The translations under genes were made by a program, and so were the position numbers. The notes beneath the pieces are model-generated. The model saw nothing but the letters and a program-made list of their open reading frames with translations, did no database searches and was not told the DNA's origin. Below are positions 1 to 50,145 of a DNA stretch of 50,145 nt, one piece after another (the first letter of the stretch is position 1; the number at the start of each line of letters is the position of its first letter). The stretch is from Accumulibacter sp. (lineage in GTDB: Bacteria; Pseudomonadota; Gammaproteobacteria; Burkholderiales; Rhodocyclaceae), in assembly GCF_023806565.1 (NCBI RefSeq), contig NZ_JAMTDV010000008.1, positions 1 through 50,145 on the forward strand, read 5' to 3'.

Positions 1-70
1 GTTCCCCTTTTCGGCCTTCGCCTGTCGCTCGATCTGAAGAAAGACCATCGCCGGCTCCCCTCCCCGATTC

Positions 71-164
71 GACGTCATCGAGCCAGGGAAGCTCGGTGCC
101 GAGGACATCCTTGTACAGGAAGAGCAGCGCACTTCGCCTGATTCCGCGTCGAATTGATCGAAAA
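71..164 (-). pseudogene. Integron/XerC-type tyrosine recombinase fragment
   Basis: Reading the minus strand from about 164 gives STRNQAKC and, after a one-base frameshift near 131, ALLFLYKDVLGTELPWLDDV (130 to 71). This is the helix at the end of the N-terminal SAM-like core-binding domain of integron-type and related site-specific integrases (family pattern NQA-x-ALLFLY-x-VL...LPWLD). Homology stops on both sides: leftward the frame becomes unrelated sequence, and rightward the broken transposase begins. No catalytic residues remain, so this is a dead fragment. It implies that an integrase gene once stood here and was broken up by later insertion or deletion. The assignment rests on recognising a short conserved block by eye. 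Confidence 0.55.
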
Positions 165-221
165 GTGCTCGTCAAAGCGGTGGATAGTGCCTTGCGGGAC
201 GACGAAGAAGGGGCGGCGGAA

Positions 222-1607
222 ATGCGCGAGGCCCCCCTGGTGGGCGGTTTCACGTTCGCTGGGACGAAGGGGGAATTGCGACTGCGCTGGGACAGTTGGC
301 GATTCTTGCCAAGTTTCTCGAAGTCTCGGGATTATTCGCGCGCTGGCGGGACGGGTGTCCGATGGCATACAGCAGCCCGAACGCACCGGAAGTGGTTGAT
401 GTTCTGGGCACGTGGCTGCTGTCGATCCTGGATGGACAGTGGCGTTATGCGCACGTGGCCGGGCTGCGCGGAGACGTCGTGGCGCCAGGGATTCTCGGCA
501 TGAACAAGATCATCAGCGAGGAAAGCCTGCGCCGCGCCCTGGCGCATCCCGCCCCGAACCAAGCCAAGAGCTGTAGCGACCAGGAACGCGCTGCGCGCAC
601 GGCCCAACTGGCCAGGAGTACGGCCTGGATGGACACAGCCCTGTCCGAGAGTAGTCGCGAAGCCCTGCGTACGCCCTGGATTCTCGACACGGACAGCAGC
701 GTCAAGGTGCTCTACGGCCATCAGGCGGGCGCCGAGATCGGATACAACCGAGCAAGCCGGGACGACCCAGCCATACCCTGCACACGTACTGGATTGGCAA
801 CCTGCGCCTGGTGCTCGATGTAGAGGTGCAAGGCGGCAAAGCCCATGCGGCCAAACATAGCCTGCCCCGTTTGCGTCTGCTACTCGAACGGCTCGCTCCC
901 GAGGAACGTCCCGTCCTGGTGCGCGGCGACAATGCCTTTGGCAATGAGGGTGTGATGGCCGAGATGGAAGAGATGGGGCAACGCTACCTGTTCAAGCTCA
1001 GGCAAACGGCCGGGGTCAAGCGTTTGATCGAGCGGCTCTGGAGGCGCGCGGACTGGCAGGGTGTGGGCCAGGGCTTTGACGCCGTGGACGGCGAACTCCA
1101 GTTGGCGGGTTGGAGTCACGCGCGGCGTGTCGTGGTGCTGCGGCGGCGAGTCAAGGGAAGCCTGGTCGCCGAAACCCGCAGCATCAGTGGGGTTGGGGCG
1201 GCTACACCACGCACGACCTGGAGCGCTGCAACCTCTCGGCACGGGCGGTGGCATTGATCTACAACTGGTGGAGTTGGTATGTCCGTTTGGCACACCCGAA
1301 GACCCGCTTGGAGGCGATCACCAGCCGCCCGATGTTGCTCTCCGGTGTCGCCCGCCTGACTCAGCACGCCGGCCAGTCCCGCCTGCTGCTCACCCTTTCC
1401 CATGCGGCAGGAGATCAGATCAAGTCGATGATCACCAATATCCGCAAGGGTCTTGACCATGTTCGGGCAACTGCGCCTCCGTTGACCAAATCCGGACGCT
1501 GGCTAGCCCTTGTTCGGTATATCGTCACCAAAATCCTTCCCGCCAGACCGAAAACGCGCTACCCAATCGCCTTGGACCCTCCCTCTCTGGCTGCCGAAAT
1601 GGGCTAA
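222..1607 (+). pseudogene. IS transposase (DDE, IS1380/IS4-like), frameshifted and internally deleted
   Basis: Homology to one DDE transposase runs through three frames. The N-terminus (from ATG 222, GGFTFAGTKGEL) is in one frame. A second frame from about 287 gives GQLAILAKFLEVSGLF and PWILDTDSSVKVLYGHQAGA. After a shift near 752 a third frame gives RPSHTLHTYWIGNLRLVLDVE and LVRGDNAFGNEGV. Near 1165-1185 the reading jumps back to NPQHQWGWGGYTTHDLERC and the C-terminus, which ends at the TAA at 1605-1607. The jump skips the roughly 55-residue stretch that in intact relatives holds YRDRADSEN-x-FDELKN, including the third acidic catalytic residue. The first two acidic motifs (DTDSSVK, RGDNAFGN) remain. 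It cannot make active protein. I did not find convincing terminal inverted repeats; the right boundary is set by the cut ParE gene near 1610-1625. Confidence 0.8.
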
Positions 1608-1623
1608 CGGAGGAATCAAGGAT

Positions 1624-1797
1624 GAACGGTCCGCCCATGCCAGGAAAGCGTTCGAGATTCGGAACGACCGTTTCCAGCAGTTTATCGAGCAGGGCGTCGT
1701 AGGCTTGCGGTGCTTCTGCATCGGTCACGAAGCGCTCGATTTCTTCGAGATTCCTCTCGAAGTTGGCGGTGAATTTGATGACCGGCTTTTTCGCCAT
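1624..1797 (-). pseudogene. ParE/RelE-like toxin, C-terminally truncated
   Basis: The first 58 residues match the start of a type II ParE/RelE-superfamily toxin: MAKKPVIKFTANFERNLEEI, then a helix ending VVPNLERFPGMGGPF. Family members continue for another 40 or so residues after this RFPxMGRPF-like motif. Here the frame instead runs into sequence from the transposon side (ILDSSVSPFRQPE...) and stops at 1525. The missing part contains the C-terminal beta-sheet and the residues that bind or act on the target, so the toxin should be inactive. The gene lies 17 bp downstream of its antitoxin in the usual antitoxin-toxin order. Truncation most likely came with insertion of the neighbouring IS. Confidence 0.7.
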
Positions 1798-1814
1798 ACC
1801 CAGGACCCGAACCG

Positions 1815-2105
1815 TCAGGCTCTGCGGCGACGTTTGAGGGCAGTGATCGCGCTCCGAGCTTCCTTGACCCGACCGGCAGCCACGTCATCCAGGCCCTTGC
1901 CAGTCTCGTCGATCAGCAGCAGGTGGATACGTTCGCGTTCCAGCTGGTGGTAGTAATCCAGCCGCTGCGCGTCGATCAGGGCGATGTAGCGCTCGCCATT
2001 CTTGGTGATGATCTTCTCGGCACCGCCCTTGACCTCTTCAGCCAGTTCCGAGAAGTGGGCGCGGGCGTATGAAAGGGGGACAACGTCGCTCGCAGCAATT
2101 CCCAT
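1815..2105 (-). CDS. Phd/YefM-type antitoxin
   Basis: A 96-residue protein with the N-terminal pattern of Phd/YefM antitoxins: VPLSYARAHFSELAEEVKGG, then EKIITKNGERYIALIDAQRL, a DNA-binding and dimerisation fold, followed by a charged C-terminal tail that would neutralise the toxin. The ATG at 2105 is preceded by AGGAGG at good spacing. A near-perfect inverted repeat (2128-2149) just upstream is a likely autoregulatory operator, as is usual for this family. Its partner toxin downstream is truncated, so this is now an orphan antitoxin. It may persist by chance or through cross-neutralisation; the sequence cannot tell which. Confidence 0.8.
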   Translation of the reverse strand: MGIAASDVVPLSYARAHFSELAEEVKGGAEKIITKNGERYIALIDAQRLDYYHQLERERIHLLLIDETGKGLDDVAAGRVKEARSAITALKRRRRA

Positions 2106-2127
2106 GGCTGCCTCCTATCCGGCGCAA

Positions 2128-2149
2128 GATGTGCATTATCTTGTACATC
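2128..2149 (-). promoter_or_regulatory. Inverted repeat, candidate antitoxin operator
   Basis: GATGTGCA (2128-2135) and TGTACATC (2142-2149) form an inverted repeat with 7 of 8 positions paired around a 6-nt centre. It lies 23 bp upstream of the antitoxin start codon. Position and symmetry fit autorepression by the Phd/YefM protein; this is inference from family behaviour. Confidence 0.45.
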
Positions 2150-2282
2150 ACACGCCCGGACAGTCGGAGACGAAAGTAGAATCTGCGCGGCTCGTCGGCG
2201 TGGTGCACTGGGTATTGGATTTTCGCGCGAATGGATCGCGTTTCCCTCGCGCCAATCGCCGGCACCAACCATTCGAGTAAGC

Positions 2283-2308
2283 ACGGCGCGGCAAGCAAAC
2301 CGCGCCGT
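2283..2308. repeat. Perfect hairpin between the TA remnant and the channel gene
   Basis: ACGGCGCGG (2283-2291) and CCGCGCCGT (2300-2308) make a 9-bp perfect stem with an 8-nt loop. There is no T-run on either side, so it is not a typical intrinsic terminator. It sits about 45 bp past the stop of the minus-strand efflux operon and may still help end its transcript. The rest of 2150-2351 shows no gene that I can support. Confidence 0.4.
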
Positions 2309-2351
2309 CAGCAGAGCATTGGGCGAAGGTCAGATCACGAGCTCACGACGA

Positions 2352-2813
2352 TCAACCCACGTCATCGGCTGCCTGCCCCTGCCGTTTGCCCGCTTGCATC
2401 TGCCTGCGCGTCAGGTGCTGCAGGATCGTCACCAGCGCCGCGCCGCTCATGCCGAGCATGACAACACCGTTGAGCGCTTCGAGCGGACCGAGGAGTTTCC
2501 GCTGCTTGGTCATCACTACGTCGCCGTAGCCCAGGGACGTGAAATTGACCGCCGAATGGTAGACCGCCTCGTAGAATTCCTCGAACTCGCCGAGCGACGA
2601 GAACAGCGCTCCCCACAGCATGATTTGGAGAAAATTGCCGAGCATCATGATCACCATCGCGATCAGCAGCGCCCGGATGCCGAGCAGCAATCCGGCGTCG
2701 GGTGCGCGCGCGCACCGCACCGCGTAACGTACACCGCAATAGGTGAATGTGACCTGCAGGATCAGGCACAGCATCATGGTCGGAATACCGATCGCAAAAT
2801 TCGCGAAGATCAT
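2352..2813 (-). CDS. Small two-TM potassium-type ion channel
   Basis: A 153-residue membrane protein with one pore module. An N-terminal hydrophobic helix (about 1-22) is followed by a second and third hydrophobic stretch (about 43-75), a pore helix with the selectivity filter TSLGYGD (about residue 93), and a final membrane helix (LEALNGVVMLGMSGAALVTIL). The filter and topology match the Ion_trans_2 / two-pore potassium channel superfamily. No cytosolic RCK or nucleotide-binding domain is present; the tail is short and charged. It is the last gene of a five-gene minus-strand operon with efflux genes, 14 bp after the DUF2955 gene. Ion selectivity for K+ is inferred from the GYGD filter. Confidence 0.8.
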   Translation of the reverse strand: MIFANFAIGIPTMMLCLILQVTFTYCGVRYAVRCARAPDAGLLLGIRALLIAMVIMMLGNFLQIMLWGALFSSLGEFEEFYEAVYHSAVNFTSLGYGDVVMTKQRKLLGPLEALNGVVMLGMSGAALVTILQHLTRRQMQAGKRQGQAADDVG

Positions 2814-2827
2814 GCATTACTCCTTCG

Positions 2828-3856
2828 TCAGCCACGGGGGAGGAGCTGGACACCGGTGCGCGCGGCGCGCCAGCGTTCAAGGGCCCAGACGATAGCCCAG
2901 GCGTAAGCGGCGACCGCGACGTACAGGCCGACGCGGACGGCGGAGGCGGCCAGCACGCCCTGTCCGTTGGCGCTGTCCTCGATTGCCGGCCCGAGCAGGA
3001 TCAGCATCGTGATCAGCGCGCTGTTCCAGAACGACGGCGAGAAGCGCGTGGCCCGGACCCCGTACAAGCGCACGCCCGCCCAGAAGGCCGCTGCCATCAG
3101 CCAGCAGAGCAGCATCCACAGGCTGGGCCAGAGCGACAGGCCAAACCAGACGACAAGCGCCATGGCCGCTCCCATCAGCGTCGATCCCACCAGTTCCCGG
3201 CCAGCCGAGCGGGTATCGGTGGTGCACGCCTGCTGCCCCAGCGTGACCGTTTTCATGATCGCCGCCAGATAAAAGGAGGGATTGGTCAGCGCCAGAACGA
3301 ACACCGGCATCACCACCAGCATGCCACGCAGGGCGATCCAGTTTGCCGCCGCGCGACTCACGCCGGGCGGCTTCGCCGCCTTCCTCGCCGGCTGCGCAGC
3401 ATCCGGGAAGAATGCGTGCGAAATGCTGCTGGCCAGCCCTCCGACCGCAATCCCGGCAGCCAGGGCGACGCTGATGATGGTGACCAGCCCCTGTTCGGCC
3501 ACCCCGGCCACCGGAACCAGCGTAAAGGACACGACCAGGATCACCGTCACCGGACTGCCGCTGCGCAGGCCGAAGAAGAACAGGCCATGGAGCACCACGC
3601 CGGTCAGCAGGACGCCGCTCAGCGGATAGTTTTCGAGTAGCGGGACCATCAGGACTCCGGCAACCAGCAGCAGAGCGAGCAGTGCGGCGACCACCGCCGC
3701 CTTGAGCAGCGGCAGTGGCGGCTCAGGCTTGCACAACACCAGGACGGCCAGCAGGCAGACGACGTAGGGCAACGGCAGCGCCAGCCCGTAGGCAATCAGA
3801 ACGGCGACGCCGAGCCCGATCGCCAGCCGCAGTACCGCCTTGTCCGCCGGCTCCAT
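2828..3856 (-). CDS. DUF2955-family inner-membrane protein (FUSC-like efflux component)
   Basis: 342 residues with roughly eight to ten hydrophobic helices in two blocks, separated by a basic stretch (about 155-170, AQPARKAAKPPG). The arrangement resembles the DUF2955/FUSC membrane proteins found next to HlyD adaptors, such as the aromatic-acid exporter type. It starts 4 bp after the HlyD gene stops and is followed by the ion-channel gene, so all three are almost certainly co-transcribed. With the HlyD and outer-membrane partners it probably forms a tripartite exporter. The substrate cannot be read from the sequence. The family call rests on topology plus context. Confidence 0.65.
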   Translation of the reverse strand: MEPADKAVLRLAIGLGVAVLIAYGLALPLPYVVCLLAVLVLCKPEPPLPLLKAAVVAALLALLLVAGVLMVPLLENYPLSGVLLTGVVLHGLFFFGLRSGSPVTVILVVSFTLVPVAGVAEQGLVTIISVALAAGIAVGGLASSISHAFFPDAAQPARKAAKPPGVSRAAANWIALRGMLVVMPVFVLALTNPSFYLAAIMKTVTLGQQACTTDTRSAGRELVGSTLMGAAMALVVWFGLSLWPSLWMLLCWLMAAAFWAGVRLYGVRATRFSPSFWNSALITMLILLGPAIEDSANGQGVLAASAVRVGLYVAVAAYAWAIVWALERWRAARTGVQLLPRG

Positions 3857-3860
3857 CGCC

Positions 3861-5006
3861 TCAATACAGAAACGAGAGCAGGCTCATCAGACGCATGTAG
3901 CCCGCCCCGAGCAGGTTCATCAGGAAATTGTCACCGGTGAACACCATCACCTCGGCCTGCCCGCCAACCCGCGCATAGCGCAGGCGCGACCGCTCGGCCG
4001 GGTCGAACTCGACGGCCACCGGGAAGCGTTGGGCCTGTCGCAGCCAGTCGCGGCTGTTCTGTATCGTCGGCAGGCTGCCGGCCTTTGCCGGTTGCCCGGA
4101 ACTGACGCCGCTGCCGACACTGCGCACGTGGCCCTGCAGCACTTCGCCCGGCAACACGTCCAGGACGATCGCCACCCGGTTGCCGGGTTCGATATTGCCG
4201 AGATTGTTTTCGGTCATGTCGGCACTGATCCACAGGTCGTGAATCGCGATCAGGGTCATTGCCGGCGCGCCGGCCTGGGCAAAGTGCCCGACGTCTGTAC
4301 GCAGGTCGGTGACCAAACCACGCGCCGGCGCGACGACGCGGGTGCGCGACAGGTCGAGTTCGGCTTTCTCGACCGCCGCGCGGGCGCTTTGCAACTGGGC
4401 GTTGTCGTCACCGCTCGCGCCGGCGGCCTCCTGCGCCCGCCGCAACTCGGCCTCGGCTGCCTTCTCCCGGCTGCGTGCCTCGATCCGGGTCGCCTGCGCA
4501 ATCTCCAGGCGGCGCACCGAAATGGCCCCCGGGTCTTCCGCGTACAGCCGCTCGTGCCGCACCGCATCCTGGTCGGCCTTCACGCGATTGGCCTCTGCCG
4601 CCAGCAGCGACGCCCGCGCCGACTCGACGGCCGCTGCCGAGGCATTCACCGAACGGCGTACCGACTCGTAGTCCGAACGGCTGCGCTGCAGCGCGATCCG
4701 GTACTGACTGGGATCGATGTCGAACAGGGCAAGTCCCCGCTCGACGTCGTCGTTGTCCCTGACGTGCACCGCGATCACCTTGCCCGCAACCTCGGCGGCC
4801 ACCGGCACGACGAATGCCTGGACTCTCGCTTGCGATGTGAATGGGGTCAGCCGACCGGCGGCGAAATACCAGAGCAGACTGATGACGATCAGTGCCAGCA
4901 CGACGCTCGCACCGATGCGGCTTCCCCTACCTGCCGGCGGCGACGCGGGCTGTTCCGGCGCCACGCCGACAACGGCCGGCTCCTGCTCTGCTGCTTCCTG
5001 GTTCAT
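3861..5006 (-). CDS. HlyD/EmrA-type periplasmic adaptor of an efflux system
   Basis: 381 residues. A Pro/Ala-rich cytosolic N-terminus is followed by one membrane anchor (about 30-49, IGASVVLALIVISLLWYFAAG), then a biotinyl-lipoyl half-motif (VPVAAEVAGKVIAVHVRDND), a long Ala/Glu/Arg-rich coiled coil (about 100-215), the second lipoyl half (TRVVAPARGLVTDLRTDVGH), and a beta-barrel segment. This is the standard order for membrane-fusion proteins. Its ATG overlaps the stop of the outer-membrane factor gene (ATGA at 5003-5006), indicating translational coupling. It would bridge the inner-membrane DUF2955 protein and the outer-membrane channel. Confidence 0.9.
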   Translation of the reverse strand: MNQEAAEQEPAVVGVAPEQPASPPAGRGSRIGASVVLALIVISLLWYFAAGRLTPFTSQARVQAFVVPVAAEVAGKVIAVHVRDNDDVERGLALFDIDPSQYRIALQRSRSDYESVRRSVNASAAAVESARASLLAAEANRVKADQDAVRHERLYAEDPGAISVRRLEIAQATRIEARSREKAAEAELRRAQEAAGASGDDNAQLQSARAAVEKAELDLSRTRVVAPARGLVTDLRTDVGHFAQAGAPAMTLIAIHDLWISADMTENNLGNIEPGNRVAIVLDVLPGEVLQGHVRSVGSGVSSGQPAKAGSLPTIQNSRDWLRQAQRFPVAVEFDPAERSRLRYARVGGQAEVMVFTGDNFLMNLLGAGYMRLMSLLSFLY

Positions 5007-6586
5007 TGTTCCTTCGTCCCCGAATCGATCAGTTGCGGGCCGGCATCCGGTGGCGGCAGCGGGATCTCCAGCATCTGCTTCCAGTCGCTGCTTTCGCCCA
5101 TGCTTTCGCGCGTCGCGTCGTCGAGCAGCGGGCGGGCGCGCGCCTGCTGCCAGCCGCCCCCCATCGCCTTGTAGAGGGCGATCAGACTCTGCGCCACATC
5201 CCCCAGATTGCTCACCCAGCGCTCCTGCTGGTTGAACAGCGTGCGCTGCGAGTCGAGCACCCGCTCGAAACTGGCCAATCCCTCGCGGTACTGGACGTTG
5301 GCGATCTCCAGCGAGCGCCGCGCCGCATCGACGGCGCCCTGCAGGATTCCGGTCTGCTCACGACTCTTGGCAAAACCGACGGCGGCATCGTCGACCTCGC
5401 GCGCCGCCTGCAGGACGACCGCCTGATACTGCTCGAAGAGCTGCTGGAAGCGTGCGTCCTGTACCAGCACCTCGCCGGTCAGCCGGCCATGGTCGAAAAC
5501 GTTCCAGACGAGGCTGGGGCCAATCCCCCAGGCGAACGTCCGGGGTGCCCCCGAAAGCGAGGAGGCGGACAGGCCGAGCGAGCCAAGCAAGGCGATCGAC
5601 GGGTACAGATCGGCCTGACTCGCGCCGATCAGCGCCGATTGTGCCGCCAGCTGCATTTCCGCGGCGCGCACGTCGGGGCGGCGACGCAGCAGGTCGGCAG
5701 GCAGGTCCACGATCACCGCGAGTTCCGCCTGCGGGATGCGGTCGCTGCCCGCAGCCATTTCCGGCAGCGGTCCCGGAGACCTCGCCAGGAGAATGGCAAG
5801 CGCATTCTGCAGCTGCCGCAAGGTGCCCTCGAGCTGCGGGATCGTCGCCAGCGTGGCGAGGTACTGGGCCTTCGCCTGTTGCACGTCGAGTTCGGCCTCG
5901 TTGCCATACTTGAAAAGTCGCTCGGTGATCTCCAGACTGCGCTTCTGCAGTGCAGCGTTCTCGTGGGCGATCTTCAGCCTCAGTTCGGTGGAGCGAATCG
6001 AAGTGTAGAAGGTCGCGACCTGTGCGGCCATCAGCACCTGCAAATCGTCGTACTGGGCGATGGTGGCGAAATAGTTGGCGTCGGCAGCCTCGATGCTGCG
6101 GCGAAACTTGCCCCAGAAATCGATTTCCCAGCCGACCGAAAAGCCGGCGCCATACGCCGTGAATGCGGTATCGCTGCCGACCGACCTGCGTTCGCCGGTG
6201 CGCAGCACACTGCCGGTCAACTGCTGTTGCTGCGGATAGAGCGTACTGCCGGCAATCATGAGCTGTGCCCGCGCTTCCATGATGCGCATGCCGGCGATGC
6301 GCACGTTGGGATTCAGGCGCTGCGCTTCGGCAATCAGTTGATCGAGCACGCGGTCGTTGAAATTTCGCCACCACTCTTGGCTGTACGCCGGACGGCTCCG
6401 TTCGCTGGCCAGCGAGGTGAGCGAGCCGCCCGACCAGTTCGCCAGCCAGGGAACCTCGGGACGCCTGAAGTCCGGACCGACCGCCGTGCAGGCGCTCAGC
6501 AGCAGCACCGCGAGAACGATCGGCGGCCTCCGGCCCACTCGCCGTGCGGGAGTGGGGCGCGCCGACTCAGTCGGCTTGCCGACCAC
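5003..6586 (-). CDS. Outer-membrane efflux lipoprotein, NodT/TolC family
   Basis: About 527 residues. An arginine-rich n-region is followed by a hydrophobic stretch ending in the lipobox LLLSAC, then TAVGPDFRRPEVP, the typical opening of NodT-type outer-membrane factors. Two OEP repeats follow, with conserved landmarks EIDFWGKFRRSIEAA, DLPADLLRRRPDVRAAE and NVFDHGRLTGE. I chose GTG 6586, which overlaps the upstream permease stop by 20 bp. An alternative GTG at 6538 would put the lipid cysteine at residue 17; neither has a strong ribosome site, so the exact start is open. It supplies the outer-membrane duct of the exporter encoded with HlyD and DUF2955. Confidence 0.9.
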   Translation of the reverse strand: MVGKPTESARPTPARRVGRRPPIVLAVLLLSACTAVGPDFRRPEVPWLANWSGGSLTSLASERSRPAYSQEWWRNFNDRVLDQLIAEAQRLNPNVRIAGMRIMEARAQLMIAGSTLYPQQQQLTGSVLRTGERRSVGSDTAFTAYGAGFSVGWEIDFWGKFRRSIEAADANYFATIAQYDDLQVLMAAQVATFYTSIRSTELRLKIAHENAALQKRSLEITERLFKYGNEAELDVQQAKAQYLATLATIPQLEGTLRQLQNALAILLARSPGPLPEMAAGSDRIPQAELAVIVDLPADLLRRRPDVRAAEMQLAAQSALIGASQADLYPSIALLGSLGLSASSLSGAPRTFAWGIGPSLVWNVFDHGRLTGEVLVQDARFQQLFEQYQAVVLQAAREVDDAAVGFAKSREQTGILQGAVDAARRSLEIANVQYREGLASFERVLDSQRTLFNQQERWVSNLGDVAQSLIALYKAMGGGWQQARARPLLDDATRESMGESSDWKQMLEIPLPPPDAGPQLIDSGTKEQ

Positions 6587-7688
6587 TCTCTGCCAGTATT
6601 GCTTCAGGATTCTCGGCCACCCAGTGCATGAAGATCTGGTAGCCCAGCGCCAGCAGGGTGGCGCCGACGAACATGCCGAGGATGCCGCTGGTCGCCATTC
6701 CGCCGAGCGCACCGAGCAGGACCACCGGCATCGGCGCGTCGACGCCACGACCGAGCAGCAGTGGCTTGAGCACATTGTCGGCGGAACCGCAGACGATCAT
6801 CAGCACGCTGTAGGCAATGGCAGACGTCGTGCTGTAGTCGCCGCCGGTCCACATGTAGCCGATGACCGGCAGGGAGACGATCAGCGCCGGCAGTTGGGCG
6901 ACGCCCAGCACGAGGACGACCAGGGCCAGCACCCCGGCGAACGGAATGCCGGCAACGATGAACACCAGCCCGACGAGCAGCGCCTGAATGCAGGCGACGC
7001 CGAGCACGCCCGCGGCCACCGAGCGAATGGTAGCGGTGGACAGCCTGGTCAGTTCCTCGCCGTGCGCCATGCCCGCGACACGCTCGAAAATCGATTGAAC
7101 CGCCCTGGCCCCCGGCTCGCCGAAGGCCATGATGATGCCGGCAACGACGAAGGAAAGCAGGAACTGCAGCAGTCCGCCGCCCATTGCCGCGACGATGGCA
7201 AGCGCCTTGGTCGCCAGTTCGCCGATCTTCGGCTGCATGCTCTGCACCAGCGCCGGCAAGTCCGCATGCGCCTGCGACCAGAATGCGTGTGCCTTCCTGC
7301 CAACCAGTGGCCAGGTGGCAACGCTGTCGGGAGGGGCGGGAATCTGCAGCGTATCGTTGCGCACATTCTGGATCAGATCGTGGATCGAATCGGCCAGCGA
7401 ACTGCCGAGCAGCGCCGTCGGCACGACGATCACGACGACGCCGACCAGCACCAGCAGGGTGGAAGCAAGCCCCTGCCTGCCAGCGATCCGCCGGGCCAGC
7501 GACTGCTGCAGCGGATACAGCGACACCGCCAGGATCAGCGCCCACAGCATCAGGACCAGGAACGGGGAAAAGATGCGGTAACACAGCAGCACCAGGGCAA
7601 GCACCAGTCCCGCACGGATGAACACGTCCATCAGGCGGCCGGCCAATCGCCTTTCCAGGTCCTGATCCGGTTGGTTTGTCTCACGCAT
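6567..7688 (-). CDS. AI-2E/PerM-family membrane transporter
   Basis: 373 residues with about eight membrane helices: a pair near residues 18-60, one near 70, a soluble loop (about 95-175) and a hydrophobic C-terminal half with AGIPFAGVLALVVLVLG and the conserved DNVLKPLLLGRG segment of the AI-2E transporter (PerM/YdiK/TqsA) family. The ATG at 7688 is set by a strong AAGGAGGAA 8 bp upstream, which rules out the longer frame starting at 7781. It is the first gene of the five-gene minus-strand operon. Family members have been linked to autoinducer export or Na+/H+ exchange; its substrate here is unknown. Its 3' end probably overlaps the efflux lipoprotein gene. Confidence 0.88.
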   Translation of the reverse strand: MRETNQPDQDLERRLAGRLMDVFIRAGLVLALVLLCYRIFSPFLVLMLWALILAVSLYPLQQSLARRIAGRQGLASTLLVLVGVVVIVVPTALLGSSLADSIHDLIQNVRNDTLQIPAPPDSVATWPLVGRKAHAFWSQAHADLPALVQSMQPKIGELATKALAIVAAMGGGLLQFLLSFVVAGIIMAFGEPGARAVQSIFERVAGMAHGEELTRLSTATIRSVAAGVLGVACIQALLVGLVFIVAGIPFAGVLALVVLVLGVAQLPALIVSLPVIGYMWTGGDYSTTSAIAYSVLMIVCGSADNVLKPLLLGRGVDAPMPVVLLGALGGMATSGILGMFVGATLLALGYQIFMHWVAENPEAILAESGRQAD

Positions 7689-7885
7689 GGAACGATTCCT
7701 CCTTTTCGACAAGGCGAGTTCGCGCGCGAGCGGACTTTGCGTCTGGTCGATCACGAATCTGAACCGGCGATGGTAACGCAAAGCTCTTCATCGGGGACAA
7801 TTGCTCGCCGGTTCGCCGGCGGGGAATGCAGCGCGCGGCAGGCCGCAGGAGGTAAAATGCTCGCTCACCTTGCCAGGAGCCCCGC

Positions 7886-8407
7886 ATGAGCGTTTCCCTT
7901 GTCCTGACCGTGATCGGCAACGATCGTCGCGGTCTCGTCGAACAGCTTGCCACCGCGATCAGTCGGCACCAGGGGAACTGGCTGGAGTCGTCGATGGCGA
8001 ACCTCTGCGGGAAGTTCGCCGGCATCGTCTGCGTCAGCGTCCCCGAGGCTGAGCTCGCGGCGCTCACGGAAACCCTTGCGGCTTTGCCCGGTTTGCGCAT
8101 CACTTCCGAAGCCTCCGGTATGCCCGCGTCGCAATCCGTCAATCGGCGGCTGAAACTTTCGCTGGTCGGCCACGACCGCATCGGCATCGTCCGCGAAGTT
8201 TCGCAGATACTCGCCCGACATGCGATCAACGTCGAGGATCTGAGCACCCATACGGCCAGTGCACCGATGTCCGCCGGCATCCTGTTTCATGCCACGGCCG
8301 AGCTGACGGCGTCGCCGACACTCGACGTGAGCGACCTGACCAGGGAACTGGAGGGCCTGTCGGACGACCTGATGGTCGATATCACGCTCGACGAAGCCGC
8401 TCCCTGA
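7886..8407 (+). CDS. GcvR-like double ACT-domain regulator
   Basis: 173 residues made of two ACT domains: the first about 3-80 (SLVLTVIGNDRRGLVEQLAT...), the second about 90-170 (KLSLVGHDRIGIVREVSQIL). This is the architecture of the glycine cleavage transcriptional repressor GcvR, which acts by protein-protein contact and has no DNA-binding domain. AGGAG sits just upstream of the ATG. No GcvA or gcv genes lie nearby, so the regulatory target is unproven. It is divergent from the efflux operon across a 197-bp spacer and converges on cadR with only 3 bp between the stops. Confidence 0.8.
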   Translation: MSVSLVLTVIGNDRRGLVEQLATAISRHQGNWLESSMANLCGKFAGIVCVSVPEAELAALTETLAALPGLRITSEASGMPASQSVNRRLKLSLVGHDRIGIVREVSQILARHAINVEDLSTHTASAPMSAGILFHATAELTASPTLDVSDLTRELEGLSDDLMVDITLDEAAP

Positions 8408-8410
8408 CGA

Positions 8411-8842
8411 TCAGCCGAGGTGGCTGGGACGAGGCGGCCGGACTTCCGTTTCCATCGCCGCCAGCCCCTGCAGAATCCCGCAGGCGTCGATCGGGCGCTC
8501 GTTCCGGCAGCGTTGGCGCAAGCTCACGAGCTGATCCTGGAGTTGTCGCAATTCGCCGATGCGCGCCTCGACGTGCTCGATGTGCTGGTCGAGCAAATCG
8601 TTGATCGCCCGGCAATCGCCAGCCGGATGGTCGATTCTTTCGAGCAGCGCGCGAATTTCCGCATGTGTCATGTCCAGCGCACGACAGTTGCGAATGAAGC
8701 GCAGCCGGTCGACGTGCGCCTGCACATAACGGCGGTAGTTAGCCGCCGTCCGCTCCGGGGCGGGCAGCAGCCCTTCCTTCTCGTAGTAACGGACGGTTTC
8801 CACCGTGCACCGCGCGACCTGCGCCAGTTCCCCGACCTTCAT
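8411..8842 (-). CDS. cadR: MerR-family Cd(II)/Pb(II)-responsive regulator
   Basis: 143 residues. The MerR helix-turn-helix (MKVGELAQVARCTVETVRYY) is followed by YEKEGLLPAPERT and a long dimerisation helix. Cysteines that can ligate metal occur in PAGDCRAI and in the C-terminal loop DACGILQG, the pattern of CadR/PbrR rather than mercury or copper sensors. The start at 8842 has GGAG 6 bp upstream; the longer TTG start at 8857 is less likely. It is divergent from a P-type ATPase gene, with a MerR-type promoter in the 82-bp gap. It would activate that promoter by DNA distortion when metal is bound. Confidence 0.9.
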   Translation of the reverse strand: MKVGELAQVARCTVETVRYYEKEGLLPAPERTAANYRRYVQAHVDRLRFIRNCRALDMTHAEIRALLERIDHPAGDCRAINDLLDQHIEHVEARIGELRQLQDQLVSLRQRCRNERPIDACGILQGLAAMETEVRPPRPSHLG

Positions 8843-8863
8843 GAGCGACTCCAGCAAAATTGC

Positions 8864-8894
8864 TTGACCCTATAGTAACTTCAGGATGTGCAAT
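8864..8894 (+). promoter_or_regulatory. MerR-type promoter/operator of the Cd/Zn ATPase
   Basis: TTGACC (8864-8869) and TGCAAT (8889-8894) are separated by 19 bp. This over-long spacer is the hallmark of promoters activated by MerR proteins. Between them lies ACCCTATAGTAACTTCAGGA, a dyad very like known CadR/PbrR operators. It sits 30 bp before the ATPase start and faces away from cadR. Confidence 0.85.
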
Positions 8895-8924
8895 GCGCCA
8901 GTTCCCATTCGCAGGAGTTTCGTC

Positions 8925-11198
8925 ATGCCCTCATACCGTCCCCTCCAGTCAGGTCACGCTCATGCCGGCTGTGGTCACGATCACCGTCCTGCGCACGCAC
9001 ATGCGGGCTGCGGTCACGATCACCAGCACGCGCACGCCCATCCTGCAGCGACCGTCGCCAGGCAGAGCGCGCCTCTGAAAGTGCCGGCCGGCAGCGTTCG
9101 CAGTCGGCTGCGCATCGCGCAAATGGACTGCCCGACCGAGGAAGCGCTGATCCGCAAGAAGCTCGACGGCATCGACGCGGTGCACGGCCTCGACTTCAAC
9201 CTGATGCAGCGCGTGCTGACCGTCGTCCACACGGCGGACTCCCTGCCCGACATCGATGCCGCGATCCGCGAACTGGGAATGACCCCGACGCCGCTGACGG
9301 CGACGGCGACGGCGACGGCGAAGGCGGCAAACACGAGCTCCACCACCAGGGCGCACTGGCCGCTGGCGATCGCCGGGCTGCTCGCCATCGCCGCGGAAGT
9401 GGCGCACTGGCTGGACATGCCGGTGGTACTGGTCGCCGCGCTGGCGCTGGCGGCGGTCGCCGGCTGCGGTCTGGCTACCTACCGCAAGGGCTGGATCGCG
9501 CTGCGCAACGGCAATCTGAACATCAACGCGCTGATGAGCATCGCCGTGACCGGCGCCCTGCTGATCGGTCAGTGGCCGGAAGCGGCGATGGTCATGTTCC
9601 TGTTCACAGTCGCGGAACTGATCGAGGCGAGGTCGCTCGACCGCGCGCGCCACGCCATCCATGGCCTGCTGCAACTGGCACCGGAACAGGCAATGGTGCA
9701 GCAGGCCGACGGCGAGTGGGTCGCGGTCGACGCGGCGACGGTCGCGCCGGGCAGCGTCGCCCGCGTGCGTCCGGGCGAACGGATCGCGCTCGACGGCGTC
9801 ATCGTGAGCGGCCGCTCGACCGTAAATCAGGCGCCGATCACCGGAGAAAGTCTGCCAGTCGAAAAGGGCGAAGGCGACGCAGTGTTTGCCGGAACGATCA
9901 ACGAGTCCGGCTCGTTCGCCTACCGCGTCACCGCCAGTGCCGACCACAGCACGCTGGCACGCATCATCCACGCTGTCGAGGAAGCACAGGGCAGGCGCGC
10001 ACCGACGCAGCGTTTCGTCGACCAGTTCGCCAAGGTCTATACGCCGGTGGTATTCGTGATCGCACTCGCTGTTGCCATCGCGCCGCCCTTGCTGATGAAC
10101 GGCGTCTGGTACGACTGGATCTACCGGGCGCTGGTGCTGCTGGTGATCGCCTGTCCGTGTGCGCTGGTGATCTCGACACCGGTGACCATCGTCAGCGGTC
10201 TGGCCACCGCTGCGCACCACGGCATCCTGATCAAGGGCGGCGTCTATCTCGAACAGGGCCGCCAGCTCGCCTGGCTGGCACTCGACAAGACCGGAACGCT
10301 GACCCACGGCAAACCGGTGCAGACCGATTTCGAACTGCGCGGCGCACTGCCCGAAGAGCAGGCACGCAGGCTGGCGGCAAGCCTCGCGGCGCGCTCCGAT
10401 CACCCGGTATCGCGCGCCCTGACGCAGGCCGAAGCGCAGGCGACACTGCCGCGGATGTCGGTGAGCAATTTCGCGGCGATCCCCGGTCGCGGCGTACAGG
10501 GTGTGATCGATGGCGTCGCCTATCAACTCGGCAACCACCGCCTGATCCATGATCTCGGCGTCTGTTCGCCGGAACTCGAAGCGCGCCTCGACGCGCTCGA
10601 GCGGCAGGGTAAGACCACCTTGCTGCTGACCGACGGAGAGACCGTCCTGGCGCTGTTCGCCGTCGCCGACAGCGTGCGCGACAATAGCCGCGCGGCGATC
10701 GCCGAACTGCACTCCCTCGGCATCAGGACGCTGATGTTGAGCGGCGACAACCCGCACACGGTTGCAGCGATCGCCGCCCAGGTCGGGATCGACGAAGTCC
10801 GCGGCGACCAGTTGCCCGAAGACAAGGCAGCGGCGATCAGCGCCAAGCTGGCAGCGACCGGCAAGGTGGGAATGGTCGGCGACGGCATCAATGACGCACC
10901 GGCGCTGGCCCGCGCCGACATCGGATTCGCCATGGCCGCGGCCGGCAGCGACACGGCGATCGAAACCGCCGATGTCGCACTGATGGACGACGATCTGCGC
11001 AAGATTGCCCGCTTCGTTCGCCTCTCGCGCGCCACCTACCGGGTTCTGGTGCAGAACATCGCGCTGGCACTCGGCATCAAGGGGGTTTTCCTGGCACTCA
11101 CGGTCGCTGGTCTGGGAACGATGTGGATGGCGGTTTTCGCCGACATGGGAACCAGCCTGCTGGTCGTGTTCAACGGTCTGCGGCTGCTGCGCAAATGA
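8925..11198 (+). CDS. cadA: Heavy-metal (Cd/Zn/Pb) translocating P1B-type ATPase
   Basis: 757 residues from ATG 8925, which has AGGAG about 9 bp upstream; an earlier ATG at 8886 overlaps the promoter. Order: a His-rich tail with duplicated AGCGHDH motifs (residues 9-45); a heavy-metal-associated domain using MDCPTEE; four hydrophobic helices; TGES actuator loop; CPCALVIS metal-site helix (about 410); DKTGTLTHG phosphorylation site (about 455); SDHPVSRAL (about 490); GDGINDAPA hinge (about 652); two C-terminal helices. CPC plus the His-rich N-terminus indicates the Zn/Cd/Pb class (CadA/ZntA). It pumps soft divalent metals out of the cytosol. A hexanucleotide repeat (9297-9320) encodes a Thr-Ala linker after the HMA domain. 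Confidence 0.95.
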   Translation: MPSYRPLQSGHAHAGCGHDHRPAHAHAGCGHDHQHAHAHPAATVARQSAPLKVPAGSVRSRLRIAQMDCPTEEALIRKKLDGIDAVHGLDFNLMQRVLTVVHTADSLPDIDAAIRELGMTPTPLTATATATAKAANTSSTTRAHWPLAIAGLLAIAAEVAHWLDMPVVLVAALALAAVAGCGLATYRKGWIALRNGNLNINALMSIAVTGALLIGQWPEAAMVMFLFTVAELIEARSLDRARHAIHGLLQLAPEQAMVQQADGEWVAVDAATVAPGSVARVRPGERIALDGVIVSGRSTVNQAPITGESLPVEKGEGDAVFAGTINESGSFAYRVTASADHSTLARIIHAVEEAQGRRAPTQRFVDQFAKVYTPVVFVIALAVAIAPPLLMNGVWYDWIYRALVLLVIACPCALVISTPVTIVSGLATAAHHGILIKGGVYLEQGRQLAWLALDKTGTLTHGKPVQTDFELRGALPEEQARRLAASLAARSDHPVSRALTQAEAQATLPRMSVSNFAAIPGRGVQGVIDGVAYQLGNHRLIHDLGVCSPELEARLDALERQGKTTLLLTDGETVLALFAVADSVRDNSRAAIAELHSLGIRTLMLSGDNPHTVAAIAAQVGIDEVRGDQLPEDKAAAISAKLAATGKVGMVGDGINDAPALARADIGFAMAAAGSDTAIETADVALMDDDLRKIARFVRLSRATYRVLVQNIALALGIKGVFLALTVAGLGTMWMAVFADMGTSLLVVFNGLRLLRK
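9297..9320 (+). repeat. In-frame hexanucleotide tandem repeat (ACGGCG x4)
   Basis: Four perfect copies of ACGGCG, followed by one imperfect copy (AAGGCG), encode alternating Thr-Ala in the linker between the metal-binding domain and the first membrane helix of the Cd/Zn ATPase. Copy changes of six bases would stay in frame and alter linker length. Confidence 0.85.
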
Positions 11199-11216
11199 AC
11201 CATCCGGGAAATGCCG

Positions 11217-11243
11217 AAAACCCCCAGGTCCCGCCCTGGGGGT
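11217..11243 (-). terminator. Intrinsic terminator of the alanine-rich exported protein gene
   Basis: ACCCCCAGG (11220-11228) and CCTGGGGGT (11235-11243) form a perfect 9-bp stem with a 6-nt loop. On the minus strand the stem is followed by TTTT (11217-11220 read in reverse). It ends transcription from the gene at 11265-11639 and may also block read-through from the convergent ATPase gene. Confidence 0.75.
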
Positions 11244-11264
11244 CCGCCAAAGGTGGGGGAGGAC

Positions 11265-11639
11265 TTACTTCGCAGGTGCCGGTGTAGTAGCGGCGGCCGC
11301 GTCGGTCTTCGGCGCAGTGTCGGTCTTGGCGGGCTTGTTCGCCGGCTTCTTGGTCTTGCTCGCCTGCGCCGTGCCCTTGGTCCCGCTCTTGGCGGCTTCG
11401 CTCGTCGCTGCCGGAGTGGTCTTGGTGCTGTCGGTGGTCACCGGCGAAGTCGCCTTGGCGGTGTCCGCTTTGACTGGCTCGGCCGCTTTCGGCGCTTCCA
11501 CCTTCTTGTCGGCGGGAGCCGGCGCGGTCACCTTCGTCGCCGGCGTCGTCGCGGGAGCGGCAGCAGGAGCGTTCCCCTGGGCGAACGAGGTGGTGGCAAA
11601 GCCGGCGGCAACCAGCAGGGCGATCACGGTCTTCATCAT
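11265..11639 (-). CDS. Small exported Ala/Thr/Lys/Pro-rich protein of unknown function
   Basis: 124 residues from the ATG at 11639, which has AAGGAG at correct spacing; the longer frame from 11687 lacks a site. A clear Sec signal (MMKTVIALLVAAGFATTSFAQ) ends at an AQ/GN cleavage site. The mature part is low complexity, built almost only of Ala, Thr, Lys, Pro, Ser, Val and Asp, with no cysteine, histidine or aromatic residue, so it is probably unstructured. Similar Ala/Lys/Pro-rich periplasmic proteins are common in Rhodocyclales, but I know no assigned role. It is convergent with the Cd/Zn ATPase gene and ends at its own terminator. Confidence 0.7.
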   Translation of the reverse strand: MMKTVIALLVAAGFATTSFAQGNAPAAAPATTPATKVTAPAPADKKVEAPKAAEPVKADTAKATSPVTTDSTKTTPAATSEAAKSGTKGTAQASKTKKPANKPAKTDTAPKTDAAAATTPAPAK

Positions 11640-11772
11640 CTTGCATCTCCTTGAGTGTCTGGGTCTGGTTTTCAGGTACTGCGACATTGCAGCGCCTTGG
11701 GCCGAACAACGCGACCCACCCCCCGGAGGATGTCAGTACAAGTGTAAGGTCATGTATCGCTGTGTCACTGCG

Positions 11773-12459
11773 TCAGAACAGCCCGGAGGCGATGTTGATG
11801 GTCAGTGCCAGCAGGGTGGTATTGAAGAAGAACGCGAGAACGCAGTGCACCAGTCCGGTCCGGCGCATGCGGCGACTGGTGAAACCGACGTCGGCGGTTT
11901 GTCCGGAAGTTCCGATGACACAGGCGAAATAGAGGAAGTCTCCATAATCGGGCCGATGACCACCGGGAAAGTCGAGGCCACCGGGAAACCCACGCATTTC
12001 GGCGGCGTAGTAGTCGTGCGCGTAATGCAGCGCAAACATCACCTGGGTGAACGCCCAGGACGACAGGATGGTCAGCGCCGCCAAGCCGATGTGCTCGTAG
12101 CGCAAGGTTCCCTGCAGGTCCTTGGCCACCGCAAGCTGGGCGACGATCGCACCCAGGCTGGCGATGGCGGCACAGACGACCAGCGCGAGGATCACGAATT
12201 GCCCCTCGTCCTGCTCGAGCGCGCGGGTACGCATTCTTTCGTGGGTAGACCAGAACATCATGCGGCCGGCAAGCACCAGGTACGATATCGCACCGACGTT
12301 CCAGCCGATGAGCAGGCGGGTCGCCTCGTGGCCCGCAATCGATGTCGGCAGGAAAAACACCGTCAGCACACCGAGCAGCGCGCAGATGCACAGGCGAGGA
12401 CGAGCCATCAGCAAACGCAGCAGTCTGGGCCGTTCGGGAGTCAAGGGAAGTTCTGCCAT
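11773..12459 (-). CDS. DUF1345 family membrane protein
   Basis: 228 residues with five or so hydrophobic helices (about 20-42, 46-65, 90-112, 124-145 and 200-226) and the DUF1345 landmarks [28 protein letters not shown] and [21 protein letters not shown]. Function of the family is unknown. It is a single-gene unit between the alanine-rich protein (upstream end 11639) and the divergent metal-transport leader. No partner gene is evident. Confidence 0.85.
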
Positions 12460-12590
12460 GAGGCCATTTTACCCTGCCGACAAGCCTACGGCGGGTGCCG
12501 CAGCGAGATCGACGATGCCGCAAAAAATGGTTGCGTAACAACAATATTCCGGCGAAAATGCGCGCCTCTCGTAAGACAGGATCAGGACGT

Positions 12591-12740
12591 GGGCAGTTTA
12601 CCCAATTCATGCACTCTGACGACACGGCGTGGCTTGGCCACGGCACAGGTGTAACCAGCGACTGCCCAGCGCACGTGACCTGACGTGCGCATCCAGCCTC
12701 CTGGCCTCCACACCTTTGCGGTGTCGGAGGCTTTTTTTAC
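12591..12740 (+). promoter_or_regulatory. Structured leader RNA with attenuator upstream of the MgtE-N/CBS and NRAMP-like genes
   Basis: The 312-bp gap before the CBS gene holds three nested or successive helices. GGGCAG (12591-12596) pairs with CTGCCC (12662-12667) and encloses a smaller GTGGC/GCCAC hairpin. GCGCACGT (12669-12676) pairs with ACGTGCGC (12683-12690). An intrinsic terminator follows at 12704-12738, about 33 bp before the gene start. A terminator placed between a folded leader and a metal-transport gene is the layout of a transcription-attenuating riboswitch. I do not recognise the fold as M-box, yybP-ykoY or another class I can recall. A 24-codon ORF (12609-12683) inside it has no ribosome site. 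The upstream part of the gap, 12460-12590, shows nothing I can support. Confidence 0.6.
12704..12738 (+). terminator. Intrinsic terminator/attenuator in front of the MgtE-N/CBS gene
   Basis: GCCTCCACACC (12704-12714) pairs with 12720-12731 through 11 base pairs with one bulged C around a 5-nt loop, and is followed at once by seven T. It is a textbook Rho-independent terminator on the plus strand. It lies 33 bp upstream of the next start codon and cannot serve the divergent DUF1345 gene, so premature termination (attenuation) is the natural reading. Confidence 0.85.
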
Positions 12741-12771
12741 GCCGCTCGCGCGGCAGAACAGGAGGCAATCC

Positions 12772-14034
12772 GTGCTTTACCTTGCATCATTTCTGGACCA
12801 GCCGGTCCGTGGCAAGACTGACGAAACGATCGGGCGACTCGAAGACCTGATCGTCAAGGTGGGAGAAGAGTTGTACCCGCCGATCACCGGGCTGGTCATC
12901 CGCGATGGACGGCGGGACTTCTTCGTTCCGGCAACGCAGCTCGAATCGATCAACGGGGTAGCCCGGCTTTCGACGTCGACCGTGAATCTGCGGCCGTTCC
13001 GGCGCCGTGACGGCGAAATCCTGCTGCGCAAGGACGTGCTCGACCATCAGATCATCGACATCTCCGGGCGGCGCATCGTGCGCGTCAACGACGTACAGGT
13101 CCTCCGCGTCGAGCACGTCTATCGGCTGATCGGCGTCGATGTCAGCCCGCAGGCGCTGCTGCGCCGACTGGGTCCGCGTTCGCTGGCGCACAAGGTGGTC
13201 GGCCGGCGGATCATCGACTGGCAGGAGGCGCAGTATCTGGCCAGCGAGGCTCCAGTTCAGCTGAAGGTCTCTTACGACCGTCTGTCGGAACTCAATCCGG
13301 TGGATCTGGCGCGCATCGTGGATGCCCTCTCCTACCGCGAGAGTGCCGAGATCGTCGCCGCCCTCGACGACGAAACCGCCGCCGATCTGCTCGAGGAGGT
13401 CAGCGACGAGCGCGTCACCGACCTGCTCGAAGGAATGGACAAGGAGCGTGCTGCCGACATCCTCGAGGAAATGTCTCCGGGCGCCGCCGCCGACGCCCTG
13501 GAGGATCTCGACGAGGAGGTCGCCGAGGAAATCATCGCCAGCATGGAGCCCGAAGAGGCTGCCGAAGTGCAGGAACTGCTGGCCTACGACGAGGACAGTG
13601 CCGGCCGGATCATGCGGACCGACTACGTGCGCGTGCGCGCCACGGCAACCGTGGGCGACGCCCTGGCCTTGCTGCGCGCGCTGCCGGAAGTACCCGATCC
13701 GCTGCTGGCGCTCTATGTCGTGGCCAGGGACACCACACCGGCCACCGCCAAGGACGACGATGCGGTCGTCCTGCGCGGCATCGTGCGGCTGCGCAGCCTG
13801 GTGACTGCCGACCATGCGACGCCGCTGGCCGAGGTAATGGATCACGACACGCCGACGGTTCGCGCCACGGACCACGCCGACGAAGCCGCGAGGATCATGG
13901 CCGAGTACAACCTGCTGGCGATCCCGGTTCTCAACGAGGCCGGACATCTCGTGGGGATCGTGACCGTCGACGATGCGATCGCGATGCTGCTGCCGGAGAT
14001 CTGGCAACACCGTGGCGCACGCGTGTTCAGCTAG
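12772..14034 (+). CDS. Soluble PRC-barrel/MgtE N-domain/CBS-pair protein (cation sensor)
   Basis: 420 residues from GTG 12772, preceded by AGGAGGCA at good spacing. A PRC-barrel-like N-terminus (about 1-70, LYLASFLDQPVRGKTDETIG) leads to an MgtE N-type superhelical domain (about 165-285) with repeated acidic helices such as DDETAADLLEEVSDERVTDL. Two CBS motifs follow (about 280-410, GRIMRTDYVRVRATATVGDAL and the second ending IPVLNEAGHLVGIVTVDDAI). In true MgtE channels these domains bind Mg2+ and gate the pore, but no membrane helix follows here. The next gene, 85 bp on, is a NRAMP-like permease. The likely role is a detached Mg2+/nucleotide sensor for that permease; this is inference. Confidence 0.88.
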   Translation: MLYLASFLDQPVRGKTDETIGRLEDLIVKVGEELYPPITGLVIRDGRRDFFVPATQLESINGVARLSTSTVNLRPFRRRDGEILLRKDVLDHQIIDISGRRIVRVNDVQVLRVEHVYRLIGVDVSPQALLRRLGPRSLAHKVVGRRIIDWQEAQYLASEAPVQLKVSYDRLSELNPVDLARIVDALSYRESAEIVAALDDETAADLLEEVSDERVTDLLEGMDKERAADILEEMSPGAAADALEDLDEEVAEEIIASMEPEEAAEVQELLAYDEDSAGRIMRTDYVRVRATATVGDALALLRALPEVPDPLLALYVVARDTTPATAKDDDAVVLRGIVRLRSLVTADHATPLAEVMDHDTPTVRATDHADEAARIMAEYNLLAIPVLNEAGHLVGIVTVDDAIAMLLPEIWQHRGARVFS

Positions 14035-14119
14035 GATCGAGCGATCAGGAAGACGCGGGCCTGTCCCGCAGGCAATGGAATTCGTTTGGCGCGCTGGCGC
14101 CGGGAAAGTGAGACAAGTG

Positions 14120-15430
14120 ATGGCAAATGTGAATCCGATCAGCGAACAGTTCGAAACCGCCGCCGAGCTCGCGCACGGCCACAAGAAGCGCGGAAAAATC
14201 TGGGTGTATCTGATGGCGATGGGCCCCGGCCTGATCGCGGCCAACGCCGGCAATGACGCCGGCGGCATTGCGACCTACGCGTCTGCCGGCGCCTCGTACG
14301 GCTACGACTTCCTCTGGGTGATGGTGGTCATTCTCTTCAGCCTTGGCGTCGTCCAGGAAATGTGCGCCCGCCTCGGCACGGTGACGGGCAAGGGCTTCTC
14401 GGATCTCGTCCGGGAAAACTTCTCGCTGCGCATGACCGTGTTCATCCTGTTCGCCCTCCTGATCGCCAACTTTGGCGTCATCGTCACCGAATTCGTCGGC
14501 ATCGGTGCAGCGGCGGAACTGTTTGGCGTCAGTCGCTACATCGCCGTGCCGGTTTCTGCGGTGCTGCTCTGGGTGCTCATCACGCGCGGTTCGTACAGCC
14601 GGGTCGAAAAGATCTTCCTCGTCCTGACGCTGGTCTTTCTCAGCTACATCGGCTCGGCGATCCTCGGGAAACCCGACTGGCACGAGGTGGTCGGCCAGAT
14701 CGTGACGCCGCAGATCAAGGAGGATCCGGCCTGGCTGACACTGCTGATCGCGCTGATCGGCACCACGATCACGCCGTACATGCAGTTGTACGTTCAGTCG
14801 GCGGTCGTCGAAAAAGGGGTGAAGCCCAGCGAATATTCCTTCACACGCTTCGAAGTATGGGCCGGAACTTTTTTTGCCGTGGCCATTTCCGGATTCATCA
14901 TCATTGCCACCGCCGCGACCCTGTTTCCGATCGGCCAGGCAGTCGAGACCGCCGCCGACGCCGCACAGGCCCTGGCGCCGATTGCCGGGCAGTACGCCAG
15001 CCAGTTGTTCGCCATTGGTCTCCTCGGCGCCTGCCTGCTGGCCGGTGGCGTGCTGCCGCTGTCGACGACCTACGTGATGAGCGAGGCCTTGGGCTTCGAG
15101 CGCGGCGTGTCGTTCTCGTGGCGCGAGGCACCGGTCTTCCAGGGAATGTTCACCGTGCTGCTCGGGCTGGGCGCCGCCTTGGCGCTGATCCCCAACCTGC
15201 CGGTCATCCAGGTGCTGCTCGGCGTGCAGGTGCTGCAGGGTCTGGTGCTGCCGATCGAGCTGTTCGCCATCCTGACCTTGATCAACAACGTCGAGCTGAT
15301 GGGCAAGTACGTCAATCGCAGGGCCTACAATCTGGCGGCGTGGACGATTGCGATCGTCGTCAGCCTGCTGTCGCTGACGCTGATCGTACTGACCGTGCTC
15401 GACTGGTTCGGCATCAAGCTGGGCGGCTGA
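14120..15430 (+). CDS. NRAMP-like divalent cation permease with non-canonical metal site
   Basis: 436 residues with about eleven membrane helices and the NRAMP/SLC11 fold signature GPGLIAANAG. At the two metal-site helices the usual motifs are changed. TM1 has DAGG (residues 46-49) where Mn/Fe transporters have DPGN. TM6 has TPYM (218-221) where they have MPHN, so the metal-binding methionine is replaced by threonine. Such changes are known from NRAMP-related proteins that carry Mg2+ instead of Mn2+ or Fe2+. ATG 14120 follows the MgtE-N/CBS gene by 85 bp, so both probably share one transcript under the upstream attenuator. Substrate remains inferred; the fold assignment is firm. Confidence 0.9.
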   Translation: MANVNPISEQFETAAELAHGHKKRGKIWVYLMAMGPGLIAANAGNDAGGIATYASAGASYGYDFLWVMVVILFSLGVVQEMCARLGTVTGKGFSDLVRENFSLRMTVFILFALLIANFGVIVTEFVGIGAAAELFGVSRYIAVPVSAVLLWVLITRGSYSRVEKIFLVLTLVFLSYIGSAILGKPDWHEVVGQIVTPQIKEDPAWLTLLIALIGTTITPYMQLYVQSAVVEKGVKPSEYSFTRFEVWAGTFFAVAISGFIIIATAATLFPIGQAVETAADAAQALAPIAGQYASQLFAIGLLGACLLAGGVLPLSTTYVMSEALGFERGVSFSWREAPVFQGMFTVLLGLGAALALIPNLPVIQVLLGVQVLQGLVLPIELFAILTLINNVELMGKYVNRRAYNLAAWTIAIVVSLLSLTLIVLTVLDWFGIKLGG

Positions 15431-15474
15431 TCCTTCACGGAAAAGACCGCTGGCAACGGCCGAGGAAGAATAGT

Positions 15475-15498
15475 GGGTGGCGCCGCGCGGCGCCACCC
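15475..15498. repeat. Perfect GC-rich palindrome after the NRAMP-like gene
   Basis: A 24-nt perfect palindrome with arms GGGTGGCGCC / GGCGCCACCC lies 45 bp past the permease stop. It lacks a T-run on either strand, so it is not a classic intrinsic terminator, but it may stabilise the transcript 3' end or act as a protein site. The remainder of 15431-15665 shows no gene. Confidence 0.6.
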
Positions 15499-15665
15499 CC
15501 GGGCAACGAACGAGTTGGACGTGGAATCGTTCGCGAAAGGCGTTGCCGCACGCACCCGGACAGGCGAAAATCGCCATCTCGGCCAACGATGGGCCAAGAA
15601 CCGCTCGCGCAGGCTGATCGCACCTCCGGCCAGAGCGCGTATGCCCCTGTGCAAGACGCAAGGCG

Positions 15666-17429
15666 ATGACGACAAACGCCGGTTTCAACCGCTTCGCGCC
15701 ACGCGCGGCTGGCGCGGTCGGCCCGAATCGTTGGGACGTTCTCCTGCTGCCACTGGTAATCGGCACGCTGTTCCTGATCACCTGGGGCAGTGGGAAAATG
15801 AACGCGCCGTATGTTCTCGGCACGCCGATCCCGATATCCCTCGAACCGGGGAATCTGCCCGAGTATGCCCTGCGTACGACGCTGCGCATGACGCTGGCCA
15901 TGCTCGGATCGCTCGCTTTCGCGCTTCTTTACGGCAGCCTGGCGGCAAAATCGGTGGCCGCCGGACGGGTTCTCATCCCGCTGCTGGACATTCTGCAATC
16001 GATCCCGATCCTCGGCTTTCTGTCGATCAGCGTCGTCGGTTTCGTCCGGCTCTTTCCCGGCAGCATGCTGGGCCCGGAACTCGCGGCGGTCTTCGCGATT
16101 TTCACGTCGCAGGCGTGGAACCTGACGTTCAGCTACTACGCCAGCCTGCGCATGGTCCCCCGCGATCTGTATGAGGTTTCGCGGATGCTCAAGCTCTCGC
16201 CGTGGCAGCAGTTCTTTCGGCTGGAGGCACCTTACGCGATGCCTGGCCTGATCTGGAACATGATGATGTCGGTCGCTGGCGGCTGGTTCTTCGTCGTCGC
16301 CTCGGAAGCAATCACGGTTGACAACATGAGCATTCAGCTTCCCGGGATCGGCTCGTACATCGCGCTGGCAATTCGCAGCGAGGATCTGCCCGCCGTCGGT
16401 TACGCCATTCTCGCGATGTTCATCGTGATCCTGGCGACCGATCAACTGTTGTTCCGCCCGTTGGTCGCCTGGGGCGAGAGGTTCAAGTTCGAGTTCACCG
16501 AAAACCAGCGTCCGCCGCGCTCGTGGTTCCTGTCGCTACTGCGCCGTGCGCAGTTCACGCGCATGTTCCTCGCTGCGGTGATGCGCGGAATGGTGGTTGT
16601 CCAGCTGGTCTCGGCGCTGCTGGCGTCGAGGCAGGCGCGGCAGGCCTTTGCCTGGCCGCGGCGACTGCGCTGGAGCGTGGACGGCGCGCTTCTCGACCGC
16701 TACTGGAACGCCCTCGTGGTGATGGCAGCGGCGGCAAGCACGTTCGCGCTGATTCGTTTCGTGCATGCGGCGGTCAGCTTCCAGGAGGTCGGCCAGGTGT
16801 TGCTGCTCGGATTGATCACCGGCGCGCGCGTGCTGCTTCTCGTCGCACTCGCCTCGCTGCTCTGGGTACCCATCGGCATCTGGATCGGACTCAACCCGCG
16901 CATCGGCCAGCCGGCACAACCGATTGTCGTCCTGCTCGCGGCATTTCCGGCCAACCTGTTCTTCCCCGTCGCGATTTCCGCTATCGTCGGCTTCCATCTG
17001 GATCCCGAAATCTGGCTCAGCCCGCTGATGATCCTCGGCACCCAATGGTACATCCTGTTCAACGTCGTCTCGGCCGCCGCCGCCCTGCCGTCGGACCTGC
17101 AGGAAGCAGCTGCGAACATCGGCTTGCGCGGGGGAATGCGGTGGACCCGGCTGCTCCTGCCGTCGGTCTTTCCGTCGTATGTTACCGGCGCGGTCACCGC
17201 CTCCGGTGGCGCCTGGAATGCCAGCGTGGTTTCCGAGCTGGTCAATTGGGGCAGCACCAGCTTGAGCGCGACCGGGCTGGGAGCCTACATCGCAACGCAG
17301 ACCGCGGCCGGCGATTATCCACGCGTCGCCCTGGGGGTCGTCGTGATGAGCTTGTACGTCGTCCTGTTCAACCGTGTCGTCTGGAAGCGACTGTACATGA
17401 TGGCCGAACAGCGCTTCAGCTTCGTTTGA
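15666..17429 (+). CDS. ABC transporter permease, tandem fusion (nitrate/sulfonate/bicarbonate type)
   Basis: 587 residues carrying two binding-protein-dependent permease domains in one chain. The first spans about 60-265, with the EAA-loop-like DLYEVSRMLKLSPWQQFFRLE. The second spans about 370-580, with EAAANIGLRGGMRWTRLLLP. Each has five or six hydrophobic helices. Fused double permeases of this length occur in the nitrate/sulfonate/taurine superfamily. The ATPase gene follows after 12 bp. No substrate-binding protein gene is present on either side, so the substrate is open. Confidence 0.88.
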   Translation: MTTNAGFNRFAPRAAGAVGPNRWDVLLLPLVIGTLFLITWGSGKMNAPYVLGTPIPISLEPGNLPEYALRTTLRMTLAMLGSLAFALLYGSLAAKSVAAGRVLIPLLDILQSIPILGFLSISVVGFVRLFPGSMLGPELAAVFAIFTSQAWNLTFSYYASLRMVPRDLYEVSRMLKLSPWQQFFRLEAPYAMPGLIWNMMMSVAGGWFFVVASEAITVDNMSIQLPGIGSYIALAIRSEDLPAVGYAILAMFIVILATDQLLFRPLVAWGERFKFEFTENQRPPRSWFLSLLRRAQFTRMFLAAVMRGMVVVQLVSALLASRQARQAFAWPRRLRWSVDGALLDRYWNALVVMAAAASTFALIRFVHAAVSFQEVGQVLLLGLITGARVLLLVALASLLWVPIGIWIGLNPRIGQPAQPIVVLLAAFPANLFFPVAISAIVGFHLDPEIWLSPLMILGTQWYILFNVVSAAAALPSDLQEAAANIGLRGGMRWTRLLLPSVFPSYVTGAVTASGGAWNASVVSELVNWGSTSLSATGLGAYIATQTAAGDYPRVALGVVVMSLYVVLFNRVVWKRLYMMAEQRFSFV

Positions 17430-17441
17430 GGGAATCGCCGA

Positions 17442-18746
17442 ATGGAAAGGGAGCCCCTGCTCGAACTGCACTGCGTCGGCAAGACCTTTCGCTCTGGCGA
17501 CGGCGGCGCAAGCCCGGTACTCGAAGGCATCGATCTGTGCGTCAACCCTGGCGAGATCATCGTCCTCTTCGGCCGTTCGGGCTGTGGCAAGTCGACGCTG
17601 CTGCGAATCATCGCTGGCCTGACGCCGGCGACGATGGGCGAAGTGCGCTACAAGGGGCAGCGCGTGACGCGACCGCAGCCGGGAATCAGCATGGTGTTCC
17701 AGACCTTTGCTCTGTTTCCGTGGCTGAATGTGCAGCAGAACGTCGAACTCGGCCTCGAAGCCGCCGGCGTTCCCGCCGAGGAACGTCGACGGCGCGCCCT
17801 GGAAGTGATCGACATGATCGGTCTCGACGGCTTCGAATCGGCGTATCCGAAGGAGCTCTCGGGAGGCATGCGCCAGCGCGTGGGTTTTGCCCGGGCACTG
17901 GTGGTACATCCCGACGTGCTGCTGATGGACGAACCCTTTTCCGCCCTGGACGTACCGACCACCGAGGCGCTGCGCCATGACCTGATGGATCTGTGGACAA
18001 CGCGCCAGATCCCGACCCGGGCGATGCTCCTCGTATCGCACAATATCGAGGAGTCGGCGCTGGTCGCCGACCGCATCGTGATCCTCCACAACAATCCCGG
18101 CAGCATCAAGAGCGAGATCCGGGTGCAGCTCAAGCATCCACGTGATCCGGATTCACGCGCTTTCCGGCTGCTCGTCGAACAGGTTTACGCGGCCATCTCG
18201 TCGACGGGCGCGGCACAGCGGCGCAAGCTCGGTGTCGGGTACCGCCTGCCGTCGGCGACCGTCGGCCAGATGATGGGAATTCTCGAACGCCTGAACCTTC
18301 CGGGCAACGCCGGCGGACTCGGCCTGTCGGTTCTGGCCGAGGTGATGCAGATGGAGGTGGACGAGTTGTTCCCGATCATCGAGGCGCTCGAACTGATGGT
18401 ATTCACGCGCACCAACGGGCAACGCGTGGAGTTGACGCCAGCCGGAAAAACCTTTGCCGAAGCCGACATCCTGCAGCGCAAGATCATTTTCGGAGAGCAA
18501 TTGCTGCAGAGAATTCCTCTGGCGACGAACATCCGCCATGTCCTGGAAGAACGCAGCGGTTCACGCGCGCCACGGTCGCGTTTCCTGCGCGAGCTCGAGG
18601 ATCACCTGAGCGAGGAGGAAGCGGAACGGGTGCTGGGCGTCGTCACCGACTGGGGGCGCTACGCGGAAATCCTCGCCTATGATGGCGACACCGGAACCTT
18701 CAGTCTCGAAAATCCGGGCAGCGAGGACCTTGCGGATACCCCTTGA
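17442..18746 (+). CDS. ABC transporter ATPase with C-terminal AAA-associated domain
   Basis: 434 residues. The ATPase domain (about 5-255) has Walker A GRSGCGKST (45-53), Q-loop MVFQTFALFPW, signature LSGGMRQRV (about 140), Walker B VLLMDEP followed by FSALD, and switch His in LLVSHNIEE. It is of the SsuB/TauB/NrtD type. The C-terminal 170 residues (about 265-430, VGQMMGILERLNLPGNAGGL...) match the AAA-associated C-terminal domain found on some nitrate/sulfonate-class ATPases, probably a regulatory or ligand-sensing module. It pairs with the fused permease just upstream to form a complete inner-membrane complex. Confidence 0.9.
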   Translation: MEREPLLELHCVGKTFRSGDGGASPVLEGIDLCVNPGEIIVLFGRSGCGKSTLLRIIAGLTPATMGEVRYKGQRVTRPQPGISMVFQTFALFPWLNVQQNVELGLEAAGVPAEERRRRALEVIDMIGLDGFESAYPKELSGGMRQRVGFARALVVHPDVLLMDEPFSALDVPTTEALRHDLMDLWTTRQIPTRAMLLVSHNIEESALVADRIVILHNNPGSIKSEIRVQLKHPRDPDSRAFRLLVEQVYAAISSTGAAQRRKLGVGYRLPSATVGQMMGILERLNLPGNAGGLGLSVLAEVMQMEVDELFPIIEALELMVFTRTNGQRVELTPAGKTFAEADILQRKIIFGEQLLQRIPLATNIRHVLEERSGSRAPRSRFLRELEDHLSEEEAERVLGVVTDWGRYAEILAYDGDTGTFSLENPGSEDLADTP

Positions 18747-18883
18747 GGCCCCGCTCTCCCGCGCGTCGCGGGCGGCCATCGACCCGCAACACAGACCGCG
18801 ACCGATTGCCGCAGGTCGGCCGAACGTCCGCGGTACGGCGTAGAATCTCGCGCTTTGCTGGCTGCACGGCAAGGTAGCGAGAA

Positions 18884-20251
18884 ATGCCTCAGATCGATCA
18901 GGGTTCGCCGCAGATGCTCCGGCAAGGCAAGGCCAACCCGCTGCCGCGCCTGCTCGCGCTGCGCCGGATCGAAGTGCTGACGCAGACCACAGTGCTCTTT
19001 CTGGCGGTGGCCTGGCTGAAGATTCCACTGCCCGTCGTGCCGATGACCGTGGTCATTGTCGTTCTTGCCGCCATCAACCTGGCCAGCCGGTGGCGCGTCG
19101 AACACGGCGGGCCGGTCTCGGCCGGCGAGGTCTTTTTCCACCTGACGATCGATGTCGGCGCGCTGGCATGGCAGCTTTACTTTGCCGGTGGCTCGGCCAA
19201 TCCCTTCGTCTCGCTCTTTCTGCTGCCACCCACGCTTGCCGCCGCGCTGTTGCCTGCCCGACATGCGTGGGGAATGGCGGGAATCACCCTGCTCGTCTAC
19301 ACCTTTCTGATGTTCTGGAACCTCCCGCTCCCGCCGCCGCAGGGTAATCTGGCGGAGTGGGACGCACTGCTCGCCCGCGCCGCCGGTGGTGCCGGCGAAC
19401 ATGCCGCGCACGCCAGCGGCTTCGCCCTGCACGTGGTCGGCATGTGGCTCAATTTCGTGATCAGCACCGGTGTCGTGGCCTTCTTCCTGACACGCATGGC
19501 CGCGGCGCTCCGGGAACGCGAACGCGAGCTGGCGGCGGCCCGCGAAGCGGCTCTGCGCAACGAGCAGATTCTCTCGCTGGGAACCCTCGCCGCTGGTGCC
19601 GCGCATCAGTTGGGGACGCCGCTCGGCACGATGGCCATCGTCCTCCGCGAACTTGAACTGAACCATGAGCGTGATCCCGAGCTCAGCGAGAGCCTTCTGC
19701 TGCTGCGCCAGCAGGTCGAGCGCTGCAAGCAGACGATCTCCGAGATTCTCGCTTCGACTGGCCAGGGTCGCGACGAAAATCTGCGTTCGCTGCCGGTCGA
19801 CGCCTATCTGCAGCGTCTGCTCGACGACTGGCAGATCATCCGCCCGCAGGCCGTGCTGCACGTGACGCTGCAGGGAGAACAGCCGGCCCCGGCGATCGCC
19901 GCCGAACGGACGCTGGCGCAGGCGCTCCTCAACCTGCTCGACAACGCTGCCGATGCCAACGCCGCCAGCGCGGAAGCGCTTCACTTTCTCGCCCGCTGGG
20001 ACACCGGCAGTGTCCGGGTGGAGATTCTCGACCGCGGCCCTGGACTCCAGTCGGAGACCGCGCAACGCCTCGGCGAAGCCTTTTTCAGCACCAAGACCGG
20101 CTCGGGCGGACGCCCCCGCGGGATCGGCATCGGTCTGTTTCTCAGCAATGCCACAATCGAGCGCCTGGGCGGCAGGGTCGAGTTGTTCAACCGCGATGAT
20201 CCGCGCGGCGGCGCGTGCACCCGCGTCACCCTGCCGCTGCGGCCGGCCTGA
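18884..20251 (+). CDS. regB: Redox-sensing histidine kinase, RegB/PrrB family
   Basis: 455 residues. Six hydrophobic helices span about 30-203, with the quinone-site motif GGSANPF (102-108) that marks the RegB/PrrB/ActS group. The phosphorylation box is AAGAAHQLGTPL with His241. Cys281 in QVERCKQTI lies where RegB has its redox-switch cysteine. The ATPase lobe shows NLLDNAADAN (N box), ILDRGPGL (G1) and GIGIGLFLSNATIERLGG (G2). The cognate regulator follows after 12 bp. In relatives the pair controls respiration and carbon/nitrogen fixation genes in response to ubiquinone redox state and oxygen. The 137 bp upstream contain a TAGAAT that could be a -10 box. Confidence 0.92.
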   Translation: MPQIDQGSPQMLRQGKANPLPRLLALRRIEVLTQTTVLFLAVAWLKIPLPVVPMTVVIVVLAAINLASRWRVEHGGPVSAGEVFFHLTIDVGALAWQLYFAGGSANPFVSLFLLPPTLAAALLPARHAWGMAGITLLVYTFLMFWNLPLPPPQGNLAEWDALLARAAGGAGEHAAHASGFALHVVGMWLNFVISTGVVAFFLTRMAAALRERERELAAAREAALRNEQILSLGTLAAGAAHQLGTPLGTMAIVLRELELNHERDPELSESLLLLRQQVERCKQTISEILASTGQGRDENLRSLPVDAYLQRLLDDWQIIRPQAVLHVTLQGEQPAPAIAAERTLAQALLNLLDNAADANAASAEALHFLARWDTGSVRVEILDRGPGLQSETAQRLGEAFFSTKTGSGGRPRGIGIGLFLSNATIERLGGRVELFNRDDPRGGACTRVTLPLRPA

Positions 20252-20263
20252 AGGAGCGACGAC

Positions 20264-20830
20264 ATGCTCAAGCCAATTCTGCAACCGCCCGACGACGAGC
20301 GAACGACGCTGCTCCTGGTCGATGACGACGACGCTTTCCGGCGCGTCCTGGCACGCGCCCTCGATCGGCGAGGATACGCCGTGACCGTCGCCGCCAACGT
20401 CGAATCGGCCCTCGCCAAGGCACAGGCGCAGGCGCCCGAGTGCGCCGTGGTCGACCTGCGCATGCCCGGTCCTTCCGGCCTGGTGCTGGTCGAGAAACTG
20501 ATCGAACTCGATCCGAACACGCGCATCGTCATGCTCACGGGCTACGCCAGCATCGCCACCGCGGTCGAGGCGATCAAGCTCGGCGCCATCCATTACCTCG
20601 CCAAACCCTGTGATGCCGATCAGGTGGTTGCGGCACTCAACAGGGGCGGCGCCGGCGACTCGGCGATTCCGCTTGCCAGTTCCCCGCTGTCGGTCGATCG
20701 GCTCGAGTGGGAGCACATCCAGCGCGTGCTGAGCGAGAATCGGGGCAATATCTCGGCCACCGCGCGCGCCCTGAAAATGCACCGTCGCACGCTACAGCGC
20801 AAGCTCGGCAAACATCCAAGTCCGGAATGA
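20264..20830 (+). CDS. regA: Redox response regulator, RegA/PrrA/ActR family
   Basis: 188 residues with AAGGAG upstream. The receiver domain (about 14-125) has the acidic pair in LLLVDDDD (19-22), phosphoacceptor Asp64 in VDLRMPGPSG, Thr92 in MLTGYAS and Lys114 in YLAKP. A short proline/serine linker leads to a Fis-type helix-turn-helix at the C-terminus (about 150-185, NISATARALKMHRRTLQRKL), whose sequence is nearly invariant in RegA homologues. It partners the RegB kinase directly upstream. Its stop overlaps the start of hslR by 4 bp. Confidence 0.93.
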   Translation: MLKPILQPPDDERTTLLLVDDDDAFRRVLARALDRRGYAVTVAANVESALAKAQAQAPECAVVDLRMPGPSGLVLVEKLIELDPNTRIVMLTGYASIATAVEAIKLGAIHYLAKPCDADQVVAALNRGGAGDSAIPLASSPLSVDRLEWEHIQRVLSENRGNISATARALKMHRRTLQRKLGKHPSPE

Positions 20831-21237
20831 ACATGACCGACGGCACACCTGCCACCCCGGCACGGATGCGAATCGACAAATGGCTATGGGCAGCACGCTT
20901 CTACAGGACGCGTTCGCTCGCCGCACAGGCGATCGCCGCCGGCCACGTCAAACTCGACGGCCATACGGTGAAGGCCGGTCGCGACCTGCACATGGGTGCC
21001 TGCCTCGAAATCGCCATCGGCGACCTGGTCTGGACAGTCGTCGTCCGCGGCTTCAACGTCCAGCGTCGTCCGGCCAGCGAAGCGCAACTGCTTTACCAGG
21101 AAACTCCCGAGAGCAGCGCGCGACGTGCCGCGAATCAGGAGGCGCGGCGACTCGCACCGGTCCCCGGCAGCGAGCTGCGCGGACGTCCGACCAAGAGAGA
21201 CCGGCGGCAGATCCGAGGATTCAACGAAAACTGCTGA
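20827..21237 (+). CDS. hslR: Hsp15-like S4-domain RNA-binding protein
   Basis: 136 residues. The S4 RNA-binding domain begins MRIDKWLWAARFYRTRSLAA and runs through GHVKLDGHTVKAGRDL (about 14-75). A basic C-terminal tail (RRAANQEARRLAP...RPTKRDRRQIRGF) is typical of Hsp15, which binds free 50S subunits carrying stalled nascent chains. Its ATG overlaps the regA stop (ATGA), so translation is probably coupled to the redox regulator. A second in-frame ATG lies two codons on. Confidence 0.88.
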   Translation: MNMTDGTPATPARMRIDKWLWAARFYRTRSLAAQAIAAGHVKLDGHTVKAGRDLHMGACLEIAIGDLVWTVVVRGFNVQRRPASEAQLLYQETPESSARRAANQEARRLAPVPGSELRGRPTKRDRRQIRGFNENC

Positions 21238-21355
21238 TCGCAGGCAAGCCCTCCCGGTGCAGTTGACGCCCGTCGGCCAGCCCGGAATACTGTGCCTGTC
21301 CTTCCCGACCTCGCTTCGACAATACGAAGTGCCTTGCTCCGACCCACGAAGCCCG

Positions 21356-21682
21356 ATGAAAACGCTGATCGCCACTGCCACCAGCGACCCGAATTCCGGC
21401 CAGGTGACCGATGCCGTCGCCTCGCAGATCGAGAGGCTGCCCAATCTTGGCCCGAAATCCAGCGCGATGCTCGCGCGGGCGTCCATCCGTTCGCTTGACG
21501 AGTTGCGCGAAATCGGCGCGGTGGCGGCCTACGCGCGGGTCAAGCGGGTCGATCGCACGGCCAGCCTGAACCTGCTGTGGGCGCTGCAGGGGGCCTTGAC
21601 TGGCGAGCCATGGCAGAAAGTCGCGCGTGAGCAGCGCAGCAGCCTGTTGCTGGCACTCGAAGTCGAGACAAAGGGCCCCTGA
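21356..21682 (+). CDS. TfoX C-terminal-domain (helix-hairpin-helix) protein
   Basis: 108 residues from the ATG at 21356. The region about 25-100 (IERLPNLGPKSSAMLARASI...LWALQGALTGEPWQKV) matches the TfoX C-terminal domain, a small helix-hairpin-helix-like fold also found as a stand-alone protein. The N-terminal TfoX domain is missing, so this is not a full competence regulator. No clear ribosome site is seen. The 118-bp gap after hslR suggests its own or weakly coupled expression. Function unknown. Confidence 0.75.
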   Translation: MKTLIATATSDPNSGQVTDAVASQIERLPNLGPKSSAMLARASIRSLDELREIGAVAAYARVKRVDRTASLNLLWALQGALTGEPWQKVAREQRSSLLLALEVETKGP

Positions 21683-21766
21683 GGACAACGCCCCGATGCC
21701 GCGCACCCGCCCGCAAGTGAAGGCTTTCGCAGCAAGCGGGCACCACCGCTCGCGCACCATTCCGCG

Positions 21767-22156
21767 ATGAGCCATCGACTGCTCCCCGACTGCGTCGTCG
21801 TCGTGCATCTGCTGTTCATCGGTTTCGTCCTTTTCGGCGGCCTGCTGCTGCGGCGCTGGCCCGGACTGGCGGTGGCCCACCTTCCCGCCGCCTGTTGGGC
21901 TGCGCTGGTAGAGCTGTACGGCTGGGAATGCCCGCTGACACCGCTGGAAACGGGCTGGCGACAGGCCGCCGGCCAAGCCGCCTACCGCACAAGCTTCGTC
22001 GAGCACTATCTGCTGCCGATCCTCTATCCGGCCGGACTCACGCGCGGCATCCAGATCGCTCTGGCGGCGCTGGTGATCGTGGTCAATCTCGCCGCGTATG
22101 GATGGCTTTGCCATCGACTTTGCGGGAAGCGAGGGATGCCGAATTCGGATCGGTAG
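21767..22156 (+). CDS. DUF2784 family small membrane protein
   Basis: 129 residues with three or four hydrophobic helices: about 9-28 (VVVVHLLFIGFVLFGGLLL), 33-50, and 95-117 (GIQIALAALVIVVNLAAYGW). The loop ELYGWECPLTPLE is the conserved signature of DUF2784. Function of the family is unknown. The gene converges on xerC with about 55 bp between them. Confidence 0.82.
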   Translation: MSHRLLPDCVVVVHLLFIGFVLFGGLLLRRWPGLAVAHLPAACWAALVELYGWECPLTPLETGWRQAAGQAAYRTSFVEHYLLPILYPAGLTRGIQIALAALVIVVNLAAYGWLCHRLCGKRGMPNSDR

Positions 22157-22212
22157 GCGTGTGGCGACACGCTGCGCGAACTTTCCTTCGCCCTCGGCCC
22201 CCGCCTTCGCCG

Positions 22213-23133
22213 TCAATCCGCCTTGCGCTTGGCGCGCGGGTGCGACTGATCGTAGACCGCGGCCAGATGCTGAAAGTCGAGGTGCGTGTAGACCTGTGTC
22301 GAGGAGATGCTCGCGTGCCCGAGCATCTCCTGCACGGCGCGCAGATCGCCCGAAGACTGGAGCACGTGCGAGGCGAACGAATGGCGCAGCATGTGCGGAT
22401 GCACCCGCGCTGGCAGGCCCTGCAGCAAGCCGCGCCGCTGCAGGCGGAGCTGGATCATGCGCATGCCGAGACGCTTGCCGCGCTGGCCGACGAACAGGGC
22501 GACTTCGTCTGCCGCCGCGATCTGGCTGCGCTGTGCCGCCCATGACGCGACCGCGGCCCGTGCCTTGCTCCCCACCGGGACGATGCGCAGCTTGCTGCGC
22601 TTGCCGAGGACGCGCACCTCGCCGGCCAGCAGGTCTTCGAGACAGGAAACATCGAGCGCCGCGAGTTCGGCCAGGCGCAGACCGGAAGAGTAGAACAGCT
22701 CGAACATCGCCTGATCGCGCAGTGCCAGCAGGTTTTCGGTGTCGGCTGCCAGCAGGCGACCGGCTTCGTCGGGCGACAGAGCTTTCGGCAGCGCTTTCGG
22801 GCTCTTCGGCGCGCGCACGCCGTCGACCGGATTCTGACTCGTCTCGCCCTGCCGGCCGAGCCAGCGATAGAAACCGCGCCAGGCGGAAAGGACGCGCCCC
22901 AGTGAACGGCCGCCGAGCCCACGGGAATGCAACTGTGCGACGAAGCGGCGGATGTGCTGCGTTTGCAGCGTGGCGAAGCTGCATTCCCCGGCTGCTCGGG
23001 TGGACCTGCCGGACGACTCGTCGATCAGGCGGCACAGCAACTCGAGGTCATGCCGATAGCCCTTGACCGTGTGCGCGGACAGCCGGCGCTGCTGCGCCAA
23101 TTCGTCGAGATAGGCAGCGACGCTGCCGTTCAT
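22213..23133 (-). CDS. xerC: Chromosome-dimer tyrosine recombinase XerC
   Basis: 306 residues from ATG 23133, a normal length; the longer frame to 23253 adds a non-conserved tail. The N-terminal SAM-like domain (about 3-90) includes LSAHTVKGYRHDLELL. The catalytic domain has Arg153 (SGLRLAE), Lys178 (LGKRSKLR), His247 and Arg250 (HPHMLRHSFA), His273 (LGHASIS) and the nucleophile Tyr282 (TQVYTHLD). With XerD it resolves chromosome dimers at dif, coupled to FtsK. It starts 10 bp after the DUF484 gene; dapF-DUF484-xerC is a widely conserved gammaproteobacterial and betaproteobacterial order. Confidence 0.94.
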   Translation of the reverse strand: MNGSVAAYLDELAQQRRLSAHTVKGYRHDLELLCRLIDESSGRSTRAAGECSFATLQTQHIRRFVAQLHSRGLGGRSLGRVLSAWRGFYRWLGRQGETSQNPVDGVRAPKSPKALPKALSPDEAGRLLAADTENLLALRDQAMFELFYSSGLRLAELAALDVSCLEDLLAGEVRVLGKRSKLRIVPVGSKARAAVASWAAQRSQIAAADEVALFVGQRGKRLGMRMIQLRLQRRGLLQGLPARVHPHMLRHSFASHVLQSSGDLRAVQEMLGHASISSTQVYTHLDFQHLAAVYDQSHPRAKRKAD

Positions 23134-23143
23134 CGCACGCGAT

Positions 23144-23797
23144 TCAGCTGAGGACGCGCGCCAGGGCGGCCGACGCCATTTCGCCGAGACGTTCGAGATA
23201 GATCGTCCCCATGCCGGCGTAGAAGCGCTCGTGGTCCTCGCTGCCGAGGGCAATCATGCCGATCGTCCCGCCGCCGTTGCGCATGGCGATCAGCCCTTGC
23301 GAGCGGACATGGGTGGACGCCTCGCCAAACCATGACGAGGTCTCGAAGCCCGCGGTCGAACCGCAATACGGTTGCACCAGCGTTTCGGCAAAAGCCTGCA
23401 GGTCATGGCTGACGTCGGCAAATTCGGGCAATTCCCCGCTCCCCTCGGAGCGATACCACAGACGTAGGGCGACGTGCGGGACCGCGAAATCGTCGCGCAG
23501 GTGAAAGTTCAGCGTGTGCAGGACCGACTGGAAGCTTCTCGCGGCAATCAGCGCTACCGCCAATCGATGCATCTTTTCGCTGATCGCGTCGTTTTCTTCG
23601 CCGAACTGCAGCAATTCGCCCATCTTTCCTTCGAGTTGCCGGTTCTTGTCGCGCAGCGCCAGCATCTGGCGCTCCGTGATCGAAATCGTGCGCCCGCCGT
23701 GCGGGTGCGGAACGACCATGTTCGCCACCAGGTCGGCATGCTCCTCGAAAAACTGCGGATTGTCCTGCAGATAGCTCGCGACTTCTTCCGATCTCAT
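23144..23797 (-). CDS. DUF484 family protein (GAF-like)
   Basis: 217 residues. The DUF484 N-terminal block ([20 protein letters not shown] followed by [19 protein letters not shown]) leads to a short coiled coil ([20 protein letters not shown]) and a GAF-like C-terminal domain. Biochemical role is unknown; the gene is almost always found between dapF and xerC. Its ATG overlaps the dapF stop by 4 bp (23794-23797). Confidence 0.9.
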
Positions 23798-24624
23798 AAA
23801 TCGATTTCTCCCTTGAAGACGGTAATGGCGGGACCCGTCATCAATACCGGCGTGCCGTTGCCGCGCCAGGCAACGAACAGCACACCCCCACGCATTTCAA
23901 CGCGCACGGGCGAATCGAGCAGGCGGCGCGCGATGCCGGCAACCACTGCGGCACAGGCGCCTGTTCCGCAGGCCAGCGTTTCTCCCGCGCCACGCTCGAA
24001 AACCCGAAGGCGGATCGCGTGCCGATCGAGCACCTGCATGAAACCCGCGTTGACCCGCTGCGGAAAGCGCGGGTGCGATTCGATCAGCGGCCCCAGCCGC
24101 GCGACTGGTGCGGTATCGACGTCGTCTACCAGCTGCACCGCATGCGGATTGCCCATGCCGACTGCAGTGATCGCGAGTTCTTCGTCAGCGACCGTCAGCC
24201 TCTGCACCAGATCGTCGCTGGCACTGTCGAAAACAATCTGCGCCGGTGTGAAAACCGGCACTCCCATTTCGACGGTCACGCTGCCGTCCTCCTCGAGTCG
24301 GGGAACAATCACCCCGGCGAGAGTTTCGACGCGGATCCCGCGCTTGCTGCTGAGTCCTTCCTGATGGACGAAACGGACGAAGCAGCGCGCCCCGTTGCCG
24401 CATTGCTCGACTTCGCCGCCGTCGGCGTTGAAGATCCGATAGCGAAAATCGACGTCCGGCTGACTGGGGCGTTCGACGACCAGAATCTGGTCGCAGCCAA
24501 TTCCGAAATGGCGGTCAGCCAAGAAGCGTAGCTGCTCCGGCGTCAACTCGACCGGCTGGCGAATGCCGTCGAACACGACAAAGTCGTTGCCGAGTCCGTG
24601 CATCTTGGCAAATCTGAGTTTCAT
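23794..24624 (-). CDS. dapF: Diaminopimelate epimerase
   Basis: 276 residues, normal length. Start [20 protein letters not shown] is typical. The two catalytic cysteines lie in EQCGNGARC (Cys75) and [10 protein letters not shown] (about 219), acting as the acid/base pair that interconverts LL- and meso-diaminopimelate for lysine and peptidoglycan. Other dap genes (dapC, dapD, dapE) lie 16 kb downstream in a separate cluster. It is first in a dapF-DUF484-xerC operon. Confidence 0.95.
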
Positions 24625-24648
24625 CGTGTCGGGGGATTTCGCGCCGTG

Positions 24649-25149
24649 CTAGAAGAGCGACTTCGCCATTATAAAGTCGTCCATGACGAAGTCGTGCCCT
24701 ATATCGACGCAGACGGCTTCACGGACGGCAAAGCCATGCCTGCGATATGCGGCAATGGCCCGTTCGTTGCGCTTGTTCACCGCCAGGACCAACGTGCTGC
24801 AACGACTCGCCAGAGCATGGCCGGACGCCTGGTCGATGAGTCGGGCGCCGACACCGATCCGCTGTCTGCGCGGGTCGACGTAAATCTTGTCGATCTTCAT
24901 TTCCCCTGCTGCAGTGATCAGGCACGACGAAAAGCCGGCCAGTTCGCCATCGACCATCGCCTGATCCCACCAGATCCCGGGCATCGTCAATTCCTCGACC
25001 ATGCGCGAGGGGTCGTAACGTTGCTCGAGCATGAAGTCGATCTGTTCCTGGCTGATGATTCCGGGATAGGTATGCTGCCAGACGACGCGCGCCAGCGCCG
25101 CAACGGCGCCGATGTCGGCCGGGGTGACCGGGGAAATCGAGATGTCCAT
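24649..25149 (-). CDS. GNAT-family N-acetyltransferase
   Basis: 166 residues with the GNAT fold. The N-terminal strand-helix (ISISPVTPADIGAVAALARV) is followed by IDKIYVDPRRQRIGVGARLI, motif A with the acetyl-CoA loop R-x-x-R-I-G-V-G-A (about 95-105), and a C-terminal AVNKRNERAIAAYRRHGF motif B. The tail ends VMDDFIMAKSLF, common in this group. Substrate cannot be predicted. It precedes dapF by 24 bp and may be co-transcribed with it. Confidence 0.88.
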   Translation of the reverse strand: MDISISPVTPADIGAVAALARVVWQHTYPGIISQEQIDFMLEQRYDPSRMVEELTMPGIWWDQAMVDGELAGFSSCLITAAGEMKIDKIYVDPRRQRIGVGARLIDQASGHALASRCSTLVLAVNKRNERAIAAYRRHGFAVREAVCVDIGHDFVMDDFIMAKSLF

Positions 25150-25221
25150 GAAAGCTCCTGAATGCCTGCCGCGCCGCCCGGGGACCAGGTTGCCCGCACC
25201 GTCGGTATCTGACGACTCTTC

Positions 25222-25503
25222 CTACATCGTGTTCCAGAGGCTGCAGTAGCCGTTCGGCGAGATTTCGTCGTCGTTCGGGATGAGTTTGCAACTACCCAGG
25301 TCCGTGTCGGTCTTGCCAGGGAGGAACTCGAGGCAAGTGCTGCAGTTCTTCCCGTCCATGGGAACATCCTGGTATTTCACTTTCGTTCGTACCGCTGGAT
25401 TCGAACTCGCTCTGGCCTCACGCGTGACGGCAATCAGGGGAACCAGGGCAAGCGCGATACCGGCGGACTTCATCAAGCGGCGACGGTTGAGGTTGGTGTT
25501 CAT
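25222..25503 (-). CDS. High-potential iron-sulfur protein (HiPIP), Tat-exported
   Basis: 93 residues. A twin-arginine signal (NRRRLMKSAGIALALVPLI, with the extra Arg-Arg-Arg) ends around EARAS. The mature part holds four cysteines, Cys54, Cys57, Cys72 and Cys87, in the HiPIP spacing CxxC-x14-C-x14-C that binds one [4Fe-4S] cluster at high potential. HiPIPs carry electrons in the periplasm, for example between the bc1 complex and terminal oxidases or reaction centres. It is flanked by unrelated genes with short gaps. Nothing nearby identifies its partner. Confidence 0.9.
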   Translation of the reverse strand: MNTNLNRRRLMKSAGIALALVPLIAVTREARASSNPAVRTKVKYQDVPMDGKNCSTCLEFLPGKTDTDLGSCKLIPNDDEISPNGYCSLWNTM

Positions 25504-25608
25504 GACGAGTCAGGGCTCTCCGGCAAGCAAGGAGGGAATGAAAACAGACCGTGGCGGATCGTACAAGTTCTGCGCCAACCATCATTCCCGATTCACTTCG
25601 ATCAGTGG

Positions 25609-26388
25609 CTAGTTGCCGCGGAACTGTGGCTTGCGCTTTTCGCGGAACGAGGCCAGTCCCTCCTCGTAGTCGTGGCTGTCGTACACCACCCGGCGCAGCC
25701 CCTGCATCCGCTCGAACAGTTCAGGGGTGATCGAACGTGCGCTGGAGAGCAGGCGCAACTGCTCCTTCATGACCGAAATGCTCAACGGCGAATTGCGGAC
25801 GATCTGGCCGGCAAGGCCGTAAACGAACGCGTCGATTTCTTCTACCGGTTTGATGTAGTTGATCATTCCGAGGTTCTGCGCCTGCGAGGTGGGAATCGGT
25901 TGGGCGGTGAACAGCATCTCCTTGGCGACCGGCAGCGGGATCATGTTCATCAGGGTCAGCAGGCCACCGAGGTTGTAGGGAACTCCGAGCTTGGCCGGGG
26001 TGATCGCGAAAGTGGCCTCGGGTGTCGCCACGAGGATGTCGCAGGCCATCGCGACCTCGCAGCCGCCACCCCAGACGCCGCCTTCGATCAGTCCGAGAAC
26101 GGGCGCCGGGAATTCCTGGATCGCCCGGATCAGCACGCGCAGCGGATCGGCCCAGCCGAGCGGATCACGGCCCTTGTCCGGCAGTTCGCTGACATCGTGG
26201 CCGGCCGACCAGACCTTGCTGCCGGCTGGCGCGCGCAGCACCACGGCGCGGATGCCCTGCTCGCGAAAGGCGTCGAGGACGGTAGTGATCTCGTTGATCA
26301 GCGCTTCGCTCAGGGCATTGCGCTTCGCCGTATGGTTCATCACGATCGTACCGATCGCATCCTGTGTTTCGGTGATGATCAGCGACAT
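25609..26388 (-). CDS. scpB: Methylmalonyl-CoA decarboxylase (crotonase family)
   Basis: 259 residues from ATG 26388, set by AAGGAGG just upstream; the longer frame to 26490 has no such site. It matches the E. coli YgfG/ScpB pattern closely: APAGSKVWSAGHDVSELPDK, GRDPLGWADPLR, EGGVWGGGCEVAMACDILVA, LGVPYNLGG and the C-terminal RRVVYDSHDYEEGLASFREK. It is a crotonase-fold enzyme that converts methylmalonyl-CoA to propionyl-CoA and CO2. No mutase, epimerase or CoA transferase gene lies in this window, so the pathway context is elsewhere. Alternative: another enoyl-CoA hydratase-like enzyme, less likely given the match. Confidence 0.88.
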   Translation of the reverse strand: MSLIITETQDAIGTIVMNHTAKRNALSEALINEITTVLDAFREQGIRAVVLRAPAGSKVWSAGHDVSELPDKGRDPLGWADPLRVLIRAIQEFPAPVLGLIEGGVWGGGCEVAMACDILVATPEATFAITPAKLGVPYNLGGLLTLMNMIPLPVAKEMLFTAQPIPTSQAQNLGMINYIKPVEEIDAFVYGLAGQIVRNSPLSISVMKEQLRLLSSARSITPELFERMQGLRRVVYDSHDYEEGLASFREKRKPQFRGN

Positions 26389-26515
26389 GTCTTCCTCCTT
26401 CTTGGTGGGTATATCGATGAATGCCCTCCTCCGGCATTCGCCATCCATCCGGCCCGGACGCGGAAAAATCCACCCCCGGCCACCAGACAACTTCGATCGC
26501 AGCCGAGGCAGGTCC

Positions 26516-27391
26516 TCAGCCGGTGGTCAGTCGATCGCGCAGTTGCTCATATTCCGCGATTACCTGCGCGCCGAGCAACAGCACCGTGGCCGCGATTTCC
26601 ATGCTGAACATGGCCACCACCGCAGTCGCCAGCGGCCCATATACGAGACTCGCTTTCGACAGCGTCGTGAAGAACCAGACCAGGATGCGGCGGATCACTT
26701 CCCAGATGAGTGTCGCCGTGCAGCCGCCGAACAGCGCGTGTCGCAAACGCAGGTGGCCCACCGGCATGACGAGGTAGATCGCGGTGACGATCAGCACCTC
26801 GACGCTGAGACCCAGCAGGTAGAGTAATTCGCCCGCGAAGCCGCCGAGCGACCAGTCGCGACCGAGGAAGTGCAGACTTGCGCGTGCGATTGCCTCGAGC
26901 GCGATCGAGGCGATGGTCACACCGAGCAAGGCGACACCGAGCAGCAAGACGAAGCAGTAGGGGAGAACTGCGGAGGTCAGGAAGTGGCGTTGTTCCAGCG
27001 CTGCGCGATGGGCAAAGATGACCGCCATCGCCTTTTCCAGCACCGAGAAGGCGAGCGAACTGAAGAACAGCATGGTCACCAGCAGGACCGCCCCGATCGT
27101 CGCCCGGTTTTCGAGGAAGACCGACACTTCCTTGAGGAAGGTTCGTGACTGACTCGGCACCACCCACTCCAGATAGCGCCCGATCGTTGCCAGCAGTTCT
27201 GCCTGGCTGACCAGCTGCGAAAGCGCGATCACCGACAGAATCAGCAGGGGCACCACCGACAACAGCGCGTAATAGGCAATCGCCGCCGCCAGCAGCAAGC
27301 CCTGGTTCCTTTGGAAGCTGCCGAGCGTCCGCAGCGCAAAGGCTGCCGGGTGCTTGATGACTTGCGCGGTGGACCGGCTGACGGCTGGCAT
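26516..27391 (-). CDS. YihY/BrkB (RbN-like) family inner-membrane protein
   Basis: 291 residues from the ATG at 27391. Six hydrophobic segments run from AIAYYALLSVVPLLILSVIA (about 36-60) to the C-terminal MFSMEIAATVLLLGAQVIAE, with the family pattern AYYALLSVVPLL near the start and SKASLVYGPLATAVVAMF late. It is a YihY/BrkB-type protein; earlier labelling as ribonuclease BN is not supported by activity for most members. It is divergent from the Nudix gene across 151 bp. Confidence 0.88.
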   Translation of the reverse strand: MPAVSRSTAQVIKHPAAFALRTLGSFQRNQGLLLAAAIAYYALLSVVPLLILSVIALSQLVSQAELLATIGRYLEWVVPSQSRTFLKEVSVFLENRATIGAVLLVTMLFFSSLAFSVLEKAMAVIFAHRAALEQRHFLTSAVLPYCFVLLLGVALLGVTIASIALEAIARASLHFLGRDWSLGGFAGELLYLLGLSVEVLIVTAIYLVMPVGHLRLRHALFGGCTATLIWEVIRRILVWFFTTLSKASLVYGPLATAVVAMFSMEIAATVLLLGAQVIAEYEQLRDRLTTG

Positions 27392-27542
27392 TCTCAATGG
27401 CGATCGCTGGCGGTTGATCCGGACGAAAGATTCGGGGCATTGCCGCGAGTATGCATCACAATGTCGCTCGCAGGCAGCAGATTCGGCCGACGTGCCGCCC
27501 GCTGCGCTACACTCCACGCTGCGATCCAAGCGGGAGGCGGGC

Positions 27543-28151
27543 GTGCGCACAGAGGATCTCGAAATTCTCGAAGAGGAGACCTGCTACCAGGGCTTCTACC
27601 GGCTGCAGCGCGTTCGCCTGCGCCACCGCCTGTTTGCCGGTGGCATGAGCCCGGCGATCGTGCGCGAAGTGATCGAGAGAGGGGACGTCGCGGCAGTGCT
27701 GCTCTACGACCCGCAGCGCGACGAAGTCGTGATGATCGAGCAGTTCCGCATCGGGGCCCGCAACGATGCGCGCGGGCCCTGGCTGCTGGAAGTCGTCGCC
27801 GGCCTGATCGAACCCGGCGAAACGCCACCGGCAGTCGCGCGCCGCGAAGCATGGGAGGAGGCAGGGTGCGCGATCACCGATCTGCTGCCGATCAGCGAGT
27901 TCTACAGCAGTCCGGCCAAGACCTCGCAGCGCACCCATCTCTACCTGGGACGCATCGATGCCAGCGCTGCCGGCGGCATTCACGGTCTGGCGGCAGAGGG
28001 CGAGGACATCCGCGTCGTCCGCCTTGCCGCCGAGCAGGCGATCACCCTTGCCGAACAGGGAAGGACCGACTCCGCCTGGCCGCTGATCGCCCTGTTATGG
28101 TTCGCCCGTCACCGGGAGGCGGTGCGCAGGCGCTGGCTGGCCGAGGCCTGA
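27543..28151 (+). CDS. nudF: ADP-ribose pyrophosphatase, Nudix family
   Basis: 202 residues from GTG 27543, with GGGAGG upstream; the longer frame to 27354 lies over the divergent promoter. The Nudix box is GLIEPGETPPAVARREAWEE followed by AG, fitting GX5EX7REUXEEXGU exactly. The surrounding FRIGAR, PWLLEVVAG and YSSPAKTSQRTHLYLG match ADP-ribose pyrophosphatase (NudF/TrgB), which cleaves ADP-ribose to AMP and ribose-5-phosphate with Mg2+. A single-gene unit. Confidence 0.9.
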   Translation: MRTEDLEILEEETCYQGFYRLQRVRLRHRLFAGGMSPAIVREVIERGDVAAVLLYDPQRDEVVMIEQFRIGARNDARGPWLLEVVAGLIEPGETPPAVARREAWEEAGCAITDLLPISEFYSSPAKTSQRTHLYLGRIDASAAGGIHGLAAEGEDIRVVRLAAEQAITLAEQGRTDSAWPLIALLWFARHREAVRRRWLAEA

Positions 28152-28202
28152 ACGCCGCCCGGGTCGACTGCTGTGCGTGCCTGGCGGCCCCAGCACCGTC
28201 GC

Positions 28203-28694
28203 TCACGCGAAGCCCCGCTCACGGGCAAACTCGGCCAGCAACCCGCGCGCCGCCAACTCGCAGAGGTCGACCGCACGGTCGAATCCCGATTCCGCGCCGT
28301 AGTACGGATCGGGAATCTCGGAGATGCCGAGATGCGGCGCATAACTGAGGAACAGGCCCAGCTTGGTGCGGCTTTCCTCCGGGCACAGACGTCTCAGCAC
28401 AGCCAGATTGGCTTCGTCCATCGCCAGAATGCGGTCGAAACGATCGAAATCGGCTTCGATGACCGAGCGCGCGCGCAGCCTCGACAGATCATAGCCGCGC
28501 CGCAGCGCCACCCGCCGGGCGCGCGCATCCGGCGGCTCGCCGGCGTGGTAATGACCGTGAGTTCCCGCCGAGTCGAACTCCAGCAGCGCTGCCAGACCCT
28601 GACGAAGCGCCAGCGTGCGCGTCACCGCTTCGGCGATCGGCGAGCGGCAGATATTGCCCATGCAGACAAAGAGAATCCGGAATCGCTCGGCCAC
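28203..28694 (-). CDS. Low-molecular-weight protein tyrosine phosphatase
   Basis: 163 residues from GTG 28694, which has GAGGAGGG 6 bp upstream; the longer frame to 28742 is less likely. The P-loop VCMGNICRSP (Cys11, Arg17) is at the N-terminus and the general-acid loop DPYYG near residue 124, the complete LMW-PTP active site. Family members dephosphorylate tyrosine kinases or arginine/sugar phosphates; no exopolysaccharide or kinase gene lies here. It is the last gene of the smc-to-PTP minus-strand run, 57 bp after peptide deformylase. Confidence 0.92.
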   Translation of the reverse strand: MAERFRILFVCMGNICRSPIAEAVTRTLALRQGLAALLEFDSAGTHGHYHAGEPPDARARRVALRRGYDLSRLRARSVIEADFDRFDRILAMDEANLAVLRRLCPEESRTKLGLFLSYAPHLGISEIPDPYYGAESGFDRAVDLCELAARGLLAEFARERGFA

Positions 28695-28751
28695 TGCCGC
28701 CCTCCTCAGCAAGAAGCGAGCTCGGCGCTCGCGCCTGTGCACATCGGCCGG

Positions 28752-29285
28752 CTACTCGATCGCACCGCCACCACCCCCGGGAAACAGCTCATCGACGAAT
28801 CCGAACCGAGTGAAGTCGCGGATCCGCAGCGGATAGAGAATGCCGTCGAGATGATCGCATTCGTGCTGCACGACGCGCGCGTGGAAGCCATCGACGCTGC
28901 GGTCGATCGATCGCCCGCGCGCATCGAAACCGGTGTAGCGCAGCCTCATCCAGCGCGGCACGGCGCCGCGCAGGCCGGGTACCGAGAGGCAGCCCTCCCA
29001 GTCCTCCTCGATCTCCGCGGAAAGCGGCGTCAGTACGGGATTGATCAGTACCGTGCGCGGAACCGATGCGGCGTCCGGATAGCGTGGATTGCCGTCGACG
29101 CCGAAAATCACCACCCGCAGATCGACGCCGATCTGCGGCGCGGCGAGACCGGCGCCGTCGAGATGGCGCATGGTGTCCTCGAGGTCCGCGATCAGCGCGT
29201 GCAGTTGCGGTGTATCGAACTGCCGCACCGGCCGGGCTTTCTGCCACAGCCGCGGGTCGCCCATCCTCAGCACCGGTCTAATCAT
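28752..29285 (-). CDS. def: Peptide deformylase
   Basis: 177 residues with all three family motifs: GAGLAAPQ (44-51), EGCLSVPG with metal ligand Cys99, and HECDH (141-145) with the two His ligands and catalytic Glu. It removes the formyl group from nascent N-terminal Met using Fe2+ or a similar metal. It is not next to fmt, so the genome may encode a second def there. Its start overlaps the 3' end of the methylthioinosine phosphorylase gene by 8 bp. Confidence 0.94.
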
Positions 29286-30021
29286 TGCTAGTCAGCATCC
29301 TTTCGATAATCGCACCGACGCGCAGCATCGCCTCTTCGAGAACGGCGTGGAGGGCGTCCATGCTCACTCCCTGGCGGCTATCGCCCCGCCCCGCCGCGTG
29401 GTTGGCGACCACATTGATCGCCGCATAGGGTATGCCCAGTTCGCGAGCCAGCACCGCTTCCGGCATTCCGGTCATGCCGACCACGTCGGCACCGTCTCGC
29501 TCGAGGCGGTCGATCTCGGCAGCGGTTTCCAGACGCGGACCCTGCGTTGCCGCATAGACGGCGACGCCACCGATCGTAACGCCGATTGCCGCTGCCGCCG
29601 CCCCGATCCGTTGGCGTAGTTCGCGATCGTAGGGCTCGGTGAAATCGACGTGCGTCACGGCGCTGAGCGGCCCCTGGTGGTAGGTCGACTCGCGACCCCA
29701 GGTGTAATCGATGATCTGATGCGGCATCACCAGATCGCCGGGACCCAGGTCGGAACGGATGCCGCCGACCGCTGCCACGGCGACAATGCCGACCGGCGCG
29801 CAGGTGCGCAAGGCCCAGAGATTGGCCCGATAATTCACCTGGTGGGGCGGGATCGTGTGCTCGTCGCCGTGCCGCGCCAGGAATACCAGCGACCGCCCGC
29901 CGAACCGGCCGAAGCTTAGCGCCGCAGAGGGTTCGCCGTACGGCGTCCGTACCTGCGTGCGCTCGACTACTTCGAGCCTGGCCAGGCGAGTCATGCCGCT
30001 GCCACCGATGACCGCGAGCAT
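29278..30021 (-). CDS. mtnP: S-methyl-5'-thioinosine phosphorylase (MTAP/PNP family)
   Basis: 247 residues from the ATG at 30021 ([10 protein letters not shown]). Landmarks are GGSGM phosphate loop, [20 protein letters not shown], and [20 protein letters not shown] with [17 protein letters not shown]. This is the MTAP/PNP family. The base-site pattern in betaproteobacteria and pseudomonads usually denotes methylthioinosine phosphorylase rather than MTA phosphorylase. Next to hpt, the released hypoxanthine would be salvaged directly, which supports this reading. Stop and start codons of hpt and this gene are 1 bp apart. Confidence 0.85.
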
Positions 30022-30022
30022 G

Positions 30023-30571
30023 TCAATTTCCGCGCATCGCGTAGATCGCCGGCAAATTGCGCCAGGCACCGCGCACGTCCATGCCGTAGCCGAAAACGAA
30101 GCGATCGGGAACGGTCAACGCGACGAAATCGGCCTGGATCGGCTTTCGCCTGCCGTTCATCTTCTCGGCGACGACCGCGGTGTAGCACGCGGCGACTTCG
30201 AGCTCGAGCAGGCGATCACGAATCGCCGCCAGCGTCACTCCCTCATCGAGGATGTCGTCCACCACCAGGACGGTTCTGCCGCGCAGCGGAAGCGCCGGTT
30301 CGACCCGCCAGGACAGCACGCCGCCGCTGGTCGCCTGACCGTAGCGCGCGACCTGCACATAGTCGAAATCGAGCGGAAAGGTCAAACGGGTCATCAATTG
30401 CCCGGCGAAAGGCATACCGCCGTTGAGCACGCAGAGCAGCACCGGATTGCTCGTGCGCAAGCGCACGGTGATTTCCCGGGCGACACGGTCCACCGCGGCA
30501 GCGACGGTATCGGCCGGGTGGATGATGTCGGCCGACGCGAGAATCGCCAGCGCCTGTTGCGGATCGATCAT
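30023..30571 (-). CDS. hpt: Hypoxanthine-guanine phosphoribosyltransferase
   Basis: 182 residues. The PRPP-binding loop VLVVDDILDEGVTLAAI is complete, and FPLDFDYVQVARYG plus the C-terminal DRFVFGYGMDVRGAWRNLP match Hpt. It adds phosphoribose to hypoxanthine or guanine in purine salvage. It lies between ligA (76 bp upstream) and mtnP, with which it is probably translated in tandem. Confidence 0.92.
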   Translation of the reverse strand: MIDPQQALAILASADIIHPADTVAAAVDRVAREITVRLRTSNPVLLCVLNGGMPFAGQLMTRLTFPLDFDYVQVARYGQATSGGVLSWRVEPALPLRGRTVLVVDDILDEGVTLAAIRDRLLELEVAACYTAVVAEKMNGRRKPIQADFVALTVPDRFVFGYGMDVRGAWRNLPAIYAMRGN

Positions 30572-30647
30572 CGGTTCTCCCGCCTCGCCAAGAGCTGCGC
30601 CGCCTCGACGGCGTGACGATGCCGGTGCCTGGCCGTGCCAAAGCCGT

Positions 30648-33958
<3,311 letters not shown>

Positions 33959-33966
33959 GTCAATTC

Positions 33967-36900
33967 CTAAACGAGTTGCTCGCGCAAGCGCAGCGCTTCT
34001 TCCATATCGACTTCGACGATGCGCGAAACGCCGGATTCCTGCATGGTCACCCCGACGAGCTGCTGCGCCATCTCCATCGTGATCTTGTTGTGGCTGATGA
34101 ACAGAAACTGCGTGTGGGTCGACATCCGCCGCACCATCGCGCAGAAACGCTCGGTGTTGGTATCGTCAAGCGGCGCGTCCACTTCGTCAAGCAGACAGAA
34201 GGGGGCCGGATTGAGCTGAAACATCGAGAACACCAGCGCGATCGCCGTCAGCGCCTTCTCGCCGCCAGACAACAGATGAATCGTCGAGTTCTTCTTGCCC
34301 GGCGGTTGCGCAATGACCTGCAGGCCGGCATCGAGAATCTCCTCGCCGGTCATGATCAGGCGCGCCTCGCCGCCGCCGAAGAGGACCGGAAACAGTTCGC
34401 CGAAACTGCGGTTGACGGAGTCGTAGGTGCTCTGCAGCAGGTCCCGGGTTTCCCGGTCTATCCGGCGAATCGCATTCTCCAGCGTTGCCATCGCCTGCGT
34501 CAGGTCTTCCGACTGCGCATCGAGATAACCCTTGCGTTCGCGCGCCGCCTCGAGTTCGTCGAGCGCCGCCAGGTTGACCGCGCCGAGAGCCTCAATCGAG
34601 CGCTGCAACGCAACAATCGCGGTTTGCAGCCCGGGCGCGCGCACTCCCGTCAGCTCGCTCGCCAGCGACGATTCGTCGGCGTTCGCCTCGCGCAACTGCG
34701 CCGCAAGCTGTTCGCAACCGAGGGCTGCCGCCTGCTCCTTGAGCCTGAGTTCGCCGATCCGGTCGCGCAGCGGGTCGAGGCTCTGCTCAACCTTCAGACG
34801 CTCCTCGTCGAACGCACGCAAGGCGTTCGCCGCCGCCTCCAGGGCGTCGCGCGCATGCGCCAGCGCATGTTCACGGCCGACGCGATGGTCGAGCGCTTCC
34901 TGCAGGCGAGGTTCGAGGTCTTCCGCGTGCAACGCCGCAGCACTTTCTTCGCAACGCGCCAGTTCCTCCTCGATACGTTCGAGCTGCCGGCGCGCAAGCT
35001 CGCGATTGCTCGCCAGCTCCTGCCGCTTGTTGCGGCATTCGCGTTGTGAGAACTCTGCCTCACGCAGTTCACGTTCGGCGCTGTTGACCTGCTCGCGCTC
35101 GTCGCGCAACGCGCGTTCGCTCTGCTCGAACGAGGCGAGCGCGGTGTCCATCCCCGTTTGCAGTTCCACGAGCTGTGCACGCTGCAGGTCGATCGCCTCC
35201 TCGGCGAGCAGCAGTCGCTCGCTCTCGCTCTCCTCCTCGACCACCATCTCGGCCAGACTGGCGTCGATTTGCGCCTGCCGCTCACGGAAACGTTCGCGTG
35301 CCTGCGTCAGTTTCAGCGTTTCCACCTGGAGGGCGTGCGCGCGATCCTGCAGGCCAGCCAGTTGCTGCTGCGAGTCGTGCAGCGCCTGCTGAGCTTCGGC
35401 AAGACGCGCTTCGGCTTCGCCGAGAGCGCCCTGCACCTCGGCAACGCTTTCTTCCCGTGCGGCAATCACCTCCGCCAGAGAGTCGATTTCGCGCTGGCGC
35501 TCGAGCAGTCCATGCCCGACGCTGTCCGGGGCGAACAGCGTGATGCTCTGGCGAGTGACGATGTCGCCAGCGGGGGTGACACAGCAGGCGCTCGCCGGCA
35601 ACTCGCTGCGACGCGCCAGAGCGCTGGCCAGATCGGGAGCACTCAGTACCTCGCCCAGCCACTCGGCAAGAATCGCCGCCCACGCCGAATCGTCGCAGCG
35701 GATTTTTGCCAGCAGAGGTTCTTCGACCAGCGTTGGCGCGCCGGCGCCGGGCAGTGGCAGCAACAGGGTCAGTTTGCCGGCCGGCCGATCCCTGCTCCAT
35801 GCCGGGTCGGCACGGTCGGCGGGCAGCGCTGCCAGGCGCTCGCGGAGGATGGCTTCGACCGCATTTTCCCAGCCGGCTTCGACGTGCAGCGATTTCCACA
35901 GCGGTTCGCCATGTTGCAGACGATGCCGGCGCAGCCAATCGTCGAGCTTGCCGTCGACCTGCAGGCGCTGCTGCAGTTGCTGTAGCGCGCTACGGCGAGC
36001 GCTGGCCTCGGCGCGCTCCTTCTGCGCGTGCTGGACTTCGCCCAGCAATGCGCGCCGCTGCTGTTCCAGGCGCGGCAGCTCCAGTTGCTGCTCCTGCTGC
36101 CTTTCGCGTGCTGCGCCGATGCGCTCGCGCAACTCGGCCAGTTCCTCCTGCCGGTCGACCAGTTCGCCATCATCCGGCACGGGCAGCGCCTGACGTTCGA
36201 CCGCCAGCCGGTCACGGCGACTGCTGACGATCTGCAGCGAACGCTGCGCGTGCCCACGATTCGCCTGCTCGACGTGCAGCCGTTGTTCCACCTGGGCAAT
36301 TTCGCCGCGCTGTCGATTGACTGCTGCGAGCGCGGCAGCGTGCCTCTCCTCGGCCAGCGGCAAGCGTTCCAGGCAAGCTTCACGGCGCCACAGTCCCTGC
36401 TCGACGCGCTCATCGGCAAGCGCCGACAGACCCTGCCAGCGTTCGTCGTCGCTTGCCAGGCGCACTGCCTGCTCCTGCCAGTGCGCACGATCGCCGGTCA
36501 ACTGCGCCAACCGCGTTTCGTACTCGCGTCGCGATTCGCGGCGATGGCGAATTTCTGCTTCCAGGCGTGCCACTTCGGCATTGGCAGCGAACAGGTCGCC
36601 CTGCGCCGAATGCACCCCGTCGCTGGCGGCGAAATGCGCTTCGCGCGCCTGCTCGAGTTGCGCTTCGAGATCCCGCAGCGCAGCGTTGCGTCGTTCGAGT
36701 TCGACGCCTGCCTGATCGACCTCGCGCGCCAGACGCTCACGCTCGAGTTGCGCCTCATTGCGCCGCATCAGCCAGAGCAACTGCTGCTTGCGCGTCAGTT
36801 CGTCGGTATACGCGCGATACTGGCGGGCAACGCCCGCCTGCCCTTCGAGACGTTCCATCTGCGCCGCGAGTTCGAGGCGGATGTCCTCGACTCGGGCCAG

Positions 36901-37470
36901 GTTCTCGCGCGTGTCGGCCAGTCGGTTCTCGGTTTCCCGGCGCCTTTCCTTGTAGCGGGTGACGCCGGCAGCCTCTTCGAGAAACACACGCAATTCGTCG
37001 GGCTTGGCCTCGATGATCCGCGAAATGGTTCCCTGGCCAATGATCGCGTAGGCGCGCGGACCGAGGCCGGTGCCCAGGAAGAGGTCGGTCACATCCTTGC
37101 GACGGACATGCAGGTTGTTGATGTAGTACTCGGACTGTCCGTTGCGGGTAAGCAACCGCTTGACCGAGAGCTCGGCGTACTGCGACCACTGCCCCGCCAG
37201 ACGACCGAGCGAATTGTCGAAAACCAGTTCGACGGCAGCCCGCGAGACCGGCTTGCGCCCTCCCGATCCATTGAAAATCACGTCCTGCATCGATTCGCCG
37301 CGCAGTTCCGAGGCTTTCGATTCGCCGAGCACCCAACGCACGGAATCGATCACGTTGGACTTGCCGCAGCCATTCGGGCCGACGACGCCAACGAGCTGGC
37401 CAGGCAGGGCGATCGTCGTCGGATCGACGAAGGACTTGAAGCCGGCGAGTTTCAGTTTGGTCAGGCGCAT
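33967..37470 (-). CDS. smc: Chromosome segregation protein SMC
   Basis: 1,167 residues. The N-terminal head has Walker A GPNGCGKSNV (31-40). Two very long coiled coils (about 165-500 and 650-1000) flank a hinge (about 505-645). The C-terminal head has signature LLSGGEKALTAIALVFS and Walker B FCLLDEVDAPLDDTN. The ATG at 37470 (MRLTKLKLAGFKSF) is preferred to the TTG one codon earlier. It organises and compacts the chromosome with ScpA/ScpB, which are not in this window. It is the first gene of a long minus-strand run and divergent from queF. Confidence 0.96.
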   Translation of the reverse strand: MRLTKLKLAGFKSFVDPTTIALPGQLVGVVGPNGCGKSNVIDSVRWVLGESKASELRGESMQDVIFNGSGGRKPVSRAAVELVFDNSLGRLAGQWSQYAELSVKRLLTRNGQSEYYINNLHVRRKDVTDLFLGTGLGPRAYAIIGQGTISRIIEAKPDELRVFLEEAAGVTRYKERRRETENRLADTRENLARVEDIRLELAAQMERLEGQAGVARQYRAYTDELTRKQQLLWLMRRNEAQLERERLAREVDQAGVELERRNAALRDLEAQLEQAREAHFAASDGVHSAQGDLFAANAEVARLEAEIRHRRESRREYETRLAQLTGDRAHWQEQAVRLASDDERWQGLSALADERVEQGLWRREACLERLPLAEERHAAALAAVNRQRGEIAQVEQRLHVEQANRGHAQRSLQIVSSRRDRLAVERQALPVPDDGELVDRQEELAELRERIGAARERQQEQQLELPRLEQQRRALLGEVQHAQKERAEASARRSALQQLQQRLQVDGKLDDWLRRHRLQHGEPLWKSLHVEAGWENAVEAILRERLAALPADRADPAWSRDRPAGKLTLLLPLPGAGAPTLVEEPLLAKIRCDDSAWAAILAEWLGEVLSAPDLASALARRSELPASACCVTPAGDIVTRQSITLFAPDSVGHGLLERQREIDSLAEVIAAREESVAEVQGALGEAEARLAEAQQALHDSQQQLAGLQDRAHALQVETLKLTQARERFRERQAQIDASLAEMVVEEESESERLLLAEEAIDLQRAQLVELQTGMDTALASFEQSERALRDEREQVNSAERELREAEFSQRECRNKRQELASNRELARRQLERIEEELARCEESAAALHAEDLEPRLQEALDHRVGREHALAHARDALEAAANALRAFDEERLKVEQSLDPLRDRIGELRLKEQAAALGCEQLAAQLREANADESSLASELTGVRAPGLQTAIVALQRSIEALGAVNLAALDELEAARERKGYLDAQSEDLTQAMATLENAIRRIDRETRDLLQSTYDSVNRSFGELFPVLFGGGEARLIMTGEEILDAGLQVIAQPPGKKNSTIHLLSGGEKALTAIALVFSMFQLNPAPFCLLDEVDAPLDDTNTERFCAMVRRMSTHTQFLFISHNKITMEMAQQLVGVTMQESGVSRIVEVDMEEALRLREQLV

Positions 37471-37572
37471 CAACTAGAGCGCCGCGGCCGTGTCGGGGGC
37501 GATCGGTAAGAGCATGGTGTCGAGCGGGCGTCACCCGGCAGATCAAGCCGCAGACGACCCCGAGATATTCCT

Positions 37573-37610
37573 GCGGAATGCCATTGGAAACGCTTATAAT
37601 AGCATTCCGC
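37573..37610 (+). promoter_or_regulatory. Inverted repeat flanking the -10 box of queF
   Basis: GCGGAATGC (37573-37581) and GCATTCCGC (37602-37610) are a perfect 9-bp inverted repeat around a 20-nt centre that contains TATAAT (37595-37600). A protein bound to both arms would cover the promoter, so this looks like an operator. The -35 region is weak. The start codon of queF lies 42 bp further on. Confidence 0.55.
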
Positions 37611-37651
37611 CTGCCCGATTCGTTTCCCCCCGGACAACACTCGGAAGAACA

Positions 37652-38071
37652 ATGAACACACAGCCGGCCGAAACGCTCGAAACCTTCCCCAATCCGGCTC
37701 CGCATCGGGATTATCACATCCACATGGAGATCCCGGAATTCACCTGCCTGTGTCCGAAAACCGGGCAGCCCGACTTCGCGACTCTGCTCCTCGACTACAT
37801 CCCCGAACAGACGTGCATCGAGTTGAAGAGTCTCAAACTCTACATCTGGTCGTTCCGCAACAGCGGCTGCTTTCACGAAGATGTCACCAACCGCATCCTC
37901 GACGATCTGGCCGGCGCCACCCAGCCACGCTACATGCGCCTGACCGCCCGCTTCTACGTGCGCGGCGGCATCTTCACCACGGTCGTCGCCGAACACCGGC
38001 AGCCGGGATGGACGCCGGCACCGCTGGTACAGCTCGCCGCTTTCGGCAGCCAGTCGAACACCCGGGGCTGA
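37652..38071 (+). CDS. queF: NADPH-dependent 7-cyano-7-deazaguanine reductase
   Basis: 139 residues from the ATG at 37652, the short unimodular form. The motif [15 protein letters not shown] holds the catalytic Cys34 (TxxCP) and Asp41, and [14 protein letters not shown] is the NADPH-side signature. It reduces preQ0 to preQ1 in queuosine synthesis. The gene is divergent from smc. A perfect inverted repeat brackets its likely promoter. The yecA-like gene starts 4 bp after its stop, so the two are probably co-transcribed. Confidence 0.93.
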
Positions 38072-38075
38072 GCGA

Positions 38076-38783
38076 ATGACTCCACTCACCGACCGGCAAC
38101 TGCTGCGCCTCGAGCAATTGCTCGACGACCCCGACCTGCAGCAGGCGATGCGCCTCGACGAGGCGCAGGGCTATCTCTGTGCGGCGCTCACTGGCCCACA
38201 ACCGACCCCCGAAGAGCAATGGCTTGACCAAGTGCTCGGCAGCGCGGAAGGCGATGGCGGCGAAGGCCGGCGTGAAGCAGCCGACCTGTTGCGCCAACTT
38301 GCAGCACAACTGCAGAGCGAGCTCGCCGGCAGCGAGCCACCGCTGCTGCTGCTTTACGCCCAGGACGACGAAGAGAACTCGCCGAGCGACTACGTCCCCT
38401 GGTGCCAGGCGTATCTGCACGGCATCGATTCGGCAGCCGTGGACTGGTTCGAAGCGCTCGGCGCCGACGACGACAAGGAAGACAGCGAAGAGATCGCCTA
38501 CCTCGACGAACAACTCTTCCCGCTGTTCCTGCTTACCGGCGACGCCGAAGCGGCAGCCAGAGCGGCCGGCGAGGAGTGGCTCTCGGCAAGCGAGCTCGAG
38601 CGCATGCGCGAGGAATGCGAAGACAGACTGCCAGAAACGGTGCGCAACATCTTCCATTTCTGGCTCGCGCGGCGCAGCGTCGGAACCTTTCGCCGTGCGC
38701 AACCCAAAGTGGGGCGCAACGAGCCCTGCCCGTGCGGCAGCGGCAGAAAGTTCAAGAAGTGCTGCGGACTGGGGCCGGACTGA
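38076..38783 (+). CDS. YecA/UPF0149 family protein with SEC-C zinc motif
   Basis: 235 residues. The N-terminal two-thirds (about 1-180) is the all-helical UPF0149/YgfB-YecA domain ([29 protein letters not shown]). The C-terminus is a SEC-C metal-binding motif, [19 protein letters not shown], as at the tail of SecA. Role unknown; SEC-C motifs bind zinc and often contact ribosomes or SecB. It starts 4 bp after queF. CCGATC/GATCGG (6 bp) just after the stop may weakly end the transcript. Confidence 0.88.
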
Positions 38784-38826
38784 CCGATCCGTGATCGGGC
38801 CGGCACCGCCACGCTGCATTCGTCCG

Positions 38827-39756
38827 TCATTCCAGCGCGTCGCCCGTCTCCATCCAGGCCGCGCACAGGCTGGCCGCAACGATCAACGCTCCGCCCAGCC
38901 AGCCACGCGCGGTCGGGGTCTCTCCGGCCAGCAGCCATGCGGCGATGGCAGCGAAACCGAGTTCGCTGAGCATGATGACGATCGCACGATTGGCCGCTAC
39001 CCGTTCCAGCCCGAACTGGACGATGCGATTGGCCAGCAGCAGGATGCCGCCGATCAGCACGAGCAGCAGCCAGAGCGCCGGAGTGGTCGCCAGCTGCCTG
39101 CCGCCGATGCCAGCCAGCAGGAGCACGACGCCGATCGCCACGACACCGGAGATCGCAGCCAGCACCTTGTGTTCGATGCACAGGTGCTGCGCGCGCCGCG
39201 AGAGGACGTTGAACAGGGCAAAGGAAAATCCTGCGAGCAGACCAAGCCAGTCGGCAGTGTCCTGCGGCAACGGCAGGCCCAGATGCGGGTGCCAGAGCAT
39301 GATGGCTGCTCCGCTCAGCGACAGCGCGACGACCAGCGCGCCGGCCGTACGGATGCGCTCACCGAGCAATATTCGGGAAAGCGCGACGGTCCACAAGGGC
39401 GCCAGGTAGAAGAGCAGGAGCACACGCATCACCTCGCCGCCGAGCGTCGCCAGAACATAGCCCAGGTTGCACACGCCAGCGGCCAGCGCCAGCCCGAGCA
39501 AGGACCACGAAGGCGAGAGGCGTTCCGGTGAATGCCGCAAGTGCAGCAAGCCGAACAGCAAAGCGACAGCATAGCTGATCGTCGTTGCTGCGATGCCATC
39601 GATCCCGCCATCGCGCAAGACCCGATAGGGATACCAGATCAGTCCCCAGATCAGCGCACCGCCGAGCAGGGCGGCAATCGCCCGGCGATCCTGGCGGGCA
39701 GCACTGCGCGGCACAATGCCTTTCACGATCGTTCGCTGCCGCTGGTCACGCGGCAT
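38827..39756 (-). CDS. EamA/DMT-family membrane transporter
   Basis: About 309 residues with ten hydrophobic helices in two five-helix EamA repeats, beginning IAALLGGALIWGLIWYPYRV; the second repeat ends LSELGFAAIAAWLLAGETPT. It is a drug/metabolite transporter of unknown substrate. The start is uncertain: ATG 39756 and GTG 39726 both lack a clear ribosome site, and the frame stays open to 40020 across the aldo/keto reductase remnant. It converges on the yecA-like gene. Confidence 0.8.
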   Translation of the reverse strand: MPRDQRQRTIVKGIVPRSAARQDRRAIAALLGGALIWGLIWYPYRVLRDGGIDGIAATTISYAVALLFGLLHLRHSPERLSPSWSLLGLALAAGVCNLGYVLATLGGEVMRVLLLFYLAPLWTVALSRILLGERIRTAGALVVALSLSGAAIMLWHPHLGLPLPQDTADWLGLLAGFSFALFNVLSRRAQHLCIEHKVLAAISGVVAIGVVLLLAGIGGRQLATTPALWLLLVLIGGILLLANRIVQFGLERVAANRAIVIMLSELGFAAIAAWLLAGETPTARGWLGGALIVAASLCAAWMETGDALE

Positions 39757-40075
39757 ACGCGGCAGCGCGGCGGATCGACAGACTCCGAACCGATCGCCGC
39801 GCATCGACTGGCACCTGGTTTGGCAGTCTCGCTCGACGCTCCGTCCGCCGCTCGCGATGCTCCGGGTCGAGAGCTCGCTGGAACGTGATCCGAGCACAGA
39901 CGCCGTCGACGTCGCGGTGATCCTCTGGCTTCCGTTCGACCGAGACCGCGCACAGGTTCTCGTCCCGGTGGTACGGCCTGGTGGTTCCCGAAATCGGTAC
40001 GATTCGCGGCGTTCGGGCAAGAACCCGGGCGAGCGCGATGTGGGCAGGGTCGTCCTGCTCGCGCGAACCGTTCCG
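39746..40075 (-). pseudogene. Aldo/keto reductase C-terminal remnant
   Basis: In one minus-strand frame (first codon base at 40072, stop TGA at 39748-39746) the translation reads DPAHIALARVLARTPRIVPI, then SGTTRPYHRDENLCAVSVER, then KPEDHRDVDGVCARI. This matches the C-terminal NADP-binding end of bacterial aldo/keto reductases (pattern P-x-Q-IALAWLLA...IVPIPGTT...R-x-EENL-x-AA...ELT-x-D). The catalytic Asp/Tyr/Lys/His part is absent and several conserved positions have decayed. It fills most of the 400-bp gap between the EamA transporter and dapC, which has no intact gene. Confidence 0.7.
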
Positions 40076-40104
40076 CCGGCATCGCGCGCGACTGCCCGCC
40101 AGCC

Positions 40105-40133
40105 TTTTGCCGTCGCGCGAAGCCCCTTATAAT
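40105..40133 (+). promoter_or_regulatory. Candidate promoter of the dapC-prmB cluster
   Basis: TATAAT at 40128-40133, with a weak TTTTGC (40105-40110) 17 bp upstream, lies 30 bp before the GTG start of dapC and faces the five-gene lysine/DAP block. The -10 box is perfect; the -35 is poor. Confidence 0.5.
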
Positions 40134-40163
40134 CCAGCGTCCCGCCACGACACGCGCCTGCCC

Positions 40164-41357
40164 GTGAACCCCCACCTCAGCAAGCTGCAACCGTATCCTT
40201 TCGAGAAGTTGCGACAGCTCTTCGCCGGCGTCACGCCGAATCCGCAGTACCGCGAGATCAGATTGTCGATCGGCGAGCCCCAACACGCAACCCCGGTGTT
40301 CATCAGGGAGGCCTTGACTGGCGCTCTGGCAGGCCTGGCGAGCTATCCGACGACACTCGGCAGCAGCGAATTGCGACAGAGCATCGCAGCCTGGCTGCAA
40401 CGCCGCTACGGCCTGCATGCCATCGACCCGGAAACGCAGGTGATTCCGGTCAATGGCTCGCGCGAGGCCTTGTTTGCCTTTGCCCAGACGGTCATCGATC
40501 CGGCACGGGGATACACGCCGCTGGTCGTCTGTCCCAACCCCTTCTACCAGATTTACGAAGGCGCCGCCTATCTCGCCGGTGCCGAGCCGCGCTTCCTGAA
40601 TACCGTGCCCGGCAATGATTACGCTTTCGACTTCACGGCGCTGAGCGAAGCCGAGTGGCGCAGGGTGCAGCTTTTCTTCGTCTGTTCGCCGGGCAACCCG
40701 ACCGGCAAGGTGCTGAACCTCGCCGACTGGCGACAGCTCTTTGCTCTCGCCGACCGCTACGGCTTCGTGATCGCCTCCGACGAATGCTACTCGGAGATCT
40801 TCTTCGATGAAGCCCATCCGCCGCTTGGCTGTCTGCAGGCCGCCAACCAACTCGGTCGCGATTGGCAGCGCCTGGTCATGTTCTCCAGCCTTTCCAAGCG
40901 ATCCAACGTGCCGGGCATGCGTTCCGGATTCGTCGCCGGCGACGCCGCGGCGCTCAAGCAGTTCCTGCTCTACCGGACGTATCACGGCAGCGCGATGAGC
41001 CCGGCGGTCCAGGCGGCGAGCATCGCGGCCTGGAACGACGAGGAGCACGTGCGCGAAAATCGCCGTCAGTACCGGGAAAAATTCGCCGCGGTGACGCCGC
41101 TGCTCGCCGACGTGCTGGCGACGTCGATGCCCGACGCCGGTTTCTATCTTTGGGCGGGTAGCGAGGGCAGCGACAGCGACTTCGCCCGCGAACTGCTCGC
41201 CGCTTATAATGTGGTCCTCCTACCCGGAAGCTACCTGGCGCGCACCGCGCAGGGGGTCAATCCCGGCGCCGGCTATCTGCGCATCGCCCTCGTTGCGCCG
41301 CTCGCAGACTGCGTCGAAGCCGCCGGGCGAATCCGTTCATTCATCTCGAAATCCTAG
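40164..41357 (+). CDS. dapC: N-succinyldiaminopimelate aminotransferase
   Basis: 397 residues from GTG 40164 ([20 protein letters not shown]). Fold-type I PLP aminotransferase: ISDECYSE-like Asp motif ([12 protein letters not shown]), PLP lysine in [13 protein letters not shown] (about 246), and Arg in [12 protein letters not shown]. The N-terminal [11 protein letters not shown] and overall pattern are those of proteobacterial DapC. It makes N-succinyl-LL-diaminopimelate from the keto form. dapD follows after 11 bp and dapE is two genes on, so the succinylase branch of lysine synthesis is almost complete here. Confidence 0.93.
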
Positions 41358-41368
41358 GGAAGCAAGCC

Positions 41369-42190
41369 ATGCAGGCCATCCAGCAAATCATCGACGAGGC
41401 GTGGGAAAACCGCGGTTCACTCCAGCCCGGGCAGGCGCCGACAGCCATCCGCGAAGCCGTGAGCGAGGTCCTCGACCGGCTTGACGAGGGCAGCCTGCGT
41501 GTCGCCGAGAGAATCGACGGCGACTGGGTCACCCATCAATGGATCAAGAAGGCCGTGCTGCTGTCTTTCCGGCTGCAGGAAAACACCCTGGTCGAGAGTG
41601 GCGCCATGCGCTATTTCGACAAGGTACCGAACAAGTTTGCCAACTACGACAACGAGAAATTCGCCCAGGGCGGATTCCGCGTCGTGCCGCCGGCCACCGC
41701 TCGCCGTGGCGCCTTCATCGGCAGGAACGTGGTACTCATGCCTTCGTACGTCAACATCGGCGCTTATGTCGATGAAGGCACGATGGTCGATACCTGGGCG
41801 ACGGTCGGTTCCTGTGCCCAGATCGGCAGGAACGTGCACCTCTCGGGCGGAGTCGGAATCGGCGGCGTGCTCGAACCGCTGCAGGCCAACCCGACGATCA
41901 TCGAGGATGACTGCTTCATCGGCGCGCGCTCGGAGGTCGTCGAGGGAGTGATCGTCGGTGCCGGCTCGGTAATTTCCATGGGGGTCTATCTCGGCCAGTC
42001 GACCAAGATTTACGACCGCGAAACTGGTACCGTCAGCTATGGCCGCGTGCCACCGGGATCCGTCGTTGTCGCCGGCAACCTGCCTGCCGGCGACGGCAGC
42101 TACAGCCTCTATTGCGCAGTGATCGTCAAGAAGGTCGATGCCGGAACCCGTGCCAAGACGAGCATCAACGACTTGTTGCGCGGCGACTGA
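41369..42190 (+). CDS. dapD: Tetrahydrodipicolinate N-succinyltransferase
   Basis: 273 residues, normal length. An N-terminal helical domain ([17 protein letters not shown]) is followed by a left-handed beta-helix of hexapeptide repeats (about 105-240, including [20 protein letters not shown] and [20 protein letters not shown]). It transfers succinyl from succinyl-CoA to tetrahydrodipicolinate. It has a ribosome site upstream and stands between dapC and pilU. Confidence 0.96.
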
Positions 42191-42225
42191 GCAACCGCTG
42201 ACCAGCGCCCCGTACAAACGCCGGA

Positions 42226-43407
42226 ATGATCCTCGACAAGCTCTTTCAGGTGATGGCCGACCGGCAGGCGTCGGACATCTTCATCACTGCCGGCGCGCCG
42301 ATTCACATCAAGATCCTGGGCAACTCGGTGCCCGTCAATCAGCAAGTCATGGAGCCGGCGATGATCGAGAAGATCGCCTCCGAGCTGATGAGCGCCGAAC
42401 AGGCTGCGGCCTTCGAAAAGAACAAGGAGATGAACCTCTCCTTCGGAGTGAACAGGCTTGGCAACTTCCGGATCAATCTGTTCCGCCAGCGACGCTCGAT
42501 ATCGATCGTCGTGCGTTACGTAGCCGGCAACATCCCGCCACTCGATACGCTCGGTCTGCCGTCCGTGCTGGCCGATCTGGTAATGGAAAGGCGCGGGCTG
42601 GTGCTGATCGTCGGTTCGACCGGTTCAGGAAAATCGACGACGCTGGCGGCGATGCTCGATCATCGCAATGCGAACTGCACAGGCCACATCCTCACCATCG
42701 AGGATCCGATCGAATATCTGTTCAAACACAAGAAATCGCTGGTCAACCAGCGCGAAATCGGACTCGATACGCTGGGCTGGGAGCATGCCTTGAAGAACGC
42801 CATGCGGCAAGCGCCCGACTGCATCCTGATCGGCGAAATCCGTGACGTCGAGACCATGCAGGCGGCGCTGGCCTATGCGCAGACCGGCCACCTCTGTCTG
42901 GGAACGCTGCACGCCAACAACAGCTACCACGCACTCAACCGGATCATCAACTTCTTCCCGATCGAAAACCGGCCGGCGCTGTACATGGACCTCTCCGTGA
43001 GCTTGAAGGCCATCGTTTCGCAAAGGCTGGTGCGCAAGCAGGATGGCCAGCAAACGCCAACGGTCGAAGTGCTGCTCAACAGCTATCACGTGCAGGAGCT
43101 GATCGAGCGTGGCGACATCCCCGCCCTCAAGGAAGCGATGGAACAGAGTCTGGTGCCCGGATCACAGACCTTCGAACAGGATCTCGTCCGTCTCTATCGC
43201 GCGGAGGTGATCACCCTGCAGGAGGCAATGCTCAATGCCGACTCGCCAACCAATCTTTCCTGGCTGATCAACAACTCCGGCGCCGTCGAGAAGCCGCAAG
43301 CCAACCAGGCTCCGCAGTCGCCGCTGTTCGATCTCGCGCTCACCAATCCCGGCAGCCCTTCGTACAAGGAATTCATGATCCACCTTGACGAAGCATCAGG
43401 CGGCTAG
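42226..43407 (+). CDS. pilU: Type IV pilus retraction ATPase, PilU-like
   Basis: 393 residues. An N-terminal PilT/U domain ([20 protein letters not shown]) precedes the RecA-like ATPase: Walker [10 protein letters not shown] (about 129-137), Asp box [14 protein letters not shown], Walker [11 protein letters not shown] and His box LGTLHANNS. Length and the extended C-terminus (about 350-393) fit PilU better than PilT. It drives pilus retraction alongside PilT. No other pil gene lies here; it is inserted between dapD and dapE, 35 bp and 13 bp from its neighbours. Confidence 0.88.
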
Positions 43408-43420
43408 GCGAAGAGAGAAG

Positions 43421-44581
43421 ATGTCGGCTGACCGCAGTTTCGCTGGTGATGCCACGCGGGCGCTGGCCGGACAGTTGATCGCCCGCCGCTCGGTCACGCC
43501 CGAAGACGCTGGTTGCCTGGAAATCATCGCCAGCCGCCTGACGGCGATCGGCTTCGCCTGTGAGTTCATCAACCGTGGCGGCGTGACCAACCTCTGGGCA
43601 CGGCGCGGTGAGCAGCGTCCCCTGGTCTGTTTCGCCGGGCACACCGACGTCGTCCCGAGCGGACCACTCGAACAATGGGATAGCGACCCGTTCGTGCCTG
43701 TCGAGCGGGACGGTCTGCTCTACGGGAGGGGCGCCGCCGACATGAAATCGTCGCTGGCTGCTTTCGTGACGGCAAGCGAGGCTTTTGTCGCCGATCATCC
43801 GCGTCATCACGGCTCGCTCGCCTTCCTGCTGACCTCGGACGAAGAAGGCGACGCCATCGATGGCACCGTGGTCGTCATTGATACGCTGCGTCGGCGCGGC
43901 GAATCGATCGACTACTGCGTCGTCGGTGAGCCGACTGCGGTCGACACGCTCGGTGATATCGTCAAGAACGGACGGCGTGGATCGCTCAGCGGAAAGCTCG
44001 CGATCCACGGGATCCAGGGCCACATCGCCTACCCGCACCTAGCGAAAAACCCGATCCATCTGGCGGCGCCGGCAATCGCCGAACTGGCGACCACCGTCTG
44101 GGACGAGGGCAACGAGTTTTTCCCGCCGACCACCTGGCAAGTCTCCAACATCCACGCCGGAACCGGCGCCGGAAACGTGATTCCCGGCAGCGTCGTGATC
44201 GACTTCAACTTTCGTTTCGGCACCGCCAGTCGTCCGCAAGACTTGCAAGAAAGACTGTGCACCTTGCTCGCACGGCATGGTCTGGATTACCACATCGACT
44301 GGACGCTGGCTGCCCGGCCCTTCCTCACGGGTCGCGGCGCCCTGATCGATGCTGCCCTGCGGGCAATCCGTGCCGAAACCGGCTGCGAGCCCGAGCTGTC
44401 GACCAGCGGCGGCACTTCGGACGGTCGCTTCATCGCCGAGATCTGCCCGCAGGTGCTCGAGATCGGGCCGGTCAATGCCAGCATCCACAAGGTCAACGAA
44501 TGCGTCGAAGTCGCCGCCCTGCCGCGACTGGCCGCGATCTACCGGCGCATCCTCGAAGAGCTGTTGCCAGCCGATGTTTGA
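43421..44581 (+). CDS. dapE: Succinyl-diaminopimelate desuccinylase
   Basis: 386 residues from ATG 43421 ([20 protein letters not shown]). M20 metallopeptidase fold: [12 protein letters not shown] with first metal His, [15 protein letters not shown] with bridging Asp, [11 protein letters not shown] with catalytic Glu pair, and the dimerisation domain starting [10 protein letters not shown]. The C-terminal metal His is in [10 protein letters not shown]-like [11 protein letters not shown]. It releases succinate from N-succinyl-LL-DAP using two zinc ions. It overlaps prmB by 8 bp. Confidence 0.95.
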
Positions 44582-45467
44582 GCAGGCACGGGACGAGCTG
44601 TTGACGCTGCGTGATTTGTTGCGGTTCGCCGTCAGCCGCTACCACGAAGCCGGGCTGTTTTTCGGCCATGGCATCGACAACGCCTGGGACGAGGCCGTCT
44701 ACCTGCTGTTGCAACGGCTGCATCTTCCGCCTTCTCGGCTCGAACCCTTTCTCGACGCCAGACTGACCAGCGACGAACGTGCCGACCTTCTGTATCTCAT
44801 CCGACGCCGCATCGAAGAAAGGTTGCCGGTCGCCTATCTGACCAACGAAGCCTGGCTGGGAGAATTTCGCTTCTACGTCGATCAGCGGGTGATCGTTCCA
44901 CGCTCGTTCATCGCCGAACTGCTGCGCGAACAACTGGCGCCATGGATCGACGACCCGGACCGGGTGACGAGCGTTCTCGACCTCTGCACCGGCTCGGCTT
45001 GCCTCGCGATTCTCGCGGCGCACGCCTTTCCTGCGGCCGACGTGGACGCCGTCGACATCTCGTCCGACGCGCTTGCCGTCGCTCGGCGCAACGTCGCCGA
45101 CTACGATCTCGCGGCGCGCGTCCGCCTTGTCGAAGGAGACCTGTTCGCCGGACTCGGCAGCCGGCGTTACGACCTGATCCTGGCCAACCCGCCTTACGTC
45201 AATGCCGAGTCGATGGACACCCTGCCCGACGAATACCGCTGCGAACCCGAGATCGCGCTCGCCAGCGGCGAAGATGGGCTCGATCTGACGCGCGCGATCC
45301 TCGCCGCAGCGCGTGCGCATCTGCAGCCGGATGGTCTGCTGGTCGTCGAGATTGGCCACAACCGCGACGCACTGGAAGCGGCCTTCCCCAGCACGCCCTT
45401 CACCTGGCTGGACACCAGCGGCGGAGACCAATACGTCTTCCTGCTGCACCGCGACGAAGTGCCGTGA
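44574..45467 (+). CDS. prmB: 50S ribosomal protein L3 glutamine methyltransferase
   Basis: 297 residues. The N-terminal helical domain ([20 protein letters not shown]) is specific for PrmB rather than PrmC. The SAM-binding domain shows [16 protein letters not shown] (motif I) and ILANPPYVN, the NPPY signature of N5-glutamine methylation. It methylates Gln150 of ribosomal protein L3 in E. coli. Its ATG lies 8 bp inside the end of dapE, indicating co-translation with the lysine cluster. Confidence 0.92.
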
Positions 45468-45542
45468 GGCGGCGCTCGCCACATTCCCGGCGAATCTACA
45501 TGGCTGCTGCCAACGGAGCCAACAGGCAATAGGGACACCTCA

Positions 45543-48176
45543 ATGACAAGGGACACCGCGCAGATCATCCGCCGCCAGGATTACACGCCACCGCCTTTCC
45601 TGGTGGATCAGGTAAACCTCGATGTGCAGTTCCACGCCGGCGAGGTGCTGGTCAGCAGCGAACTGCAGTTGCGACGCAATCCGGCGGCCGCTGCCGGACA
45701 GTCACTGCAACTCGACGGCCACGGGCTCGAAACGCTGTCTCTGATGATCGACGGCAAGGTCGTCGCCGATGACCGCTACCGTTGTAGCGACACCCTGCTG
45801 ACCATCGTCGATCCGCCGGAATCCTTGACCCTGCGTACGCTGGTGCGGATCGATCCCGATCACAATACCAGCCTGTCTGGCCTCTATCGTTCGCAGGACG
45901 GCTATTTCACCCAGTGCGAGGCACAGGGTTTCCGCCGGATCACCTGGTTCCCGGACCGGCCGGACATCATGTCGCGCTACGTCGTGACACTGCACGCCGA
46001 CAAGGCCAGCCTGCCTGTCCTGCTGGCGAACGGCAACCCGGTCGGCAGCGGTGACGAAGGAAGTGGCCGTCACTGGGCGCGCTGGGAAGATCCTTTCCGC
46101 AAGCCTTGCTACCTGTTCGCGCTGGTCGCCGCACGCCTCGACGTGCTGTGCGACCGTTTCACGACCGGGAGCGGGCGCGGTGTCCAGCTTGCCGTATATG
46201 TCGAACCGGGCAAGCTCGATCAGTGCGCCCACGCCATGGACGCGCTCAAGCGCGCGATGCGCTGGGACGAGGAAGTCTTCGGTCTCGAATGCGACCTCGA
46301 CCACTACATGATCGTCGCGGTCGGCGACTTCAACATGGGGGCGATGGAGAACAAGGGGCTCAACATTTTCAACACCAAGTACGTTCTCGCGCGTTCCGAC
46401 ACCGCCACTGACGCTGATTACCAGAATATCGACCGCGTCGTCGCGCACGAGTACTTCCACAACTGGACCGGCAACCGCGTCACCTGCCGCGACTGGTTCC
46501 AGCTCTCGCTCAAGGAGGGTCTGACCGTTTTCCGCGATCAGGAATTTGGCGCCGCCATGCACGGCCGCGCGCTCACTCGCATCCGCGACGTACGCACCCT
46601 GCGCGCGATGCAGTTTCCCGAGGACGCCGGCCCGATGGCGCACCCCGTTCGTCCCGATTCGTACATCGAGATCAACAACTTCTACACCAGCACCGTGTAC
46701 GAAAAGGGGGCCGAGGTGGTCCGCATGATACGAACGCTGATCGGGCAACCGGCGTTCCGCAGAGGCATGGACCTCTACTTCGAACGCCACGATGGCCAGG
46801 CGGTCACCTGTGACGACTTCGTCGCCGCGATGGCCGACGCCTCGGGGGTTGACCTGTCACAGTTCCAGCGCTGGTACGGTCAGGCGGGGACCCCCCGGAT
46901 ACGGGCAAGCGGCCGCTACGATCCGGACACCCGGCGCTACGTCTTCACGCTGTCGCAGTCGCAGCCGACGGTTTGTGCCCACGGCCAGCCATTCCACATT
47001 CCCGTGGCGATCGGGCTGCTCGCTCCGGACGGAACCGATCTGCCCCTGCGGTTCGTCGACGATCCGTCTGCCGACGGCCACGAGACGACCCGCATCCTCT
47101 CGCTGACTTCCTCCGAACAGCGCTTCGTTTTCGTAGATCTGCCGGCAGCACCGGTGCCCTCGCTCCTGCGCGATTTTTCGGCACCGGTGATACTCGAGTA
47201 CGAATGGAGCGACGAAGACCTCAATCATCTTCTCGCCCACGACAGCGACCCTTTCAATCGCTGGGAGGCGGGACAACGCCTGGCCAGCCGGCTGATTCTG
47301 ACGGCCGCCGCAGAAATCACCGCCGGTCGCCCGGCCGAGTGGCCGCAAAGCTTCGCCGCAGCTGCCGCGCAGGTGCTGGCCGACGCAGCGAAAGACCCGG
47401 CTTACGCAGCGGAAGTGCTGACCTTGCCAGGAGAAGCCACTCTCGCCGAGGAAATCGCCATCGTCGACCCGGACGCACTGCACGCGGCGCGCAACGGCCT
47501 GCGCCGTTTCCTCGCCGAGCAACTGGCAAATGAGTGGCGACATTGCTACGAATCCCTGGCGAGCAAGGGGCCCTACCGACCAACACCGTCCGACGCTGGT
47601 CGACGCGCCCTGCGCAACCTTTGTCTCGGCTACCTTGGCGAACTCGATGGCAACGAGGCTATGGCGATGCGTCAGTTCGATTCAGCCGACAACATGAGCG
47701 ACCAGTTCGCCGCCTTGGCCACCCTGGCGCAACGCGACTGTACCGAACGTGTCCAGGCGCTTGCCGCTTTCTACGAACGCTGGCAGGACGAAGCGTTGGT
47801 GATGGACAAGTGGCTGTCGGTGCAGGCCGCGAGCCGTCTGCCGGCGACGTTGGCGGTCGTGCAGGGTCTGCTGAATCACGCGGCGTTCGATCTGCACAAT
47901 CCGAACAAGGTTTACGCGCTGATCAATACCTTCGGCGCAAACCACGTGCGCTTCCACGCCGCCGACGGTAGCGGTTACCGCTTCCTCGCCGGGCAAATCG
48001 AGCGACTCGATCGCATAAACCCGCAGGTTGCCGCGCGTCTCGCGCGACGTTTCGACCGCTGGCGCAAGTTCGACTCCGGTCGGCAGGCGCACGCACGATC
48101 GGCACTCGAAGGCTTGCGGTGCGCGCAAGGCCTGTCGTCCGACGTGCTGGAAATCGTTGGACGTGCCCTGGAATAG
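45543..48176 (+). CDS. pepN: Aminopeptidase N
   Basis: 877 residues, normal for the M1 family PepN type. Substrate motif GAMENKG (about 266) and zinc motif HEYFHNWTGNR (about 302, HEXXH with Glu 19 residues on in the following SLKEGLTVFRDQEFG) are intact. N-terminal saddle domain begins QIIRRQDYTPPPFLVDQVNL. It removes N-terminal residues from peptides in the cytosol. It follows prmB by 75 bp and could have its own promoter. Confidence 0.96.
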   Translation: MTRDTAQIIRRQDYTPPPFLVDQVNLDVQFHAGEVLVSSELQLRRNPAAAAGQSLQLDGHGLETLSLMIDGKVVADDRYRCSDTLLTIVDPPESLTLRTLVRIDPDHNTSLSGLYRSQDGYFTQCEAQGFRRITWFPDRPDIMSRYVVTLHADKASLPVLLANGNPVGSGDEGSGRHWARWEDPFRKPCYLFALVAARLDVLCDRFTTGSGRGVQLAVYVEPGKLDQCAHAMDALKRAMRWDEEVFGLECDLDHYMIVAVGDFNMGAMENKGLNIFNTKYVLARSDTATDADYQNIDRVVAHEYFHNWTGNRVTCRDWFQLSLKEGLTVFRDQEFGAAMHGRALTRIRDVRTLRAMQFPEDAGPMAHPVRPDSYIEINNFYTSTVYEKGAEVVRMIRTLIGQPAFRRGMDLYFERHDGQAVTCDDFVAAMADASGVDLSQFQRWYGQAGTPRIRASGRYDPDTRRYVFTLSQSQPTVCAHGQPFHIPVAIGLLAPDGTDLPLRFVDDPSADGHETTRILSLTSSEQRFVFVDLPAAPVPSLLRDFSAPVILEYEWSDEDLNHLLAHDSDPFNRWEAGQRLASRLILTAAAEITAGRPAEWPQSFAAAAAQVLADAAKDPAYAAEVLTLPGEATLAEEIAIVDPDALHAARNGLRRFLAEQLANEWRHCYESLASKGPYRPTPSDAGRRALRNLCLGYLGELDGNEAMAMRQFDSADNMSDQFAALATLAQRDCTERVQALAAFYERWQDEALVMDKWLSVQAASRLPATLAVVQGLLNHAAFDLHNPNKVYALINTFGANHVRFHAADGSGYRFLAGQIERLDRINPQVAARLARRFDRWRKFDSGRQAHARSALEGLRCAQGLSSDVLEIVGRALE

Positions 48177-48240
48177 CACTGACCAACACCCGTCGCAAGC
48201 CCGACCAGATCTCATCCCTCCCCGATCGGACAAATAGTGC

Positions 48241-48269
48241 TTGAGCGGGGTCAAGCGGCTCGGTATAAT
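48241..48269 (+). promoter_or_regulatory. Sigma-70 promoter of tRNA-Arg
   Basis: TTGAGC (48241-48246) and a perfect TATAAT (48264-48269) with a 17-bp spacer lie 21 bp before the mature tRNA 5' end. The GC-rich GCTGCC following the -10 may act as a stringent discriminator. Confidence 0.85.
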
Positions 48270-48290
48270 CGCTGCCTCAGACACGGCAAG

Positions 48291-48367
48291 GCGCCCGTAG
48301 CTCAGCTGGATAGAGTACTTGGCTACGAACCAAGGGGTCGGGCGTTCGAATCGCTCCGGGCGTGCCA
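48291..48367 (+). tRNA. tRNA-Arg (anticodon ACG), CCA encoded
   Basis: 77 nt fold into a full cloverleaf. Acceptor GCGCCCG pairs with CGGGCGT (one G-U), the D stem is GCTC/GAGT, and the anticodon stem CTTGG/CCAAG carries loop CTACGAA with anticodon ACG. The T stem GGGCG/CGCTC has loop TTCGAAT. The 3' CCA is encoded. Inosine at position 34 would let it read CGU, CGC and CGA. Confidence 0.96.
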
Positions 48368-48379
48368 ATAGAATCAATA

Positions 48380-48409
48380 ACGTAGGCCAATCTTCGGATT
48401 GGCCTACGT
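48380..48409 (+). terminator. Strong UUCG-capped hairpin after tRNA-Arg
   Basis: ACGTAGGCCAATC (48380-48392) and GATTGGCCTACGT (48397-48409) form a perfect 13-bp stem closed by TTCG, a very stable tetraloop. The following GCTTAATT is a poor T-tract. It most likely ends the tRNA transcript. Confidence 0.75.
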
Positions 48410-48811
48410 GCTTAATTGGGCCACCGGTGACACATGCGGCAGAGTGATACCTTGTAGCCGAAGCAAGCCGTTACTGCGTAACCCATGACTCCAAGAACCA
48501 AATTGGTTACAGCGTACCTGATCAGGCCGAGACTTGCCCGTCAAGCTCTTGCGCTGCCCCGCAAGACTGGATCGAACACAAGCTGATACCTTCATACGCA
48601 GATTTGGGGGTTCTCGCATGATTTCAGCATTCCATGCAATCATGCGAGAATTGACCCCTTGCCCCGCAATCATGGGAGAACTGAGCCCTATCCCCCGGTG
48701 CGAAAAGATTTGGTCGCCCTATTGACCGGGGCCGGCTAGTCGGTGACCCCTAACCTGCACTCGCCCGCCTGCAAAGTTCGGCCTAGTGCTCCATGTGGAG
48801 ACAAAGAGCCG
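48410..48811. other. Gene-poor, IS-scarred segment with lower GC
   Basis: About 400 bp between the tRNA terminator and the YaaW-like gene. I see no supportable gene. It carries copies of a short repeat (described separately) and two TGATACCTT words. A minus-strand frame, IRYAVTNLVLGVMGYAVTAC then FGYKVSLCRMCHRWPN, is hydrophobic but has a stop before any good start. The segment probably consists of decayed mobile-element ends. Confidence 0.5.
48611..48689. repeat. 13-bp inverted repeat and tandem copies of an IS-end-like motif
   Basis: TTCTCGCATGATT (48611-48623) and AATCATGCGAGAA (48638-48650) are a perfect 13-bp inverted repeat 14 nt apart. On the minus strand the right arm extends to GGGGTCAATTCTCGCATGATT (48658 down to 48638), and a second copy, GGGCTCAGTTCTCCCATGAT, follows about 30 bp to the right in the same orientation. 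Such repeated ends resemble termini of insertion sequences; the element family is not identified. Confidence 0.6.
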
Positions 48812-49783
48812 TCATTGCCGCGAGGCACAACGCGCAATCTCAGCATTGGTCGCTAAATTCAAGCAATGTCTCATATCCCTCTTTCCAATAACGGACGACG
48901 CGACTGCTGCTCTTGGCTTACTTTGTCTATCTGGAGGTCTTGATGCTTGCTGCGGCATGTGTGTTCCGGTTCCAGCATTCTGATCTCCGATGGACGGTTT
49001 GGCGGCGGCAGTCGCCGGATTGGAGGCTGCCGGGGTTGGTGGAGAGCTGGGTAACTGCCAAATTGCAAATCCAATAACACCAATGCCCACGATAACCCAT
49101 CGTAGCCAACCAACGTTTCCATTCTTCCGGGGCGGCGTTCTTGGAGAGTATTTGTCCCGAAGAGCTGCAATCATCAGTACAGCAGGAATGAGCTTCTTGT
49201 AGTCGGGACCGGTTAGCCTCCAAATGGCGAATAACCCTGCACCTATCCACCCAACGGGGCCAATTACCACCGATATGGCGGAAGTCATTGCCGTGTAGGC
49301 TGCAAATGGAAGTGTGATACCTACAACCCCAGTCACTGACAATGCAGTTGTCGCAAAAAGATAGATGCCAAAGCCGGACAATTGAGCAGCGGATAGGGCG
49401 GCGATTGGGCCAAGGGATGCAAGTCGTCCTCTGTCTATTCCTTCCAATGCAGCCGCGTTAGACATTTCCTGTTGCATCTTCTCGCGCTGCACTGGAGTCA
49501 AACGGCTCCATGTGTCGCCGAGTACCTTATGCACCAATTTGGCTTCAAGAATAGAAATTGGCTCGCTCCTGCTGGAGGTGACGCCGAGCTTCTCCAGGCA
49601 CTGGAGAACGATGTCTCGGTAGGTCGGATCTGAACTGAACATCCGACCGAGAAGTGATTGAGATGCCTGTTGAATGGAAAAAAGAATTCCCTCAGGTGTG
49701 GAAGACTTGCTCCCCAACAGCGCTGCCAACCCCCTTCGCTCTTCCAAGGTAGCGCAGCTAAGCAATTTCAGTTCTTCATTCAT
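48812..49783 (-). CDS. YaaW/UPF0174-like protein with C-terminal membrane helix and Cys-loop tail
   Basis: 323 residues from ATG 49783. Residues about 1-215 resemble E. coli YaaW (UPF0174): an N-terminal helical part, then EAKLVHKVLGDTWSRLTPVQ (YaaW: LRNTWKKMDEEHK), a Gly/Ala-rich hydrophobic region (about 130-190), and DYKKLIPAVLMIAALR (YaaW: RVTIPAVLQIACLR). Unlike YaaW, it continues with a predicted membrane helix (WLRWVIVGIGVIGFAIWQL), a Pro/Ala/Ser-rich spacer and a final C-x9-C motif (RHCLNLATNAEIARC), perhaps a periplasmic disulfide loop. The ribosome site is weak. Codon use and GC are lower than in neighbours, suggesting recent arrival. Function unknown. Confidence 0.65.
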   Translation of the reverse strand: MNEELKLLSCATLEERRGLAALLGSKSSTPEGILFSIQQASQSLLGRMFSSDPTYRDIVLQCLEKLGVTSSRSEPISILEAKLVHKVLGDTWSRLTPVQREKMQQEMSNAAALEGIDRGRLASLGPIAALSAAQLSGFGIYLFATTALSVTGVVGITLPFAAYTAMTSAISVVIGPVGWIGAGLFAIWRLTGPDYKKLIPAVLMIAALRDKYSPRTPPRKNGNVGWLRWVIVGIGVIGFAIWQLPSSPPTPAASNPATAAAKPSIGDQNAGTGTHMPQQASRPPDRQSKPRAAVASSVIGKRDMRHCLNLATNAEIARCASRQ

Positions 49784-49885
49784 CCTAGGGCTTCGCTGAT
49801 CAATTGACCTCAATCCGCGCTAAATTGCGCTCCACGTCGGGAAGCCGAGCGCTCGGGTCAGGGGTCGCACTCTTCTTGTATGTAT

Positions 49886-49926
49886 GGGGCCAATTCTAAT
49901 GTCCGCATAGGGTCAATCGTCGCATG
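49886..49926 (+). repeat. Copies of the same IS-end-like motif, opposite orientation
   Basis: GGGTCAATCGTCGCATG (49910-49926) matches the 48658-48642 motif at 15 of 17 positions (GGGTCAAT-NN-TCGCATG) but in the opposite orientation. A partial copy, GGGGCCAATTCTAATG, precedes it at 49886. Thus like motifs point away from the YaaW-like gene on both sides. Confidence 0.55.
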
Positions 49927-49958
49927 GGACATTCCAGAAAACCCGCCAGACTCCCGAC

Positions 49959-50141
49959 ATGGTCAGACCCCTGCGCATCGAGTTTGCCGGTGCCCTGTAC
50001 CACGTCACCTCCCGGGGCGACCGGCGGGAAGCGATCTTCGAGGATGACGAAGATCGCGAGGCTTTCCTGCGCGTCTGCGCGGAGGCGGTAAATGTCAAGC
50101 TAGTTGTCGCCTGGACTCATGCTGCGATTGGCATACTTTGA
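49959..50141 (+). pseudogene. REP-associated tyrosine transposase (Y1/RAYT), truncated
   Basis: The first 43 or so residues, MVRPLRIEFAGALYHVTSRG then DRREAIFEDDEDREAFLRVC, are the nearly invariant start of RAYT/TnpA_REP transposases. Intact relatives continue for more than 150 residues through the HUH metal motif and catalytic Tyr. Here homology ends at about 50090 and the frame stops at 50141 after unrelated residues (VKLVVAWTHAAIGIL). It is dead, presumably cut by a recombination event. It sits just inside the right-hand copy of the short repeat. Confidence 0.82.
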
Positions 50142-50145
50142 GGAG

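Follow-up and report, generated by a model that had tools for sequence, protein, structure and literature searches.

What decides whether transcription proceeds into a predicted divalent-cation transport operon of Accumulibacter, and which signal does the RNA in front of that operon read? Accumulibacter is important in phosphate removal, and Mg2+ accompanies polyphosphate. The locus lies in a 50,145-nucleotide stretch of Accumulibacter sp. DNA (contig NZ_JAMTDV010000008.1 of assembly GCF_023806565.1), here called the window. An initial annotation of the sequence had proposed an attenuator-like leader RNA with three helices, among them a perfect 8-bp hairpin and a terminator with seven T, and had suggested that it might be a new cation-sensing riboswitch class or a divergent member of a known one.

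The first gene of the operon encodes an MgtE_N/CBS protein (Table 1) whose PRC domain, at 19.8 bits, falls below the Pfam cut-off of 21.2. Among solved structures, the operon's Nramp protein is closest to 7qia, the Mg2+ transporter EleNRMT, with an E-value of 3.6e-114; the best MntH reaches 6.5e-28. The NRMT clade is distinguished by DxxG and TxxA/T in the places of DxxN and A/CxxM (PMC8806188). Consistent with this, DAGG and TTIT align at these positions in the operon's Nramp protein. Operons in which nrmT is paired with a gene encoding the N-terminal domain of MgtE, some of them preceded by an M-box, were described in 2014 (PMC4072509). One NrmT tested in that work acted as a Mn2+ transporter and not as a high-affinity Mg2+ transporter (PMC4072509), so Mg2+ is a likely rather than a proven substrate here. 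Near the operon, 8886-11198 encodes what looks by eye like a heavy-metal P-type ATPase, rich in His at its start (HAHAGCGHDH), and downstream, at 15666-18746, Pfam identifies an ABC permease (BPD_transp_1) and an ATPase with an AAA_assoc_C domain.

Table 1. Coordinates of the leader and operon features in the window, and of the second leader type found in the genus.
Feature	Coordinates	Strand	Remarks
Candidate promoter	12531..12559	+	TTGCGT - 17 nt - GAAAAT; weak; by eye
Candidate leader ORF, GTG...TAA, 21 codons plus stop	12589..12654	+	predicted peptide MGSLPNSCTLTTRRGLATAQV, start read as Met; stop 12652-12654
P1, 5' strand TGGGCAGT	12590..12597	+	fold; sequence invariant across three leaders
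P1, 3' strand ACTGCCCA	12661..12668	+	fold; complete pairing in window only; TGGG/CCCA core in all three
Inner hairpin CGTGGC-TTG-GCCACG	12628..12642	+	fold; kept, one broken pair in G019
Hairpin 2, perfect 8 bp	12669..12690 (12669-12676/12683-12690)	+	fold
GCCTCCT, complementary to SD region AGGAGGC (12760-12766)	12696..12702	+	single-sequence folds
Intrinsic terminator	12704..12738	+	11-bp stem with one bulge (12704-12731), seven T (12732-12738); scan and fold
Small hairpin GCCGC-TCGC-GCGGC	12741..12754	+	between terminator and SD; kept in three leaders, loop differs
Shine-Dalgarno (SD) AGGAGG of first gene	12760..12765	+	from sequence
PRC-barrel-like / MgtE_N / CBS protein, 420 aa	12772..14034	+	GTG start; Pfam MgtE_N 1.3e-24, CBS 3.2e-15
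Nramp-family transporter, NRMT (Mg2+) type	14120..15430	+	Pfam Nramp 1.8e-87
Type B leader	L033:2964-3126 and L034:1985-2147	minus (both)	no Rfam match

Sequence and folding bore out the three helices, and the terminator does lie between the MgtE_N/CBS gene and the divergent DUF1345 gene, both recognised by Pfam, with 33 nt from the end of its T-run to the GTG start at 12772. As a whole, the 150-nt leader (12589-12738) folds at -64.5 kcal/mol (z -3.81), a stability reached by none of 200 shuffles. The terminator (12695-12740; z -4.60, 0/200 shuffles as stable) and the 8-bp hairpin (12660-12692; z -4.07, 1/200) are each strong by themselves, and the leader minus its terminator (12575-12690) has a z of only -1.32, matched by 23 of 200 shuffles, so the fold signal comes mostly from these two elements. 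When the segment 12591-12650 was folded alone, 124 of 200 shuffles were as stable. A terminator scan listed four sites in 12000-13200 on both strands, the leader site included, against 0.7 expected.

The same kind of leader, type A below, is present in the window genome and in two others, G017 and G019, at 79-80% identity, and every type A comparison is limited by that number of sequences, three. The terminator, a GC-rich hairpin with a T-run ahead of the first gene as in intrinsic-terminator attenuators, is kept in G017 and G019. Hairpin 2 retains its GCGC/GCGC base in these relatives, its inner part being replaced by other hairpins; only 1 of 300 column shuffles was as stable as its consensus fold, for a stretch chosen after the alignment was seen. 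Together these data support the proposal of an attenuator-like leader before a divalent-cation operon, with terminator and hairpin 2 kept in two other species, and this nrmT operon leader is built like a cis-acting transcription attenuator. A stricter scan for sigma-70-type promoters on the + strand of 12000-13200 listed no match, so the promoter in Table 1 is a weak candidate; by eye, the three aligned leaders have boxes of the form TTGC(G/A)(T/A) or GTGCAA plus GAAAAT at similar positions. In single-sequence folds of all three, GCCTCCT pairs with the Shine-Dalgarno region (with one mismatch in G017), and this pairing is a possible second, translational level of control. CCTCC-like stretches also precede the terminator in several Chloroflexota leaders, by eye.

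The initial annotation had matched the fold to none of the metal riboswitches known to it, and the covariance search agrees: the window leader has no match in Rfam 15 at the gathering score, and relaxing the limit to E 10 for 12460-12800 brought up none either. This holds for the M-box (RF00380), which was likewise found in 0 of 28 genomes of the genus by a search that was positive in 2 of 14 control genomes (B. subtilis, L. lactis). M-boxes do occur in orthologous leaders, described below, but given these negative searches the idea that the leader is a very divergent M-box is in our view extremely improbable.

The suggestion of a new class would have 12589-12668 act as an aptamer for Mg2+ or another divalent cation, with the bound form setting whether the terminator forms. 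It draws on the 5' half of the leader, which is strongly conserved in the three species irrespective of codon position; strong conservation starts at about the GTG/TTG at 12589 and continues, with gaps, to the terminator. This half is conserved in sequence, yet its consensus fold was matched by 99 of 300 column shuffles. The consensus fold of the whole leader was matched by 0 of 300 when the terminator was included and by 56 of 300 when it was left out. Two of 26 pairs changed on both sides, a degree of covariation matched by 108 of 500 shuffles, in a set of three sequences where covariation could be missed. The alignment of leaders across Rhodocyclales that the initial annotation had put forward as a check came to cover one genus only; in it the terminator and hairpin 2 are conserved, and P1, complete in the window only, shrinks to a short core in the relatives. 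Searches for a copy beside another gene were no more favourable to an aptamer. With the leader DNA as query against 101 genomes, G017 and G019 lay beyond chance and the next best hit had an E of 8.8e-4 over 29 nt; 76 of the 101 matched at E up to 1, all besides these two over short stretches. A covariance model of the type A leader returned weak hits and no convincing second site in the 28 genomes of the genus.

A second leader of about 160 nt, type B, precedes the same gene in two of these 28 genomes, G004 and G006, and its structure speaks for an aptamer. All 42 pairs are kept in both sequences and five of them changed on both sides, matched by 13 of 500 shuffles in this comparison of two sequences, and the consensus fold was matched by 0 of 300 column shuffles. 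However, the type A and type B covariance models fail to detect each other, and comparisons of type A with type B and with Chloroflexota loci gave chance-level hits only (E 0.37 to 0.83). A relationship between the two types was considered and rejected, the shared start TTGGGCAGTT being its sole support. No convincing second type B site was found by covariance model in the 28 genomes; one partial hit, to model positions 92-150 only, lies at L110 (G023:C8:32872-32930, E 0.0015). For the other Accumulibacter leaders (L033, L034, L032 and L002 to E 5, L067 to E 1) Rfam returned sub-threshold hits only, among them one to the IMPDH RNA in the G004 leader, at 21.7 bits against a threshold of 95.4 and an E of 1. 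With the fold of the 5' half and the covariation of the type A leader no better than shuffles provide, and with no convincing copy beside another gene among the genomes searched, the new aptamer class is unsupported, and we consider it unlikely.

An alternative source of conservation could be translation. The 5' half of the type A leader holds a candidate ORF, which the earlier reading did not consider and to which the orthologous leaders point. As in mgtL-like attenuators, a short ORF with a conserved frame precedes the terminator in all three type A leaders: the frame is open throughout with no indel in 66 nt, and neither of the other two frames stays open in every leader. With GTG or TTG read as Met, the predicted peptides are MGSLPNSCTLTTRRGLATAQV, MGSLPSSTDSPTRRGLATAAV and MGSLPRSTDSTTRRGLTTAAV, behind Shine-Dalgarno sequences of weak energy (-4.1, -5.0 and -2.9). 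Conservation of sequence and not of fold in this half could fit a stretch that is read by ribosomes. Codon-level conservation of the peptide was absent in the three leaders. Nonsynonymous and synonymous changes stand at 6:2, 6:1 and 3:2, and the variable columns number 7, 5 and 4 by codon position, with third positions not favoured among three sequences, so we see no sign of selection on the peptide. The window peptide has a proline at position 5 and lacks acidic residues altogether; the peptides of the two relatives each have a single Asp, which is encoded by codon 9. Another window ORF (ATG at 12609, containing SDD) was discarded, its ATG being missing in both relatives and a one-base insertion being present in G017. 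In the type B leader, G004 has the strongest Shine-Dalgarno sequence (GGAGG), followed by a TTG-started ORF of 19 codons; in G006, where the gene is matched in part only, a start codon is absent at the place of the leader ORF.

We then asked where else this gene and its leader occur. Within the genus, all or part of the MgtE_N gene was found in 5 of 28 genomes, whole in the window genome (G000), G004 and G017 and as fragments in G006 and G019; in G019 only codons 1-42 were matched and there is an internal stop. None of 398 other sampled genomes of the host's order had the MgtE_N/CBS gene at E 1e-50 or better, in a search that, like that of the phylum Chloroflexota, scored four candidates per genome, so that absences are no proof. 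Five genomes of the host family hold distant relatives (28-31% identity), and the 420 nt directly upstream of these look coding by eye. Five plasmid records have relatives at 26-34% identity, and two Streptomyces relatives reach 39% along a portion of the protein. Outside the genus, the nearest relatives that were found belong to Chloroflexota, at 65-72% identity in one search. A search of the order to which genome G699 belongs, taken as Chloroflexales in the phylum Chloroflexota, raised this to as much as 73%; there 21 of 82 genomes had the gene at E 1e-60. In the phylum, 176 of 400 genomes had it at E 1e-40 or better. From these comparisons, acquisition of the Accumulibacter operon from a Chloroflexota donor seems the simplest reading.

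The Chloroflexota leaders were examined at 20 of the 21 loci of G699's order (L084 was excluded, its contig starting inside the gene) and at the loci of a phylum search, which yielded 30, including 24 that had not been covered before and that were used for the ORF search. An M-box lies upstream of 3 of the 20 loci in the order and of 0 of the 20 more distant loci scanned among these 24. Since orthologous loci carry this element, Mg2+ is also the likely signal for the window leader. At the three M-box loci (L075:355-517, L083:995-1160, L085:1028-1194), one sees by eye, between the M-box and the gene, first a hairpin ending in a short T-run, next a short ORF and lastly another hairpin that resembles a terminator.

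In the order, 19 of the 20 upstream regions contain a short ORF whose stop codon lies 64-122 nt ahead of the gene; these ORFs were first chosen by eye and then tabulated with start strings taken from that reading, which builds a bias into the count. Terminator-like hairpins lie between the ORF and the gene, by eye. The ORFs begin with MDDDYHS at 10 loci and elsewhere with MDDHHQPG, MDDYHQPG, MEDYH, MDGSH or MGGSQ. At 12 of the 20 loci the ATG falls 6-7 nt past the -10-like box of a promoter-like box pair, so the 5' end of these transcripts may coincide with the start codon or lie immediately beside it. The ORFs of L086-L095, L097 and L076 (MDDDYHS..., MDDDQYL... or MDDHHQPG...), close behind a -10-like box, are possibly leaderless leader peptides. 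Within the MDDDYHS group, variable columns number 3, 2 and 7 over 12 codons, which is suggestive only, the 10 loci being closely related.

Among the 24 further loci, 11 have a GTG-started ORF of the form ME.GP(S/R)...; codon 4 and two of the three letters of codon 5 are prescribed by the search pattern itself, and the codon-position count (1, 1, 4) is thus no test. Upstream of these ORFs (L124, L125, L130, L132-L136, L138, L139, L141) stands GGAGG or GAGG, which lies inside a small hairpin in the consensus fold of eight of them. The starts of the three type A ORFs each agree with the ME.GP(S/R) consensus at 8 of 15 nt, as did 204, 305 and 326 of 10000 shuffles, in a comparison made after the likeness had been noticed; the G004 ORF start agrees with ME.GPS at 5 of 15 nt (3025 of 10000 shuffles). 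The type A and type B models gave chance-level hits only in the Chloroflexota leaders, so the argument from their ORFs to that of the window rests on position and operon.

These data allow us to propose a mechanism for the window leader. RNA polymerase would start upstream of 12589, perhaps near 12566, transcribe the 21-codon ORF, and then either stop at the terminator or enter the operon. The progress of a ribosome on the ORF would most likely set this choice. With Mg2+ plentiful, complete translation would favour the terminator, and with Mg2+ low, failed or aborted translation would allow read-through by way of a putative antiterminator, in the manner of mgtL-mgtA. Given the open frame, a 5' half conserved in sequence and not in fold, and the short ORFs of the orthologous leaders, leader-peptide-coupled attenuation of the nrmT operon is the best single explanation, and we put its probability at roughly 0.4. 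It is weakest in that the peptide shows no codon-level selection and, in the window, no acidic residues, and in that the antiterminator is inconsistent: the candidate antiterminators of the window, G017 and G019 were matched by 11, 10 and 256 of 300 shuffles, respectively, standing above most in the first two and not in G019, and overall 3 of 16 leaders tested fell under 15 of 300.

The want of a consistent antiterminator is what a constitutive partial terminator would predict, one that sets the level of the operon and involves no regulated switch. Such an element would need neither hairpin 2 nor a sequence conserved over a large part of the 70 nt that follow 12589, and in the orthologous loci terminator-like hairpins appear, by eye, together with a short ORF or an M-box; we judge this quite unlikely. 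The same anatomy could instead answer to another input, whether a leader-binding protein, another metal such as Mn2+, or the supply of a tRNA or amino acid. A leader-binding protein is compatible with the present data, and the Mn2+ transport by a published NrmT noted above (PMC4072509) would suit a different metal, but the M-boxes of orthologous leaders argue for Mg2+. The leader peptide has no run of any single amino acid, so a classical amino-acid attenuator is unlikely, and an input other than Mg2+ is on the whole improbable.

Beyond the window, leader-peptide attenuation may extend to the phylum from which the operon seems to derive. In a broader model, which we offer tentatively and regard as possible though doubtful, short leader peptides govern the Chloroflexota nrmT operons and their Accumulibacter copies, their translation reporting Mg2+ to an intrinsic terminator. 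These peptides would often be acidic at the start and several would lie at the 5' end of the transcript; an MgtL-like sensor would then have arisen outside the enterobacteria, in some cases in tandem with an M-box. The short, often acidic leader ORFs of Chloroflexota are a more interesting lead than a new riboswitch class, and they were not described among the literature matches listed, in a search that left most subscription journals outside. If the model is true, a second and apparently unrelated set of leaders, before a different Mg2+ transporter, would test acidic leader peptides as general reporters of Mg2+, and the locus would show how an acquired Mg2+ transporter stays controlled in Accumulibacter.

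Several known systems share parts of this arrangement. Closest in operon type are the M-box leaders of nrmT operons, which also have a terminator and which occur in the three Chloroflexota orthologs above as well as before other nrmT operons (PMC4072509); the window leader differs in having no M-box. The same difference separates it from the pe20 M-box of M. tuberculosis, where the M-box is followed by a conserved short ORF, rv1805A, as at L075, L083 and L085, and where control is translational and Rho-dependent (PMC12810186). In mgtQ of the Salmonella mgtCBRU operon, a very short ORF with acidic codons likewise controls a Mg2+ transporter, but it lies between genes and affects translation and not an intrinsic terminator (PMC8092293). 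In enterobacteria, mgtA and mgtB are described as sensing Mg2+ through translation, and the same has been proposed for corA (PMC11552253, PMC11282234, PMC8092293). In mgtL-mgtA of Salmonella and E. coli, as proposed here, the leader of a Mg2+ importer contains a short ORF, beyond which transcription stops or continues. Termination in the mgtA leader is Rho-dependent (PMC11282234), whereas the leader studied here has an intrinsic terminator, a peptide free of acidic residues and an inferred response to Mg2+. The early acidic and proline residues of E. coli MgtL are its Mg2+-sensitive part (PMC11282234, PMC11552253), with ribosomes dropping off at the early EPDP motif at low Mg2+ (PMC11282234), and it is this motif that the Chloroflexota peptides MEPGPS and MDDDYHS recall, by eye.
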